Positions 1-64,000 of a DNA stretch of 64,000 nt are shown here, piece by piece. Numbering within the stretch: the first letter of the stretch is position 1; each line of letters opens with the position of its first letter. Source of the stretch: Sinorhizobium numidicum (GTDB taxonomy: Bacteria > Pseudomonadota > Alphaproteobacteria > Rhizobiales > Rhizobiaceae); the NCBI RefSeq assembly GCF_029892045.1, contig NZ_CP120368.1, positions 3,596,001-3,660,000 of the forward strand, given 5' to 3'. Under the pieces are notes generated by a model, which saw only the letters and a list, made by a program, of their open reading frames with translations, searched no databases and was not told the DNA's origin. Made by a program: the position numbers and the translations under genes.

Positions 1-723
1 TGGATCGACATAATCAACTGTGACGGTTCGATGGCGCAGGCCTGCGGCAATGGCACGCGCTGCGTCGTCCAGGCGCTTGCCGCCGAGACCGGCAAGAAGG
101 CCTTCCTGTTCCACACCGTCGCCGGTCTGCTCGAAGCCAACGAGCATGACGACGGGACGATCTCCGTCGACATGGGAAGCCCACGCTTCGGATGGCACGA
201 AATCCCGCTGGCGGAGGAATTCCACGACACGCGCCGGATCGAGCTGCAGATCGGGCCGATAGACGAGCCGGTCCTGCATTCGCCGTCCGTCGCTTCGATG
301 GGCAATCCGCATGCGATCTTCTGGGTCGAGAACGATGTCTGGAGCTACGATCTCGGTCGTTTCGGTCCGCTCCTCGAAAACCATCCGATCTTTCCCGAAC
401 GCGCCAATATCTCGATCGCCCATGTCCGCTCTCGCAACGAGATGGACCTGAGGACCTGGGAGCGCGGCACTGGTCTTACGCTCGCCTGCGGCTCGGCCGC
501 CTGCGCTGCCACCGTCAGTGGCGCGAGAACCGGCCGTACAGATCGGACGGTGACCGTGAACGTCCCCGGCGGACCGCTTCTGATCGAATGGCGGGAAAGC
601 GACGATCACGTCATCATGACGGGGCCGGCCGAATGGGAATGGTCTGGCACGCTCGACCCTGCCACCGGCGTTTTTCAGCGCGACGACATAACGGCTGGCG
701 ACAACGGAGCGCGAGCGCTTTGA
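1..723 (+). CDS. dapF: Diaminopimelate epimerase, 3' part
   Basis: DapF interconverts LL- and meso-diaminopimelate in the cytoplasm, for lysine and peptidoglycan synthesis. The gene is cut by the window start; frame 1 is open from base 1. Both half-active sites are visible: the CGNG motif with the first catalytic Cys at about base 43, and the ACGSAACA motif with the second near base 484. DapF is a cofactor-free two-cysteine racemase. The stop codon overlaps the TTG start of mtaB (TTGA), so the two genes are probably translationally coupled. Only the N-terminal segment and promoter are missing. Confidence 0.95.
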
Positions 724-1994
724 GCGGCGTCGAGGTCATAACCTTCGGCTGCCGCCTCAACACCTATGAATCGGAAGTGATGCGGGCGGAAGCCGAGAAG
801 GCGGGGCTGAACAACGCCATCCTCGTCAACACCTGCGCCGTCACCGGCGAGGCCGTGCGTCAGGCGCGCCAGGCGATCCGCCGCGCGCGGCGCGACAACC
901 CGCATGCACGCATCATCGTCACCGGCTGCGCCGCCCAGACCGAAAAGGAGACCTTCGCCGAAATGGCCGAGGTGGATGCGGTGCTCGGCAACGAGGAGAA
1001 GCTTACGAACGCCTCCTATCGCTCGCTGCCGGATTTCGGCGTCTCGGCCGAGGAAAAACTCCGCGTCAACGACATCATGAGCGTCACGGAAACCGCCCCG
1101 CAAATGGTGAAGCACATTGACGGGCATGTGCGCGCCTTCATCCAGGTGCAGAACGGCTGCGACCACCGCTGTACCTTCTGCATTATTCCCTACGGCCGCG
1201 GCAATTCGCGCTCGGTGCCGATGGGCGCGGTCGTCGATCAGGCGCGCCGGCTCATCGAAGGCGGCTACCGGGAGATCGTGCTGACCGGCGTCGATGCAAC
1301 GAGTTACGGCGGCGATCTGCCCGGAACGCCGACGCTCGGGTTGCTCGCCAAGACGCTGTTGAAGCAGGTCCCGGAAGTCCTCCGTCTCCGCCTGTCATCG
1401 ATCGACAGCATCGAGGCGGATCGGCATCTTCTCGACCTCATCGCCGACGAGCCGCGCTTCATGCCGCATCTGCATCTGTCGCTGCAGCACGGCGACGACC
1501 TGATCCTCAAGCGGATGAAACGACGGCACTCGAGCGCCGATGCCCGCGCCTTCTGTGACGAGGTCCGCCGCCTGCGGCCCGAGATCAGCTTCGGCGCCGA
1601 CATGATCGCCGGTTTTCCGACCGAGACCGAGCCGATGTTCAACAATGCCGTCCGTCTCGCCGAGGACTGCGGCATCGCGCGTCTGCATGTCTTTCCCTAT
1701 AGTCCGCGCCCCGGCACGCCGGCCGCGCGTATGCCGCAACTCGACCGCGCTCTCGTCAAGGATCGTGCCGCACGCATGCGGGCGAAGGGCACCGAGCTTC
1801 ACGCCGCGCACCTCGATCGCATGATCGGTAGCGAGCAGACGATCCTCATCGAGATGAAGGGGCTGGCGCACACGGAAAACTTCACGCTCGTCGATGCGGC
1901 CGGCCTCGAGCCGCGGTCCCTTGTTGCGGTCACGATCACCGGCCACAATGGCAAGCATCTGACGATGCAGCGAAAACAGATGGCTGCGGCCTGA
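720..1994 (+). CDS. mtaB: tRNA t6A37 methylthiotransferase MtaB
   Basis: Radical-SAM methylthiotransferase expected to convert t6A to ms2t6A at position 37 of ANN-decoding tRNAs. The protein is about 424 aa from the TTG at 720. The N-terminal UPF0004 domain carries Cys11, Cys39 and Cys70 for one 4Fe-4S cluster. The radical-SAM motif CDHRCTFC gives Cys147, Cys151 and Cys154 for the second, followed by a TRAM-like C-terminus. The TTG start is chosen because GGAG lies at 706-709 and it overlaps the dapF stop. The open frame runs on upstream only as an antiparallel-independent shadow of dapF. MiaB-type activity on i6A is the alternative, but the NTCAVT and IIPYGRG forms fit MtaB better. Confidence 0.9.
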
Positions 1995-2009
1995 AATCCG
2001 GACATTCGA

Positions 2010-3818
2010 ATGGCGATTGGTTTCATCAAGAAGATCTTCTCCTTCGGCAAAGACGCCGTCGAGGAGAAACCTGCGCCGCCGCAAGAGGCTGCGGCGGAGA
2101 CTCCAGAGACGGCGGCGATACCCCCCTCTGTCCCTTCGGGAGATCTCCCCCACAAGGGGGGAGATCAGATCGCTACCGAGGCAACTGCCGAGGGTGACCG
2201 CACCACTATCGAGGAGGCAAAGGCCAGCGCGGACGATCTCTCTGGCTCTCTGTCCGCGGAAGACACGGACGCCCGGAGCGAAGGTTTCGAGGCCAGTCCG
2301 ACCATCGCTGCCGACGAAAGCGTCAGGATAGAAGACGAGAGCCTCCCGCGTCCAATCTTCCCCCCTGCAGGGGAGAAGACCGGCGGGGCAGAGGCGGGTG
2401 AACCCGCCTCCGAACACGCCGAGACACTTGATGATGACAAGGGCGCGGCGGCGATACCCCCCTCTGTCCCTTCGGGACATCTTCCCCACAAGGGGGGAGA
2501 GCAGATGGCGACCGGGGCAACCGCCGAGGACGACACTGCAATCGGGGAGGCAAAGGCCGGCACAGATGATCTTGCCGTCTCGCCCGAATTGACCGCACGC
2601 GAGGCCGACACCACAGGCGATGTCGGTGCATCGCCCGACCTGCCCAAGGAAGACCCCGGCGCCACACGCGAAGGCGCCTTGGAAAACACGGACCTCGCTG
2701 CCGATGAAAACGTCACGGTGCATGAAGAGAGCGCCGCCATGCCAATCTCCCCCCTTGCGGGGGAGATGCCCGGCAGGGCAGAGGGGGGTGATGCAGCAGA
2801 GCCGCAGCTCTCAGTCGCACCCGCCCGCGATTTACCAAAAGGCTTCGCGGCCTCCGACCAGCGGCCTCGAGAGGAAGCGCCGGCGCCCCAGCCGAAGCTC
2901 TCCTGGTACCAGCGGCTGCGGCAAGGCCTCGCGCGCACCTCGTCGCAACTGACGGGCCAGATCGCCAGCCTCTTCACCAAGAGGAAGCTCGATGAGGCGA
3001 CGCTGCAGGATTTGGAAGACCTGTTGATCCAGGCCGATCTCGGAGTCGAGACCGCAATGCGCATCACCGATACGCTCGCCTCCGAGCGCTACGGCAAGGA
3101 TGTTACCGGCGACGACGTCTCCCGCATCATGGCCGGCGAGATCACCAAGGTGCTGGCGCCGGTCGCCAAGCCGCTGGAGCTCGATCTCAGCCACAGGCCG
3201 CATGTGATCCTTGTTGTCGGGGTCAACGGCACCGGCAAGACCACGACGATCGGCAAACTCGCTGCCAAGCTCTCCGGCGCCGGCCTGAAGGTAATGGTGG
3301 CGGCCGGCGATACCTTCCGCGCTGCTGCGATCGAACAGTTGAAGATCTGGGCCGAGCGGACGAAATCCGAGATCGTCTCCTCGAAGCTCGGCGCCGACGC
3401 GGCCGGGCTTGCCTACGACGCCTTCCAACTCGCCCGGGAAAAGAGATCCGACGTTCTGATCATCGATACCGCCGGGCGACTGCAGAACAAGGCCGAGCTG
3501 ATGGCCGAGCTCGAAAAGATCGTCCGCGTTCTCGCCAAGCTTGATCCCGACGCGCCGCACACCGTGCTGCAGACGCTCGATGCGACGACCGGGCAGAACG
3601 CCCTGCAGCAGGTCGAGATTTTCCGCAACGTCGCCGGCGTCAGCGGCCTGATCATGACCAAGCTCGACGGCACGGCACGCGGCGGCATTCTGGTTGCGAT
3701 CTCCGCCAAACACAAATTGCCGGTCTATTTCATCGGCGTCGGCGAAGGTATTGACGATCTCGAGCCCTTCGAGGCGAGGGATTTTGCCGAGGCGATCGCC
3801 GGCGTTGCCGCGTCCTGA
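2010..3818 (+). CDS. ftsY: Signal recognition particle receptor FtsY with repeat-expanded acidic N-terminus
   Basis: SRP receptor GTPase that docks ribosome-SRP complexes at the membrane for co-translational insertion. The 602-aa protein has a conserved NG domain from about residue 300. It shows the P-loop [10 protein letters not shown] near 404, then DTFRAAA, DTAGRLQ and [10 protein letters not shown]. The first 300 residues are an acidic, low-complexity A region, longer than usual. That region contains four in-frame translated copies of a GC-rich palindromic repeat (2118-2166, 2354-2401, 2454-2500, 2744-2791) in a duplicated module. ATG at 2010 follows mtaB by 15 bases. The G-domain motifs look intact, so the protein should be functional. 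Confidence 0.95.
2118..2166 (+). repeat. GC-rich palindromic element copy 1, inside ftsY (forward)
   Basis: A 48-bp element beginning ATACCCCCCTCTGTCCC and ending in the short hairpin TCTCCCCCACAAGGGGGGAGA. It is read in frame as residues resembling [15 protein letters not shown]. It nearly matches copy 3 directly and the reverse complement of copies 2 and 4. Confidence 0.85.
2354..2401 (-). repeat. GC-rich palindromic element copy 2, inside ftsY (reverse)
   Basis: Inverted copy of the element at 2118. It begins AATCTTCCCCCCTGCAGGGG and ends GCAGAGGCGGGTGA, and is translated as [17 protein letters not shown]. The reading frame is kept across the element. Confidence 0.8.
2454..2500 (+). repeat. 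GC-rich palindromic element copy 3, inside ftsY (forward)
   Basis: Near-identical to copy 1 over its whole length, including the same upstream flank CGGCGGCGATA. It is translated as [17 protein letters not shown]. The shared flank shows that a larger module was duplicated, not only the element. Confidence 0.85.
2744..2791 (-). repeat. GC-rich palindromic element copy 4, inside ftsY (reverse)
   Basis: Inverted copy with the hairpin CTCCCCCCTTGCGGGGGAG, read as [16 protein letters not shown]. It closes the second copy of the forward-spacer-reverse module. Confidence 0.85.
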
Positions 3819-3937
3819 TACCAACAATTCTGTGCTCACCAAGCGGAACGCTTGGACGCGGAATGGCCCCGTTGATATGGTTTTGCCTCAATGCTGGTGT
3901 TATGAGCAGCCAGAAGATGAACGAACAGGATCCTGAA

Positions 3938-4570
3938 ATGTCGACGATCGAGGCTGCCAAACCGCAGAAGGAAGTGAGCCCGCTCCTGAAACTCGTCCTG
4001 GAGCTGGGGCCCCTCATGGTGTTCTTCTTCGCCAATTCCCGTGGCGACTGGCTGGCGCACCATTTCCCTGCCCTCTCCGAACTCGGCGGACCGATCTTCA
4101 TTGCCACCGGCCTCTTCATGGGGGCAACGGCAGTGGCGCTCATCGCTTCTTGGATGCTGACCCGTACCCTGCCCATGATGCCGCTCGTGTCCGGCATCGT
4201 CGTCTTCGTCTTTGGCGCGCTGACGCTCTGGCTGCAGAACGATACCTTCATCAAGATGAAGCCCACCATCGTCAACACGCTCTTCGGCGCGATCCTGCTC
4301 GGCGGCCTCCTCTTCGGCAAATCACTGCTCGGTTATGTCTTCCACGCCGCCTTCAAGTTGGACGAGGACGGCTGGCGCAAGCTGACGGTCCGCTGGGGAC
4401 TGTTCTTCCTGCTTCTCGCGGTGCTGAACGAGGTCGTGTGGCGCTCCTTCTCGACGGATTTCTGGGTCGCCTTCAAAGTCTGGGGAACGATGCCGATCAC
4501 CATTCTGTTCACGCTCGCCCAGATGCCGCTGATCATGAAGCATTCGCTGGAACAGGACGGCGCCGAGTGA
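3938..4570 (+). CDS. yciB: Inner membrane septation protein A family (YciB)
   Basis: Polytopic inner-membrane protein of the IspZ/YciB family, linked in enterobacteria to envelope synthesis and septation; its molecular activity is unknown. The ATG at 3938 gives about 210 aa, the usual family length, with AGGA seven bases upstream. In-frame ATGs at 3863, 3902 and 3917 would add up to 25 residues and lack a comparable ribosome site. Several hydrophobic helices follow the conserved [11 protein letters not shown] segment. The stop overlaps the GTG start of the next gene (GTGA), so the two are probably co-translated. A small hairpin, CCAAGCGgaaCGCTTGG at 3839-3855, separates it from ftsY. Confidence 0.85.
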
Positions 4571-5160
4571 CTGTCGCAACCGGTACGGACGACACCAGGC
4601 AACGCCGTGCGACGCTCTGGCTGATCGCCTGCCTCGGCGTTCTCGCAATCCAGATCACGGCGCAGCACTTCATGGGGCGTCTCTGGATCTGCGAATGCGG
4701 CTATGCGAAGCTTTGGGAAGGCGTCGTCAAATCCAGCGGCAATTCCCAGCACATTACCGACTGGTACACGCCGTCGCACATCATACACGGCTTCCTCTTC
4801 TACGGCCTTGGCCATCTCCTGCTGCGTGGAAAGCCCTTGAGTGCGCGCCTGCTTCTCGCAACCGCCATCGAATCCACCTGGGAGATCGCCGAGAATACGC
4901 CGATGGTGATCAACCGCTATCGCTCCGCGACAATCTCGCTCGATTATTTCGGCGACAGCATTTTGAATTCCACCATGGACACGATCGCCATGGCGGCGGG
5001 CTTCCTCATCGCTTCACGGCTGCCGGTGGCGTTAACCGTCGCGATCGCAATTGCTCTCGAGCTTTTCACCAGCTGGATGGTGCGCGACAATCTGACGCTC
5101 AACGTGCTGATGCTGGTCTGGCCGCTCGATGCGGTGAAGGCTTGGCAGGCTGGGCTTTAA
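4567..5160 (+). CDS. UPF0314/DUF2585 family membrane protein
   Basis: Conserved alphaproteobacterial membrane protein of unknown function. From the GTG at 4567, which overlaps the yciB stop, it is 197 aa, matching the family length. AGGA lies about ten bases upstream. Visible features are an N-terminal hydrophobic helix, a [13 protein letters not shown] segment with paired cysteines, a DWYTPSH motif, and further hydrophobic helices to the C-terminus. Coupling to yciB suggests an envelope role, which is inference. The gene converges with ccmG, leaving a 27-base gap with no clear terminator. Confidence 0.8.
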
Positions 5161-5187
5161 CACAAGATCAGTCGAGGGCTCTACCGC

Positions 5188-5799
5188 TCACGAGCCCGCA
5201 AGCGCTTTCTCGATCGCCGGCGTCAGCCCTTCTCTGAGCGCGCGTTCATCGAACGGGCCGACGCGCTTGTAGAGGATCGTGCCGTCTGCGCCGACGAGAT
5301 AGGACTCCGGAATGCCGTAGACGCCCCAGTCGATCGCCGCCTTGCCGGCCGGATCGACGCCGATCGCGGTAAACGGATTGCCGAGCTCGCCAAGAAAGCG
5401 CAGGGCATTGTCGTTGCGATCCTTGTAATTGATGCCGACGACGGTGAGGCGTGGATCCTTGGACAATTGCAGGATGATCGGATGCTCCTGCCGGCAGGGC
5501 ACGCACCAGGAAGCCCAGATATTGACGAGCGTGAGCTTGCCTTTGATCGCCGCATCCGTCAGCGCCGGCACCGGCTGACCGGAAGGCGTCGCAGCGCCTT
5601 CAAGCGGCGGCAGATCGAGCTTCGGCGCTTTGGTACCGATCAGGGCCGACGGAATTTCGCTGACGTCCTTGCCGGAATTCAGTTGGCTCCAGAAGATAAG
5701 CGCCAACGCCGCGAAGATGACGAGCGGCAGCGCTGCGAGCACGAAGCGTAAAATGCCAGGCTTGCGCTCGTCCGGTTCGGGCACGTGGATGCTGCTCAT
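5188..5799 (-). CDS. ccmG: Thiol:disulfide interchange protein CcmG/DsbE
   Basis: Membrane-anchored periplasmic thioredoxin-like reductant for apocytochrome c or CcmH during cytochrome c maturation. It has 203 aa, a membrane anchor at about residues 17-38, and the active site WASWCVPC (Cys99, Cys102) in a TlpA/DsbE fold. Its ATG overlaps the ccmD stop (ATGA), so it is the last gene of the ccmCDG segment. Rhizobial literature uses cycY for this gene. Confidence 0.92.
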   Translation of the reverse strand: MSSIHVPEPDERKPGILRFVLAALPLVIFAALALIFWSQLNSGKDVSEIPSALIGTKAPKLDLPPLEGAATPSGQPVPALTDAAIKGKLTLVNIWASWCVPCRQEHPIILQLSKDPRLTVVGINYKDRNDNALRFLGELGNPFTAIGVDPAGKAAIDWGVYGIPESYLVGADGTILYKRVGPFDERALREGLTPAIEKALAGS

Positions 5800-5969
5800 T
5801 TGCCCTCTCCGCTCGATACCTCCGCCGAACGACGGCGAATGCCCGCGGCTTCGAGCGTCTTCAATTCGCGCTGGCGGGCGCGGCCGTCGCCGATGATCCA
5901 GAGCACGAGCCCCGCCACCGTCAAAGCGGCAACGGCGTAGCTGGCGATCATATAGGCGGTATGGCTCAT
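5796..5969 (-). CDS. ccmD: Heme exporter protein CcmD
   Basis: Small single-span protein of 57 aa that helps CcmC and CcmE form the heme-handling complex. It has one hydrophobic helix at about residues 8-26, followed by a basic tail (GRARQRELK), as is typical of CcmD. Two consecutive ATGs at 5972 and 5969 are possible starts; the first overlaps the ccmC stop. Its stop overlaps the ccmG start. Position and size support the call more than sequence, because CcmD diverges quickly. Confidence 0.85.
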   Translation of the reverse strand: MSHTAYMIASYAVAALTVAGLVLWIIGDGRARQRELKTLEAAGIRRRSAEVSSGEGK

Positions 5970-6739
5970 CATGGCGTCAAAGCCTCTCTGCCGGCGTTGC
6001 GGGCGGCCTGACGCCGCAGCGATGTCACCCGACGGCGCCAGATCTCGTTGCGCATCGCAGCGATGTGCAGCGCGAAGAACAGCAATGTGAAAGCGATTGC
6101 CATGGTGAGAAGCGGCCGCAGAAACTCCGGATCGATCGTCGGCCCGTCGAGGCGCATAACGCTCGCCGGCTGATGCAGCGTGTTCCACCATTCGACCGAG
6201 AATTTGATGATCGGAATGTTGACGAAGCCGACGAGCACCAGCACCGCCGAGACGCGCGCCGAGCGGGCAGGATCGTCCATGGCGCGGTTCAGCGCAATCA
6301 GCCCGAGATACATGAGGAAGAGCACGAAGACGGAAGTGAGCCGCGCATCCCACACCCACCATGCGCCCCACATCGGCTTGCCCCAAAGCGAACCGGTGAC
6401 GAGCGCGAGAAAGGTGAAGCAGGCGCCGATCGGTGCAGCCGCCTTGGCGGAAACATCGGCCAGCGGATGGCGCCAGACGAGCGTACCGAGCGCCGAGATC
6501 GCCATCACCGTGTAGCACATCATCGACAGCCAGGCCGAAGGCACATGCACATACATGATGCGCACCGTCTCGCCCTGCTGATAGTCGCCCTCGGTCGTAA
6601 AGGACAGCCACAGACCAACGGCGAAAAACAACGCGGTCAGAACTGCTAGCCAAGGCAGCACGCGATCCGCCAGCGCCAAAAACCGGGTCGGATTGGCAAG
6701 ATCGCTGAATTTGTGGATGGCCAGGCTGTTTTCGTTCAT
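5969..6739 (-). CDS. ccmC: Heme ABC transporter permease CcmC
   Basis: Inner-membrane heme-handling protein that delivers heme to CcmE. It has 256 aa, about six transmembrane helices, and the tryptophan-rich motif WGAWWVWDARLTS of the heme-handling family. Conserved histidines occur in VHVPSAW and near NTLHQPAS. It is separated from ccmB by 244 bases holding an intergenic repeat, which may alter co-transcription. It overlaps ccmD downstream. Confidence 0.93.
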   Translation of the reverse strand: MNENSLAIHKFSDLANPTRFLALADRVLPWLAVLTALFFAVGLWLSFTTEGDYQQGETVRIMYVHVPSAWLSMMCYTVMAISALGTLVWRHPLADVSAKAAAPIGACFTFLALVTGSLWGKPMWGAWWVWDARLTSVFVLFLMYLGLIALNRAMDDPARSARVSAVLVLVGFVNIPIIKFSVEWWNTLHQPASVMRLDGPTIDPEFLRPLLTMAIAFTLLFFALHIAAMRNEIWRRRVTSLRRQAARNAGREALTP

Positions 6740-6781
6740 AACGGCTCTTTAACGCGGAAGCACCCTTTTCGCAATTCATCC

Positions 6782-6880
6782 TACAGCGCCGCGCGTCTTA
6801 TCAGACGAGCAAGGTCGCTGTAGCACTTTGAATTGCTGCATAATTCCTTAGATCGAATTCGATCTAAGGAATTATGCAGT
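6782..6880 (-). repeat. RIME-like intergenic mosaic element (family 1) with 44-bp perfect palindrome
   Basis: Begins TACAGCGCCGCGCGTCTTAT and runs through CTGTAGCACTTTGAATTGC. It ends in a perfect inverted repeat at 6836-6879, with 22-base arms centred on GAATTC. The same modules recur in this window at 24494, 37121, 40420 and 42304. This arrangement matches the Rhizobium-specific intergenic mosaic elements described by Osteras and colleagues. Confidence 0.85.
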
Positions 6881-6910
6881 GGCCAATCACGATCGCGTTA
6901 GACCGCGCCC

Positions 6911-6935
6911 TGTCTTTGTCTTTGTCTTTGTCTTT
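6911..6935. repeat. Hexanucleotide tandem repeat (GTCTTT)x4
   Basis: Four uninterrupted TGTCTT/GTCTTT units lie between ccmB and ccmC, next to the RIME element and outside any supported gene. Such tracts can vary in copy number by slippage. Confidence 0.8.
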
Positions 6936-6983
6936 ATGCATGTCTTCATTCCAAAACCGCTGCGCACTTTTGGGCAGAATGCA

Positions 6984-7640
6984 TTAGTCGCCGGAATGCC
7001 TGAGGGCGGCGGCGGCCGCCACCGGTCCGATCACCGCGAAGAACAGGGTTATTGCCATCAATATCATGAAAGGCGGCAGAAAGGGGGCGGGATCTTCGAT
7101 CGCTGCATAAACCGCGCTGACGCCGAAGATCAGCACGGGTATGGCGAGCGGCAGCACGAGGATCGACACGAGTAGCCCGCCGCGCGGCAAGGCCACCGCT
7201 ACCGCCGCACCAACCGCTCCAATGAGAGTGATTGCAGGCGTTCCGGCAAGAAGAGTGAGCATAGTGGCGCCGATGGCGAGTTCGCTCATGTTCATGAAGA
7301 GCCCGAGCAGCGGCGAAGCGATCACCAGCGGCAAACCGGTCGCCGCCCAATGGGCGGCGCATTTGACGAAGACCGTCAAGAGCAGCGGCGTTTCCTGCAT
7401 CAGCAGAAGATCGAGCGAGCCATCCTCTCGCTCCGCCTGAAAAAGGCGGTCGAGGCCGAGGAGCGAGGCGAGCAGCGCACCGACCCAGAGGATTGCCGGT
7501 CCGATGCGCGCGAGCAGGTTGAGGTCGGGCCCGACCCCGAACGGCACGACTGCGACGACCGTCATGAAGAAGAGCACGCCGAGCAGCGCTCCGCCGCCGG
7601 CGCGCACCGAAAGCTTCAGGTCTTGGAAGAAGAGGGCCAT
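6984..7640 (-). CDS. ccmB: Heme exporter permease CcmB
   Basis: Membrane subunit of the CcmAB ABC transporter that powers release of holo-CcmE from CcmC. It has 218 aa and about six hydrophobic helices. The ATG at 7640 shares its first base with the last base of the ccmA stop (TGATG). An in-frame TTG lies one codon earlier but is less likely. Family features include the N-terminal FFQDLKLSVR and the LLMQETP region. Confidence 0.92.
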   Translation of the reverse strand: MALFFQDLKLSVRAGGGALLGVLFFMTVVAVVPFGVGPDLNLLARIGPAILWVGALLASLLGLDRLFQAEREDGSLDLLLMQETPLLLTVFVKCAAHWAATGLPLVIASPLLGLFMNMSELAIGATMLTLLAGTPAITLIGAVGAAVAVALPRGGLLVSILVLPLAIPVLIFGVSAVYAAIEDPAPFLPPFMILMAITLFFAVIGPVAAAAALRHSGD

Positions 7641-8263
7641 CAATGCGCAAACCCTTTCATCTGCAGGGCTTGCGTTCGTTCGAGGCGCAAAGGCTGGTGC
7701 GTCGCGGCGACGACGATGCCGCCGCGATGGAGATGTGTGATAACCAGTCCGCTAAAGAGCCTGTCCGCCCCCGCGTCCAGCGCGGCGGTCGGCTCGTCGA
7801 GGAGCCAGATGGGCCGGTAGGCGACGAGAAGCTTCGCCATCGCCATTCGTCGCTGCTGCCCGGCCGAAAGATAGCCGAAGGGAAGATGGGCAATGTCGGA
7901 AAGGCCGACGGCCGCCGCCGCCGCGGCCACGTCGACGCCGGAACCGCCAGGCGAATCACCCATGAAACGCTGCCAAAAGGAAAGATTTTCCTCGACCGTC
8001 AGCTCACGCTTCATCGCGTTGCGGTGTCCGAGATAGTGGCTGAGCTCGTACGGATGCTCGAATTCCGAAGGCCCGCCTTCGAGCCGCAGTCTGCCCGATT
8101 CCGCCTGCAGGAGGCCGGCAAGAACGCGCAGCAAAGTCGACTTGCCGGAGCCGTTCGGACCCGTGACGATAAGCGCTTCCCCCGCCGCAAGCGCAAAGGA
8201 AATATCGTTAAAAATCAGGTCTTCGCCGCGCCGCGCACTCAAACCTTCAGCCAGCAGGCGCAT
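7640..8263 (-). CDS. ccmA: Heme exporter ATP-binding protein CcmA
   Basis: ATPase of the cytochrome c maturation transporter. It has 207 aa, with Walker A GPNGSGKST, signature LSAGQQRR and Walker B WLLDEP, the usual compact CcmA size. It is the first gene of the ccm cluster and reads divergently from acnA. Only ccmA, B, C, D and G are present here. In S. meliloti the remaining functions (CcmE, F, H, I) are encoded elsewhere as cycHJKL. Confidence 0.95.
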   Translation of the reverse strand: MRLLAEGLSARRGEDLIFNDISFALAAGEALIVTGPNGSGKSTLLRVLAGLLQAESGRLRLEGGPSEFEHPYELSHYLGHRNAMKRELTVEENLSFWQRFMGDSPGGSGVDVAAAAAAVGLSDIAHLPFGYLSAGQQRRMAMAKLLVAYRPIWLLDEPTAALDAGADRLFSGLVITHLHRGGIVVAATHQPLRLERTQALQMKGFAH

Positions 8264-8331
8264 GAAACTTCAGCTTCCCTTCACGCTCGTTGCCGCAGAG
8301 CAAAAAAAGTTCAGATTGGACCTTGGTTGGT

Positions 8332-8360
8332 CTGGCACGATTTGGAGAAATTATCTATAA
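8332..8360 (+). promoter_or_regulatory. Possible sigma-70 type promoter of acnA
   Basis: CTGGCA at 8332-8337 and CTATAA at 8355-8360 are spaced by 17 bases. The -10 is good against the S. meliloti CTATAT consensus; the -35 is weak. It would give a leader of about 165 bases before the GTG. Confidence 0.35.
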
Positions 8361-8534
8361 CGCGCCCAACACGCCAGCGGTCGGCGTGAATTTCATCCAA
8401 GCGCCGAACATGGAATGATATTTCCACGTACGGACAGCGGAAATGGCCGCACCCGCATCCCATTTCGCGCTTCATAGCGCTCGGGCGTTCGTACGTCAGT
8501 TTTTGGCGATCAGACGGAACGGGGTATTATCCAA

Positions 8535-11225
<2,691 letters not shown>

Positions 11226-11247
11226 GCAGACGAATAGCTTGATCATG

Positions 11248-11283
11248 AAAGCCGGGGCATCTGCCGATGCCCCCGGCTTTTTT
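11248..11283 (+). terminator. Rho-independent terminator of acnA
   Basis: Stem AAAGCCGGGGCAT/ATGCCCCCGGCTTT with a short loop, followed by a run of T, starting about 22 bases after the acnA stop. Confidence 0.9.
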
Positions 11284-11285
11284 CG

Positions 11286-11320
11286 TACAGCGCCGTGCGA
11301 TGAAGGAACCATGCAGCAGG
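11286..11320 (-). repeat. Remnant of a family 1 (RIME-like) element
   Basis: TACAGCGCCGTGCG is joined directly to GAAGGAACCATGCAGCAG. These are the two outer ends of the element seen at 42304, without its middle, consistent with an internal deletion. Confidence 0.55.
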
Positions 11321-11461
11321 CTGCCGCTGCACCGTTGCTTCACTTTTCCCCAGCGTCCCGAACGGGTCACTCCAACGTGACTTTCCGTTGAAGCTTGGCC
11401 GTCGTATGTAGTGTGCTCCCCCACAGGAGGCCGCCCGGCCCAATGAATATAAAGTGACGCC

Positions 11462-12235
11462 ATGACATCTGCCTGCAATCCGACGATCCGGCGCATCGCC
11501 CTGACACTAGGGATTTTCAGCGCCATCTGCGGTGCGGCTGCGGCGGACGACGGCAAGACGATCAAGGGCGTCGTCGAACTCTTCACCAGCCAGGGCTGCT
11601 CATCCTGCCCGCCGGCGGACGCGGCACTGAAGAAGCTGGTCGATGAGGGCGACGTCGTGGCGCTCGCTTATCACGTCGATTACTGGAACTATCTCGGCTG
11701 GGCGGACACGCTCGCCTCCAAGGAGAATACCGAACGGCAATATGCCTATGCCCGCATGCTGGGTCGCAACGGTGTCTACACGCCCCAGGCTATACTGAAC
11801 GGGCGCGACCATATGAACGGGGCCGACTTGCCGGCGATCAAGAGCCGACTGGAAATGATGAGGGCCGGCGGCAAAGGGCTTGCCGTGCCGGTCGACGCGA
11901 CGATCGGCGGCGATGAGATCTCCATCAAGATCGGCGCCGGCGAAGGCAAGGCGAATGTGGTTGTCGTCTATTTCGATCGGGCCAAGGTGGTCGATGTCGA
12001 GAAGGGCGAAAACAGCGGCAAGCAGATCGCCTATTGGCATGCGGTGCGCGACATACAGACGATCGGCATGTGGGACGGCAAGCCCGCAGAATTTACGCTG
12101 CCTGCCTCGGTGCTGATCGAGGGCAACGGCAACAGCGGCTGCGCCGTCCTGCTGCAATCGATGAAGGATGCGGAAACGCCGGGCGCGATCGTCGGCGCCG
12201 CGACTGTTCTCGCTGGCCCGCAGGGGAAGCTCTGA
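11462..12235 (+). CDS. DUF1223 thioredoxin-like exported protein
   Basis: Exported protein of 257 aa with a signal peptide (cleavage near AAAADD, about residue 28). A DUF1223 domain follows with the CSSCPPAD redox-type motif and the conserved region AYHVDYWNYLGW. The family has a thioredoxin fold and unknown substrate. A periplasmic thiol function is inferred from the CxxC. It stands alone after the acnA terminator. Confidence 0.85.
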   Translation: MTSACNPTIRRIALTLGIFSAICGAAAADDGKTIKGVVELFTSQGCSSCPPADAALKKLVDEGDVVALAYHVDYWNYLGWADTLASKENTERQYAYARMLGRNGVYTPQAILNGRDHMNGADLPAIKSRLEMMRAGGKGLAVPVDATIGGDEISIKIGAGEGKANVVVVYFDRAKVVDVEKGENSGKQIAYWHAVRDIQTIGMWDGKPAEFTLPASVLIEGNGNSGCAVLLQSMKDAETPGAIVGAATVLAGPQGKL

Positions 12236-12595
12236 AGGGGCAAGGCATCGGGCGAAGCGGCTTTCCGGCCGCATCGCCACATCTCGCCGTGATGTTTCGC
12301 GGCGGGGGATGGTTCGGCCCGGCAGCATCGAGGGGCTGGGGCTGAGGGTTCGAAGTTACCGGACCGAACCGGCCATGACTGCGTTCGTGAACCTCCCGCA
12401 GCATGACGACCTGTCCGGACATACGGTGGCAACGACTCTGTCCGGCAGCGGTCGGAGTGTTGCGGTGAAATGGGGCGGCGATTTGACTGAATTGCGGCAA
12501 GGGCAAGAATTGCCCCCACTGTTCAACAGCTTCCGGCTTGCTTTTCAGTCTGTGTCAGGCACACTGTCATGGTCCTGTCACATCAGAAGGCCGGA
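12236..12595. other. Gap without a supported gene (360 bases)
   Basis: Between the DUF1223 and DUF2794 genes. Open frames here cross both flanks and look like shadows. It contains a small inverted repeat, GGGCAAgaaTTGCCC, at 12501-12515, about 80 bases upstream of the DUF2794 start, and probably the promoter of that gene. No repeat family was recognised. Confidence 0.5.
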
Positions 12596-13006
12596 ATGCC
12601 GATGACCGATCAACCGGATTTGCCGCGAGGCGAAACGCGTCACCAGGGCCAGACCACTTCGCAAGTGGTCGTCGATTTTCACGAATACAAACAAGCTAAA
12701 AATCCTCCTCCCGTCACATTCCATCGCCGTGAGCTGGACCAGATTCTACGGGTCTATGGCCGCATGGTCGGCGAAGGTGAATGGCGCGACTATGCGATCG
12801 ACCACCTGAGGGACCGCGCCGTCTTCTCGGTATTCAAGCGCTCGGGAGAGGTACCCCTCTATCGGATAGAAAAGAACCCCAAGTTCGCGGCGAAGCAGGG
12901 TGCCTATAGCGTGCTCAACGCCCACGGCACGATATTGAAACGCGGCCACGAACTCGCCCAAGTGCTCAAGGTGCTCGATAAGGTGCTGAAACTCGTCGAG
13001 ACCTGA
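12596..13006 (+). CDS. DUF2794 domain protein
   Basis: Conserved alphaproteobacterial protein of unknown function, about 136 aa. The domain is recognised by FHRRELDQILRVYGRM and GEWRDYAIDHL, followed by EVPLYRIEKNPK and a lysine-rich helical end (VLKVLDKVLKLVE). The ATG at 12596 has AAGG five bases upstream; the ATG two codons later at 12602 is also possible. The N-terminus is polar and probably disordered. There is no signal peptide or membrane helix, so it is probably cytoplasmic. Confidence 0.8.
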   Translation: MPMTDQPDLPRGETRHQGQTTSQVVVDFHEYKQAKNPPPVTFHRRELDQILRVYGRMVGEGEWRDYAIDHLRDRAVFSVFKRSGEVPLYRIEKNPKFAAKQGAYSVLNAHGTILKRGHELAQVLKVLDKVLKLVET

Positions 13007-13146
13007 TGCGAGAATTGGAACAAATTGGAGCGGGATGGTTTCTCGCTCGATTGCGTGGTTCTCGCACCGGTGCCGACCCTTTGTGCATCTAAAAAGCACC
13101 TCGAGTGGCGCGTAGTTTTTTCGTAGATCGATTCCGACCTACGGCG

Positions 13147-13196
13147 CCCATACGCTTTTCAGCACAAAGATCGCTCTACACTTTGAATTGCCGCAG
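13147..13196 (-). repeat. Degenerate family 1 (RIME-like) element
   Basis: GCGCCCATACGCTTTTCAGC followed by CAAAGATCGCTCTACACTTTG and AATTGCCGCA. The module order is that of the intact elements, with many substitutions. Confidence 0.55.
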
Positions 13197-13215
13197 CGAA
13201 AAGCGCGGGCGAAGA

Positions 13216-13773
13216 TCAACTCCGGTAAAGCGTATCCGGATAGAGACCTTCCGTGGGGGCCGTGGCCATTCCCTCGCCAAGTGGCAGTTGCATGATGACG
13301 GTATCGAGCCAGCGGCCGTGCTTGAAACCGGTCGCCTTCATCAGCCCCTGCTGTTCGAAGCCGAGAGCGCTGTGCACGGCAATGGAGGAGGATTGCGCAC
13401 CGCCGATCACCGCCACCATCTGACGGAAGCCGAGCGCGGTGCAGCGCTTGACGAGCTCGGTGAGCAGAGCCTTCCCCGCGCCCTTTCCGCGCGCCTCCGG
13501 CGCGAGATAGATCGAGTCCTCGACCAGGAACCGATAGGCCGCGCGGGTGCGAAATGCGGAGGCATAAGCATAGCCGATTACCGCTGCGGTATCGTCCATG
13601 GCAACGATGTAGGGATAGCCACTGCCTGTGATGGTCGAGAAGCGCAGGGCCATCTCGGCCTCGGACGGAGGCACAATCTCGTAGGTAGCGACACCGTTTA
13701 AGACGGATTCGCGATAGATCTCGGTAATGGCGGGAAGATCGGCGGCGACAGCGTCGCGAAGGGTAATCGTCAT
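13216..13773 (-). CDS. GNAT N-acetyltransferase, phosphinothricin acetyltransferase-like
   Basis: Cytoplasmic acetyl-CoA dependent N-acetyltransferase of 185 aa. The acetyl-CoA binding motif is LAPEARGKGAGKALL. The segments RDAVAADLPAITEIY, EDSIYL and HSALGFEQQG are typical of the Pat/Bar subgroup. That subgroup acetylates phosphinothricin or methionine derivatives such as methionine sulfoximine. The true substrate cannot be read from sequence. It is transcribed alone, with a repeat remnant in its upstream region. Confidence 0.8.
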   Translation of the reverse strand: MTITLRDAVAADLPAITEIYRESVLNGVATYEIVPPSEAEMALRFSTITGSGYPYIVAMDDTAAVIGYAYASAFRTRAAYRFLVEDSIYLAPEARGKGAGKALLTELVKRCTALGFRQMVAVIGGAQSSSIAVHSALGFEQQGLMKATGFKHGRWLDTVIMQLPLGEGMATAPTEGLYPDTLYRS

Positions 13774-13798
13774 GGAGTTCTTCGTCGTTTCGATTGCC

Positions 13799-13850
13799 TA
13801 CAGCGCCGTGTGTCCTTTCAGACGACAGGGGATCGCTGCAGTAGGCAATC
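13799..13850 (-). repeat. Partial family 1 (RIME-like) element
   Basis: CTACAGCGCCGTGTGTCCTT followed by TCAGACGACAGGGGATCGCTG. This is the outer half of the element, without the palindromic end. Confidence 0.6.
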
Positions 13851-13887
13851 GCACGAAGCGGCTGAACCGATCAAGTTCCATAGCAAC

Positions 13888-13914
13888 AAAAAAGGCGGCC
13901 AAGGCCGCCTTTTT
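13888..13914 (-). terminator. Rho-independent terminator of the BI-1 family gene
   Basis: Stem AAGGCGGCC/GGCCGCCTT flanked by A and T runs on both sides, so it could also act bidirectionally. It lies about 20 bases past the stop at 13932. Confidence 0.85.
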
Positions 13915-13931
13915 CGTCAATTCCGTTCGTA

Positions 13932-14669
13932 CTACTCGTTCTTGTTGCCAAGGAACTGCAGCAGGAACATGAACAGGTTGATGAAGTCAAGATAGAGCGT
14001 CAGCGCGCCCATGATAGCCTTGCGCCCGGCAACCGCGACGTCATCGGCTTCGAAGTACATTTCCTTGATCTTTTGGGTGTCGTAGGCGGTCAGGCCGGCA
14101 AAGATCAGCACGCCGATCACCGAGATGGCGAAGCCGAGCGCCGAAGAGGCAAGGAAGATGTTGACGATGGACGCGATGATCAGGCCGAAGAGGCCCATGA
14201 TCAGGAACGTGCCGAAGCCCGACAGATCCTTCTTCGTCGTGTAGCCGTAGAGCGACAGGGCGCCAAATGAGGCGGCCGTCACGAAGAACGTCTGCACGAT
14301 GCTCTGACCGGTGAAGACCAGGAAGATCGAGGAGAGCGAAAGGCCCATCAGCGCTGCGTAAATCCAGAACGTCGTCTGTGCGGCGGAAACGCTCATGGAG
14401 TTGATGCGGAAGCTCATGAAGAAAACCAACGCCAGCGGCGCCAGCATCACGACCCACCTCAGCGGTGAGGCATAGATAAGCTGGGCGAAAGCCTCGTTGG
14501 AGGCTGCGAGCGCAAAGGTTCCGTAAGCTGCCACACCGGTGATCGCCAGCCCGAGAGCCATCAGGTTGTAGACCTTCAGCATGTAAGCGCGAAGGCCTTC
14601 ATCGATCACGGCACCCGCCTGAGCGCCGGCGGGCGACATTCGGGTTTGGTAGTTTCTCAGATCAGCCAT
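13932..14669 (-). CDS. Bax inhibitor-1/YccA family membrane protein
   Basis: Integral membrane protein of 245 aa with about seven hydrophobic helices and a short charged C-terminus (LGNKNE). The family features are GLAITGVAAYGTF and LTAYDTQKIKEMY, the latter carrying the acidic residue near the last helices. Bacterial relatives (YccA, YbhL) interact with FtsH or act as pH-sensitive calcium leaks. Which applies here is unknown. It is monocistronic, with a promoter candidate and a clear terminator. Confidence 0.88.
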   Translation of the reverse strand: MADLRNYQTRMSPAGAQAGAVIDEGLRAYMLKVYNLMALGLAITGVAAYGTFALAASNEAFAQLIYASPLRWVVMLAPLALVFFMSFRINSMSVSAAQTTFWIYAALMGLSLSSIFLVFTGQSIVQTFFVTAASFGALSLYGYTTKKDLSGFGTFLIMGLFGLIIASIVNIFLASSALGFAISVIGVLIFAGLTAYDTQKIKEMYFEADDVAVAGRKAIMGALTLYLDFINLFMFLLQFLGNKNE

Positions 14670-14774
14670 TGTTTCCTCATTTAAGCCCCGGTTGAAGTGA
14701 CGGTGTCGGGCGGTAAGTGTCTGTCCTTAAAGCGCCCAGGCGCCGCTGCGGGGCTCCAGCATGCCTGTGCACAA

Positions 14775-14803
14775 ATATGATGTCGAAAGCTGTCACGCAC
14801 AAG
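14775..14803 (-). promoter_or_regulatory. Possible promoter of the BI-1 family gene
   Basis: On the minus strand, CTTGTG (14803-14798), 17 bases, then TCATAT (14780-14775). It matches the S. meliloti CTTGAC-N17-CTATAT pattern at four of six positions in each box. Confidence 0.4.
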
Positions 14804-14879
14804 ACCCAAGCCGCCGGAATCGAGCAAAGCCAAGGTTTCAGGCATCAAAGAAGGGTGATTAACGGTTAAATCGCGGCGC

Positions 14880-17435
14880 TCACAGCTCGCGCAGCACCGG
14901 TGCGGCTTTCTGCCCGAGAATTCGCCAGGTTCCAGCAAGGCCGATGCCGACTGTCATGACGAGCGCAACGACGATCGTTGCGACCGCCACATCGGGCAGG
15001 AAACTGGACGGCAGCGTCATCACGCGGCTGACGACGAACCAGGCCGATGCCGCTCCGGCGAACAGCGCAAACACAGCGGTCGCAAAGCCCAGGATGATAT
15101 ATTCATAGCTGAAGGCGCGGATCAGCGTTGCCCGGGTGGCACCAAGCGTTTTCAGCACCACCGCATCGTGAATACGCGCGCGATTGCCGGCGGCAAGCGC
15201 GCCGGCCAGCACGAGCACGGAGGCAATGAGAGCGACGGCGGCGGCAGCGCGGATAGCCGTTGCCAGCTGTCCGAGAAGCGTGTTGACGATATCGAGCGCA
15301 TCCTTCACGCGGACGCTCGTGATCGTCGGATAGGTATTGGTGACGGCCTTCAGCACGGCCGCTTCTTCCGCCGCCGTTGCGCCGGAATCGATGATGGTCG
15401 CCAGCCACGCGTGCGGCGCGCCGGCGAAGGTATTCGGCGAGAACACCATCACGAAATTGATCGACAGCGATTCCCATTCGACATTGCGGAAATTGGCGAT
15501 CCGGGCAGTAATATTGCGTCCGAGCACATTTACCGTGACGGTGTCGCCGAGCTTGAGCCCGAGCTCGGCCGCCTCTTCCGCGGAGAAGGAGACGAGCGGC
15601 TCTCCACTGTAATCCCCCGGCCACCAGGCTCCTTCGGTGAGCGTCGAGCCCTCTGGGCTGTTCCTCGCATAGGTAATGCCGCGGTCTCCGCGCAGCACCC
15701 ATTGACCGCCGGGCGGAACGTTGCGGCTGTTCACGTCTTCGCCGTTGAGCGCGATGATCCGGCCGCGCAGCATCGGCACTTCGACGACCTTGCCCTTCGG
15801 CATCGCTCGACCGAGCAATGACCGAAAACCGTCGATCTCGCTACCCTGGATGTCGACGAAGAAAAAGTTGGGCGCACGCTCCGCCATATTGCCGGAGAGT
15901 TCGCGCCGGAGATTGCCGTCGATGAGCGCCAGCGTCACGAGAAGCGCGAGGCCGAGGCCGAGTGACAGAACGACCGACGGCGTCAGTGCGCCTGGCCGAT
16001 GAATATTGCCGATCGCCAGCCTCAAAGCGGGCGAGTTCACGCGCGGGCTGCGCCGCGCGAGCCATGATATCAGGAGCGACACCCCGCGCAGCATAATAAA
16101 GGCAAAGGCGACTGCGCCGAGAAAGATCAGCGAAATCGAACGGTCGTAGGCCGTCCAGACGGCAAGCCCAGCGAGTGCCGCGAGGCAGATCAGAGCGCCA
16201 GTCAGATAGGGCCAGGCGGGAAAGCCGGTCGGCTCAAATCCCTGCTGCCGGAAAAGCGCGGTGGCCGGCACCCGGCGCGCGCGGCCGAGCGGCAGAACCG
16301 CGAAGGCGAGCGCCGTCAACAAGCCGAACAGCGCCGCAAGACCGAGCGCCGAAGGATAGAGCCGGAACGATGTCGGGAGCGGCAGCACGTCGGCGAGAAA
16401 CTGGGCGGCGACGAAGGGGATCAGCGCGCCGAGCACGAGACCGAATGCAATGCCGATCAGCGCGATCATCAGGATCTGCGCAAGATAGATCGTGGCGACC
16501 AGGGATGCCGGAGCGCCCAGGCACTTGAATGTCGCGATCACGCTGCGCTTGCCGTCCAGATAAGCCCGTACCGCGTTGGCGACACCGACGCCGCCGACGA
16601 TCAGAGCGGTCAGGCCGACGAGGGTCAGGAATTGGGAGAAACGGGTGATGTTCGCCGTCAGCGACGGGGCGGCATTGCCACTTGTCCGGATCGACCAGCC
16701 GGCGGCCGGAAAGCGAGCCTCCGCAACGGCACGAACGGACGCGACCTGTGCAGGGTCTGCCAGCTTCACCTTGTAAGTGTGCTCGACAAGACTGCCGGTC
16801 TGCACCAGCCCGGAGGCGGAAAGCGCTTCGGCAGATATCATCAGCCGCGGAGCAAAGCCGAATCCGTCGGAAAGGGCGTCCGGCTCGCGGACGACCGTGG
16901 CATTGATCCTGATCCGTGCATTGCCGAGCAGGATTTCGCCTCCCGGAGCAATGCCGAGGCGCTCCAGGAGCAGAGGTGCTGCGGCGGCGCCGAAGACCTC
17001 ACCCTGCTTCGATAATAGTTCGGCAAGCGGCTTTGCCGGTTCGCTTTCGAGAATGCCGTATAACGGGTAGGTGCGATCGACGGCCTTCAACTCCACTAAG
17101 GCCTGATTCGACCCGTCGGGAAGCCGCGCCATGGAACGCAGGCCCGATGAAACCGCAACGCTGCCCAGGCTGTCGAGGAAAGCGCGTTCGTCGCCCGTTG
17201 CCACGCGATTGTTGAGTTCAAAGCGAATGTCGCCGGCGAGAAGCTCCTGGCCCTGCGAAGCGATGGTCGCGCTGATCGATTGCGACAACGAATTGACGCC
17301 GGCGATGGCGGCCGTGCCGAGCGCTATGCAGGCGAGAAAAATATAGAAGCCCCGAAGCCCACCGCGCATTTCGCGCAGGGCGAGGCGGAGGGCGAGGAAC
17401 AGGCGAAGGCGGTTGACGGCGCTTGCCTCGCTCAT
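14880..17435 (-). CDS. ABC transporter permease, FtsX/YbbP type
   Basis: Large inner-membrane permease of 851 aa in the FtsX/MacB superfamily, with the two FtsX core regions separated by periplasmic domains. It has one N-terminal helix at about residues 28-50 and clusters of helices near 270-480 and in the last 150 residues. Its ATG overlaps the stop of the ATPase gene (ATGA). Size, the adjacent ATPase and the divergent TesA-like gene match the E. coli tesA-ybbA-ybbP arrangement. The substrate is unknown; lipoprotein or lysophospholipid handling has been proposed for relatives. Confidence 0.85.
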
Positions 17436-18157
17436 GCCGATGCTGCCCCCTGGCGAATCGAGGCGGACAGCGGCTCGGCTTCACCGCCCGAGACGATTTC
17501 GCCGGAACGCATCCGCACCTGTCGCGCGCAGCGGCCGGCGAGCGCAGCGTCATGTGTCACGAGGATCAGCGTCGTGCCGCGCTCGCGCTGCTCGGCAAAG
17601 AGCAAGTCGGCGATCTGCCGGCCGGTTTCGGCGTCCAGATTACCCGTCGGCTCGTCGGCGATCAGCAGCTTCGGCGAAGGCGCGAGCGCCCGAGCGATCG
17701 CCACGCGCTGCTGCTCACCGCCGGAAAGCTGCCCGGGATAGTGCGTCAGGCGCTCTCCGAGCCCGACCGCGACAAGCTCCCGGCGGGCGATATCGAAGGC
17801 GTTGCGGACGTTTGCGAGCTCCAACGGCACCGCGACGTTCTCGAGCGCGGTCATATTCGGGATGAGGTGAAAGGACTGGAAGACGATGCCGACATTGCGC
17901 CCGCGAAAATCGGCGAGCTTGTCCTCGCTCAAGCGGTGCAGGGATGTGCCGTCGATGACGATCTCGCCGCCGTCGAGTTGTTCGAGCCCGGCCAGGACCA
18001 TCAGCAGTGTCGACTTTCCCGATCCGGAAGGACCGACGATGCCGACGGACTCGCCGGCGTCGATCGTAAGACTGACGCCCTTCAGCACATGTACCGAGGC
18101 CGCGGCCTCGCCGAGGGTCAAGTCCGCATTTTTCAGCTCGATGATGGTTCTTGCCAC
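17432..18157 (-). CDS. ABC transporter ATP-binding protein, YbbA/LolD type
   Basis: ATPase of 241 aa. Walker A is GPSGSGKST, the signature LSGGEQQR, Walker B LLIADEP, and the switch His lies in VTHD. It belongs to the LolD/MacB/YbbA group that pairs with FtsX-type permeases. It is first in a two-gene operon with the 851-aa permease and shares a 70-base divergent promoter region with the esterase gene at 18228. Confidence 0.88.
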
Positions 18158-18227
18158 GCGAAATAGCCCTATATGAAATTTAATATGATGACGAGATCAT
18201 TACCCGCCGGGATTTAGGAACGAGCTT

Positions 18228-18869
18228 ATGGCATTAAAAGATTTTCTGCCCTTTTTCTTAAGCATCGCAATGACAATTGCGTTATCTGCGGTTGCCCGTG
18301 CGGAAAACGTGAGTGTCGTCGCCTTTGGCGACAGCCTGATGGCCGGTTACCAGCTCCCCCCGGAAGATGCCTTTCCGACCCGTCTGGAAAAGGCTCTGAA
18401 AGAAAAAGGGCTCGATGTCACCATCGCCAACGCCGGCGTTTCCGGCGACACGACCTCCGGCGGCCTTGCCCGCATCGACTGGTCGGTGCCGGACGGCACC
18501 AAAGGCGTAATCCTTGAACTCGGCGCCAATGACGCGCTGCGCGGCATTCCGCCCGAAGAGACGCGGAAGAACCTGGAAGCGATGATTTCTCGGCTGAAGG
18601 AACGCGGCATCGCCGTGCTGCTTGCAGGAATGATGGCGCCGCCGAATATGGGCTCGGATTATGCGGCGCGCTTCAATCCTATTTATCCCGAACTCGCTCG
18701 GGAACATAAGCTGGAGTTGTACCCTTTCTTCCTGGACGGCGTCGTGACCGAGGCGGGCTTGAAGCTCGACGACGGCATGCACCCGAACAGCGATGGCATC
18801 GGCACGATGGTCGAACGTTTTCTTCCGACCGCCGAGCGTTTCATCAACTCTCTTGCGAAAGGAGAGTGA
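18228..18869 (+). CDS. SGNH-hydrolase esterase, TesA-like
   Basis: Periplasmic esterase, thioesterase or lysophospholipase of 213 aa with a signal peptide (about residues 1-25, ending AVARAEN). The SGNH blocks are all visible: FGDSLMAG (catalytic Ser), the block II Gly near GVSGDTTSG, GAND with its Asn, and DGMHPN with the catalytic Asp and His. It is divergent from the YbbAP-like genes, a conserved arrangement, so a joint envelope-lipid role is plausible. Similar genes are often labelled arylesterase. Confidence 0.9.
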   Translation: MALKDFLPFFLSIAMTIALSAVARAENVSVVAFGDSLMAGYQLPPEDAFPTRLEKALKEKGLDVTIANAGVSGDTTSGGLARIDWSVPDGTKGVILELGANDALRGIPPEETRKNLEAMISRLKERGIAVLLAGMMAPPNMGSDYAARFNPIYPELAREHKLELYPFFLDGVVTEAGLKLDDGMHPNSDGIGTMVERFLPTAERFINSLAKGE

Positions 18870-18983
18870 CCAAGCATCCACAGTTAAGAGAAAGTTAATA
18901 CCTGAGCACATTAAATAATGGTTGCGTGCAGACTCGATGCGTGATTCGCTTGAGACATCTGCAAGAGATTCGGGGAGCTCGCC

Positions 18984-19571
18984 ATGCCGAGACTATTCAC
19001 CGCCCTCGAAATTCCGCGCAATGCAGCAATGAGTCTTTCGCTGCTGCGCGGAGGTCTTCCCGGAGCTCGATGGATCGATGTGGAGAACTACCACATCACC
19101 CTTCGCTTCATCGGCGACGTGGACTGGCGCACCGCAGACGAAATCATCGACAGGCTCGATCGCATCGAGCGGCCGGAATTCCAGCTGCAGCTGGCCGGCA
19201 CTGGCGCCTTCGGTTCGAAAAAGCCACACTCGGTCTGGGCCGGTGTGAGCAACAATCCGGAAATGTACGCGCTTCAGGCGGAAATCGAGCGCATCTGCCA
19301 GCGCCTCGGGCTGGCGCCGGACCCGCGCAAGTTCACGCCGCACGTCACGCTCGCGAGATTGCGCTCCTCGCGCGTCGAGGATGTCGTCGAATATCTGTCC
19401 GGGCGCGGCAATTTCGTCACCTCGCCTTTCACGGTTTCTCGCTTCGTTCTTCTGTCATCGCGCGATTCCGTCGGGGGCGGCCCCTATCTGACGGAAGAGG
19501 TTTTCCCGCTTCACGAAGCACGTTCGAGCTTTGCAAGCAACGACGAGCATCCGGCCTCCAGCATCTGGTAA
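18984..19571 (+). CDS. thpR: RNA 2',3'-cyclic phosphodiesterase
   Basis: 2H phosphoesterase of 195 aa acting on 2',3'-cyclic phosphate RNA ends (the old 2'-5' RNA ligase family). The two catalytic HxTx motifs are HITL at His37 and HVTL at His120. Ribosome site and start are conventional: ATG at 18984 after GGGGAG. Its last 61 bases overlap, tail to tail, the 3' end of the phosphatase gene on the other strand. Confidence 0.88.
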   Translation: MPRLFTALEIPRNAAMSLSLLRGGLPGARWIDVENYHITLRFIGDVDWRTADEIIDRLDRIERPEFQLQLAGTGAFGSKKPHSVWAGVSNNPEMYALQAEIERICQRLGLAPDPRKFTPHVTLARLRSSRVEDVVEYLSGRGNFVTSPFTVSRFVLLSSRDSVGGGPYLTEEVFPLHEARSSFASNDEHPASSIW

Positions 19572-19984
19572 AGCGCTTCGAAGGCGTCCGCAGTCTCGTA
19601 GTAAGGATCCGGAACGTCGTTGTGGCGCCCAGCGGCGTAATGCATAAAAAGGTGCACCTTTTCTGCTGCCGTTGATGGAGCCAGGGCGAGCAGGTCGCGG
19701 ACGTTGGCGCTGTCCATGCCGAGAATCAGGTCGAAAGCCGCAAAATCCGCGGCGCCGATCTTTCGCCCGCGCAAGCCGGCTATGTCGATCCTGTGAGCTC
19801 TCGCCACCGCAATCGAGCGCCGATCGGGCGGATCGCCGATATGCCATGCACCGGTGCCGGCGGAATCGACCACGATTGCCGATGAGTGGCCGGCCCGACT
19901 TGCGAGATCGCGCATTAGGCCTTCCGCCAGCGGCGAGCGGCAGATATTGCCGAGACAAACAAAGAGAATTCTGACCGGTTTCAT
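19511..19984 (-). CDS. Low-molecular-weight protein tyrosine phosphatase
   Basis: Cytoplasmic phosphatase of 157 aa. The P-loop CLGNICRS has catalytic Cys10 and Arg16 at the N-terminus, and the catalytic acid is in VPDPYYE. The ATG at 19984 places the P-loop at the normal distance. In-frame starts at 20035 (ATG) and 20047 (TTG) would add an unusual N-terminal extension. In rhizobia such enzymes can act on exopolysaccharide tyrosine kinases, but no polysaccharide genes are nearby and related enzymes can be arsenate reductases. It converges on and overlaps thpR. Confidence 0.88.
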   Translation of the reverse strand: MKPVRILFVCLGNICRSPLAEGLMRDLASRAGHSSAIVVDSAGTGAWHIGDPPDRRSIAVARAHRIDIAGLRGRKIGAADFAAFDLILGMDSANVRDLLALAPSTAAEKVHLFMHYAAGRHNDVPDPYYETADAFEALYQMLEAGCSSLLAKLERAS

Positions 19985-20067
19985 GCTAACCATTGAAAGT
20001 GACGCGGCCTGACGGGCGTCATTAGGCGATGCCATCGTTAAACACAAAGACGAAGGGAGGAAACAGC

Positions 20068-20385
20068 ATGAGGCCTGAAAAGCTGGATGCCGCGGCGATC
20101 GCCGAACATCTGCACAAGATGGAAGGCTGGGTGCTTGCCGAGGACGGCGCCTCTATCTGGAAGGCGTTTCGCTTCAAAAATTTTGCCGAGGCCTTCAGCT
20201 TCATGACGCAATGCGCGCTTGCCGCCGAGAAACTCGACCATCATCCGGAATGGTTCAATGTCTACAACAAAGTGGACGTTACGCTTTCGACCCATGACGC
20301 GAACGGGTTGACCGAGCTCGATTTCAAACTGGCGGCGAAGATGGATCATGCGGCCGCCGGTCGGATGCCCGATCATTTGAAATAG
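20068..20385 (+). CDS. phhB: 4a-hydroxytetrahydrobiopterin dehydratase
   Basis: Pterin-4a-carbinolamine dehydratase of 105 aa that recycles the pterin cofactor of aromatic amino acid hydroxylases. The signature DHHPEW and the motif [12 protein letters not shown] are present. The ATG at 20068 is chosen for the strong GGGAGG seven bases upstream and the family length. The frame extends 13 codons further upstream to another ATG at 20029. Phenylalanine hydroxylase is not in the window. Confidence 0.9.
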
Positions 20386-20434
20386 CCCCTGCGCTTCCCA
20401 TATCAGACTGCGGTGTCAAACCGGAACGGACGCG

Positions 20435-20812
20435 ATGGACGATATCAAGATCGGTGAAATTCTCTTACCCGGCGAAGAGTCGGAACAGGAGCGCCGGGAG
20501 CGTAAGGTGCGCCGCCGTTTCTGGCCGACCTTTCGCCGCGCGGCTCGCCAAGTCCCGTTCAGCCGCGACCTCGTGGCCGCCTACTATTGCGCCGTCGATC
20601 CGAAGACGCCGACGCGCACGCGGGGCATATTGTTGGCCGCGCTCGCCTACTTCGTCCTGCCGCTCGATTTCGTGCCCGACATGCTGGCGGTCGTCGGCTT
20701 CTCCGATGACATCGCCGTGCTGACCGCGGCCTTCGCCGCAATCAGCGGTCAGATCAAGGAAGCCCACTATCGGAAGGCCGACGAGGCCCTGCACGACAAG
20801 CCGGATGAGTGA
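20435..20812 (+). CDS. YkvA/DUF1232 family protein
   Basis: Small membrane-associated protein of 125 aa with unknown function. The DUF1232 core is visible as LLAALAYFVLPLDFVPDML, then a GFSDDIAVL segment. The N-terminal 35 residues are charged. It follows phhB by 49 bases on the same strand and may be co-transcribed. No catalytic motif is evident. Confidence 0.85.
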   Translation: MDDIKIGEILLPGEESEQERRERKVRRRFWPTFRRAARQVPFSRDLVAAYYCAVDPKTPTRTRGILLAALAYFVLPLDFVPDMLAVVGFSDDIAVLTAAFAAISGQIKEAHYRKADEALHDKPDE

Positions 20813-21224
20813 ACGCGCGATCGACGTAGCGGCACGATACGCCCGTGTAAGCGAAGGTCGCCGCATTCCTGCTGCAAAGACAAACTCTTGCCCGATTCTT
20901 TGTGACATAGATTCCGGAAACGCGACGGCTGCATGCGAGAAGGCCGCAGAACGGCCCGTCGCGAGAGATTTGAGACAGGATTCCACGGCCCTCTACCACC
21001 GACCGTTGACTGACCGGCGCATCCGCAGGCAGAAGAACCCAGGCCGAAGGGATGGCTAGGTTCGATGCTCGGGTATGCAGTGGCCCGTTTTGGGCGGAAA
21101 CGAAGCGGACTTTCGGTATCGTTGACGGTTTAGTAACCTGAATTAAGTCAAAATAAATCAAATCGTGACTATGCGTTGCCCGTCTGACCCGGGCGATCGT
21201 GAGCAAGAAAAGCGGCAGGAACTC
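20813..21224. other. Gap without a supported gene (412 bases)
   Basis: The open frame at 20805-21059 (84 codons) has no recognisable domain, no ribosome site and overlaps the YkvA gene, so it is not called. The last 100 bases before 21225 are AT-rich (TTAAGTCAAAATAAATCAAA) and probably hold the promoter of the IalB family gene. Confidence 0.5.
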
Positions 21225-21728
21225 ATGTTTGTAAGAAAGATCGCAACTGCAATCGCCCTCGTACTGGCAACAGCCGGCGTTGCTTCCGCTCAATCCCCGA
21301 CGCGAATCCAGCAGTTCAATGCCTGGGGCGCCTATTCCTATCAAGCGGGCGGCAGCAAGGTCTGCTACGTCCTGTCCGTGCCGAAGGAAAGGAGCCCGGC
21401 CAGCGTCGACCATGGCGACATCTTCTTCCTCGTCTCGCAGCGCCCCGGCCAAAATATCAGCTACGAGCCGCAGGCGATGATGGGCTACCCGCTGCAGGAC
21501 AATTCGAAGGTCAATGTCGTCATCGACGGCCGAACCTTCGTCATGTTCACCAAGGGCAACTCCGCCTGGGTTGAAAACGCCGCGGAAGAGCCGGCGCTGG
21601 TCGCCGCGATGAAATCGGGCAAGGCCATGTCGGTCAACGCAAAGTCGCGCAAGGGAACGACAACCTCGTATTCCTATTCGCTCTCGGGCATATCCGCCGC
21701 GCTGAAGCAGATCGAGGCTTGCAGGTAA
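21225..21728 (+). CDS. Invasion-associated locus B (IalB) family protein
   Basis: Exported protein of 167 aa with a clear signal peptide (residues 1-20, ending ASAQ). An IalB domain follows, with WGAYSY, CYVLSVPKE and an ending Cys (EACR). Two cysteines, in VCYV and near the C-terminus, could form a disulfide. IalB was named in Bartonella for erythrocyte entry, but the family is widespread in free-living and symbiotic rhizobia, where its role is not established. The start at 21225 has AGGA four bases upstream. A longer frame from 21165 would bury the signal peptide. Confidence 0.82.
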   Translation: MFVRKIATAIALVLATAGVASAQSPTRIQQFNAWGAYSYQAGGSKVCYVLSVPKERSPASVDHGDIFFLVSQRPGQNISYEPQAMMGYPLQDNSKVNVVIDGRTFVMFTKGNSAWVENAAEEPALVAAMKSGKAMSVNAKSRKGTTTSYSYSLSGISAALKQIEACR

Positions 21729-21752
21729 GCGCCGCAAGGAAACCGTTATTGC

Positions 21753-21783
21753 AAAAAGGCCGGCCGGTGGACCGGCCTTTTTG
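21753..21783 (+). terminator. Rho-independent terminator of the IalB family gene
   Basis: AAAAAGGCCGG and CCGGCCTTTTT form a hairpin with a GC-rich loop and a T run, 24 bases after the stop. Confidence 0.88.
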
Positions 21784-21962
21784 CATTCCGGTACCGGCGT
21801 CATGGTGACTCGCGAGCGAAAGAATGCTAAAGCGCCGGCAAATTCAGAGCCCCGCGCCCCGTCGAGCGCGCCCAAAGGCTCGCCAGATTCATTCGAGCAT
21901 TGGGACGTGATCCGGAATCCTTCTCCGGACGAACCTTCGCTATACGACAGGACAACACAGGC

Positions 21963-23198
21963 ATGGCAGCCACTGAAATTTTGACCCGGGTGGACATCGT
22001 TAAGACACCGCAGATACGCGCCGTGCCACAGGCGGAGAAGCCGTCGCTGATCGGTCTACTGCGCGAAGAGATGGCAAACCTCCTTGTCGCGAAGGGCATC
22101 CCTGAGCGACAGGCCAAGATGCGTGTGAGCCAGCTATGGCACTGGCTCTATGTTCGCGGTGTCTCCGATTTCGATCAGATGTCGAACGTTTCCAAGGACA
22201 TGCGCGAAATGCTCAAGGAGCATTTCACCATCGCCCGGCCGGAAATCGTCGAGGAACAGGTCTCCAACGACGGCACCCGCAAGTGGCTGCTGCGCTTTCC
22301 GCCGCGCGGTGCCGGACGGCCGGTCGAGATCGAAACCGTCTACATTCCCGAGGAAGGCCGCGGCACGCTTTGCATTTCGAGCCAGGTCGGCTGCACCCTC
22401 ACCTGCTCCTTTTGTCACACCGGCACCCAGAAACTCGTGCGGAATCTCACGGCGGAAGAAATTCTCGCGCAGCTTCTGCTCGCCCGCGACCGCCTCGGCG
22501 ACTTCCCCGAGCGCGACACGCCGCAGGGTGCGATCGTGCCGGCGGAAGGCCGCAAGATCACCAATATCGTCATGATGGGCATGGGCGAGCCGCTCTACAA
22601 TTTCGAGAACGTCAAGACCGCGCTGCTGATTGCCTCCGACGGCGACGGCCTTTCGCTCTCGAAGCGCCGGATCACGCTTTCGACCTCCGGCATCGTGCCG
22701 GAGATCTACCGCACCGGCGACGAAATCGGCGTGATGCTGGCGATCTCGCTGCATGCGGTGCGTGACGACCTGCGCGACATGCTGGTGCCGATCAACAAGA
22801 AGTATCCGCTGAAACAGTTGATGGAAGCCTGCCGGGCCTATCCGGGCCTGTCGAACGCGCGCCGCATTACCTTCGAATACGTGATGCTGAAAGACGTCAA
22901 CGACGGCCTGGAAGACGCCAAGGAGTTGGTGAAGCTGCTCAAGGGCATTCCGGCCAAGATCAACCTGATCCCGTTCAATCCCTGGCCAGGTACCAACTAC
23001 CAGTGCTCGGACTGGGAGCAGATCGAGAAATTCGCCGATTTCATCAACCAGGCCGGCTACGCCTCGCCGATCCGCACGCCGCGCGGCCGCGACATTCTTG
23101 CCGCCTGCGGCCAGCTCAAATCGGAATCGGAGCGTATGCGCAAGGTCGATCGCCTCGCTTTCGAGGCAATGATGATCGCCAACCACGGCGAGGATTAG
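21963..23198 (+). CDS. rlmN: Dual-specificity 23S rRNA/tRNA C2-adenosine methyltransferase RlmN
   Basis: Radical-SAM enzyme methylating A2503 of 23S rRNA and A37 of some tRNAs. It has 411 aa from the ATG at 21963, with CAGGA ten bases upstream. The cluster motif CTLTCSFC gives Cys144, Cys148 and Cys151. The methyl-carrying Cys is probably Cys382 in LAACGQL. The frame extends to a TTG at 21900, without support. The TAG stop coincides with the edge of a family 2 repeat. Confidence 0.93.
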
Positions 23199-23306
23199 AG
23201 CGGGATGAGGAAAAGTGTGAAGCGGTTTTCCGCCCGCATCCCAGCTCCTAGATCTTAGAATCACTCACGATGACTGGATGCTTTGATCCAAAGTCATCAT
23301 GATTGA
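23197..23306 (+). repeat. Family 2 intergenic repeat, full unit
   Basis: AGAGCGGGATGAGGAAAAGT, then GAAGCGGTTTTCCGCCCGC and CATCCC, a spacer, and a second stem TGACTGGATGC/GATCCAAAGTCA. The same unit occurs at 49988, 50100, 50212 (truncated) and inverted at 60445. Confidence 0.8.
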
Positions 23307-23393
23307 TGAAGAAATTTGATGGATGAAGCGGTTCCGATCGATTGATTCGATCCCTTCGCTTTCTTAAAGAAGGCCGCAAAATCATCCTGAAAC

Positions 23394-23447
23394 GGGAGCA
23401 CGGGAAAGCGTCACACGGCTTTTCGATCGCATCCCGCTCGACAAATC
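23394..23447 (+). repeat. Degenerate family 2 repeat
   Basis: CGGGAGCACGGGAAAGCGTC, then CACGGCTTTTCGATCGCATCC and CGCTC. This is the first half of the family 2 unit with several changes, just before the substrate-binding protein gene. Confidence 0.5.
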
Positions 23448-23457
23448 GGAGGACACC

Positions 23458-24411
23458 ATGCGTTCACTTCTCATTGCCCTCGCGGCCACCGTGGCGATTT
23501 CCCTGCCGGCACGTGCCGATGAGGTCACGGTTGCCGTGACGGCGATCGTCGAGCATCCGGCGCTCGATGCGGCCCGCGACGGCGTCAAGGAGGCGCTGGC
23601 CGCCGCCGGCTACAAGGAAGGCGAGAATCTGAAGTTCATCTACGAGTCGGCGCAGGGTAATCCGGCGACCGCTGCGCAGATCGCCCGGCAGTTTGCCGGC
23701 GAAGCACCGAACGTGATCGTGCCGATTTCGACCCCGTCTGCCCAGGCCGTGGTTTCCTCGACGCGCGACATCCCGGTAGTCTTCACCGCCGTTTCCGACC
23801 CGCTCGGCGCGCAGCTCGTCAAGGACATGGAGAAGCCCGGCGGCAATGTCACCGGCCTCTCGGACATGTCCCCGGTCGCCGAGCATGTGGCGCTGATCAA
23901 GGAAATCCTGCCGAACGCCAAGTCGATCGGCTATCTCTACAATTCCGGTGAGGCAAACTCCGTCTCGTTGCTCGCAGCCCTCAAGGCAGAAGCCGAAAAG
24001 GCCGGCATGACCGTGGTCGAATCCGCAGCGACGAAGTCGGCCGAAGTGCAGGGCGCCGCCCGCGCGCTCGTCGGCCGCGCCGACGCAATCTACGTTCCGA
24101 CCGACAACACGATCATCTCCGCGCTCGAGGGTGCAGTCGCCGTCGCTGAGGAAAGCAAGCTGCCGCTCTTCACCGCCGATACGGATTCCGTTTCGCGCGG
24201 TTCGATTGCCGCCCTTGGTTTCAACTACCGCGACGTCGGCAAGCAGACCGGCGAAGTGGTCGTTCGGATTCTCAAGGGAGAGAACCCCGGCGATATCCCG
24301 GTCAAGGTCGCCGCCGGCACCGATCTCGTGGTCAACAAGGCCGCCGCCGCCAAGATGGACGTGACCCTGCCGGAAAGCGTTCTCGGCCGCGCGACCCGCG
24401 TCATCGAATAA
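23458..24411 (+). CDS. ABC transporter substrate-binding protein, TrpX/YtgA-like
   Basis: Periplasmic binding protein of 317 aa with a signal peptide (about residues 1-20, ending PARADE) and an ABC_sub_bind fold, the family of streptococcal TrpX. Visible blocks are IVEHPALDAARDGV, TPSAQAVVSSTRDIPVVFTAVSDPLGA and YVPTDNTIISALEG. Some members bind tryptophan or tyrosine; the ligand here is not known. It is first in a three-gene transporter cluster, but 231 bases holding a RIME-like repeat separate it from the permease. Confidence 0.85.
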   Translation: MRSLLIALAATVAISLPARADEVTVAVTAIVEHPALDAARDGVKEALAAAGYKEGENLKFIYESAQGNPATAAQIARQFAGEAPNVIVPISTPSAQAVVSSTRDIPVVFTAVSDPLGAQLVKDMEKPGGNVTGLSDMSPVAEHVALIKEILPNAKSIGYLYNSGEANSVSLLAALKAEAEKAGMTVVESAATKSAEVQGAARALVGRADAIYVPTDNTIISALEGAVAVAEESKLPLFTADTDSVSRGSIAALGFNYRDVGKQTGEVVVRILKGENPGDIPVKVAAGTDLVVNKAAAAKMDVTLPESVLGRATRVIE

Positions 24412-24493
24412 CGGCCGACCGAATTCATACTGAAGTGTTGCGTTCGAGCCGCCCCCGTTTCATGCGGGGGCGGTTCGCTCATCAAGGCTACTC

Positions 24494-24594
24494 GCATGTT
24501 TCCTTAAATCGAAGCCGATTTAAGGGTAGAACCATGCAGCAACTAAAGTCCTACGGCGACATTTATGCGTCTGAAAAAACGCGCGTTGCCGTAG
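24494..24594 (+). repeat. RIME-like element (family 1) inside a transporter operon
   Basis: Contains CCTTAAATCgaagcCGATTTAAGG with its palindrome, ACCATGCAGCAACTAAAGT, and the inverted GCGTCTGAAAAAACGCGC module. It lies between the binding-protein and permease genes. Confidence 0.82.
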
Positions 24595-24642
24595 GATGTC
24601 CGCCAGCGCGCGTGCGGAACGACTGAGAAAGGACCACCAGCG

Positions 24643-25521
24643 TTGAGTCAAATCGCTTTCTGGGGCGCCGTGGAACTGGGGCTCGTCTATGCCTTCGTCG
24701 CCGTCGGCGTCTTTCTCGCCTTTCGGGTGCTGGATTTTCCTGACCTCACAGTCGACGGTTCCTTTCCGCTCGGCGCGGCTGTCACCGCGGTGCTGATCAT
24801 CGCCGGTGTCAATCCGTGGCTTGCGGCCTGCGTCGCCATGGTCGCCGGCGCCGCCGCAGGCATCGTCACAGCGCTTCTGAACGTGCGCTTCAAGATCCTT
24901 AACCTGCTCGCTTCGATCCTGACGATGATCGCGCTCTTCTCGGTCAATCTCCGTGTAATGGGCAAGCCGAACGTCGCGCTGATCAATGCCGACACCATGC
25001 TCTCGCCGTTCTACGGTCTTGGGCTCCGGGATTTTTACGTGCGGCCGCTTTTTGTCGGTATCCTGGTTCTCGGTGCCGTGCTGCTCGTCTGGCGCTTCCT
25101 TGAAAGCGACGCCGGCCTAGCGATGCGGGCGACCGGCGCCAATGCCCGTATGGCACGGGCGCAAGGCGTCGATACCAGCCGGCAGATCTACCTCGGCATG
25201 GCCATTTCCAACGCGCTGGTCGCCCTCGGCGGCGCGCTCTTTGCCCAGACGAACGGCTTTGCCGATGTGACCTCCGGTGTCGGAACGATCGTCGTCGGCC
25301 TCGCCGCTGTCATCATCGGCGAGACTCTGCTCGGCGCCCGCGGCATCCTGATCGCGCTCATCGGCTGCGTGCTCGGATCCATCCTCTACCGCATCGCGAT
25401 CCAGCTCGCGCTCTCGACTGACATGCTCGGCTTGAAGGCCTCAGACCTCAATTTCGTAACCGCGCTGCTCGTTACGGTGGCGCTGGTTCTTCCCCGTTTG
25501 CGTCGCGGAGGTACCGCGTGA
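24643..25521 (+). CDS. ABC transporter permease, TrpY-like
   Basis: Inner-membrane permease of 292 aa with about eight hydrophobic helices, related to branched-chain amino acid type permeases. It shows FRVLDFPDLTVDGSF at the start and GLAAVIIGETLLGARG near the C-terminal half. The start is a TTG at 24643 supported by AAAGGA nine bases upstream. Its stop overlaps the GTG of the ATPase gene. Confidence 0.87.
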   Translation: MSQIAFWGAVELGLVYAFVAVGVFLAFRVLDFPDLTVDGSFPLGAAVTAVLIIAGVNPWLAACVAMVAGAAAGIVTALLNVRFKILNLLASILTMIALFSVNLRVMGKPNVALINADTMLSPFYGLGLRDFYVRPLFVGILVLGAVLLVWRFLESDAGLAMRATGANARMARAQGVDTSRQIYLGMAISNALVALGGALFAQTNGFADVTSGVGTIVVGLAAVIIGETLLGARGILIALIGCVLGSILYRIAIQLALSTDMLGLKASDLNFVTALLVTVALVLPRLRRGGTA

Positions 25522-26312
25522 TCAACATCAAGGATATTCAGGTCGTCTTCGGCAAGGGGACACCGCTGCAAAAACAGGCGCTGAACGGCGTCAGCCTGAC
25601 CATTGAGGAAGGCTCCTTCGTCACGGTGATCGGGTCGAACGGCGCCGGCAAATCGACGCTGCTCGGCGTTCTCGCCGGCGACGTGCTGCCGAGCGGCGGG
25701 CAGGTGATGATCGGCAATGCCGACGTGACACGCAAGGGCACGGCAGCGCGCGCAGGTCTCGTCGCCCGCGTCTTCCAGGATCCGCTTGCCGGCAGTTGCG
25801 GCGCGCTCTCGATCGAGGAAAACCTGGCGCTTGCCGCCAGGCGCGGCGAAAGCCGCGGTCTGACGCCGGCCCTTGGGACAAAGCGTCGTGAGCATTTCCG
25901 CGAGCGGGTTGCCGAACTCAATCTCGGCCTCGAGAACCGCATGCGCGACCGTATGGACTTGCTCTCCGGCGGCCAGCGCCAGGCGGTCTCGCTGGTGATG
26001 GCGACGCTCGCCGGCTCCGAGGTGCTGCTGCTTGACGAGCACACCGCCGCGCTCGATCCGGGCATGGCCGAATTCATCATGGGCCTCACGCAGAAGATCG
26101 TCTCGGAACGCAAGCTGACGACGCTGATGGTGACTCACTCGATGCGCCAGGCGCTCGATTTCGGCCACCGCACCATCATGCTGCATGCCGGCGAGATCGT
26201 ACTCGACGTCGCCGGCGACAGCCGCAAGACACTTCAGGTCGAGGATCTGATCGCCATGTTCCGCCGCATCCGCGGCCAGACGCTCGACGACGACGCGCTG
26301 CTGATCGGTTGA
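25518..26312 (+). CDS. ABC transporter ATP-binding protein, TrpZ-like
   Basis: ATPase of 264 aa with Walker A GSNGAGKST, signature LSGGQRQA, Walker B VLLLDEHTAALDP and switch VTHS. The His after the Walker B Glu is typical of this subgroup. It starts at a GTG overlapping the permease stop (GTGA). It completes the importer with the binding protein at 23458. Confidence 0.9.
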   Translation: MINIKDIQVVFGKGTPLQKQALNGVSLTIEEGSFVTVIGSNGAGKSTLLGVLAGDVLPSGGQVMIGNADVTRKGTAARAGLVARVFQDPLAGSCGALSIEENLALAARRGESRGLTPALGTKRREHFRERVAELNLGLENRMRDRMDLLSGGQRQAVSLVMATLAGSEVLLLDEHTAALDPGMAEFIMGLTQKIVSERKLTTLMVTHSMRQALDFGHRTIMLHAGEIVLDVAGDSRKTLQVEDLIAMFRRIRGQTLDDDALLIG

Positions 26313-26384
26313 GCCGGCGATGGGCTGACGCCGCATCGCCGCCTTGCCTCATCTAACGACGCGCAAGCGACTGTAACAGCAGAC

Positions 26385-27026
26385 TTACCGCGCCTGCGTT
26401 AGGAAGATCTTGACGGCGAAGATCGAAAAGACGCCGGCGAAGCTGTAGTCGATCGCCCGCATCACGCGCTTGTTGCGCTGCAGCCATGCCGCAAGCCAGT
26501 CGGCGGCCAGCACCACGAGCGCGTTGACCGGCATGCCGATGACGATGAAGAAGAAGCCGAGGAACAGGAGCTTGCCGGTCACTGCCAGGTCGTCGGCGCT
26601 GACGAATTGCGGCAGGAAGGTCATGAAGAAAATGACGACCTTCGGGTTCAGGATATTCACCGAGAAGCCGGTTGCGATGTTCGAGAGCGCCGTGCCTTTC
26701 GCCTCTGTCACTTTCGTGACCGACAGGCTGGATCCGTACCGGACCGCCTGAATCGCCAGCCAAAGCAGATAGGCAGCGCCGCCGGTTTTCAGCACCAGGA
26801 AGGCGGTCGGCGATGCGGTGATCAGTGCCGAGATGCCGAAGGCGACGAGCAGCGTGTGAACGACGATGCCGAGGCCGGTGCCAAGCACCACGAAGAGCGC
26901 CGCCCTCTTGCCCTGAGCCAGCGCCCGGCTGATCGACAGCGTCATGTCGGGGCCTGGCGTTGCGGCGAGCAGCAGGCTCGCAGCGGCAAAGGCGAGCAGG
27001 GTGGTCAGGCTGGGCACGAATTCCAT
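26385..27026 (-). CDS. LysE/RhtB family amino acid exporter
   Basis: Inner-membrane efflux protein of 213 aa with six hydrophobic helices. The family motif ATPGPDMTLSISRALAQGKRAAL is at the N-terminus and FSVNILNPKVVIFF in the middle. Likely substrates are amino acids or homoserine lactone-like compounds; specificity cannot be read. It is divergent from argG over 222 bases. Confidence 0.88.
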   Translation of the reverse strand: MEFVPSLTTLLAFAAASLLLAATPGPDMTLSISRALAQGKRAALFVVLGTGLGIVVHTLLVAFGISALITASPTAFLVLKTGGAAYLLWLAIQAVRYGSSLSVTKVTEAKGTALSNIATGFSVNILNPKVVIFFMTFLPQFVSADDLAVTGKLLFLGFFFIVIGMPVNALVVLAADWLAAWLQRNKRVMRAIDYSFAGVFSIFAVKIFLTQAR

Positions 27027-27141
27027 GGCACATTCCCTCGGCAGATGATTGTTGCTGATACTGCCCGCCGCGCGCTTTTTCCAGCGGATTCGCGCGCCTG
27101 ATCATAGATAGCAAGGTTACGGCACCCTTTGCGCGCCAATT

Positions 27142-27170
27142 TTTGACGCGCGGCGCTGTAATGCTTGTAT
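27142..27170 (+). promoter_or_regulatory. Probable housekeeping promoter of argG
   Basis: TTTGAC at 27142-27147, a 17-base spacer, and TTGTAT at 27165-27170. It matches five and four of six positions of the S. meliloti CTTGAC-N17-CTATAT consensus, giving a leader of about 70 bases. Confidence 0.5.
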
Positions 27171-27248
27171 CGCTTCGAGTTCTGGCTAAAGTGCCGCAGA
27201 TTTTGCACGGCGGCATCGCCGCCCTTTAAGAGCAGACGGACAGATATC

Positions 27249-28466
27249 ATGGCATCGCACAAAGACGTGAAAAAGGTCGTTCTCGCCTATTCCGGCGGTC
27301 TCGACACCTCGATCATCCTCAAATGGCTGCAAACCGAACTGGGCGCCGAAGTCGTGACCTTCACCGCCGATCTCGGCCAGGGCGAGGAACTGGAGCCGGC
27401 GCGCAACAAGGCCGAGATGCTCGGCATCAAGGAGATCTATATCGAGGACGTTCGCGAGGAATTCGTGAAGGACTTCGTCTTCCCGATGTTCCGTGCCAAC
27501 GCCGTCTATGAAGGCGTCTACCTGCTCGGCACCTCGATCGCCCGCCCGCTGATTTCCAAGCATCTGATCGAGATCGCCAAGAAGACCGGCGCCGATGCTA
27601 TCGCCCACGGCGCGACCGGCAAGGGCAACGATCAGGTCCGCTTCGAACTGTCGGCTTACGCGTTGAACCCCGACATCAAGATCATCGCGCCCTGGCGCGA
27701 CTGGTCGTTCAAGAGCCGCACCGACCTGCTCGAATTCGCCGAAAAGCACCAGATCCCGGTCGCCAAGGACAAGAAGGGCGAGGCGCCCTTCTCCGTCGAC
27801 GCCAACCTGCTGCACTCCTCCTCTGAGGGCAAGGTCTTGGAAGATCCGGCTCAGGAAGCCCCGGAATACGTGCATATGCGCACCATTTCCCCGGAGGCCG
27901 CCCCCGACAAGGCGACCGTCATCAAGGTCGGCTTCGAGCGCGGCGACGCCGTCTCGATCAACGGCGTGCGCATGTCTCCGGCAACGCTGCTCGCCAAGCT
28001 CAATGAATACGGCCGAGACAACGGCATCGGCCGCATCGACCTCGTCGAGAACCGCTTCGTCGGCATGAAGTCGCGCGGTGTCTACGAGACCCCCGGCGGC
28101 ACGATCCTGCTGGCGGCGCATCGCGCGATCGAAAGCATCACGCTCGACCGCGGCGCCGCGCATCTGAAGGACGAGCTGATGCCGCGCTATGCCGAACTCA
28201 TCTACTACGGTTTCTGGTTCTCGCCGGAGCGAGAAATGCTGCAGGCAGCAATCGACAGGAGCCAGGAGCATGTGGAAGGCGAAGTGACGCTGAAGCTTTA
28301 CAAGGGCAACGTTATGGTCACCGGCCGTGAAAGCTCCAAGTCGCTCTATTCGGACAAGCTGGTCACTTTCGAGGACGACCAGGGCGCCTACGACCAGAAG
28401 GATGCCGCCGGCTTCATCAAACTCAATGCGCTGCGCCTGCGTACGCTCGCTGCGCGCAACCGTTAA
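27249..28466 (+). CDS. argG: Argininosuccinate synthase
   Basis: Ligates citrulline and aspartate with ATP in the penultimate step of arginine synthesis. It has 405 aa, the family length. The N-type ATP pyrophosphatase motif AYSGGLDTS lies at residues 13-21, followed by TADLGQGEE and [15 protein letters not shown]. The ATG at 27249 is preferred over the longer frame from 27165 because the conserved protein begins just before the nucleotide motif. It is monocistronic with its own terminator. Confidence 0.96.
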
Positions 28467-28488
28467 GAGCGGATAATTCTACGAGATG

Positions 28489-28522
28489 AAGCCGCGGCGG
28501 AGAGATCTGCCGCGGCTTTTTC
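28489..28522 (+). terminator. Rho-independent terminator of argG
   Basis: AAGCCGCGG and CCGCGGCTT pair across a 12-base loop and are followed by a T run, 23 bases after the argG stop and just before the convergent efflux gene. Confidence 0.88.
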
Positions 28523-28533
28523 GTGCTCGCTGC

Positions 28534-29772
28534 CTATTCCGCCGCCTGGCGCACCGGCGCCTCCGCGGCTGCCGGCGCCACCAGCGGTCTCAGGTGAACG
28601 GTCCTGCGATACCAGAAATAGCTGACGATCGAGATGAGGCCGAAGGCCGGAATGATCGTCCCAAGCGCCAGCGCCGGCGCGCCGACCAAGGCGGCAAGCG
28701 CGCCGCCGAGAAGCCCGGAACTCATCTGGATGAAACCCATCATCGCAGACGCGGTGCCGGCGATATGCGGGAAAGGCACCATGGCCGCGGTCATCATGTA
28801 GGGCATGACGAAGGCGATGCCGAAAGCATAAATGCCGACCGGCGCCATCACCGACAGGAAGCTTAGGCTCAGCGCATGCATGGTGAAGGCAAGAACGAGA
28901 CTGGCCACGGCGATGAAGCAAAGGCCGACGGGCACGAGCGCCTGCGGGGTAAAGCGCCGCATCAGGAGCCGCATGGTGACCGTACCGGAAAAGAAGAAGC
29001 CCGATTGCATCAGCATGCCGACGCCGAACTCCGTCGGCGTCAGGCCGATTTCGCCGATCAGCACGAAAGGCAGCATCGTCGCCTGGGCATAAAGCGCGCC
29101 GACGGCGCCGGCGATCACCAGTGTCGACGACAGAAAGCGGCTGTCCGTCAGCAGTTCGCCATAGGCCCGGAGAATGGGCCGCAAGTGCCCCTTGCGGCGG
29201 TCCGGCGTCACCGTCTCGACCATGAAGAACTGCACCGTGACGCAGGCCATCAGCGCAAAGCCGACCATCAGGAAGAAGATGGACTGCCAGCCGAAGAGGC
29301 CGAGCGCGAGACCGCCGAGCGTCGGCGAAACAGCGGGACCGATCGCCAGCATCATGCCGATCATGTTCATGATCCGGGCGGCCGTCGTGCCGGTGAACTG
29401 GTCGCGCACGATGGCGCGGGCCACCGTCATGCCGACGGAGGCGCCGATCCCTTGCACCAGACGCCCCGCCAGCAATATGCCGACCGACGGCGCAAAGGCG
29501 GCCATGAGGCTGCCCGCCAGATAGATCGCCATGAAGATCAATGTCGCGGAGCGCCGGCCGATGACGTCGGAAAGCGTGCCCGAAACGAGTTGGGCGAAGG
29601 CAAAGCCGCCGAAATAAAGCGAAAGCGTCATCTTGATCGCCGCCTCGCTGGAGGCGAATGCGCGAACGAGCTCCGGCATTGCCGGCGTATAAAGCGCCAT
29701 GGAAACGGGGCCGAGCGCCACCAGGAAAGCGCCAATGATGCTCGTACGCCGCTCGCTCATGCGCAATGTCAT
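28534..29772 (-). CDS. Bcr/CflA family drug efflux transporter
   Basis: Major facilitator of 412 aa with twelve predicted helices. DHA1 features are YTPAMPEL in the first loop, SGTLSDVIGRRS as the motif A loop, and a GRLVQGIGASVGMTVARAIVRD stretch. It is likely a proton-coupled exporter of drugs or small metabolites. Its ATG overlaps the stop of the upstream marR gene, so regulator and pump form an operon. Confidence 0.88.
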   Translation of the reverse strand: MTLRMSERRTSIIGAFLVALGPVSMALYTPAMPELVRAFASSEAAIKMTLSLYFGGFAFAQLVSGTLSDVIGRRSATLIFMAIYLAGSLMAAFAPSVGILLAGRLVQGIGASVGMTVARAIVRDQFTGTTAARIMNMIGMMLAIGPAVSPTLGGLALGLFGWQSIFFLMVGFALMACVTVQFFMVETVTPDRRKGHLRPILRAYGELLTDSRFLSSTLVIAGAVGALYAQATMLPFVLIGEIGLTPTEFGVGMLMQSGFFFSGTVTMRLLMRRFTPQALVPVGLCFIAVASLVLAFTMHALSLSFLSVMAPVGIYAFGIAFVMPYMMTAAMVPFPHIAGTASAMMGFIQMSSGLLGGALAALVGAPALALGTIIPAFGLISIVSYFWYRRTVHLRPLVAPAAAEAPVRQAAE

Positions 29773-30257
29773 TCCACCGCCCCCTTTTCCCTGCCGGCAA
29801 GGCAGGGGTCGAGGCGGCGAAGATTATCGCGCAGCGTCCTCAGATTGCCGCACAACGCCTCCCGCTCCGCCTCGTCGAGCCCTTTGGTATAGGCATTCAT
29901 CATTTCGCGCAGCCCTGCCATAAGCTCGCTCAGCAGCGGGTCGGCCTTATCCGTCATGACAACATTCTTGGCGCGTCGGTCGGCCGGATCCGGCACGCGC
30001 GCGACGAGTTGCAGGGCCTCAAGGCGATCAAGATAAGCCGACAAGGTCATCGGCTCTATGCCCATGCGCGTGGCGATTTCCGCCTGCTTGATGCCTTCCG
30101 TCAGGGCGACCTGGATCAGCGTGCGGGCCTCGCCGGGCGTGATCCCCAGTTCCATGGCGTTCACCTTCCGGTCGAACGCGCCGCGCAGCAACCGGGAAAC
30201 GTCGGTCAGCAGCATCCCGATCGTTTCGGATTCGAGCTTTCTTGGCATCACGATCAT
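29769..30257 (-). CDS. MarR family transcriptional regulator
   Basis: Winged-helix repressor of 162 aa. The MarR core is QAEIATRMGIEPMTLSAYLDRLEALQLVARVPDPADRRAK, with the recognition helix and the DRR wing. It is first in an operon with the efflux gene. A 12-bp inverted repeat directly upstream (30265-30293) is a good candidate operator, so autoregulation and ligand-induced efflux are the likely logic. The ligand is unknown. Confidence 0.88.
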   Translation of the reverse strand: MIVMPRKLESETIGMLLTDVSRLLRGAFDRKVNAMELGITPGEARTLIQVALTEGIKQAEIATRMGIEPMTLSAYLDRLEALQLVARVPDPADRRAKNVVMTDKADPLLSELMAGLREMMNAYTKGLDEAEREALCGNLRTLRDNLRRLDPCLAGREKGAVE

Positions 30258-30264
30258 TCACAAT

Positions 30265-30293
30265 GAATATAATAAGTTTTTCTTATCATATTC
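30265..30293 (-). promoter_or_regulatory. Candidate MarR operator
   Basis: GAATATAATAAG and CTTATCATATTC form an inverted repeat with 11 of 12 matching positions around a five-base spacer. It ends eight bases upstream of the marR ATG, in an AT-rich patch unlike the surrounding DNA. Confidence 0.6.
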
Positions 30294-30322
30294 ACCAAAC
30301 CTGTTCAACGCAGCGGGCGAGG

Positions 30323-32146
30323 TCAGCCTTCGAGCTCTTCCCTCAGCATCTCCAATTCCAGCCACTCTTCTTCCATGCGCGTGAGGGTCTCGCGAAGCTT
30401 TTCCAGCTCGGCGGCGAGCTTCGCAAAAGCCTGCGGATCTCGGGCGAAAAGGTTGGGATCGGCCATCTTCTCTTCGTGCTTTGCGATCTCCGCTTGCGTC
30501 TTGGCAATCTCCTTCGGCAGGCTCTCCAGCGCGAATTTCTGCTTGTAGGAGAGCTTTCCCTTTGCCTTCTGTGTTCCCGGTGCTTCGGGAGTGTCGCTCG
30601 ACTTGGCCTTCTCGGCCTTTTCCACCTTCCGCCTTTCTTCGATCGCGCCCCTGCGCTGCGCCATCATGTCGGAATAGCCGCCGGCATATTCGATCCAACG
30701 GCCGTCAGGCGCTTCCGGATTGGCCGGTGCAATGGTCGAGGTCACGGTGCGATCGAGAAAATCACGGTCGTGGCTAACGAGGATCACCGTGCCCGAAAAA
30801 CCCGCGACGATCTCCTGCAAGAGGTCGAGCGTCTCGATGTCGAGGTCGTTGGTCGGCTCGTCAAGGATCAGCAGATTGGTGGCGCGCGCCAGGATGCGGG
30901 CAAGAATCAGCCGCGCGCGTTCGCCACCGGAAAGTTCGCGGATGGGCGTGCGTGCCTGCTCCGGCTGGAAGAGGAAGTCCTTCATATAGCCGGTGACGTG
31001 CCGTTGCTCGCCATTGACGATAAGGTTGTCGCCTCGTCCGTCGGTCAGGTAATGCGCCAGCGTATCATCGAGGTTCAGGCCCTCGCGCTTCTGATCGAGC
31101 GTCGCCATTTCCAGGTTGGTGCCGAGCTTCACGGTCCCGGAATCCGGCTCGATCTGCCCGGTCAGGAGCTTGAGCAGGGTCGTCTTGCCGGCGCCGTTCG
31201 GGCCGACGAGACCGATCCGGTCGCCGCGATGAACGCGGATCGAGAAAGGCGCGACGATTACCCGATCGCCATAGGCTTTGGTGATCTTTTCCGCCTCGAT
31301 CACCAGCTTGCCGGATTCCTTGGCATCGGCGGCTGTCGCCTGCACCGTGCCCTGCGGTCCCTTATGGCCGCGATAGCGCGAGCGCATGTCCTGCAACTCG
31401 CCGAGGCGGCGCATATTGCGCTTGCGCCTTGCGGTAACGCCGTAGCGCAGCCAGTGCTCCTCGCGCTCGATCGCTTTGCCAAGCTTGTGCTGCTCGAGTT
31501 CCTCCGCCTCCAGCACCTCGTCACGCCAGGCCTCGAAATGGCCAAAGCCGCGGTCGAGCCGGCGTGACTGGCCGCGGTCGAGCCACACGGTAGCGGTCGA
31601 GACTTTTTCGAGGAAACGCCGGTCATGCGAGATGAGCACCAGCGCCGATCGGCTGCGGACGAGCTCGTCTTCGAGCCACTCGATCGTCGGCAGATCGAGA
31701 TGGTTGGTCGGTTCATCGAGAAGCAGGATGTCAGGCTCGGGTGCCAGCACGCGGGCAAGCGCCGCGCGCCGCGCCTCGCCGCCGGAGAGCCGCTGCGGGT
31801 CCTCTTCCCCAGTCAACCCGAGATGCTGCAGCAGATAGGCGACGCGATAGGGATCGTCGCCTGGGCCGAGACCCGCTTCGGCATAGGCCTGGACCGTGGT
31901 GAAGCCGTCGAAATCAGGCGCCTGATGAAGATAGCGGATCGTCGCCGAGGGATGCCGAAAGATCTCGCCCGATTGCGGCTCGGCAAGACCTGCCGCGATC
32001 TTCATCAGCGTCGACTTGCCGGAACCGTTCCGACCGACGAGGCAGATGCGGTCGCCGGGCTCGACCTGCAAATTGGCACCGGCGAGCAGCGGCGCGCCGC
32101 CGAAGGTCAGGAAGATATCGTCAAGCTTCAGAATTGGAGGCGCCAA
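30323..32146 (-). CDS. ABC-F family ATPase (Uup-like)
   Basis: Soluble twin-ATPase protein of 607 aa acting on ribosomes or DNA-related processes, not in transport. Two nucleotide domains are visible, with Walker A GRNGSGKST and GPNGAGKTT, signatures LSGGEARR and LSGGERAR, and Walker B LLLDEPTNHLD and LILDEPTNDLD. Between them is the ABC-F linker (REEHWLRYGVTARRKRNMRR). A C-terminal coiled coil of about 80 residues resembles Uup. The start is a TTG with AGGAG seven bases upstream, inside the end of the diphosphokinase gene. Confidence 0.88.
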   Translation of the reverse strand: MAPPILKLDDIFLTFGGAPLLAGANLQVEPGDRICLVGRNGSGKSTLMKIAAGLAEPQSGEIFRHPSATIRYLHQAPDFDGFTTVQAYAEAGLGPGDDPYRVAYLLQHLGLTGEEDPQRLSGGEARRAALARVLAPEPDILLLDEPTNHLDLPTIEWLEDELVRSRSALVLISHDRRFLEKVSTATVWLDRGQSRRLDRGFGHFEAWRDEVLEAEELEQHKLGKAIEREEHWLRYGVTARRKRNMRRLGELQDMRSRYRGHKGPQGTVQATAADAKESGKLVIEAEKITKAYGDRVIVAPFSIRVHRGDRIGLVGPNGAGKTTLLKLLTGQIEPDSGTVKLGTNLEMATLDQKREGLNLDDTLAHYLTDGRGDNLIVNGEQRHVTGYMKDFLFQPEQARTPIRELSGGERARLILARILARATNLLILDEPTNDLDIETLDLLQEIVAGFSGTVILVSHDRDFLDRTVTSTIAPANPEAPDGRWIEYAGGYSDMMAQRRGAIEERRKVEKAEKAKSSDTPEAPGTQKAKGKLSYKQKFALESLPKEIAKTQAEIAKHEEKMADPNLFARDPQAFAKLAAELEKLRETLTRMEEEWLELEMLREELEG

Positions 32147-32149
32147 TGT

Positions 32150-32800
32150 TCAGGCTCCTGAAAGGTCATAGGGACGGGCGAGAACGACCGCCCGGCCGGA
32201 TTTGAGGGAAAAGCGAACCGGGCCTTCCGCAACATTGGAAATCGTCCGGGAGGAACCGAACGGCAACGGGAAATCCTCGAGCGGATAATGCGCCTGTTCG
32301 ATCGACAGACCGGTGAGTTCGGTAAGGCCGAGGATCGAGAACAGGCTTCCCTTGGGCAGATCGATCTCCCGCGAGCCGGCGAGCAGCGGATAGGCTTCTT
32401 CCTCCCCGGACGTCAAGAATACCGGGAGGCCCTCTTCTGCCAGGGCGACTACCCTTAGAAGGTGCAGGAAGGCGTGGTCGCTGCGCGTCCCGCCGAGCGC
32501 GCCGGCAAAGACCAGCGACGTGGCGCCGCGCGAAAGCGCCGCCTCGACTGCGATCTCGCCATCGGTCGCGGTCTTTGCCGTCGGATAATGCTCCTGCGGA
32601 ACATCGGCAAAGGCCGCAAGCAGCGCATCGTCCGTCGAGTCGAAGTCGCCGACCCAGACATCCGGAATGACGCCGAGCGTCGTCGCATGGCGCATGCCGC
32701 CATCGGCGGCGATGAAGCGGCTGCCGGACAGTTGCCGGGCAAGCCGTTCTGTGGGCGTGAGCGCGCCACCGAGAAGGATGGTGAAGGTTGATCCGGTCAT
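32150..32800 (-). CDS. thiN: Thiamine diphosphokinase
   Basis: Converts thiamine to thiamine diphosphate with ATP in the cytoplasm. It has 216 aa from the ATG at 32798-32800. The catalytic-domain motifs are AADGG, VWVGDFDST and TATDGEIAVEAAL, then the GALGGTRSDHAF segment. The C-terminal B1-binding domain carries the FPLPFGSSRTISN and GPVRFSLKSG features. It lies on the opposite strand to the thiBPQ importer and outside its riboswitch. Three bases separate it from the ABC-F start, so those two are co-transcribed. Confidence 0.88.
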   Translation of the reverse strand: MTGSTFTILLGGALTPTERLARQLSGSRFIAADGGMRHATTLGVIPDVWVGDFDSTDDALLAAFADVPQEHYPTAKTATDGEIAVEAALSRGATSLVFAGALGGTRSDHAFLHLLRVVALAEEGLPVFLTSGEEEAYPLLAGSREIDLPKGSLFSILGLTELTGLSIEQAHYPLEDFPLPFGSSRTISNVAEGPVRFSLKSGRAVVLARPYDLSGA

Positions 32801-32894
32801 GGCAGAAGCCCATAGCGCAAACCAGCTCCGAAGGAAAAGGGCTGAACGCCGTTTCCGGGTCGATCGCGCGCTTTTAGCCGAGGTGGAGTAAGGT

Positions 32895-33374
32895 TCAGGC
32901 CCTCGACGGCTCGTCGGCAGAAAGCATGCCTGCGTAAAGACCGGGCGTCGAACCTGGTATCTCCACCGCGCCGACGGCGCGAGCGTAGAATTCAGCCGGA
33001 CCGACACCGCCGATAATGGCATAGCCGTAGCCGGCTGCACGCATCGCCATCAGGGTTTCGACAAGCAAGGCCTCGCCGATGCGCCGGCCGCGCATGCCTT
33101 CGTCGACGCCCGTCGGACCGAAGAAGCCGAGCGCCGTCACGTCATGACAGGCAAAGCCCACGAGCCGGTCCTGGTGCAGGGCGAGATGGATGCGCGTCGG
33201 CGTCGCGGAAAAGGCGGCTTCTGCCTCGCCTGCCCAGCCTGCGCCGAACCGCTCTTCGATCCAGGAGACCACGATCCGGCGTTCGGCCGCCATGGCGCGC
33301 CGGATGCTTACGTCGGGAAGCCGCGGAGCTTGGCGTTCAGGCAAGGCATAGAGGCGGACAAGCATGTCTGGCAT
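32895..33374 (-). CDS. GNAT family N-acetyltransferase
   Basis: Acetyltransferase-like protein of 159 aa. The acetyl-CoA loop appears as DEGMRGRRIGEALLVETL, followed by YAIIGGVGPAEFY. The ATG at 33374 has GGGGAG seven bases upstream; the frame extends further back without support. The substrate is unknown. It is divergent from the thiamine importer and 94 bases ahead of thiN, possibly one transcript. Confidence 0.78.
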   Translation of the reverse strand: MPDMLVRLYALPERQAPRLPDVSIRRAMAAERRIVVSWIEERFGAGWAGEAEAAFSATPTRIHLALHQDRLVGFACHDVTALGFFGPTGVDEGMRGRRIGEALLVETLMAMRAAGYGYAIIGGVGPAEFYARAVGAVEIPGSTPGLYAGMLSADEPSRA

Positions 33375-33552
33375 CGAAATACTCCCCGTTTTGGCGAACA
33401 AACGCCGCCGAGCGTTGTTTGAGTTCAGAGCCCTGACAAGCGTCCAGGCCTGTCGCAAACTCTTGATAGCGCAGGCGGCTCGTACGGCAAGTGCTTCCAC
33501 CCAAACTCCGCTTGCCTTGGCTGCCGCCGGAAGCTAAATCTCTGCTGCTCTA

Positions 33553-33645
33553 ACGGGGTGCCTGGGTTCGCTTGCGACCCGATGGCTGAGAGGCTTCGGG
33601 CCAACCCGCGGAACCTGATCCGGCTCGTACCGGCGGAGGGATTAG
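33553..33645 (+). promoter_or_regulatory. TPP riboswitch (THI element)
   Basis: Conserved THI-box blocks occur in order: ACGGGGTGCC at the 5' stem, GGCTGAGAGGC in the pyrimidine-sensor arm, and AACCTGATCCGG followed by ACCGGCGGAGGGAT in the pyrophosphate arm. It sits 60 bases before thiB on the same strand. TPP binding is expected to shut down thiBPQ, probably by sequestering the ribosome site. Confidence 0.93.
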
Positions 33646-33708
33646 AAGCGATCGGACCGATACGCGCTTTTCCCGTGCAGCATCAACAACAGGGGAGAGG
33701 TGCCCAAA

Positions 33709-34737
33709 ATGTCCAGTTCGCTTCATCGCAACATCAGCCGGCTTGCCATCGCCGCCGTCGCCCTCGCGGCAGTCGCGACCGGCGCCGCCGCCGCTGCCGA
33801 AAAGACGCTGACAATCTACACCTATGAAAGCTTCATCACCGAGTGGGGTCCGGGCGCCAAGGTCGCCGAGGCCTTCGAAAAGACCTGCGACTGCAAGGTC
33901 GACTATGTCGGCGTCGCCGACGGAGTCGAGCTCCTGACCCGGCTCAAGCTCGAAGGCGAGGCCTCCAAGGCCGATATCGTGCTTGGCCTCGACACCAATC
34001 TCGTTACGGAGGCCAAGGCGACCGGCTTCTTCGCCCCCCACGGGCTCGACACCGTCGGCCTGAAGGTCCCCGGTGGTTTCTCCGACGACACTTTCATTCC
34101 TTATGATTACGGCCACTTTGCCGTGATCTACGACACCGAGACGCTGAAGAACCCGCCGAAGAGCCTCAAAGAACTGGTGGAAGGCGACCCATCGCAGAAG
34201 ATCGTCATCGAGGATCCGCGTACGTCGACGCCGGGCCTTGGCCTGCTGCTCTGGGTGAAATCGGTCTATGGCGACGAAGCGGGCGCGGCCTGGTCCAAGC
34301 TCAAGGATCGCGTGCTGACGGTAACCCCCGGCTGGTCGGAAGCCTATGGCCTCTTCACCAAGGGCGAAGCGCCGATGGTGCTCTCCTATACCACCTCGCC
34401 CGCCTACCATATGGTGGCGGAAAACACCGATCGTTATCAGGCGGCTCCCTTCGTGGAAGGCCACTACATCCAGATCGAAGTGGCCGGCATGACGAAGAAT
34501 GCGAAGGAACCGGCTCTTGCGAAAGAGTTTCTGGCCTTCATGATCGGCCCCGAATTCCAGTCGATCATCCCGACGACCAACTGGATGATGCCGGTAGGCG
34601 CAACCAAGGAGGCCCTGCCGGAAGCATTCGGCAAGCTCGTCAATCCGCAGAAGACCTTCCTGATGTCCTCGGAAGAGGTCGCCGCCAATCGCAAGGCCTG
34701 GGTCGACGAATGGCTGGCGGCGATGAGCAAGAATTGA
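33709..34737 (+). CDS. thiB: Thiamine ABC transporter substrate-binding protein
   Basis: Periplasmic binding protein for thiamine and its phosphates. It has about 342 aa with a signal peptide (ending [10 protein letters not shown], about residues 1-27). Family features are [32 protein letters not shown] and the C-terminal [10 protein letters not shown]. The ATG at 33709 is preferred because GGAGAGG lies eight bases upstream. A GTG at 33700 is in frame but too close to that site. It is first in thiBPQ, under the TPP riboswitch. Confidence 0.93.
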
Positions 34738-34744
34738 GGCCAGA

Positions 34745-36373
34745 TTGTTTGCCGCCACCGAGAACCGCATGACGATTGCCGCGGGCGCTTTCAGTCTCGG
34801 CGGCGTTCTGCTTTTCGTCGGCCTTGCAGCCGTCGCGCTGCTCGCCCAATCTGGCAACGGTGGAGCCTACAGCCTGTTCGACGCCTATATCTGGCGCGTA
34901 ACGCGCTTCACGCTACTGCAGGCAAGCCTCTCGACGCTGCTCTCGATCCTGTTCGCAATACCCGTGGCCCGCGCGCTGGCGCGGCAGGCGTCCTTCCCCG
35001 GCCGTATCTGGTTGCTACGACTGATGGCCCTGCCGCTCGGTCTGCCCGCCCTCGTCGCGGCGCTCGGTCTGATCCAGGTCTGGGGTCGGCAGGGGCTTCT
35101 GAACAGGAGTCTTGCCGCAGTCGGATTACAGGAGCCGATCAGCATTTACGGGCTTTTCGGCATCCTTCTGGCGCATGTTTTCTTCAACATGCCGCTTGCC
35201 GCGCGCCTGATGCTGGCCGGTATCGAGCGCATTCCGGCGGAGTACTGGCGCACATCCGCCAATCTCGGCATGAGATCGATGGCCGTCTTTCGCTTCATCG
35301 AATGGCCGGCGATCCGGGGATTGCTGCCGGGCATCGCCGGTCTCATCTTCATGCTCTGCGCGACGAGCTTCACACTCGTTCTGACGCTCGGCGGCGGCCC
35401 CGCCGCAAGTACCATCGAAGTGGCGATCTACCAGGCGCTTCGTTTCGATTTCGACCCGCCCCGGGCGATAGCCCTTTCCGGACTTCAAGTCGGCATGACG
35501 GGCGCTCTGCTTCTCGTTCTGAAATTCCTGGCACCGCCGCCGCAGGAAGGCGAAACGACGGGCAAGGCGATCAGGCGTTTCGACGGCATGAGCGGGCTGC
35601 CGCGCCTCGCCGACCGGACCGGGCTGGCCCTCGCGCTCGTTTTCGTCGGCTTGCCCTTCGTGGCCATCGCCTATTCGGGCGCGCAGGCGGACTTACCGCG
35701 CCTCGTTAGCGAACCGATCTTTCATCGCGCGCTTGCCACCAGCGCGGCGATTGCTCTCCTCTCGGCCGCGATCTCCGTTGTGATGACTGCCCTGATGGTC
35801 CGCACACAGCGGCTGGTTTTGGCGCGGCGGCGCCCCGGCGTGGCAGCTCGCATGTTTGCCGCCGCGATCGGCGCAAGCACGTCGTTCATTCTGCTGGCGC
35901 CGCCCGTCGTGCTCGGTGCCGGATGGTTCCTGCTGTTGCGCCCGTTCGGCGATGTTGCCCGCCTCGCCCCGGCCGTCGTGATCGCCATCAATGCGCTGAT
36001 GGCGCTCCCCTTCGTCCACCGCGTGCTTGCCCCCGCCATGACGACACATGCCGTCCGCAGCGACCGCCTTGCTGCCAGCCTCGGCATCGGCGGTTTGCAT
36101 CGCCTGCGATGGATCGATTGGCCGCCACTGCGCAAGCCTGTTCTCATGGCTCTTTCCTTTGCCATGGCCCTGTCGCTCGGCGATCTCGGCGCCGTGGCCC
36201 TGTTCGGCTCGCAGGACATGGTCACACTGCCCTGGCTGCTCTATAGCCGCATGGGAAGCTACCGCACCGCCGACGCTGCCGGGATTGCCCTGCTGCTCGG
36301 GCTCATCTGCCTGATCCTGACCGTGCTCGGCACCCCCGGAGCCGAAAGGCCGGACGAAGGAGGAAGCACATGA
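34745..36373 (+). CDS. thiP: Thiamine ABC transporter permease
   Basis: Inner-membrane permease of 542 aa with two homologous halves, about twelve helices, and two EAA-type loops (ASLGIGGLHRLRWIDWP in the second half; the first near ANLGMRSMAVFRFIEWP). It starts at a TTG with GAGG five bases upstream; the ATG at 34769 is an alternative. It follows thiB by seven bases and overlaps thiQ. Confidence 0.92.
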   Translation: MFAATENRMTIAAGAFSLGGVLLFVGLAAVALLAQSGNGGAYSLFDAYIWRVTRFTLLQASLSTLLSILFAIPVARALARQASFPGRIWLLRLMALPLGLPALVAALGLIQVWGRQGLLNRSLAAVGLQEPISIYGLFGILLAHVFFNMPLAARLMLAGIERIPAEYWRTSANLGMRSMAVFRFIEWPAIRGLLPGIAGLIFMLCATSFTLVLTLGGGPAASTIEVAIYQALRFDFDPPRAIALSGLQVGMTGALLLVLKFLAPPPQEGETTGKAIRRFDGMSGLPRLADRTGLALALVFVGLPFVAIAYSGAQADLPRLVSEPIFHRALATSAAIALLSAAISVVMTALMVRTQRLVLARRRPGVAARMFAAAIGASTSFILLAPPVVLGAGWFLLLRPFGDVARLAPAVVIAINALMALPFVHRVLAPAMTTHAVRSDRLAASLGIGGLHRLRWIDWPPLRKPVLMALSFAMALSLGDLGAVALFGSQDMVTLPWLLYSRMGSYRTADAAGIALLLGLICLILTVLGTPGAERPDEGGST

Positions 36374-37098
36374 ATTCCACGGCGTCCGCCGCCACCGCCG
36401 TATCTCTCAAGGGCATCGAGGTGCGTTTCGAGACGACCGCGCTCACCTTCGATTGCGCCATTCCGGCCGGCCGGATCGTCGCCGTCGCGGGCGCCTCCGG
36501 CTCGGGAAAATCGACGCTCTTCAATGTCATCGCAGGGTTCGAGGAGCCGGAGCGCGGCGAGGTCCATATTCTTGGCAAGGACATGGCTGGCCGCGTACCG
36601 GCTGAACGCCCCGTGTCGGTCATCTTCCAGGAACACAACCTTTTTGCTCATCTCGACGTCGCCACCAATGTCGGCTTCGGCATCAGCCCGGCGCTGCGCC
36701 TGTCCACGGCCGACCGCATGCGCGTCGAGGAAGCGCTGAAGCGCGTCGGCCTTGGCGGCTTCGGCAACAGGCTGCCGCCGACGCTCTCCGGTGGCGAGCG
36801 GCAGAGAGTGGCGCTCGCCCGCGCATTGGTGCGGCGCCGACCGCTCCTGTTGCTGGACGAGCCCTTTGCCGCGCTTGATCCAGGAATGCGCGCTGAAATG
36901 CGCGATCTGCTGCGCGATCTTCACAACGAGGAAGCCAACACCATCCTCGTAATCACGCACCACCCGGATGACGTGAAGGCGCTGGCTGACAGCGTGCTTT
37001 TTCTCGACCGGGGCCGTATCGTCGCTCATGACAGGGTCGATCGATTTCTCGAGCGGCGCGACGTTGCGGCGATCAACCGGTTTCTCGGCAACCAGTAG
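36370..37098 (+). CDS. thiQ: Thiamine ABC transporter ATP-binding protein
   Basis: ATPase of 242 aa with Walker A GASGSGKST, signature LSGGERQR, Walker B LLLLDEPFAALDP and switch ITHH. It completes the thiBPQ importer. Its ATG overlaps the thiP stop (ATGA). A RIME-like repeat begins 23 bases after its stop. Confidence 0.93.
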   Translation: MNSTASAATAVSLKGIEVRFETTALTFDCAIPAGRIVAVAGASGSGKSTLFNVIAGFEEPERGEVHILGKDMAGRVPAERPVSVIFQEHNLFAHLDVATNVGFGISPALRLSTADRMRVEEALKRVGLGGFGNRLPPTLSGGERQRVALARALVRRRPLLLLDEPFAALDPGMRAEMRDLLRDLHNEEANTILVITHHPDDVKALADSVLFLDRGRIVAHDRVDRFLERRDVAAINRFLGNQ

Positions 37099-37541
37099 AG
37101 CGCAGATCACATGGGCACTGCCTTTTCTTAAAACGGGGCCGATTTAAGGATAAAACATGCAGCGTTCAAAGTGCTACAGCGACCTTTGTGCGTCTGAAAA
37201 GACGCACGGCGCTGGCGCACTCGCGGAGAAATTCCCGACGATTCACCGTTCGCCACAATTTGACCGCCGGTTTGTGCGACCCGCGGACGTATCCGGCCAG
37301 GAATGTCGCGATATTCGCGCATCCGTTGCTGTGATACCACGGGGCAACTATTTCTACAGGGGTCAGCTAGGCAGGCGGCGCTGAAATCGGATACAGCAAG
37401 GTTATGGCTGAAATACCCACGCCGGAGCACGGTATCCGGCTGAAAAAGTAGGACTTTTCAACGCTGGCAACCAACGGCCCCAGAGCCTGCAGGTGGCGCC
37501 GGCGGATGGGAACGGGCTGAGGCATGGTAAGGCAGACAGTC
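37099..37541. other. Intergenic region with repeat and M48 gene leader (443 bases)
   Basis: Holds the family 1 repeat at 37121-37214. About 325 bases of unassigned sequence follow before the M48 peptidase gene, without a credible reading frame. The promoter of the peptidase gene is probably in the second half. Confidence 0.5.
37121..37214 (+). repeat. RIME-like element (family 1)
   Basis: Runs from CTTTTCTTAAAACGGGGCCG with ATTTAAGG, through AAGTGCTACAGCGACC, to the inverted GTGCGTCTGAAAAGACGCAC module and GGCGCTG. Same order as the copy at 24494. Confidence 0.85.
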
Positions 37542-39035
37542 ATGAACGGCTGGTTTCCGACACGGCGCAATGGCGTGCATGCACGAGCGCTGGTTGCATT
37601 TTCGGCCGCCACGCTCCTCTCCGCCTGTCAGTCGATGATCGAGCAGACCTACGAACCGACCGTCTCGCCGTCCTCCAATCCGCAAATCGTCGAGGAAGTG
37701 CAGAAGAACGATCCGCGCGCCCAGCTCGGCGCGCGCGAGCACCCGCGCATCGTCGCAAGCTACGGCGGCGAATATAAGGATGCCAAGACCGAACGGCTGG
37801 TCGCCCGCATTACCGGCGCACTGACGGCGGTTTCGGAAAATCCGCAGCAATCCTATCGCATCACCATCCTCAATTCGCCGGCGATCAACGCTTTCGCGCT
37901 TGCCGGCGGTTATCTTTACGTGACGCGGGGTCTTCTCGCGCTCGCCAACGATGCCGCCGAAGTCGCCGCGGTGCTCTCGCATGAGATGGCGCATGTCACC
38001 GCCAATCACGGCATCGAACGGCAGCAGCGCGAAGAGGCGGAAGTGATCGCCAGCCGCGTGGTTTCGGAGGTGCTGGCCTCGAATCTCGCCGGCAAACAGG
38101 CGCTCGCCCGCGGCAAGCTACGGCTGGCCGCCTTCTCGCGCAACCAGGAACTGCAGGCGGATGTGATCGGCGTGCGCATGCTCGGCGAAGCGGGGTACGA
38201 TCCCTATGCGGCCGCCCGTTTCCTTGATTCGATGGCCGCCTATGCCCGCTTCAGCGCGGTCGATCCGGAAGCGGACCAAAGCCTCGACTTTCTTTCAAGT
38301 CACCCCAACGCGCCGCAGCGCGTCGAACTTGCGCGCCGGCACGCACGTGCCTTCGGAGTCGAAGGCACCAGCGGCGACCGCGGGCGGGACTATTATCTCG
38401 CCGGTATCGACGGCCTCCTTTACGGCGACAGCCCGCAGGAAGGCTATGTCCGCGGGCAGACCTTCCTGCACGGTCAGCTCGGCATACGCTTCGACGTGCC
38501 GGTCGGATTCCAGATCGACAACAAGGCTGAGGCGGTGCTCGCAACTGGCCCGGGGGACATCGCGATTCGCTTCGACGGCATCGCCGACACGGCCCGTCGC
38601 AGCCTGCCAGACTACATAGCCAGCGGCTGGGTAACCGGCCTGCAGCCGGATACGATCCGCCCGATCACCGTCAACGGCCTCGAAGCGGCAACGGCGAGGG
38701 CATCGGCCGACCGCTGGGACTTCGACGTGACGGTGATCCGGATCGACGGCCGCATCTACCGGTTCCTGACGGCTGTCCCGAAAGGCTCCAATGCCCTCGA
38801 AACAACGGCAAGCCAGCTGCGATTCTCGTTCCGGCGAATGACGTCAAGCGAGGTCCAATCCCTGAAGCCGCTGCGCATTCGCGTGGTCACCGTAAGACCC
38901 GGCGATACGATGGCCACGCTGGCGGCGCGCATGATGGGAACGGACCGGAAGCTCGATCTCTTCCGGCTGATCAATGCCATGCAGATCACCTCCACCGTCA
39001 GGCCCGGCGACAAGGTAAAGATCATCGCCGAATGA
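37542..39035 (+). CDS. M48 family metalloprotease lipoprotein with LysM-like end
   Basis: Predicted outer-membrane or periplasmic lipoprotein peptidase of about 497 aa. The signal ends in the lipobox LLSAC. The zinc motif is HEMAH, with the third ligand probably Glu in NQELQAD, as in BepA/YfgC-type chaperone proteases. The last 55 residues (VTVRPGDTMATLAARMMG and onward) look like a LysM-type module. The start at 37542 has TAAGG nine bases upstream; ATG at 37524 is possible. It probably assists outer-membrane assembly or degrades misfolded proteins, by family analogy. Confidence 0.87.
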   Translation: MNGWFPTRRNGVHARALVAFSAATLLSACQSMIEQTYEPTVSPSSNPQIVEEVQKNDPRAQLGAREHPRIVASYGGEYKDAKTERLVARITGALTAVSENPQQSYRITILNSPAINAFALAGGYLYVTRGLLALANDAAEVAAVLSHEMAHVTANHGIERQQREEAEVIASRVVSEVLASNLAGKQALARGKLRLAAFSRNQELQADVIGVRMLGEAGYDPYAAARFLDSMAAYARFSAVDPEADQSLDFLSSHPNAPQRVELARRHARAFGVEGTSGDRGRDYYLAGIDGLLYGDSPQEGYVRGQTFLHGQLGIRFDVPVGFQIDNKAEAVLATGPGDIAIRFDGIADTARRSLPDYIASGWVTGLQPDTIRPITVNGLEAATARASADRWDFDVTVIRIDGRIYRFLTAVPKGSNALETTASQLRFSFRRMTSSEVQSLKPLRIRVVTVRPGDTMATLAARMMGTDRKLDLFRLINAMQITSTVRPGDKVKIIAE

Positions 39036-39083
39036 AACGCGAGGCTGGCGCGCTTGCGTGATTGATTCTCAAGTTGAGACGCG

Positions 39084-39107
39084 GGTGCAGGTGGTCGCCC
39101 CTGCACC
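39084..39107. terminator. Hairpin between convergent genes
   Basis: GGTGCAGG and CCTGCACC form an eight-base stem with an eight-base loop, about 50 bases after the M48 gene. There is no T run, so termination is uncertain. Confidence 0.35.
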
Positions 39108-39135
39108 AGGCCATGTAGGGCGTGGCCCCTCACGC

Positions 39136-39185
39136 CGCCCCTCTTCCCGCAAGCGGGGAGAAGGTGGCCGGGCAGGCCGAATGAG
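39136..39185 (-). repeat. GC-rich palindromic element, intergenic copy
   Basis: CGCCCCTCTTCCCGCAAGCG, then GGGAGAAGGTGGCCGGGCAGG and CCGAATGAG. It is the same architecture as the inverted copies inside ftsY (hairpin, then a GC-rich arm), with more divergence. It lies between the convergent M48 and rpoH2 genes. Confidence 0.65.
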
Positions 39186-39271
39186 AGAGAAACAGGACGG
39201 AGAAGGGCCTCCGTAGCGGCGGAAGCCGAGCTCTTCTCCTCATCTCTCTCCGGAAATCGGAACCTGCCGGC

Positions 39272-40138
39272 TCAACGCATGTCGGCCGTCAGGGCCGGCG
39301 CTTTGGCAGCAAGCGCCGCGCGCAGCTTTTCCAGAGCTCGCGTCTCGATCTGCCGGACGCGCTCCTTTGATATGCCGAGATCGAGCCCAAGTTCCTCCAG
39401 TGTCGCACCATCTTCCGACAGGCGGCGTGCTTGAATGATCTTCATCTCGCGTTCGCTGAGTTCCTCGAGCGCGATGTGGAGCCACCGGCGCGCACGCTCG
39501 CCATCGATCATGCTGCTGACTTGCTCATCCGGCAGCGGCGCGTCGCTCGCGAGGAAGTCGAGGCGTTCGCCACCCTCGGAATCGCCGTTGCCCACCGGTG
39601 CCTGCAGCGACGCGTCGTTTCCCGAAAGGCGGGCATCCATGGTCTGCACGTCCGCAAGGCTGACGCCGAGAGCTGCTGCAATCTCCTCATGCATCGCCTG
39701 CGATGTAAGCTGCCTGTCTCCCTGGGCTAGTCGGGCGCGCAGTCGCCGCAGATTGAAGAATAGTGCCTTTTGCGCCGAGCTGGTCCCGCCGCGCACGATC
39801 GACCAGTTCCGCAGCACGTAGTCCTGCATGCTCGCCCGAATCCACCATGTCGCATAAGTCGAGAAGCGGACCTCGCGGCTCGGCTCGAAGCGAGCCGCCG
39901 CCTCGAGCAGGCCGATATGGCCCTCCTGAACGAGATCCCCCATGGGCAGTCCGAAACTCCGGAACTTGGCCGCCATCGCGATCACCAGGCGCATATGCGA
40001 CATAGCGATCTTGTTGCGGGCTTCCTGGTCGTTGTCGTTCCGCCAGGCTTGCGCCAGGGCATGCTCTTCGTCCCGTTCAAGATAAGGGGCGTCCATGGCA
40101 ATCTTGATCATTCGCCTGTCTGCTGTGAGGGTCTTCAT
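39272..40138 (-). CDS. rpoH2: RNA polymerase sigma-32 factor RpoH2
   Basis: Alternative heat-shock/stress sigma factor of 288 aa. Region 2 (RLVIAMAAKFRSFGLPMGDLVQEG and TYATWWIRASMQDYV) and the RpoH box (QKALFFNLRRLRARL, from residue 123) are clear. Region 4 ends with the LGISKERVRQIE helix. The ATG at 40138 has CGGAG seven bases upstream. S. meliloti has two RpoH paralogues; the length and the RpoE2-type promoter at 40350-40374 fit RpoH2. It is expected to extend the general stress response. Confidence 0.92.
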   Translation of the reverse strand: MKTLTADRRMIKIAMDAPYLERDEEHALAQAWRNDNDQEARNKIAMSHMRLVIAMAAKFRSFGLPMGDLVQEGHIGLLEAAARFEPSREVRFSTYATWWIRASMQDYVLRNWSIVRGGTSSAQKALFFNLRRLRARLAQGDRQLTSQAMHEEIAAALGVSLADVQTMDARLSGNDASLQAPVGNGDSEGGERLDFLASDAPLPDEQVSSMIDGERARRWLHIALEELSEREMKIIQARRLSEDGATLEELGLDLGISKERVRQIETRALEKLRAALAAKAPALTADMR

Positions 40139-40349
40139 CGATCGCTCCGTAGCTGGCGCCAAACGCCGTTAACGATTGAACTCGAAGAGCCAAACGCATT
40201 TCGCAGCGTCCGGCAGCGGGGACGGCCGGGGCTGCTTGACGAAACGATGCAGCGCCCTAAATCGAAGACACGAACCTGAGACGGTGATGAAACACAGAAA
40301 CAAGATCGCTCCGACAGCGCAGGCGGAGGCCTCCACGTCGGCGTGAATA

Positions 40350-40374
40350 AACGCGCGCCGGCTCGAAAAGTTCC
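40350..40374 (-). promoter_or_regulatory. RpoE2 (EcfG)-type promoter of rpoH2
   Basis: On the minus strand, GGAAC at 40374-40370, an 18-base spacer, then TT at 40351-40350. This matches the published S. meliloti RpoE2 pattern GGAAC-N18/19-TT. rpoH2 is a reported RpoE2 target. The start site would lie about 205 bases before the ATG. Confidence 0.75.
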
Positions 40375-40419
40375 TTGGATCAGTGACGATTTGCGTGTCA
40401 GCGGCCGGAGTGCTGCTAC

Positions 40420-40532
40420 TGCAGGTTTCCGTAGGTCGGAACCGATTGAAGGAAAAAATGCAGCAATTCAAAGTGCTACAGCGATCTTTGCGCGTCTGAT
40501 TTGTGCGCCTGAAAAGACGCACGGCGCCGCAG
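40420..40532 (+). repeat. RIME-like element (family 1)
   Basis: TGCAGGTTTCCGTAGGTCGG followed by AACCGATTGAAGG, then ATGCAGCAATTCAAAGTGC, TACAGCGATC and the TCTGAAAAGACGCAC-type module. It differs from other copies by a short internal duplication (GCGCGTCTGA, then GTGCGCCTGA). Confidence 0.8.
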
Positions 40533-40546
40533 AAACCGATTTGAAC

Positions 40547-40575
40547 AAAAAAAGCCCGGCGCAACGGCCGGGCTC
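40547..40575 (-). terminator. Rho-independent terminator of carD
   Basis: On the minus strand, AGCCCGGC and GCCGGGCT pair around a six-base loop and are followed by seven T, about 26 bases after the carD stop. Confidence 0.88.
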
Positions 40576-40600
40576 TTTGGTTTCGTTTGGAGCGAAGGGC

Positions 40601-41170
40601 TTAAGCAGCTTCGTCCTGGGTATCGTCTTCTTCGATAGCCTTGCCCCGCTTCGGCCCCTTGTTCAGATTGGCTTCGACGAGGCGCACGGCCTCCGTTTCC
40701 GACATCTTGTTCACGGCAGCGATTTCGCGCGCCATGCGATCGAGAGCGGCTTCATAGAGCTGGCGTTCGGAATAGGACTGTTCCGGCTGGTTTTCGGCGC
40801 GATAGAGATCGCGCACCACTTCCGAAATGGAAATAAGGTCGCCGGAATTGATCTTGGCATCGTATTCCTGGGCGCGGCGCGACCACATGGTCCGCTTCAC
40901 GCGCGCCTTGCCCTGCACAACCTTCAATGCACGATCTACGAAATCGGTTTCGGACAGCTTGCGCATGCCGATGGTCACAGCCTTTGCCACCGGTACCTTG
41001 AGACGCATCTTGTCCTTCTCGAAATCGATGACAAAAAGCTCGAGCTTCATGCCTGCGACTTCCTGCTCCTCAATCGCAACGATCTGGCCAACGCCGTGAG
41101 CCGGATAAACGATCGATTCACCGGTCTTGAAGCCTTGGCGCATTGAAGATTTTTTCTGCTGGGTCGTCAT
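40601..41170 (-). CDS. CarD family transcriptional regulator
   Basis: RNA-polymerase-binding protein of 189 aa. The N-terminal Tudor-like RNAP interaction domain is recognised by FKTGESIVYPAHGVGQIVAIEEQEVAG. The C-terminal helical domain contains MWSRRAQEYDAKINSGDL and the conserved Trp. Relatives (M. tuberculosis CarD, Rhodobacter CarD) stabilise open complexes at promoters. The ATG at 41170 is used; a TTG at 41197 is in frame but lacks a site. The tail is acidic. It has a long GC-rich leader. Confidence 0.88.
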   Translation of the reverse strand: MTTQQKKSSMRQGFKTGESIVYPAHGVGQIVAIEEQEVAGMKLELFVIDFEKDKMRLKVPVAKAVTIGMRKLSETDFVDRALKVVQGKARVKRTMWSRRAQEYDAKINSGDLISISEVVRDLYRAENQPEQSYSERQLYEAALDRMAREIAAVNKMSETEAVRLVEANLNKGPKRGKAIEEDDTQDEAA

Positions 41171-41583
41171 TCGTTTCAAAAACTCCCTATTGCGCACCCG
41201 GCCTCTAAAAGGCCGGGGCCGGGTCGGTCAGGCCCGGGATAGACGGGGATACCGCCGGGTGGGGTCCATCCTGGTCCGTCCAACGGAACGCAAACAGCCC
41301 CATGGAGGCGCGGTCACAAGCAACGGTACGTTGCGTATTTGAAAAGAGCCGCGCCGTGGAGATCGTTTGCTTTCGTGATGGTTTTCGGGCGCGCAAAAGC
41401 ACCCTCTGTGGATCAGTACAAGGAACCTATCACAAAAAACTGCGGAAATCAATAATTTGCTGCATGGCAACGATCAAGTCACCACGCTCGCGCTTGCGAG
41501 GTGCCGGTTGGATTTCCCCAGATTTCCGGCCCCGCCTTCCATTTGTCCGTCAGCCGCGACGAACCAAGCGGCCGACAATCGCC
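41171..41583. other. carD upstream region (413 bases)
   Basis: Between fdxA and carD, both minus strand. Near carD it holds a GC-rich run with complementary blocks (CCCGGCC, GGCCGGGGCCGGG, GGCCCGGG, at 41198-41240) that could fold in the carD leader. A small CTCGCgcttGCGAG hairpin lies near 41486-41499. No gene is supported. Confidence 0.45.
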
Positions 41584-41922
41584 TTAATCGCCCTGTCCCG
41601 GCTTGTCAGAAAAATACTTCTCATATTTTTCTTCGATGCCATCCATCTCCTTGGCCTCAGGCAGGGGATCCCGCTTGACCGTGATATTGGGCCACTGAGT
41701 GGCAAATTCCGCATTCAATTTCAACCACATATCAAGGCCCGGCTCGGTATCCGGCTTGATCGCCCCGGCGGGACACTCCGGCTCGCATACGCCGCAGTCA
41801 ATGCACTCATCGGGGTGGATGACGAGGAAGTTCTCCCCTTCATAGAAGCAGTCCACCGGGCAGACTTCCACACAGTCCGTATACTTGCAGCGAATGCAGT
41901 TGTCGGTCACGACATACGTCAT
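41584..41922 (-). CDS. fdxA: Ferredoxin, 7Fe type (FdxA)
   Basis: Electron-transfer ferredoxin of 112 aa with one 3Fe-4S and one 4Fe-4S cluster. Cysteines fall in [19 protein letters not shown] (from Cys9) and [14 protein letters not shown]. The C-terminal extension, [18 protein letters not shown], is typical of alphaproteobacterial FdxA. The ATG at 41922 has TGGAG six bases upstream; the frame extends 14 codons further without support. Partner enzymes are not known from context. Confidence 0.93.
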
Positions 41923-42445
41923 GAGGTACTCCAGCCAATGCTCACATTTGATGGCAGACGGCAATCAACGGTGATGTTCATCGTCCGCGCATGCTAGGAA
42001 TGTCCGGCGCGCATAGCTGCCGAAGCAGGCCCGAATGCCACCCAACGTCGCTTGTCAGGTAAAGGCTTTAGACCGCCATTGCAAGGATAAACCATGCGCG
42101 ATTTGTCGCGAACGGAGCAGAGTTTTCCAGGGTTGCGGGCGGTCTTGAATGGAAGCGATCCAAAATCCCGAACGTCATCGATTTCAGGATGGAAAGAGAC
42201 GCAAGCGAGGCGAAAGACCGTCTGCACTTTTCCTGTCCCTCGCCGGATTCGAAGCGCTGCTGGTGAGGCCGCAACCCCTTGCCCGTCCGAATAGGCGCCG
42301 GCGCTACAGCGCCGTGCGTCTTTTCAGATGCACCAGATCGCTGTAACACTTTGATTGCTGCATGGTTTTATCCTTAAATCGGTTCCGATTTAAGGAACCA
42401 TGCAGTAGAGCACGCCGTGCGTTGCGGCTCTCGACCAAGGTTACT
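41923..42445. other. Gap with repeat between fdxA and the S4 protein gene (523 bases)
   Basis: Holds the RIME-like element at 42304-42405. The other 360 bases contain open frames of 60-90 codons on both strands (42094-42294, 42149-42346, 42068-42349) that disagree with each other and lack family features. The fdxA promoter should lie in the first 150 bases. Confidence 0.5.
42304..42405 (-). repeat. RIME-like element (family 1)
   Basis: CTACAGCGCCGTGCGTCTTT, TCAGATGCACCAGATCGCTG, TAACACTTTGATTGC, then the palindromic end TCCTTAAATCggttcCGATTTAAGGA and CCATGCAG. One of the best preserved copies in the window. Confidence 0.87.
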
Positions 42446-42850
42446 CTATTCATCTGAATCGGGTTTTAGACGGTCGGTTTCGCGACGCTCCCGTTTCGTC
42501 GGACGCCCCGCGCCGCGCTCGCGCGTCGCCTGCTCGAAGGCCGTGCGGCTCTCCGCCGGCGCTGACGGCGTCAGGTCCTCGTAAAGCAGGCGAGCCTCTT
42601 CATAGGGGCCTCGCCGAGATCCCGGCAGCAGCACCCGCAGGACAAGATCACGTCGTTCGAGCGACAATTCCAGGGTGTCGCCCGCCTTGATCTGCACGGA
42701 TGATTGCATGGCCCGCTCGCCATTGACGGCCACATGGCCTGCCTCGATCGCCTTTTGGGCGAGCGAGCGCGATTTGATCAGCCGCGCGAAGAACAGCCAT
42801 TTGTCGAGCCGCTGACGCAGTAGGGGCACGGACGCTGGCTGTTTCTCCAT
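42446..42850 (-). CDS. S4 domain RNA-binding protein (Hsp15-like)
   Basis: Small RNA-binding protein of 134 aa. An S4 domain covers about residues 10-60 (LRQRLDKWLFFARLIKSRSLAQKAI, then GHVAVNGERA). The C-terminal half is basic and charged (RGAGRPTKRERRETDR). E. coli Hsp15 rescues stalled 50S-nascent chain complexes, which is the closest functional analogy. It lies eight bases after the helicase gene and is probably co-transcribed with it. Confidence 0.85.
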   Translation of the reverse strand: MEKQPASVPLLRQRLDKWLFFARLIKSRSLAQKAIEAGHVAVNGERAMQSSVQIKAGDTLELSLERRDLVLRVLLPGSRRGPYEEARLLYEDLTPSAPAESRTAFEQATRERGAGRPTKRERRETDRLKPDSDE

Positions 42851-42858
42851 GGGCGCGC

Positions 42859-45855
42859 CTATTTCTTTAGCTGCTCCTTGAGAGCGGCGAGTTTAGCGAA
42901 GGGCGAATCCGGATCCAACGGTTTTTCCTTGCGCGGCGGACGTCCTTCGAATTTCACGCCTGCCGGCTTTCCGCCCCGCTCATGTCGGTCGGGACGATCC
43001 TTGCGCTGGCCGCCGGATTTTCCGTCCTGCGCTTTGCCGCGCGCGGGCGCGCCGTCCTTGCGGCCGCCTTCCCTGCCATCGGCCTGACCGTGACGCTGGC
43101 CGCCCCGGCGCTGATCGCCGTGATGACGGCCGCTCTGGCGCTGGTTGTCCTGGCGCGTACCCGGGCGCCAAAGAAGAACGGGCTTGGCCTCGACGGGTTC
43201 TTCCGCCTGCGCGGGAGCCTCGTCGCTGCTGGCCTCCACCACCGGTGCCTGCGCCGCCGCCGCATGATCGGCGTCGGCCGCTTCGGCTTCGCTGCCGGCA
43301 TCCGCCTCGCCATGCTCGACAGGTGCTTCGGTGGATGTATCCGCCTCGGTCGGCTCGCCGCCTTGGTTCGCGAGGAATGCCGCTGCCTCCTCGGCCGTGA
43401 CGCTGTCGGAGCGATAACCGAGACCCTTGAGAATCTCCTCCATATCGTCCGGCGTTGCGCCAAGGATGGACAGCATCGCCGTCGTCGTCATGAAGCGGCG
43501 GCCGTCATAGGCCCCCTCCGGGCGCGGTGTCGTGCCCGGCTTCCACTGCAAAAGCGGGCGGATGAGATCGGCGAGCCGCTCGAGAATGTCGATCCGAACC
43601 GCACGCTTGCCAAGGTAGCGGAACCCCGCAAGCTTGTAGAAAGTACGCTCAAAGGAAGGATCGGTGACGACGGAGGTGCGACCGGCAGCGAGCATCGGAA
43701 TGAGTTCGCCGTAACCGGGCTTGTCGAGGCCGTCATTCTTCAGCGCCCAGAGCAGTGTGATCAGCTCCGCCGGCGCCGGCTTCAGCAGCGCAGGAAGAAA
43801 GATGTGGTAGGCGCCGAAACGGACACCGTATTTGCGGATCGAGGCGCGGCCGTCCTGGTCCAGCGACTTCACCTCGTCGGCGACATCGCGGCGGAACAGC
43901 ACACCGAGATTCTCGACGAGCTGAAAGGCGAGGCCCTTGGCGAGACCCTCGAGATCCTCCGCTCGGGAAATATCGTCGAGCGGCTTCAGCACCGTGCTGA
44001 TGTGATGGTTCACAAAGCGCTCGATCCGCGCCAGCACATGCTCGCGGGCATTGGCCTGGAGCTGCTCGTCGGCCAGCAGGATGACGCGCGGGCGCATGAC
44101 GTGGTCGCTTGCGGCAAGCCGTGCCACCGGATCGCCGAGCCAGCGAACGAGGCCGTCCGACGCCAGCGCCAGATCGCCATTGCCGGCCGCATGCAGACGG
44201 GCAGCACGCGCCTCGAATTCCAGCGCAAGCGCCTTCTGGGCGGCGCCCTGAACGGCTTTCGCATCCGACCCCTCGCCACCGGCCGCCAACGTAAACCGGA
44301 AACCGGAAAGTTGACCTACATGGTGTCCCTCGACGAAGACATCACCATTCACACTGATTTCTGCTTCCAGCATCGCATTCTCTCTCAGGCGCTTCATGAG
44401 CACAGATGTCCTGCGATCAACAAAGCGTTTCGTCAACCTTTCATGTAACGCGTCGGACAATCGATCTTCGATTTCCCGCGTCTTTTCTTGCCAGTGTGTC
44501 GGATCGGCAAGCCATCCGGGCCGGTTGGACACATAGGTCCAGGTCCTGATCTGCGCAATTCGCGCCGAAAGTGTGTCGATCTCCCCGTCCGTGTGGTCGG
44601 CGCGGCGAACCTGTTCGGCCATGAAATCCTCATTGACCGTGCCGCAGCGGATGAGATCCGCATAGATGGTCGAGATCAGGTCGGCGTGCTGCACCGGTGT
44701 AATACGGCGATAGTCCGGTAGGGCGCAAGCCTCCCAGAGCTTTTCCACTCGCTCGGAAGTAGTAGCGACATCCGCGACTTCCGGATAGCGCGCCAGATAC
44801 TCCAGCGCCTGCTGATCGACGGCCGGAAGGGCGCGCGCCAGGCCAGAAACGGCCGGCGCCGCCTCGAGGCTCTTCTTCAGCTCCTTCAGCGACGAATAGT
44901 CGAGTGCCTTCGAGCGCCATTGCAGCACCCTGACGGAATCGAACTCGTGCGACTCGATCCGGTGCACAAGCTCGCTGTCGAAGGGATCGACGCGCCCCGT
45001 CACCCCGAAGGTGCCGTCGCGGACATGGCGCCCGGCGCGTCCAGCGATCTGGGCGAGTTCGGCAGGGTTCAAGTTGCGATACTGGTAACCGTCGAACTTG
45101 CGGTCCTGCGCGAAGGCGACATGATCGACGTCGAGGTTGAGGCCCATGCCGATGGCATCGGTCGCCACCAAGTACTCTACGTCTCCCTCCTGATAAAGCC
45201 CGACCTGGGCGTTGCGGGTGCGCGGCGAGAGGGCGCCCAGCACAACCGCGGCGCCGCCGCGTTGCCGACGGATAAGTTCGGCGATGGCATAGACCTCGTC
45301 AGCCGAAAAGGCGACGATCGCCGCGCGATGCGGCAGGCGGGTGATCTTCTTGGACCCGGCATAGAGCAGCTGCGACATGCGCGGCCGCTCGACGACGGTG
45401 ATGCCGGGAAGGAGATGCTCGAGAATGGGGCGCATAGTGGCCGCTCCGAGCAGCAGCGTTTCGCCTCGCCCGCGCAGGTGCAGCAGCCTATCGGTGAAGA
45501 TATGGCCGCGCTCCAGGTCGCCGGCAAGCTGCACTTCGTCGATCGCCACGAAGGACGCCGTCGTCTCGCGCGGCATCGCCTCGACCGTGCAGACCGAATA
45601 GCGCGCCCGATGCGGCGCGATCTTTTCCTCGCCGGTGATCAGGGCGACGTTATGGTGTCCGACCTTCTCGACAAGACGCGTATAGACTTCGCGCGCGAGA
45701 AGCCGCAACGGCAGCCCGATGACGCCGCTGTCATGTGCGACCATACGCTCGATCGCGTAATGCGTCTTGCCGGTATTGGTGGGTCCGAGCACCGCAGTCA
45801 CGCCGCGGCCACTGAGGATCATGGATTGAAAGGACACGTCATCGATCCCGGGCAT
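42859..45855 (-). CDS. SUV3-like superfamily 2 helicase with basic C-terminal tail
   Basis: ATP-dependent helicase of about 998 aa related to mitochondrial SUV3 and rhizobial MgpS. Motif I is GPTNTGKTH at residues 24-31, motif II IDEVQ, motif III LLGAAT and motif VI QIAGRAGRH. The middle matches the SUV3-type C-terminal domain. The last 200 residues are acidic and alanine-rich (near AEAADADHAAAAQ), then strongly basic and Gly/Arg-rich, a likely disordered RNA-binding tail. The ATG at 45855 places motif I normally. A TTG at 45936 would add 27 residues. Confidence 0.83.
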   Translation of the reverse strand: MPGIDDVSFQSMILSGRGVTAVLGPTNTGKTHYAIERMVAHDSGVIGLPLRLLAREVYTRLVEKVGHHNVALITGEEKIAPHRARYSVCTVEAMPRETTASFVAIDEVQLAGDLERGHIFTDRLLHLRGRGETLLLGAATMRPILEHLLPGITVVERPRMSQLLYAGSKKITRLPHRAAIVAFSADEVYAIAELIRRQRGGAAVVLGALSPRTRNAQVGLYQEGDVEYLVATDAIGMGLNLDVDHVAFAQDRKFDGYQYRNLNPAELAQIAGRAGRHVRDGTFGVTGRVDPFDSELVHRIESHEFDSVRVLQWRSKALDYSSLKELKKSLEAAPAVSGLARALPAVDQQALEYLARYPEVADVATTSERVEKLWEACALPDYRRITPVQHADLISTIYADLIRCGTVNEDFMAEQVRRADHTDGEIDTLSARIAQIRTWTYVSNRPGWLADPTHWQEKTREIEDRLSDALHERLTKRFVDRRTSVLMKRLRENAMLEAEISVNGDVFVEGHHVGQLSGFRFTLAAGGEGSDAKAVQGAAQKALALEFEARAARLHAAGNGDLALASDGLVRWLGDPVARLAASDHVMRPRVILLADEQLQANAREHVLARIERFVNHHISTVLKPLDDISRAEDLEGLAKGLAFQLVENLGVLFRRDVADEVKSLDQDGRASIRKYGVRFGAYHIFLPALLKPAPAELITLLWALKNDGLDKPGYGELIPMLAAGRTSVVTDPSFERTFYKLAGFRYLGKRAVRIDILERLADLIRPLLQWKPGTTPRPEGAYDGRRFMTTTAMLSILGATPDDMEEILKGLGYRSDSVTAEEAAAFLANQGGEPTEADTSTEAPVEHGEADAGSEAEAADADHAAAAQAPVVEASSDEAPAQAEEPVEAKPVLLWRPGTRQDNQRQSGRHHGDQRRGGQRHGQADGREGGRKDGAPARGKAQDGKSGGQRKDRPDRHERGGKPAGVKFEGRPPRKEKPLDPDSPFAKLAALKEQLKK

Positions 45856-46516
45856 TCTCAACGAGCCGGCACGCCTTCGCGCTCCAGCGGGGAACAGATG
45901 CCCACGCGCCGGAGCAAACGCAAGGGGCGCGGACAATTAAAAAGCGCATGACGCTGTGCGCCATATCTAGGAGCTTCGGTCCAGCTCCCATATTAGCACG
46001 CGGAACAGCGGTGGAACGAATCGGCGACGAATCGCTGACTCTCATCGATTCACTGTATGTTCACGGCTACATATAGATTTCAATAGCCTGTTTTGCACCA
46101 TATGCTGAATCAACTCCGATAAGGTCCTTTGAAGGCCCACGGAAGACGTCCGTCTTCATCGCCGGACGGTTGAGCGACCCAAAGGATTCGGAATCCAAGA
46201 CTCTGGAATGTCTGGAAAATTTTAACCGCGATTCGCTTGCGGATTCGCTCAATCCAGAAATAAGAATCGCCGTGGTAACTTCTTGGTCAAAGCCAGAACG
46301 AATCGGCGACGAATCGCCGACAGATCAACTTCCTGTTTTGTTCACCACAACATGTAGTAGGGCTGGTGCTTCGCAACGGATAGAATCACCGAGGAATTTT
46401 TTTCGAATCCGGGTACAACAGGACCGCCCCAGTTGTGTTGACCGATAGCGCCCCGCCTCGAAACGAATCCGGCGCCACTAGGGGCGCCGGAACTGCTGGC
46501 CCGGGTTGAAGTGCGA
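45856..46516. other. Long gap between the helicase and phbB genes (661 bases)
   Basis: Lower GC than its surroundings in places. It holds two identical 22-base direct repeats (46014-46035 and 46296-46317, core AACGAATCGGCGACGAATCG), a GCGATTCGcttgcGGATTCG block near 46228, and the palindrome GGATTCgGAATCC near 46182. Near phbB there is a hairpin CCGGCGCCactaGGGGCGCCGG (46471-46492). The frame 46170-46448 (92 codons, TTG start) has no recognised domain and is not called. No RNA family was recognised. Confidence 0.55.
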
Positions 46517-47242
46517 TCAGACGAAGAATTGGCCGCCATTCGCCGAGATCGTAGAGCCGGTGATGAAGCCGGCGTCATCGGAGGCAAGGAACACGACGCA
46601 TCGCGCCACTTCCTCCGGCTCGCCAAGGCGGCCGACGGGGATTTGCGGGATGATCCTCTCGTTCAGCACCTTTTCCGGCACTGCGCGCACCATCTCCGTA
46701 CCGATGTAGCCCGGGCAGATAGCGTTGACGGTGACGCCTTTTGCCGCCCCCTCCTGTGCCAGTGCCTTGGTGAAACCAAGGTCCCCAGCTTTGGCGGCGG
46801 AATAGTTCACCTGACCCATCTGGCCCTTCTGGCCGTTGATCGAGGATATGTTGATGACGCGGCCGAAGCCGCGGTCGCGCATGCCCGGCCACAACGGATG
46901 CGTCATGTTGAAGAGGCCGGTAAGGTTGGTGCTAATCACTTCCCCCCATTGTTCCGGCGTCATCTTATGAAACATCGCGTCCCGGGTAATGCCGGCATTG
47001 TTGACGAGAACGTCGATCGGTCCGAGATCCGCCTCCACCTTGGCGATACCCTCGGCACAGGCCTGGTAATTGGAGACATCCCATTTATAGACGGGGATGC
47101 CGCTGTCCTCCCGGAAAGCCTGCGCCTTTTCTTCGTTGCCCGCATAGTTTGCGGCGACTTTGTATCCAGCCGCCTTCAAGGCCACCGAAATTGCTGCGCC
47201 GATACCGCGGGACCCGCCCGTAACCAATGCTACCCTGCTCAT
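46517..47242 (-). CDS. phbB: Acetoacetyl-CoA reductase
   Basis: NADPH-dependent short-chain dehydrogenase of 241 aa that makes (R)-3-hydroxybutyryl-CoA for polyhydroxybutyrate. The Rossmann motif GGSRGIG is at residues 9-15, then NNAG, the catalytic Ser in ISSING and YSAAK with the Tyr and Lys. The ATG has GGAGG about six bases upstream. It is downstream of phbA on the same strand, 233 bases away. The polymerase gene phbC is not in the window. Confidence 0.95.
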   Translation of the reverse strand: MSRVALVTGGSRGIGAAISVALKAAGYKVAANYAGNEEKAQAFREDSGIPVYKWDVSNYQACAEGIAKVEADLGPIDVLVNNAGITRDAMFHKMTPEQWGEVISTNLTGLFNMTHPLWPGMRDRGFGRVINISSINGQKGQMGQVNYSAAKAGDLGFTKALAQEGAAKGVTVNAICPGYIGTEMVRAVPEKVLNERIIPQIPVGRLGEPEEVARCVVFLASDDAGFITGSTISANGGQFFV

Positions 47243-47281
47243 GCTCGCCTCCACTGGTTAACTCAATTTCACAAAGGTTTA

Positions 47282-47319
47282 GAGTGCCACGTCCTTTCAG
47301 GCCCGCCGCTTTGGCACTC
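47282..47319. promoter_or_regulatory. Inverted repeat between phbA and phbB
   Basis: GAGTGCCA (47282-47289) and TGGCACTC (47312-47319) form perfect eight-base arms 22 bases apart, 40 bases upstream of phbB. It could be a regulator site or an mRNA stem. Confidence 0.4.
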
Positions 47320-47475
47320 CGAAATGGTGCACAATTTCTCTTCAAGCTGGGTCCGCCCGAGGAGTCACGCCGCCTCCGGTCCGGCGCGCTGCGGATCGCC
47401 GCTGCGACCAAGGCTGGCGGGGACCCAATGTAAAAAGACGGCCAGCAGACCGGCAAACTGCACGCCGACTGCGGT

Positions 47476-48657
47476 CTACATGCGCTCGACGCACATTGCG
47501 ATGCCCATGCCGCCGCCGATGCAAAGCGTCGCAAGCCCCTTGGAGATGCCGCGCCGCTTCATCTCGAAGAGCAGAGTATTGAGAACGCGGGCGCCGGAGG
47601 CGCCGATCGGATGACCAATGGCGATCGCTCCGCCGTTAACGTTGACGATCGCCGGGTCCCAGCCGAGATCCTTGTTGACGGCACAGGCCTGCGCCGCGAA
47701 GGCTTCATTGGCCTCAACGAGTTCCACGTCACCGACGGACCAGCCGGCCTTCTCCAGCGCCTTTCGCGACGCGGGAATGGGTCCCGTTCCCATGATTTGC
47801 GGGTCGACGCCCGCTGTCGCCCAGGAGACGATCCGGGCAAGCGGCTGAATGCCGCGCTTGGCCGCCTCTGCTTCCGTCATCAAAAGCGTGGCGGCCGCGC
47901 CATCATTGAGGCCGGACGCATTGGCTGCAGTCACGGTTCCTTCCTTGTCGAAGGCAGGCCGGAGCTTCATCATGGAATCGAGCGTGGCACCATGGCGGAT
48001 ATATTCGTCCTGATCGACGGTCACGTCGCCTTTGCGGGTCTTTACGACAAAGGGCACGATTTCGTCGGCGAACCGGCCGGCCTTCTGCGCGGCCTCCGCC
48101 TTGTTCTGCGAGGCAAGCGCGAATTCGTCCTGCTCCTCACGCGTCAACTGCCACTTGCGTGCGACGTTTTCAGCGGTGATGCCCATGTGATAGCCGTAAA
48201 AGGCGTCGATGAGCCCGTCCTTGATCATCGTGTCGACCATCTTGAAGTCGCCCATCTTCACGCCGCCGCGAAGATGCGCGCAATGGGGCGCCATCGACAT
48301 CGATTCCATGCCGCCGGCGACGATGATATCCGCGTCACCCGTTGCGATCTGCTGCATGCCGAGCGCCACCGCGCGCAGTCCCGAACCGCAGAGCTGGTTC
48401 ATGCCCCAGGCGGTCTTTTCCTGCGGAACACCGGCCTTCATCGCCGCCTGCCGCGCCGGGTTCTGCCCCTCGCCCGCCGGAAGGACCTGGCCGAGGATCA
48501 CCTCGTCCACTTCTCCTGCCTCAACGCCCGCCCGTTCAAGCACCGCCTTAATGGCACTGGCGCCCAACTCGTGCGCAGGCGTGGTGCCGAAGGCCCCGTT
48601 GAAGGACCCCACGGCGGTGCGGGCGGCGCTGGCGATGACTATGGAGGGACTGCTCAT
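47476..48657 (-). CDS. phbA: Acetyl-CoA acetyltransferase (beta-ketothiolase)
   Basis: Condenses two acetyl-CoA to acetoacetyl-CoA, the first step of polyhydroxybutyrate synthesis. It has 393 aa, as in other PhaA enzymes. The nucleophile Cys90 is in NQLCGSG, the His in GHPIGASG, and the acid/base Cys379 in CIGGGMGIA. It starts at ATG 48657. It is divergent from phaR, which regulates carbon flow to this pathway. Confidence 0.96.
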
Positions 48658-48806
48658 GGGACGTTTCCTCTTATTTCCTTTGCCTGATGCAAGCAGACTG
48701 GCAAAGCCTTGGGCGCGAGTCAAACGTCTTGATGCCCCGCTACAAAAGCTTCACGTTGCCCAACCCGCCATGTTTCGCACCTGCGTCGCCGCATTGCACA
48801 AAGAGA

Positions 48807-48834
48807 TTGTCAGCGGCGCTCTTTTGCGGATACT
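48807..48834 (+). promoter_or_regulatory. Probable promoter of phaR
   Basis: TTGTCA at 48807-48812 and GATACT at 48829-48834, 16 bases apart, followed by a leader of about 40 bases. Five and four of six positions match the housekeeping consensus. Confidence 0.45.
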
Positions 48835-48880
48835 CTGAAAAACACAATAAAGACGGGACGATGGGGAAGAGGAGACCCTG

Positions 48881-49459
48881 ATGGCGAAGAATGAAGGCCA
48901 GATCGTTATCAAGAAATATGCGAACCGGCGCCTCTACAATACCGGCACCAGCACCTACGTGACCCTCGACGACTTGGCCGTCATGGTGAAGAAGGGTGAG
49001 GATTTCGTCGTGCAGGACGCGAAGTCCGGCGAGGACATCACCCATTCGGTGCTGACGCAGATCATCTTCGAGCAGGAATCGAAGACCGGCAACACGCTGT
49101 TGCCGATTTCCTTCCTGCGCCAGCTGATTTCCTTCTATGGCGATCAGATGCAGATGGTCGTGCCGAGTTATCTCGAACACTCCATGCAGGCCTTTACCGA
49201 GCAGCAGGCGCAGATGCGCGAGCAGATCAACAAGGCCTTCGGCGATACGCCGCTCGGCAAGAACCTGCAGGTGCCGCTGCAACTGGTCGAAGAACAGGTT
49301 CGGCGCAATACCGAAATGTTCCATCAGGCCATGCAGATGTTCTCACCTTTCATGGCCGCTCCGCCGGCCAAGGAAACGAAGAAGGCCGAGGCAAAGGACA
49401 TCGACGAACTGAAAGAACAGCTTCGCGCCCTGCAGACGAAACTCGACAATCTCGGCTGA
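48881..49459 (+). CDS. phaR: Polyhydroxyalkanoate synthesis repressor PhaR (AniA)
   Basis: DNA- and PHB-granule-binding regulator of 192 aa. The N-terminal PHB/PHA accumulation DNA-binding domain is recognised by IVIKKYANRRLYNTGTSTYV and the LDDLAVMVKKGEDF region (residues 8-60). The middle, PISFLRQLISFYGDQMQMVVP, fits the granule-associated part. A C-terminal helix (KEQLRALQTKLDNL) is likely a coiled coil. It is divergent from phbA. In rhizobia AniA also affects exopolysaccharide and central carbon flux. Confidence 0.93.
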   Translation: MAKNEGQIVIKKYANRRLYNTGTSTYVTLDDLAVMVKKGEDFVVQDAKSGEDITHSVLTQIIFEQESKTGNTLLPISFLRQLISFYGDQMQMVVPSYLEHSMQAFTEQQAQMREQINKAFGDTPLGKNLQVPLQLVEEQVRRNTEMFHQAMQMFSPFMAAPPAKETKKAEAKDIDELKEQLRALQTKLDNLG

Positions 49460-49541
49460 GAAATTACCCAGCCGAACCCTGCCGATCCCTCCCAGAGCCA
49501 TCGACGCGTCGCGACCGGCCGAGCACAGCACCGGCGTGGTT

Positions 49542-49576
49542 CCGTGCGTGCGTCTCAGTAGACGCACGGCGCTATA
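49542..49576 (+). repeat. Fragment of a family 1 (RIME-like) element
   Basis: GTGCGTGCGTCTCAGTAGAC and GCACGGCGCTATAG keep only the inverted GTGCGTCT...AGACGCAC module between phaR and rpmF. Confidence 0.55.
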
Positions 49577-49601
49577 GTCTCGCTTCGAGGCGGAAATACA
49601 C

Positions 49602-49630
49602 GCCAAAAGAGAAAGGCCGGCAATGCCGAC
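49602..49630 (-). terminator. Possible terminator of rpmF
   Basis: On the minus strand, GTCGGC and GCCGGC (five of six pairs) enclose ATT and are followed by CTTTCTCTTTT, about 30 bases past the rpmF stop. Confidence 0.45.
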
Positions 49631-49661
49631 CCTTCCAACTTTATCCGCAGTGTGGCAGCGC

Positions 49662-49847
49662 TTATGCGCTTTCCTTCGGCGTCAGAACCTGGCGACCGCG
49701 GTACATGCCGGTCTTCAGGTCGATGTGATGCGGACGGCGCAGTTCGCCGGAATTCTTGTCTTCGACGTAGGTCGGAGCCTTGAGGGCGTCAGCGGAACGG
49801 CGCATGCCACGCTTGGACGGGCTCGTTTTTCTTTTCGGTACAGCCAT
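49662..49847 (-). CDS. rpmF: 50S ribosomal protein L32
   Basis: Large-subunit protein of 61 aa starting [17 protein letters not shown], the alphaproteobacterial L32 form without zinc-binding cysteines. The ATG at 49847 has GGAG about six bases upstream; the frame extends four codons further. An exact 112-bp tandem repeat lies in its upstream region. Confidence 0.95.
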
Positions 49848-49987
49848 TTCATTCTCCACTTATCGGGCAAAACACTGTTCAGCAGCCGAAAATGGCCGGG
49901 TCAAACAGATGTCGATCTCGGAAATTTTGCGCGCTTATACATGCCCCACCACGCTTTGACCAGTCCCCGGCGCAAATTTTCGACTCA

Positions 49988-50099
49988 GAGCGGGACGAGA
50001 AAAAGTGCGAAGCGGTTTTCCGCCCGCGTCCCGCTCCAACTTTAGAGAGCCGAGCACGTTCATGACTTTGGATTAGCAATCCAAAGTCATCGTGATCTT
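49988..50099 (+). repeat. Family 2 repeat, tandem unit 1
   Basis: GAGCGGGACGAGAAAAAGTG, CGAAGCGGTTTTCCGCCCGC, GTCCCGCTC, a spacer, then CATGACTTTGGATTagcAATCCAAAGTCATCG. It has two stem-loops: the GC-rich first half and a near-perfect second stem. Confidence 0.88.
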
Positions 50100-50211
50100 G
50101 AGCGGGACGAGAAAAAGTGCGAAGCGGTTTTCCGCCCGCGTCCCGCTCCAACTCAAGAGAGCCGAGCACGTTCATGACTTTGGATTAGCAATCCAAAGTC
50201 ATCGTGATCTT
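50100..50211 (+). repeat. Family 2 repeat, tandem unit 2
   Basis: Exactly 112 bases after unit 1 and almost identical; the visible difference is CTTTAGAG to CTCAAGAG in the spacer. Confidence 0.88.
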
Positions 50212-50262
50212 GAGCGGACGAGAAAAGGTGCGAAGCGGTTTTCCGCCCGCGTCCCGCTCCAA
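50212..50262 (+). repeat. Family 2 repeat, truncated tandem unit 3
   Basis: Only the first half of the unit, with one base missing from GCGGGACG and AAAAGGTG in place of AAAAAGTG. It abuts the 3' end of the glutathione transferase gene. Confidence 0.85.
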
Positions 50263-50273
50263 CCTTGGGAGCT

Positions 50274-50921
50274 TCACGCTTCGTCTTCCGGCACGATCCA
50301 GGGTTCGGCTAGCGCGGCCTCCTGCCATTTGCGGAAAGCCGGATGCGCCTTAACGGCGTCCATATAACGGAGCGTCGCCGGGTCCGTTATCAGTTCGTAG
50401 ACTTCAAAACGGTTGACGACCGGGGCGAACATGGCGTCGGCGGCAGTGAACCGACCGAAAAGAAATGGTCCGCCGGACCGGGCGATCGCTTCTTGCCAGA
50501 TCTGTTCGATCCGCGCGACGTCGGCCATCACCCCATCGGCAAGCGCGATCGCCTTGCGCGGCCGGCGGATGTTCATCGGGCAAGCATTGCGCAGCGCGCG
50601 AAAACCGGAGAGCATTTCCATGGAATAGCTGCGAGCACGGGCGCGGTCCTCCCGGTCGTCGGGCCAGAGACCGGCCTCGGGGAAAAGCTCCGCCGCATAT
50701 TCGATGATCGCCAACGATTCCCAGACGCGGACATCGCCATGGTGGAGCACAGGCACGCGGCCGGTCGGCGAGATTTCGCGAAACCGCGGATTGCCCGCGG
50801 GAAAATCGAAGGGGATGACGACCTCCTGGAACGGAATGCCGCAGGCCTCTAGCGCCAGCCAGGGCCGAAGCGACCAGGACGAGTAATTCTTGTTGCCGAT
50901 AAAAAGAACGAGGTTGCCCAT
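50274..50921 (-). CDS. Glutathione S-transferase family protein
   Basis: Cytoplasmic GST-fold protein of 215 aa. The N-terminal thioredoxin-like domain shows NKNYSSWSLRPWLALEA, with a Ser or Tyr pair at the glutathione site, and the cis-Pro region GRVPVLHHGDVRVWESLAI. The C-terminal half is helical. It resembles the YfcF/zeta-like bacterial GSTs, whose substrates are mostly unknown. The tandem repeat array follows immediately. Confidence 0.88.
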   Translation of the reverse strand: MGNLVLFIGNKNYSSWSLRPWLALEACGIPFQEVVIPFDFPAGNPRFREISPTGRVPVLHHGDVRVWESLAIIEYAAELFPEAGLWPDDREDRARARSYSMEMLSGFRALRNACPMNIRRPRKAIALADGVMADVARIEQIWQEAIARSGGPFLFGRFTAADAMFAPVVNRFEVYELITDPATLRYMDAVKAHPAFRKWQEAALAEPWIVPEDEA

Positions 50922-50996
50922 GAACGTGTCTCCCCTGATTTATCGGAAGCAGGCTTGCCACATCAGCGGCCGCAGGACCAATGAATTGCCTTCATC

Positions 50997-51707
50997 TCAA
51001 TCATAAAGGCATGTGATGTAGCCGCCGGACCGGCTGGCGCGGCGCTCGATCACGGAGGCAAGGCGTCGGAGGCCACGCCCGGGCTTGCCGGCATTGCGGT
51101 CGATCGGATTGGGCAGCGACACGGCGAGCAAGGCCGCCTGACGGCGCGATAGCTTCGCCGCCGAAACACCGAAGTGGTGCCGCGCGGCGGTCTCGACGCC
51201 GTAGATTCCGTCGCCCCATTCGGCGACGTTCAGATAGAGTTCCATCATCCGCCGCTTGCTCCAGACGGAATCGGCGACGATCGCAAGTGGCAGTTCCAGT
51301 GCCTTGCGGACGAAGGAGCGCCCGTTCCAGAGAAACAGATTTTTGACCGTCTGCATCGGGATCGTGCTGGCGCCGCGCGTCTGTTCACCTTCGAGTGCAT
51401 CCTCGACGACGCCACGCATCTGTCCCCAGTCCACCCCGCCATGGACGCAGAACTGGCCATCCTCGGACATCATCACCGACTGCACGAGCACCGGCGCGAT
51501 GTCTTCGAACTCGACCCATTGCCGCTCATAGCCGCGCAGAAGTGCGAGGTCGCGCAGCATCAATGTCGAAACCGGATGAATGAAGTCGAGGAGATAGAGG
51601 AAGATCAGCAGATAGGGCAGCAGGAAGATGGAGAGCGCAACAAGCAGGAAGCGACGACGTCGCGCTCGCCAGGCGCGGCGCACAGCGGACCACCGGCCGG
51701 CGGGCAT
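50997..51707 (-). CDS. mtgA: Monofunctional peptidoglycan glycosyltransferase
   Basis: Membrane-anchored GT51 glycosyltransferase that polymerises glycan strands from lipid II. It has 236 aa from the ATG at 51707, which has AGGAGG five bases upstream. An in-frame ATG at 51770 is possible. The membrane helix is at residues 19-41. GT51 motifs are [11 protein letters not shown] with catalytic Glu82 and [13 protein letters not shown], followed by [15 protein letters not shown]. There is no transpeptidase domain. Confidence 0.93.
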
Positions 51708-51918
51708 TTCGCCCTCCTCGCGTTCTTCCGGGACGATCCCCACCGCCTCGCTGTCTACCCCTCTATCCATGCCCCACTCTTATTTCATAGATCGCGAAAG
51801 TTGAACGGCCTTTCTGGCAAAAGACAAGGCGCTCATCGGTTCATCCCCGGCGAAAGCGCCGGAGGTGCGACGCGAATGCCCGTTGAAAGCCGCTCTCCCC
51901 CGTGCCAAAGAGCCTTTT

Positions 51919-52833
51919 ATGAAAGACGAGACATCATCCTTTGCGGCGCGCCTGAAAGCCAATGCCCTGGCGGTCGAGACCCTGCTTGCGGAGCTTCTCG
52001 GGCCGGATCCCTGCACGGACGAAATCGCGCGCCCGGCGATCCTGTTCGACGCGATGCGGCACGGAGTGCTCAACGGCGGCAAGCGGCTGCGCCCCTTTCT
52101 CGTCAGCGAGAGCACCGCCGTCCTCGGAGGCAGTGCGGACGCCGCCCTGAGGATCGGCGCGGCGCTCGAATGCGTGCATTGCTATTCGCTCGTGCACGAC
52201 GACCTGCCGGCGATGGACAATGACGACGTGCGGCGCGGAAAGCCGACGGTGCACGTCGCTTTCGACGAGGCGACCGCCATTCTGGCCGGCGACAGTTTGT
52301 TGACCCTCGCCTTCGATATCGTAGCTGCGCCGGAGACGCCGCTTTCCGACCGGCAGAAGACGGAGCTCGTGCTGGCGCTCGCCCGCGCATCTGGCCACGG
52401 CGGCATGGCCGGCGGGCAGGCGCTCGATCTCGCCGCCGAAAGGAAGACGCCGGATGAAGCGGGCATCGTCACGCTGCAGGCTATGAAGACCGGGGCGCTG
52501 ATCCGCTTCGCCTGCGAAGCCGGCGCGATCATCGCCGACGCCGGCATCGAAGACCGACGGCGGATGCGCAGCTTTGGCGAAAAGATCGGTCTTGCCTTTC
52601 AGCTTGCCGACGACCTGCTCGATCTCACCGCGGACGCGGCAGTCATGGGCAAAGCCACCGGCAAGGATGCGGCGCGCGGCAAGGGCACGCTCGTCGCGCT
52701 GCATGGCCAATCCTGGGCCGAGCGCGAACTCGAAAAACTGGTGGCGCAGGCGGAAGAACTGCTCGCGCCTTACGGCGCCCGTTCGGCCGTCCTTGCCGAG
52801 ACCGCGCGCTTCGTCGCGAACCGCAGGAGCTGA
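51919..52833 (+). CDS. ispA: Short-chain polyprenyl diphosphate synthase (farnesyl type)
   Basis: Trans-prenyltransferase of 304 aa, probably farnesyl diphosphate synthase. The first Asp-rich motif is DDLPAMDND (residues 94-102) and the second DDLLD near 231. The GGKRLRP motif binds isopentenyl diphosphate. The ATG at 51919 follows AAAGAG by six bases. Chain length cannot be fixed from sequence alone. It is four bases ahead of hisC, so probably co-transcribed. Confidence 0.85.
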
Positions 52834-52837
52834 GCCC

Positions 52838-53893
52838 ATGAGCAAATATTGGTCGCCGATCGTTTCCACGCTTAAACCCTACGTACCGGGCGAACAGCCG
52901 CGCATGGCAAACCTCGTCAAGTTGAACACCAACGAGAACCCCTATCCCCCTTCGGAGAAGGCGTTGGAGGCGATCCGCGCGGCGGCGAGCGCCGATCTCC
53001 GGCTCTATCCGGATCCGGTGGCGCTCGGGCTTAGGAAAGCCATAGCTTCCAGATATGGCATTGGGGCGGAGCAAGTCTTTGTGGGAAATGGTTCCGACGA
53101 GGTGCTGGCCCACACCTTCGCCGCGCTTCTGAAGCACGACCGACCGCTGCTCTATCCGGACATTTCCTACAGCTTCTATCCGACCTATGCGGGCCTCTTC
53201 GGCATCGATGCGATCGAAGTGCCGCTGAACTCCGCCTTCCGCATCGATATCGCCGATTACCGCCGCACCTGCGGCGCGATCATCCTTCCCAATCCCAACG
53301 CGCCGACTGGCATCGGCCTGCCGCTTGCCGAGATCGAGAGGCTGGTGGCCGAACACCCGGATCAGCCGGTGGTGATCGACGAGGCCTATGTGGACTTCGG
53401 CGGAGAGTCCGCGATGGCGCTCGTTCCAAAATACGACAACCTGCTCGTCGTGCAGACCTTTTCCAAGTCGCGCGCGCTCGCCGGTCTTCGGGTCGGCTTT
53501 GCTATCGGTCAGCGGCCATTGATCGCGGCGCTCGAGCGCGTCAAGGACAGTTTCAACTCCTACCCGCTCGGACGGACCGCCCAGGCCGGCGCCACCGCCG
53601 CGATCGCGGATGAGGCCTGGTTTGAAGCGACGCGCGGCAAGATCATTGCCTCGCGCGTCCGCTTGACGGCGGATCTGGAGACGCGCGGCTTCGAAGTTCT
53701 GCCGTCGCAGGCAAACTTCGTCTTCGCCCGCCATCCCGCTCACAGCGGAGAAAAACTGGCCGCACAGCTTCGGGAGCGCGCGGTCATCGTCCGCCACTTT
53801 GCCAAACCGCGAATCTCGGATTTCCTGCGCATCACCATCGGTACCGACGCGGAATGCGCAAGCCTCATCGGGGCGCTCGACGACATCCTGTGA
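52838..53893 (+). CDS. hisC: Histidinol-phosphate aminotransferase
   Basis: PLP-dependent class I/II aminotransferase of 351 aa. The PLP lysine is Lys210 in [14 protein letters not shown]; other blocks are [20 protein letters not shown] and LPNPNAPTG. Rhizobia carry several HisC-like paralogues, some acting on aromatic amino acids, so specificity is uncertain. The ATG has AGGAG upstream and follows the prenyl synthase by four bases. Convergent with ispG. Confidence 0.88.
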
Positions 53894-53915
53894 GGCTTGG
53901 CGGCACCGCTTTAAT

Positions 53916-55169
<1,254 letters not shown>

Positions 55170-55356
55170 GAAGGCCTCTTCTTGGTCCCTTGGTTAAGAG
55201 CGTATCCGCTCAATCCCCGTAAATCCGAGCGGCACGCGGGCGAAAACGCCCATAGTTTTCCTCGTGCCGCTGCTTTTTCACCATTCAGGTGGATGAGGAA
55301 AGTTTGCTTGTCAACGGCAACATCACGCGCTGACGGCGAATTGATGGCGGCCGGCT

Positions 55357-56550
55357 TCAATGCTCCTTGCCGTGATCCGCATGGACCGCGTGATGCGATA
55401 GGAGGAGCACCACGGCGAAGAGAACGGGAATGGAAGCGAAGATGACCGCAAACCCGCTATGCTCCGCAATGAAGCCGATCAGCGACGGCGCAAACAGCAT
55501 GCCGGAATAGCCCATGAAGGTCGCGACCGCGAGCCCGATCCCCGGCCGCAGGCCCGGCATGTTGCCGCCGGCCGAAAACGCAATCGGCACCATGTTGGAA
55601 ATGCCGATGCCCGCGATGGCAAAGCCGATGATCGCGACGGGCGCATTCGGCGCAAGCCCCGCGAGAACCATGCCGATCAGCGCCGTCCCAGTGCAGATGC
55701 GCAGCGTTCTCGTTGCGCCGAAGCGATCGCGCACATGGTCTCCAGCAAAACGCATCGCCGCCATCGTCGCCGAGAAGGCGGCAAAGCCGAAACCAGAGAG
55801 CTCAACCGAAGCACCAAGCTCGTTGCGCAGATAGAGCGCGCCCCAGTCGAGCACGGCGCCTTCCGGTATCATTGAGAACAGCGCCATCAGGCCGATCAGC
55901 CAAGGCAGCGGCGTCATCGGCAGCCGCAGCTTCTCCTTCGCGGCGGCGGGGTGAGGCTGATCGGCAAGCATCATCGGCCAGGCAATGGCAAGCACGGCGA
56001 CACAGAGCCCGGTGACCACAATTGCATGCGGCAGCACGCCGAAGCGCGCCATCAGGAAGCCGCCGATTCCGGCGCCGATCAGGCCGCCGAGGCTCCAATA
56101 GGCGTGACAGGACGACATGATCGCGCGCCGCATCGATTTTTCGACCTCGACCGCATTGGCGTTCATCGCCACGTCCATGGCGCCGACGAAGCCGCCGAGC
56201 AGGAACATGCCGATCACCGCCGTCCAGACGTTCGGGACCAGGGTTAGAAGCAGCAGCAGAGGCGACAGGATGATCGCCGTGATCTTGACCACCTTCTCAG
56301 AGCCGATGCGGGCGATAAAGCCGCCCGCGATCGGCATCAGCACCAGCGAGCCGACGCCGAATATCAGGATCAAAAGGCCGAGAATGCTCTCGCCGATCCC
56401 GAGGCGGTCCTTGAATTCCGGGATTTTTGGAGCCCAACTCCCGGTCACAAATCCGTTCATCATGAACAGGAGCGAAACGGCAAGCCGGTTCTTCGACATA
56501 TAGCCCTGCCGGACTGCAGCCTTCGGAGCGGTCTCTGTGCGCTGATCCAT
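55357..56550 (-). CDS. Major facilitator transporter, YbjJ-like
   Basis: MFS protein of 397 aa with about twelve helices. It shows MNGFVTGSWAPKIPEFKDRLG at the first helix and the FIARIGSEK loop in place of the classical motif A. It resembles E. coli YbjJ and the fucose-permease-like group. The ATG at 56550 has AGAGGG eight bases upstream. It is last in the deoR-VOC-MFS cluster, so it may carry a sugar or sugar acid, by inference. Confidence 0.8.
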   Translation of the reverse strand: MDQRTETAPKAAVRQGYMSKNRLAVSLLFMMNGFVTGSWAPKIPEFKDRLGIGESILGLLILIFGVGSLVLMPIAGGFIARIGSEKVVKITAIILSPLLLLLTLVPNVWTAVIGMFLLGGFVGAMDVAMNANAVEVEKSMRRAIMSSCHAYWSLGGLIGAGIGGFLMARFGVLPHAIVVTGLCVAVLAIAWPMMLADQPHPAAAKEKLRLPMTPLPWLIGLMALFSMIPEGAVLDWGALYLRNELGASVELSGFGFAAFSATMAAMRFAGDHVRDRFGATRTLRICTGTALIGMVLAGLAPNAPVAIIGFAIAGIGISNMVPIAFSAGGNMPGLRPGIGLAVATFMGYSGMLFAPSLIGFIAEHSGFAVIFASIPVLFAVVLLLSHHAVHADHGKEH

Positions 56551-56579
56551 GGGTTTAGCCCTCTGCTGCCGGTCCCGGC

Positions 56580-56966
56580 TCAAATGGTGATTTCGATGAG
56601 ATTGCCGTCGGGATCGCGGATCACGGCCTCATAGAAGCCATCCCCGGTCCAACGGGCCTTGGATACAAGCAGACCTTGCCGCTCGGCGCGTTCAGCCATG
56701 TCGTCCACGGCCTCGCCGCTGCCGAGCGACAAGGCGATATGGGCATAGCCGGAACGCTCCACATGCGGCGCGTCGTGAGGCGCCAGCCATGGCGCCTCCA
56801 TCACCTCGATCGATGCTCCTCCGCCGAGCCTCAGGAAGCGCGAACGGAACCCCGGCCGGCGCCGACTGTCATAAATCTCGCCGGCCTCTGCACCGAGGAA
56901 CTCGACCCAGAAGTCCGCGATCCGCTCGAGGTCCATCGTCCAGAGGGCAACATGCGCGATGCTCAT
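56580..56966 (-). CDS. VOC (glyoxalase/dioxygenase) superfamily protein
   Basis: Protein of 128 aa with the paired beta-alpha-beta-beta-beta fold of glyoxalases. Metal-type residues appear in IAHVALWTMDLERI, GYAHIALSLG and DPDGNLIEITI (terminal Glu). Its reaction is unknown. The ATG at 56966 overlaps the deoR stop (ATGA) and has GGGAG nine bases upstream. It lies 29 bases before the transporter gene. Confidence 0.82.
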   Translation of the reverse strand: MSIAHVALWTMDLERIADFWVEFLGAEAGEIYDSRRRPGFRSRFLRLGGGASIEVMEAPWLAPHDAPHVERSGYAHIALSLGSGEAVDDMAERAERQGLLVSKARWTGDGFYEAVIRDPDGNLIEITI

Positions 56967-57745
56967 CGGCCGGGCTCCCTTGCGATGACGACGCTTGCGC
57001 CGCATGCGGTGAATGCCGCGACGTACGCCTCCGGCGCGTCCGCCTCGAGAACCAGTGTCGATACGCCTTCGACGCCGATTACCGCGTGCGGCGCCGCCGT
57101 GCCGAGCTTGTCGGTGGTGACAGCGGCGAGCACCGAACGGCTGCGCGAGGCGATCAGTCTCTTGAACTCCGCGTCCTCGAAGTGGATGGCCGTGAGCCCG
57201 GCCGCGGCATCGGCGCCGCAGGTGCCGAGAATGCAGAGGTCGGGGCGCAGCAAAGCGGCGTCGCGCTGGGCCCGCGCGCCGACGGCCGCGCCGACGGCGC
57301 GGTCGAGCGTGCCGCCGATCAGGATGACGTCGAGCCGTGGCTTCTCCATCAGGGCGGAGGCGATCAGCGGTGTATTGGTGACGATCGTCGCTGAAAGTTC
57401 CGGCTCGATCTGCCGCGCGATCGCCAGATTAGCCGAACCCGCATCGAGAAAGAGTGTCATGCCGGGCCGGACGAAGCCGACGGATGCCTGCGCCAAAGCC
57501 ATCTTTCGTTCCGGCGCGAGCGAAGCACGCTCGCTCAAGGAGCCGCCGTCCGGGGCGAACGGCAAGGCGCCGCCATAGACACGCTCACAGAGCCCGGCTG
57601 CGGCCATTTCGCGCAGGTCCCGCCGGATCGTGTCCTCCGAAACCCCGAACTCGCGCGCAAGATCGGCCGCCAAAACGCGGCCTTCTGTCTTCAGCCGTTC
57701 GCGGATCAGGGATTTTCGCTCGCGCAGTAGCAGGTCCGTCGCCAT
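56963..57745 (-). CDS. DeoR family transcriptional regulator
   Basis: Repressor of 260 aa. The N-terminal winged helix shows REFGVSEDTIRRDLREM with the recognition helix. The C-terminal DeoRC sensor domain (LFLDAGSANLAIAR, TNTPLIASAL, LIGGTLD) usually binds phosphorylated sugars. It leads an operon with VOC and MFS genes and is divergent from an amino-acid ABC importer. A ten-base inverted repeat at 57868-57911 between them is a candidate operator. Confidence 0.88.
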   Translation of the reverse strand: MATDLLLRERKSLIRERLKTEGRVLAADLAREFGVSEDTIRRDLREMAAAGLCERVYGGALPFAPDGGSLSERASLAPERKMALAQASVGFVRPGMTLFLDAGSANLAIARQIEPELSATIVTNTPLIASALMEKPRLDVILIGGTLDRAVGAAVGARAQRDAALLRPDLCILGTCGADAAAGLTAIHFEDAEFKRLIASRSRSVLAAVTTDKLGTAAPHAVIGVEGVSTLVLEADAPEAYVAAFTACGASVVIAREPGR

Positions 57746-57867
57746 GATTCCAATCGTGCATAAACATGCATGAATCGATGCAAACGTGAATACCAGCCTT
57801 CGCGTGCGGATTCAATCCTCGATCGTCTGGAACATGGAGAAGTGCAGCAAGTTTCTCTGCCGGGTGT

Positions 57868-57911
57868 TTTCGATGAAAATTCACCCGTTCGAGAAAAAAT
57901 CTTCATCGAAA
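57868..57911. promoter_or_regulatory. Inverted repeat between deoR and the ABC importer
   Basis: TTTCGATGAA (57868-57877) and TTCATCGAAA (57902-57911) are perfect ten-base arms 24 bases apart. They lie 123 bases upstream of deoR and 105 upstream of the binding-protein gene. They could be a bipartite operator or a long hairpin. Confidence 0.5.
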
Positions 57912-58016
57912 CCGGCTTGAATTGGTCTTTTATGCGCTCAGATAGCGCAGCTTTTGTGCGAATGTCGGCGCAATCCGGGCTGACGGGCCGGAGAACAGAA
58001 ATATGGAAACAAGACA

Positions 58017-58790
58017 ATGAAACTCCTTCCGACGCTTTTCGTTGCCGCCCTCCTGCAACTCGCCGCCTTTGCGCCGGCTCAAGCCGGATCGAACCTCGAA
58101 GAGATCAAATCCGCCGGCGTGCTGAAAATTGGCACCGAAGGCACCTACGCGCCCTTCACCTATCACGACGCCAGCGGCGCGCTCGTCGGCTTCGACGTCG
58201 AGATCGGCCAGGAAGTCGCCAAGCGCCTCGGCGTCAACGCCGAATTCCTGGAAGGCAAGTGGGACGGCCTGATCGCCGGCCTCGACGCCCAGCGCTACGA
58301 CGCCGTCATCAACCAGGTCGGCATCACCGAGGAACGCAAGAAGAAGTACGACTTCTCCGAGCCCTATATCGCCTCCAAGGCCGTACTGATCGTCCGGGGC
58401 GACAATGAGGAGATAAAGGAGTTCGCCGACCTCAAGGGCAAGAAGGCCGCCCAGTCGCTGACCAGCAATTTCGGCAAGCTCGCCGAGGCTTCAGGCGCCG
58501 AGCTCGTCGGAACCGACGGCTTCGACCAGTCGATCCAGCTCGTGCTGACGGGCCGCGCCGACGCGACGATCAATGACAGCCTTTCCTTCCTCGACTTCAA
58601 GAAGCAGAAGCCGGACGCCAACGTGAAGATCGCCGCCGAACAGGCCGACGCCGATTTTTCCGGCATCATCATCCGCAAGAACGAGCCGGAGCTGCTCGCC
58701 GCCATCAATAAGGCACTCGTCGAAATCAAGGCCGACGGCACCTACGAGAAGATCTCGCAGAAATATTTCGGCGCCGACGTTTCCAGATAA
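58017..58790 (+). CDS. Polar amino acid ABC transporter substrate-binding protein
   Basis: Periplasmic family 3 solute-binding protein of 257 aa with a signal peptide (ending APAQAG, about residue 24). The family signature is GFDVEIGQEVAKRLG, followed by EGKWDGLIAGLDAQRYD and the ligand-site GITEERKKKYDFSEPY. It resembles cystine/cysteine-binding proteins (TcyJ/FliY-type), but the ligand is not certain. A repeat-containing gap of 154 bases separates it from the permease. Confidence 0.88.
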   Translation: MKLLPTLFVAALLQLAAFAPAQAGSNLEEIKSAGVLKIGTEGTYAPFTYHDASGALVGFDVEIGQEVAKRLGVNAEFLEGKWDGLIAGLDAQRYDAVINQVGITEERKKKYDFSEPYIASKAVLIVRGDNEEIKEFADLKGKKAAQSLTSNFGKLAEASGAELVGTDGFDQSIQLVLTGRADATINDSLSFLDFKKQKPDANVKIAAEQADADFSGIIIRKNEPELLAAINKALVEIKADGTYEKISQKYFGADVSR

Positions 58791-58838
58791 CGCTGCCGGG
58801 CTGAACGTTTATCGATCGGCCTGGTTTCTCAACTTTAC

Positions 58839-58887
58839 GCGGGATGCGAGCGGAAAGGCGCTTCACACTTTTCCTGATCTCGCCCTA
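58839..58887 (-). repeat. Partial family 2 repeat inside a transporter operon
   Basis: GCGGGATGCGAGCGGAAAGG, then CGCTTCACACTTTTCCTGATC and TCGCCC. It is the inverted first half of the unit, between the binding-protein and permease genes. Confidence 0.65.
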
Positions 58888-58944
58888 TGAGTTACGATCC
58901 GTTCCGCCCCCGGAGCGGATCGCGCGTTTTGAAAGGCTTCCCCC

Positions 58945-59625
58945 TTGCCCACTTGGCTTCAACTGATGGCGGATTCGCTGCCGACCCTGCTCTGGGCCGG
59001 GCTGATCTTCACGATCCCGCTGACCCTGCTTTCTTTCATTCTCGGCCTGCTGCTCGGCCTCGTCACAGCCATCGCTCGGCTTTTCGCGCCGGCGCCGCTC
59101 CTCGCCGTGGCACGCTTCTATGTCTGGGTGATCCGCGGCACGCCGCTCCTCGTCCAGCTCTTCGTCATCTTCTACGGCCTGCCGAGCATGGGCATATTGC
59201 TCGATGCCTTCCCGGCCGCTCTGATCGGTTTCACCCTCAATATCGGCGCCTATAGCTCGGAGATCATCCGCGCCGTCATCTCCTCGGTTCCGCGCGGCCA
59301 GTGGGAAGCGGCCTATTCGATCGGCATGAGCTGGAGCCAGGCGATGCGTCGGACGATCCTGCCGCAGGCGGGGCGCGTCGCCGTGCCGCCGCTCTCGAAC
59401 ACCTTCATATCGCTGGTCAAGGACACCTCGCTCGCGGCGGCAATTACCGTACCCGAGCTCTTCCAGACGGCGCAGCGCATCGTCGCGACCACCTACGAAC
59501 CGTTGATCCTCTACATCGAGGCGGCGTTGATCTATCTTGCCATGAGTTCCGTGCTTTCGGCCCTGCAGGTGAAGCTGGAGCAGCGCTTCGCCCGCTATGG
59601 CGGTTTCCTGGAGGCACGCGCATGA
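58945..59625 (+). CDS. Amino acid ABC transporter permease
   Basis: HisM-type inner-membrane permease of 226 aa with about five helices. The EAA loop is RGQWEAAYSIGMSWSQAMRRTILPQA. It starts at a TTG with AAAGG nine bases upstream; the ATG at 58966 is an alternative. The stop overlaps the ATG of the ATPase gene. Confidence 0.9.
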   Translation: MPTWLQLMADSLPTLLWAGLIFTIPLTLLSFILGLLLGLVTAIARLFAPAPLLAVARFYVWVIRGTPLLVQLFVIFYGLPSMGILLDAFPAALIGFTLNIGAYSSEIIRAVISSVPRGQWEAAYSIGMSWSQAMRRTILPQAGRVAVPPLSNTFISLVKDTSLAAAITVPELFQTAQRIVATTYEPLILYIEAALIYLAMSSVLSALQVKLEQRFARYGGFLEARA

Positions 59626-60383
59626 TCGAACTCTCGCATGTCGTCAAGCGTTTCGGCACCAATACCGTCCTGAACGACATCAGCGTCACGCTGGCGGAGG
59701 GCACCGTTACGGCGCTCGTTGGCCCCTCCGGCGGCGGCAAAAGCACGCTGCTGCGCTGCGTCAACCTCCTGGAAATTCCGACCGCCGGGACAATCCGGCT
59801 TGGCGACGAGCGGCTGGAATTCGCCCCCGGCCGCAGGGTCGGTTGGCAGGCGATCCAGAAGCTCCGCCGACAGACCGGCATGGTATTCCAGAACTTCCAG
59901 CTCTTTCCGCACCAGACGGCGCTCGGCAACGTCATGGAGGGCCTCGTGACCGTGCTCAAATGGCCGGCCGACCGCGCCCGCGCCCGCGCACTCGAACTCC
60001 TGGAAAAGGTCGGTATGGCGCATAAGGCCGACGCCTGGCCCTCGACGCTTTCCGGCGGCCAGCAGCAGCGCGTAGCAATCGCCCGGGCGCTTGCGCCCTC
60101 GCCGCGCGTGCTCCTCTGCGACGAGCCAACCTCCGCGCTTGATCCGGAACTCGCCGAAGAAGTGGTGGAAGTGTTGAGCCGCCTGGCGCGGGAGGGCACG
60201 ACGATGATCATGGCAACCCACGACCTCCGCCTCGCCTCCCGCGTCGCCGACCACGTCGTTTTCCTCGACGCCGGCCTCGTCGTCGAAAGCGGCCCGCCGC
60301 GGAAGATTTTTTCTACGCCCGAGCGGGAAAGAACCAAGAGGTTCGTCGCTTCGCTCAGTGCGCCGATGAGCTATGATATTTGA
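59622..60383 (+). CDS. Amino acid ABC transporter ATP-binding protein
   Basis: GlnQ/HisP-type ATPase of 253 aa. Walker A is GPSGGGKST, the signature LSGGQQQR, Walker B LLCDEPTSALDP and the switch ATHD. The ATG at 59622 has GGAGG eight bases upstream. It completes the importer with the genes at 58017 and 58945. Confidence 0.93.
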   Translation: MIELSHVVKRFGTNTVLNDISVTLAEGTVTALVGPSGGGKSTLLRCVNLLEIPTAGTIRLGDERLEFAPGRRVGWQAIQKLRRQTGMVFQNFQLFPHQTALGNVMEGLVTVLKWPADRARARALELLEKVGMAHKADAWPSTLSGGQQQRVAIARALAPSPRVLLCDEPTSALDPELAEEVVEVLSRLAREGTTMIMATHDLRLASRVADHVVFLDAGLVVESGPPRKIFSTPERERTKRFVASLSAPMSYDI

Positions 60384-60420
60384 GCGTTGGCGGGAGCCGA
60401 ACGCAATCTCGGAAACAAGA

Positions 60421-60444
60421 AACGGCCGGATTGCTCCGGCCGTT
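60421..60444. terminator. Hairpin between convergent importer and pyc genes
   Basis: AACGGCCGGA and TCCGGCCGTT pair perfectly around TTGC. The T-rich stretch follows on the minus strand, so it may serve pyc as well as the importer. Confidence 0.55.
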
Positions 60445-60556
60445 AGATCACGATGATTTTAGGTCGGATCGACCTAAAATCATGAACGTGATCGATTCTA
60501 GTAAGTTAGCGCGAGATGCGGGCGGAAAACCGCGCACACTTTTCCTCATCCCGCGC
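60445..60556 (-). repeat. Family 2 repeat, full inverted unit
   Basis: The stem ATGATTTTAGGTC/GACCTAAAATCAT is followed by GAACGTGATC, then GCGGGCGGAAAACCGC and ACACTTTTCCTCATCCCGC. It is the reverse complement of the unit at 23197, with a different second stem. Confidence 0.83.
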
Positions 60557-60583
60557 TAGCAATTGAAGGCTCTGAGGAACGCA

Positions 60584-63500
60584 TCACCCCCCAAACACGA
60601 CCAGCAAATCCTTGGCATCGATCTGGTCGCCGGCCCTGACCAGCACTTCGGCGATCACGCCGTCCTTTTCGGCGTGCAGCGCCGTCTCCATCTTCATCGC
60701 CTCGATCGAGAGCAGCACGTCGCCGGCCTTGACTGGCTGGCCGGTGACGACCGCGACGGTCGAGATCACGCCCGGCATCGGCGCGCCGAGGTGGGCGGCA
60801 TTGCCGAGCTCGGCCTTGCGGCGGATGGCGGTCGAGGCGCCGCGGTTGCGGTCGGGCACCTTGATCGAGCGCGGCTGGCCGTTCAGCTCGAAGAACATCT
60901 TGACCATGCCCTTCTCATCGATCTCGCCCTGCGCCTGGTTGAGGATGACCAGCGTCTTGCCCTTCTCGAGGTCGGCGAAGAGCTCTTCGCCCGGTGCCAT
61001 GCCGTAGAAATAGGCGGGCGTCGGCAGCACGCTGACCGGGCCGTAGGTCTCGCAGGCGATCGCATAGTCGGTGAAGACCTTCGGATACATCAGATAAGAG
61101 GCGAACTCGAAGTCGCTCAAGCTCCGCCCGAGTTTCTCCTCGATACCTTTACGCTCCGCGTCGAGATCGGCATCTGCCAAGAGCGAGCCGGGACGAACCG
61201 TGTAGGATGTCTCGCCTTTGAGCGCCTTCTTCTGCAGCGCTTCCGGCCAGCCGCCCGGCGGCTGACCGAGATCGCCCTTGAGCATCGAGACGACCGATTC
61301 CGGAAAGGCGATGTCCTTGGCCGGGTTCTCGACGTCGGCAACGGTCAGGTCCTGGCTAACCATCATCAAGGCCATATCGCCGACGACCTTCGACGATGGC
61401 GTCACCTTGACGATATCGCCGAACATCTGGTTGGCATCGGCATAGGCCTGCGCCACTTCGTGCCAACGGGTCTCGAGCCCCAGCGAACGTGCCTGTTCCT
61501 TGAGGTTGGTAAACTGGCCGCCAGGCATCTCGTGCAGATAGACTTCCGAAGCCGGTCCCTTGAGGTCGCTTTCGAAGGCGGCGTATTGGTGGCGCACCGC
61601 CTCCCAATAGAAGGAGATGCGGCGGATCCATTCCGGATCAAGGCCGGGATCGCGATCCGAGCCGCGCAAGGCCTCGACGATCGAGCCGAGGCAGGGCTGC
61701 GAGGTGTTGCCCGAGAGCGCGTCCATCGCCGCATCGACGACATCGACGCCGGATTCGACGGCGGCGAGCACCGTCGCCGCGGCAATGCCGGACGTATCGT
61801 GCGTGTGGAAATGGATCGGCAGATCGGTTGCTTCTTTCAGCGCCTTGAACAGCACCCGCGCGGCGGCAGGCTTCAGCAGCCCGGCCATATCCTTGACGGC
61901 GATGATGTGGGCGCCGGCTTTTTCCAGTTCGGCCGCAAGCGCGGTGTAATATTTGAGATCGTATTTCGGCCGGGCGGAGTTGAGGATGTCGCCGGTATAG
62001 CAGATCGCCGCCTCGCAGATCTTGTTTTCTTCGGCGACCGCGTCGATCGCCACGCGCATGTTCTCGACCCAGTTTAGGCAGTCGAAGACGCGGAAGACGT
62101 CGATGCCGCCTCTCGCAGCCTGGCGGACGAAGTATTTGACGACATTGTCGGGATAGTTCTTGTAGCCGACGCCGTTGGCGCCGCGCAAAAGCATCTGCAA
62201 GAGCAGGTTCGGCGCGCCCTCGCGCACCATCGCCAGCCGCTCCCACGGATCTTCCGTCAGGAAGCGCATTGAAACGTCGAAGGTGGCGCCGCCCCAGCAT
62301 TCGAGCGAGAAGAGGTTCGGCAAGGCCCGCGCGTAAGTGCCGGCAATGCGGGCGATGTCATAGGTGCGCATGCGGGTTGCGAGCAGCGACTGGTGGCCGT
62401 CGCGCATCGTCGTATCGGTGATCAGCACCTGCGGCTGTGCCTTGACCCATTCGGCAAACTTCTTCGGCCCGAGCTGATCGAGGAGTTGCTTGGTGCCCGG
62501 CTTTACCTCGGCGCCAATGAACGGCACGACGGGCGCGGCGATATCGTCCGACGGCTGCGGCCGGCCCTTCGCCTCCGGATGGCCGTTGACGGTGACGTCG
62601 GCGAGATAGGTCAAGAGCTTGGTGGCGCGGTCCTGACGCTTGACCTGCTGGAACAGTTCCGGCGTCGTATCGATGAAGCGCGTCGTGTAGCTGTTGTCGT
62701 GGAACTTCGGGTGGCTGATGATCGCTTCGAGGAAGGTGAGGTTGGTCGCAACCCCGCGGATGCGGAATTCCCTGAGCGCCCGGGTCATCCGCTGGATCGC
62801 CTCGTCCGGATTCGGCGCCCAGGCGGTCACCTTTTCCAAGAGCGGATCGTAGTAGCGGGTGATCACCGCGCCGGAATAGGCGGTACCGCCGTCGAGCCGG
62901 ATGCCGAAGCCGGTGGCGCCGCGATAGGCGGTGATACGGCCATAGTCCGGAATGAAGTTCTGCTCCGGGTCTTCCGTGGTGATGCGGCACTGCAGCGCAT
63001 GGCCGTTGAGGCGGATGTCCTCCTGGCGGGGAACGCCCGATTCCGGCGTACCGATCGCGTAGCCGTCGAGGATATGGATCTGCGCCTTGACGATGTCGAT
63101 GCCGGTGACGACTTCTGTCACCGTGTGCTCGACCTGGATGCGCGGATTGACCTCGATGAAGTAGAACTTGCCGGTGTCCGCATCCATCAGATACTCGACC
63201 GTGCCGGCGCCGATATAGTTGGTCGCCTCGGCGATCTTCTTCGAATAGGCGGCAAGCTCCTCGCGTTGCGCGGCGGTCAAATAGGGAGCGGGTGCACGCT
63301 CGACGACCTTTTGGTTGCGCCGCTGGATCGAGCAGTCGCGCTCGAAGAGATGGACGACATTGCCGTGCGTGTCGCCGAGGATCTGGCTTTCGACATGGCG
63401 GGCGCGCTCGACGAGCTTTTCGAGATAGACCTCGTCCTTGCCGAAGGCGGCCTTGGCTTCGCGCTTGGCCTCGGTCACCTCGCGCGCGAGATCCTTGCGC

Positions 63501-64000
63501 TCGCGAATCGCCCGCATGCCGCGGCCGCCGCCGCCCCAGGAGGCCTTCAGCATCACCGGATAGCCGATCTCCTCGGCCATCTTCGCGACTTCGCTCATAT
63601 CGTCCGGCAGCGGATCGGTGGCCGGCACGACCGGCACGCCGATCGAGATCGCGAGGTTGCGGGCGGCCACCTTGTTGCCGAGCTGGCGCATAGTCTCCGG
63701 CTTCGGACCGATGAAGGTTATGCCGTTCGCCGCGCAGGCCTCGGCGAATTCCGGGCTTTCCGACAAGAGCCCGTAGCCGGGATGGATGGCATCGGCGCCG
63801 GAAAGCTTGGCGACCCGGATCACCTCGTCGATCGACAGATAGCTCTCGATCGGCCCGAGATCACGCGCGAGATGCGGACCGCGCCCGACCTGATAGCTCT
63901 CATCCGCCTTGAAGCGGTGCAGCGCCAATTTGTCCTCCTCAGCCCAGATCGCGACCGTTTTCAGCCCCAGCTCATTGGCCGCGCGGAAGACGCGGATGGC
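60584..64000 (-). CDS. pyc: Pyruvate carboxylase, 5' end beyond the window
   Basis: Biotin enzyme that carboxylates pyruvate to oxaloacetate, the anaplerotic feed of the TCA cycle. 1138 aa are visible of about 1150. Biotin carboxylase comes first (IRVFRAANELGL, then KASWGGGGRGMR and the VEYLMDADTGKFYFIEVNPR region). The carboxyltransferase domain starts near ITDTTMRDGHQSLLATRM. The C-terminal carrier has EAMKME, with the biotin lysine 35 residues before the end. The frame is open to base 64000, so the true start lies outside. Confidence 0.96.
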   Translation of the reverse strand, partial: AIRVFRAANELGLKTVAIWAEEDKLALHRFKADESYQVGRGPHLARDLGPIESYLSIDEVIRVAKLSGADAIHPGYGLLSESPEFAEACAANGITFIGPKPETMRQLGNKVAARNLAISIGVPVVPATDPLPDDMSEVAKMAEEIGYPVMLKASWGGGGRGMRAIRERKDLAREVTEAKREAKAAFGKDEVYLEKLVERARHVESQILGDTHGNVVHLFERDCSIQRRNQKVVERAPAPYLTAAQREELAAYSKKIAEATNYIGAGTVEYLMDADTGKFYFIEVNPRIQVEHTVTEVVTGIDIVKAQIHILDGYAIGTPESGVPRQEDIRLNGHALQCRITTEDPEQNFIPDYGRITAYRGATGFGIRLDGGTAYSGAVITRYYDPLLEKVTAWAPNPDEAIQRMTRALREFRIRGVATNLTFLEAIISHPKFHDNSYTTRFIDTTPELFQQVKRQDRATKLLTYLADVTVNGHPEAKGRPQPSDDIAAPVVPFIGAEVKPGTKQLLDQLGPKKFAEWVKAQPQVLITDTTMRDGHQSLLATRMRTYDIARIAGTYARALPNLFSLECWGGATFDVSMRFLTEDPWERLAMVREGAPNLLLQMLLRGANGVGYKNYPDNVVKYFVRQAARGGIDVFRVFDCLNWVENMRVAIDAVAEENKICEAAICYTGDILNSARPKYDLKYYTALAAELEKAGAHIIAVKDMAGLLKPAAARVLFKALKEATDLPIHFHTHDTSGIAAATVLAAVESGVDVVDAAMDALSGNTSQPCLGSIVEALRGSDRDPGLDPEWIRRISFYWEAVRHQYAAFESDLKGPASEVYLHEMPGGQFTNLKEQARSLGLETRWHEVAQAYADANQMFGDIVKVTPSSKVVGDMALMMVSQDLTVADVENPAKDIAFPESVVSMLKGDLGQPPGGWPEALQKKALKGETSYTVRPGSLLADADLDAERKGIEEKLGRSLSDFEFASYLMYPKVFTDYAIACETYGPVSVLPTPAYFYGMAPGEELFADLEKGKTLVILNQAQGEIDEKGMVKMFFELNGQPRSIKVPDRNRGASTAIRRKAELGNAAHLGAPMPGVISTVAVVTGQPVKAGDVLLSIEAMKMETALHAEKDGVIAEVLVRAGDQIDAKDLLVVFGG

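Follow-up and report, generated by a model that had tools for sequence, protein, structure and literature searches.

Palindromic elements that code for protein are best known from Rickettsia, where reduced genomes and weak selection are natural explanations for them. Rhizobia have dispersed, partly palindromic repeats of their own, such as RIME, the Sm repeats and the A, B and C palindromes of S. meliloti; RIME was reportedly described by Osteras in 1995 within a two-component system, and chvI-chvG is said to be the place. For the RU elements of enterobacteria, we know of no frame rule. The passages on Rickettsia palindromic elements (RPEs) in PMC10969869 and PMC3733652 present dispersed palindromic repeats that sit in frame in unrelated genes, where they are read as an extra peptide, and also between genes; the first of these papers sums them up and, in the section concerned, deems a similar mechanism elsewhere conceivable. 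As far as their sections on RIMEs and relatives go, PMC2573895, PMC2245857 and PMC2873474 treat these repeats as intergenic, unlike the in-gene copies described here. The relevant part of PMC3733652 describes the GTAG and CGTC REPs, which go with RAYT transposases, as short palindromes that frequently come as inverted pairs and are sometimes located within genes, and lists in-gene copies of other bacteria in genes such as uvrA and uvrB, while the portion of PMC2759123 devoted to the RU elements describes MITE-like repeats in frame in genes. No paper on in-gene copies of the present element in Rhizobiaceae was found among the matches listed from an open-access library, outside which many journals lie.

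In this study, we analyzed a window of 64,000 nucleotides from Sinorhizobium numidicum and propose that the palindromic arms within its ftsY gene very probably mark the termini of a MITE-like Rhizobiaceae repeat present as two tandem copies, which entered in frame and survived where the frame was benign and the linker flexible. Set beside the RPEs by description, the element can be said to work like them, the likeness being one of mode of working: hairpin-forming palindromic DNA is inserted in frame in unrelated protein genes. The resemblance to RPEs suggested in the earlier note holds in this sense, with copies in frame in several host genes. Unlike an RPE, the Rhizobiaceae unit consists of two arms, each with two hairpins, in inverted orientation round a spacer, its hosts are free-living and GC-rich, and a whole module is duplicated in ftsY. 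It shares terminal inverted repeats with MITEs, and with RIME, the Sm repeats and the A, B and C palindromes a dispersed, partly palindromic presence in rhizobia. In contrast to the REPs, the arm consensus contains neither the GTAG nor the CGTC tetranucleotide on either strand, and most element-bearing genomes have no Y1/RAYT-type match; the comparison with the enterobacterial RU elements is again one of description. The kind of element is already known as an RPE-like coding palindrome, and what is new is the lineage, the hosts and the architecture.

Table 1. Features of the window ftsY, arms elsewhere in the S. numidicum genome, and host genes with family matches flanking an element on either side (two-sided).
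Feature	Position or loci	Strand	Residues	Remarks
ftsY, signal-recognition-particle receptor	2010..3818	+	602 aa	ORF; Pfam SRP54 and SRP54_N; alignment with 17 homologues
FtsY A domain			15-298	
FtsY N and G domains			299-602	
Arm F1	2120..2166	+	37-53	13-nt first hairpin; 1 mismatch to subfamily consensus
Module 1 spacer	2167..2354	+	53-115	acidic
Arm R1, reverse copy	2355..2399	-	116-130	called degenerate because of 7 mismatches to its subfamily consensus
Linker, module 1 to module 2	2400..2455	+	131-149	
Arm F2	2456..2502	+	149-165	13-nt first hairpin; 2 mismatches to subfamily consensus
Module 2 spacer	2503..2744	+	165-245	acidic; homologous to spacer 1
Arm R2	2745..2789	-	246-260	0 mismatches to family consensus
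Inverted pairs elsewhere, own genome	C1:1248429/1248615; C2:984283/984486; C2:2198846/2199071; C2:2200725/2200929; C2:3462192/3462362			
Single arms, own genome	C2:2141732; C2:2357899			
CobG, two-sided	L262, L263, L264, L300			Pfam/NCBIfam
RibD, two-sided	L265, L270			place of second RibD_C stretch judged by eye; both insertions at about the same place
CobB, two-sided	L266			
CobN third site, two-sided	L273			
Urea carboxylase, two-sided	L280			
Double ABC ATPase, two-sided	L330			

The four arms of the window ftsY lie in frame in the order F1, R1, F2, R2, between the conserved N-terminus and the GTPase domain (Pfam SRP54_N at residues 314-374, SRP54 GTPase domain at 397-596), each within 2 bp of where the earlier note had placed four palindromic elements in the N-terminal extension of FtsY. 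In the alignment with 17 homologues, the arms fall between an invariant start, with A2, F5, K7, F10, F12 and G13 among the residues identical in 18/18 proteins, and the NG domain; since all four follow this conserved start, they cannot be put down to a misplaced start codon. The A domain that harbors them is 22% Asp/Glu, and the letters PGSTAEDQNKR make up 85% of it versus 66% of the NG part. Direct repeats at +333 (53 nt, 74%), +336 (89 nt, 90%) and +390 (152 nt, 70%) bear out the duplication of the whole F-spacer-R block. The same note had counted four 48-bp copies of one element: the four arms are present, but they are unequal, with first hairpins of 13 nt or 12 nt, and the natural unit is the inverted pair of F arm, spacer and R arm, often about 200 bp, rather than the single 48-bp arm. 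Likewise, both orientations had been described as free of stops; the arm consensus is indeed open in all six frames, yet this is weak evidence of design, as 21% of composition shuffles are open as well. With up to three mismatches, the 12-nt-hairpin arm pattern has R2 as its sole match in the real window, since F1, R1 and F2 diverge further from it, and dinucleotide-shuffled versions of the window, 100 in all, give 0 matches to this pattern. Rfam at gathering scores returned nothing at the ftsY arms; elsewhere in the window it placed a ybhL leader (RF00520) at 14681-14767 (-) and a TPP riboswitch (RF00059) at 33544-33658 (+). An antisense ORF of 442 aa (1395-2723, minus strand) crosses the ftsY modules and is probably spurious, a product of GC-rich codons and stop-free arms.

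Each arm consists of two hairpins. The first is 13 nt long in the F arms of ftsY (GTCCC-TTC-GGGAC, with the outermost pair broken in F1) and 12 nt long in R2 (GCCC-TGCC-GGGC); the gene is a mosaic of F arms of the 13-nt form and R arms of the 12-nt form. Both forms vary with compensation, as GTCC..GGAC, GCCC..GGGC and GGCC..GGCC in the 12-nt form and GTCAC..GTGAC, GTCGC..GCGAC, GTCCC..GGGAC and GGCCC..GGGCC in the 13-nt form. The latter is present in 43/297 Rhizobiaceae genomes; its two matches in the S. numidicum genome, both on the plus strand, are F1 and F2, as each of these fits the form with one mismatch. Since the mosaic is common to Sinorhizobium and many Rhizobium ftsY genes, it suggests one old origin. 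A well-preserved unit measures about 150-205 bp, and the commonest F-to-R span is 201 bp in both cobN (9 times) and ftsY (8 times), with spans of up to 354 in ftsY. The terminal inverted repeats read CCCCCTCTG...CAGAGGGGG, mostly with further AC and GT outside, at the cobN sites and in the copies of NGR234.

Across the family, one scan supplied 80 ftsY loci, of which L080 (without an FtsY ORF) and L092 (truncated) were left out; the remaining 78 and the window make up 79 genes. With 10 mismatches allowed, 63/79 contain one arm or more and 16/79 none, by a limit that misses diverged copies such as that of L077, which is clearly retained by eye. Two F-R pairs are found in 9/79 genes, one in 40/79 and none in 30/79. 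Other lineages carry other arms: ftsY of L086, L091, L105 and L107 contains an F arm of the 12-nt type in the frame PPSVLPDISPSRGEI, while that of L095 and L106 (Rhizobium) has, in its A domain and in the corresponding frame, a related but distinct sister palindrome, PPTLPGVPPTGGG (ACCCCCCCTACCCTGCCGGGCGTCCCCCC...), apparently an independent insertion. On the FtsY core tree (288 columns, 79 rows), five arm classes assigned by eye need 8 changes, two of them for the 12-nt class and three for 'none'; two such changes may be one gain plus one loss. Given these tree changes together with the differing sequence and frame, the further copies can be read as separate insertions, and ftsY apparently made at least two further, independent acquisitions. 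Variation is also seen at close range, as Ensifer adhaerens L046 has one module and L051 and L056 have none, with identical FtsY cores. The F arm of several Rhizobium and Pararhizobium ftsY genes (L058, L060, L065, L070, L071, L075, L077, L102) contains a longer insert within the first hairpin, which would represent either a further subfamily or a nested event.

The arrival of different arm types in the same FtsY domain could also be taken as a sign of domestication, in which the length of an acidic, Pro-rich linker in the A domain is useful for tethering to the membrane or translocon and the number of modules is selected. The spacers of the window ftsY are acidic (25-27% Asp/Glu), and modules seem to have been re-duplicated or homogenised in some species, given a within-gene identity of modules of 69-93% in 17 genes (93% in L032, 82% in L035) against between-species means of 72-74%. 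We nevertheless regard selection on module number as rather unlikely, because close relatives lack modules (L051, L052, L055, L056 and the Shinella rows) and a tolerant, fast-evolving region would gather insertions without selection.

For cobN, we compared 31 Sinorhizobium genes (from 30 of 33 genomes and the S. numidicum genome; G314 and G202 were left unread). Two sites were seen, one around residue 200 and the other around residue 750-830; depending on the gene, they hold an element, stand empty or retain remnants, and 25 intact pairs are distributed over 16/31 genes. CobN ranges from 1264 to 1445 residues in length, and when L112 is aligned to the solved CobN 9uk9, gaps appear at both sites. 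Remnants such as those at site 2 of L109, L112, L113, L126 and L128 look like frame-keeping deletions inside the palindrome. A deletion between two CCCCC runs would account equally well for the 'empty' site 1 of L118. Three of the 32 spacer-spacer matches fall on the minus strand (74-79% over 98-109 bp, E 3e-16 to 2e-19); the unit thus sits in cobN in both orientations, and both are read through. The ftsY spacers gave no blastn match to the cobN spacers at E 1e-3, so the interior of the ftsY modules may derive from the host or have diverged too far.

Pairing in coding arms of the 12-nt type is high, with 95-97% of the stem cells paired in 50 cobN and 85 ftsY arms, and the two stems of 42 arms from NGR234 are paired at 99% and 93%; these percentages are inflated, since resemblance to the consensus was the basis on which arms were chosen. 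The pairing carries over to the encoded residues. In the CobN F arm the residue pairs are V-D (15), A-G (11) and V-A (1), and in the R arm P-A (16), S-T (8) and P-E (1), with a Fisher p of about 1e-7 and 1e-6, respectively, for two-by-two tables without V-A and P-E and with kinship ignored. Such pairing, together with hairpin types that vary with compensation across genomes, would also be expected if the arms were kept for a role of the hairpin at the mRNA or DNA level, whether in pausing translation, in stabilising or placing the mRNA or in recombination, the peptide being a by-product. This we hold to be very unlikely: with 16/79 ftsY genes armless by the rule used and cobN sites often empty or degraded, no hairpin is needed in those genes, and descent from different subfamilies may account for both pairing and covariation without selection in place.

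The same arms are widely dispersed, and in rhizobia the element is usually intergenic. In an even draw of 297 Rhizobiaceae genomes from a larger group, the arm is present in 145, a single strand carrying as many as 151, whereas none of the 297 matches a reversed control pattern. BLAST with F1 against the S. numidicum genome (6.72 Mb, 3 contigs) yields 14 matches at E <= 4e-4, which include F1, F2 and R2 and from which the degenerate R1 is absent. The genome search proposed in the earlier note thus finds the element at 11 places outside ftsY, 9 of them within five inverted pairs; the second arm of the pair C2:3462192/3462362 lies outside the F1 BLAST list and was seen in a separate search. In NGR234, F-R pairs take in 44 of 59 listed arms. 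The same note would have taken a fixed copy number, with the element absent elsewhere, as the mark of an old internal repeat; in fact the ftsY genes of Sinorhizobium and Rhizobium differ in copy number.

The finding is also broader than that note had it, since ftsY is one of several host genes and the F arms are a distinct hairpin subfamily. Searches with the element peptide covered 199 genomes and gave at least 62 with a match in the cobN frame; for the peptides of the two other frames the figures are 82 and 81 genomes, with at most 30 candidates scored per genome and best matches considered. Among these best matches, the three peptide searches contributed 28, 29 and 30 new, partly overlapping loci. 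At least 90 ORFs of 220 aa or more run through an element among the matches listed; Pfam was run on 20 of those 90 and NCBIfam on 12 of the 20. Ten of the 20 have family matches flanking the element on either side (Table 1), and the hosts include three cobalamin synthesis genes (cobN, cobG, cobB). One-sided cases were not counted as internal insertions, namely pbpC (six loci named by eye, L148 alone checked by Pfam/NCBIfam), uvrB L024, a di-haem oxidoreductase (L163), a glutamine synthetase (L284 minus) and an aldehyde dehydrogenase (L285). In the S. numidicum uvrB (L024, C2:2141732), a single R arm lies in frame in the C-terminal tail, past the UVR motif. Pfam found no family in L289, L311 (both strands), L317, L327, L284 plus, L277 and L293, and three long ORFs (L154, L157, L146) were discarded because by eye they are probably antisense or spurious. 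The view that the acidic FtsY domain simply harbors an old, ordinary internal repeat, arisen in place and unrelated to any dispersed element, would suit a tandemly duplicated F-spacer-R block common to many Sinorhizobium, but it is already contradicted by the dispersed copies, with the same arms at many unrelated loci and in frame in other genes and other arm types in ftsY of other lineages (L086, L091, L105, L107; L095, L106), and is extremely unlikely.

The copies in these coding sequences are subject to a length constraint. The F-to-R span is a multiple of three in 58/58 ftsY pairs and 25/25 cobN pairs, versus 7 of 19 control pairs from NGR234 (remainders 0, 1 and 2 in 7, 5 and 7 pairs), which were chosen regardless of genes from 30 of 59 arm places, one of the 19 being in cobN. 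These counts reflect the constraint and are no tally of independent events, as the pairs come from intact ORFs and related genes. In addition, one frame is strongly favoured for in-gene copies. The cobN frame is used by 10/10 ORFs with two-sided family matches, including L300 and L330, though these were first fetched by other-frame queries; the CobN copies L258, L261, L268 and L286 and the FtsY L272, named by likeness by eye, agree with it. Exceptions or gaps exist. The glutamine synthetase L284 minus and the aldehyde dehydrogenase L285 use other frames, with the family downstream only and a later start codon possible; the N-terminal element of the di-haem oxidoreductase L163 is read in another frame and may lie upstream of the true start; and among the 8 of 20 ORFs without a known family, 4 would use other frames (L317, L327, L284 plus, L293). 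The 13-nt F arms of ftsY encode PPSVPSG in the cobN frame and then, owing to the extra base, shift in their second half to another element frame with HLPHKGGD (DLPHKGGD in F1). The favoured frame encodes hydrophilic Pro/Gly-rich peptides, and the other two, in the canonical form, carry Cys or Trp, which may be the reason for their purging.

As to mobility, a Y1/RAYT-type transposase (PF01797) has 0 matches in the S. numidicum genome and is present in 28/297 genomes; the arm occurs in 11 of these 28 and in 134 of the 269 without it. RAYT as the mobiliser is unsupported, 134 of the 145 arm-bearing genomes having no Y1/RAYT-type match. Comparison of five pNGR234b elements with other plasmid records revealed no transposition event or target-site duplication: three sites could be aligned from nine stretches, without a clean empty site, as three relatives have an apparent decayed remnant at the L199 site and the flanks of the other two sites are too diverged. 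At chvG, the arm is absent from all Sinorhizobium loci compared (0/30), which included very little sequence downstream of chvG. We infer that the element may be mobile in trans.

A MITE-like palindromic repeat would thus have entered the ftsY coding sequence in frame and been tolerated because its frame was free of stops, its length settled at a multiple of three and the surviving frame encoded a short, hydrophilic, Pro/Gly-rich peptide within a flexible linker or a disordered region. The ftsY insertion would be old and would then have been duplicated as a module in Sinorhizobium, while other Rhizobiaceae would have gained different copies in the same FtsY domain, or none. Loss would proceed by deletion inside the palindrome and leave in-frame footprints. 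A hairpin-forming sequence is apparently read here as extra protein, and tolerance is the presumed cause of the pattern.

A bolder extension, doubtful but a real possibility, is that the family has been filtered for life in proteins. Intact copies of the 12-nt type would then persist within genes in just one of the three frames, in either orientation, their hairpins would impose covariation on the host protein (Val-Asp/Ala-Gly; Pro-Ala/Ser-Thr), and the element would act as a recurrent generator of linkers, domesticated in FtsY as an acidic tether of variable copy number. As a caution, covariation and length variation in these proteins can stem from DNA hairpins rather than from protein structure. 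An analogous process to that of Rickettsia appears to be at work in large, free-living, genetically tractable genomes, reaching FtsY and three genes of vitamin B12 synthesis, which makes bench tests of tolerance, frame choice and the fate of insertions feasible.
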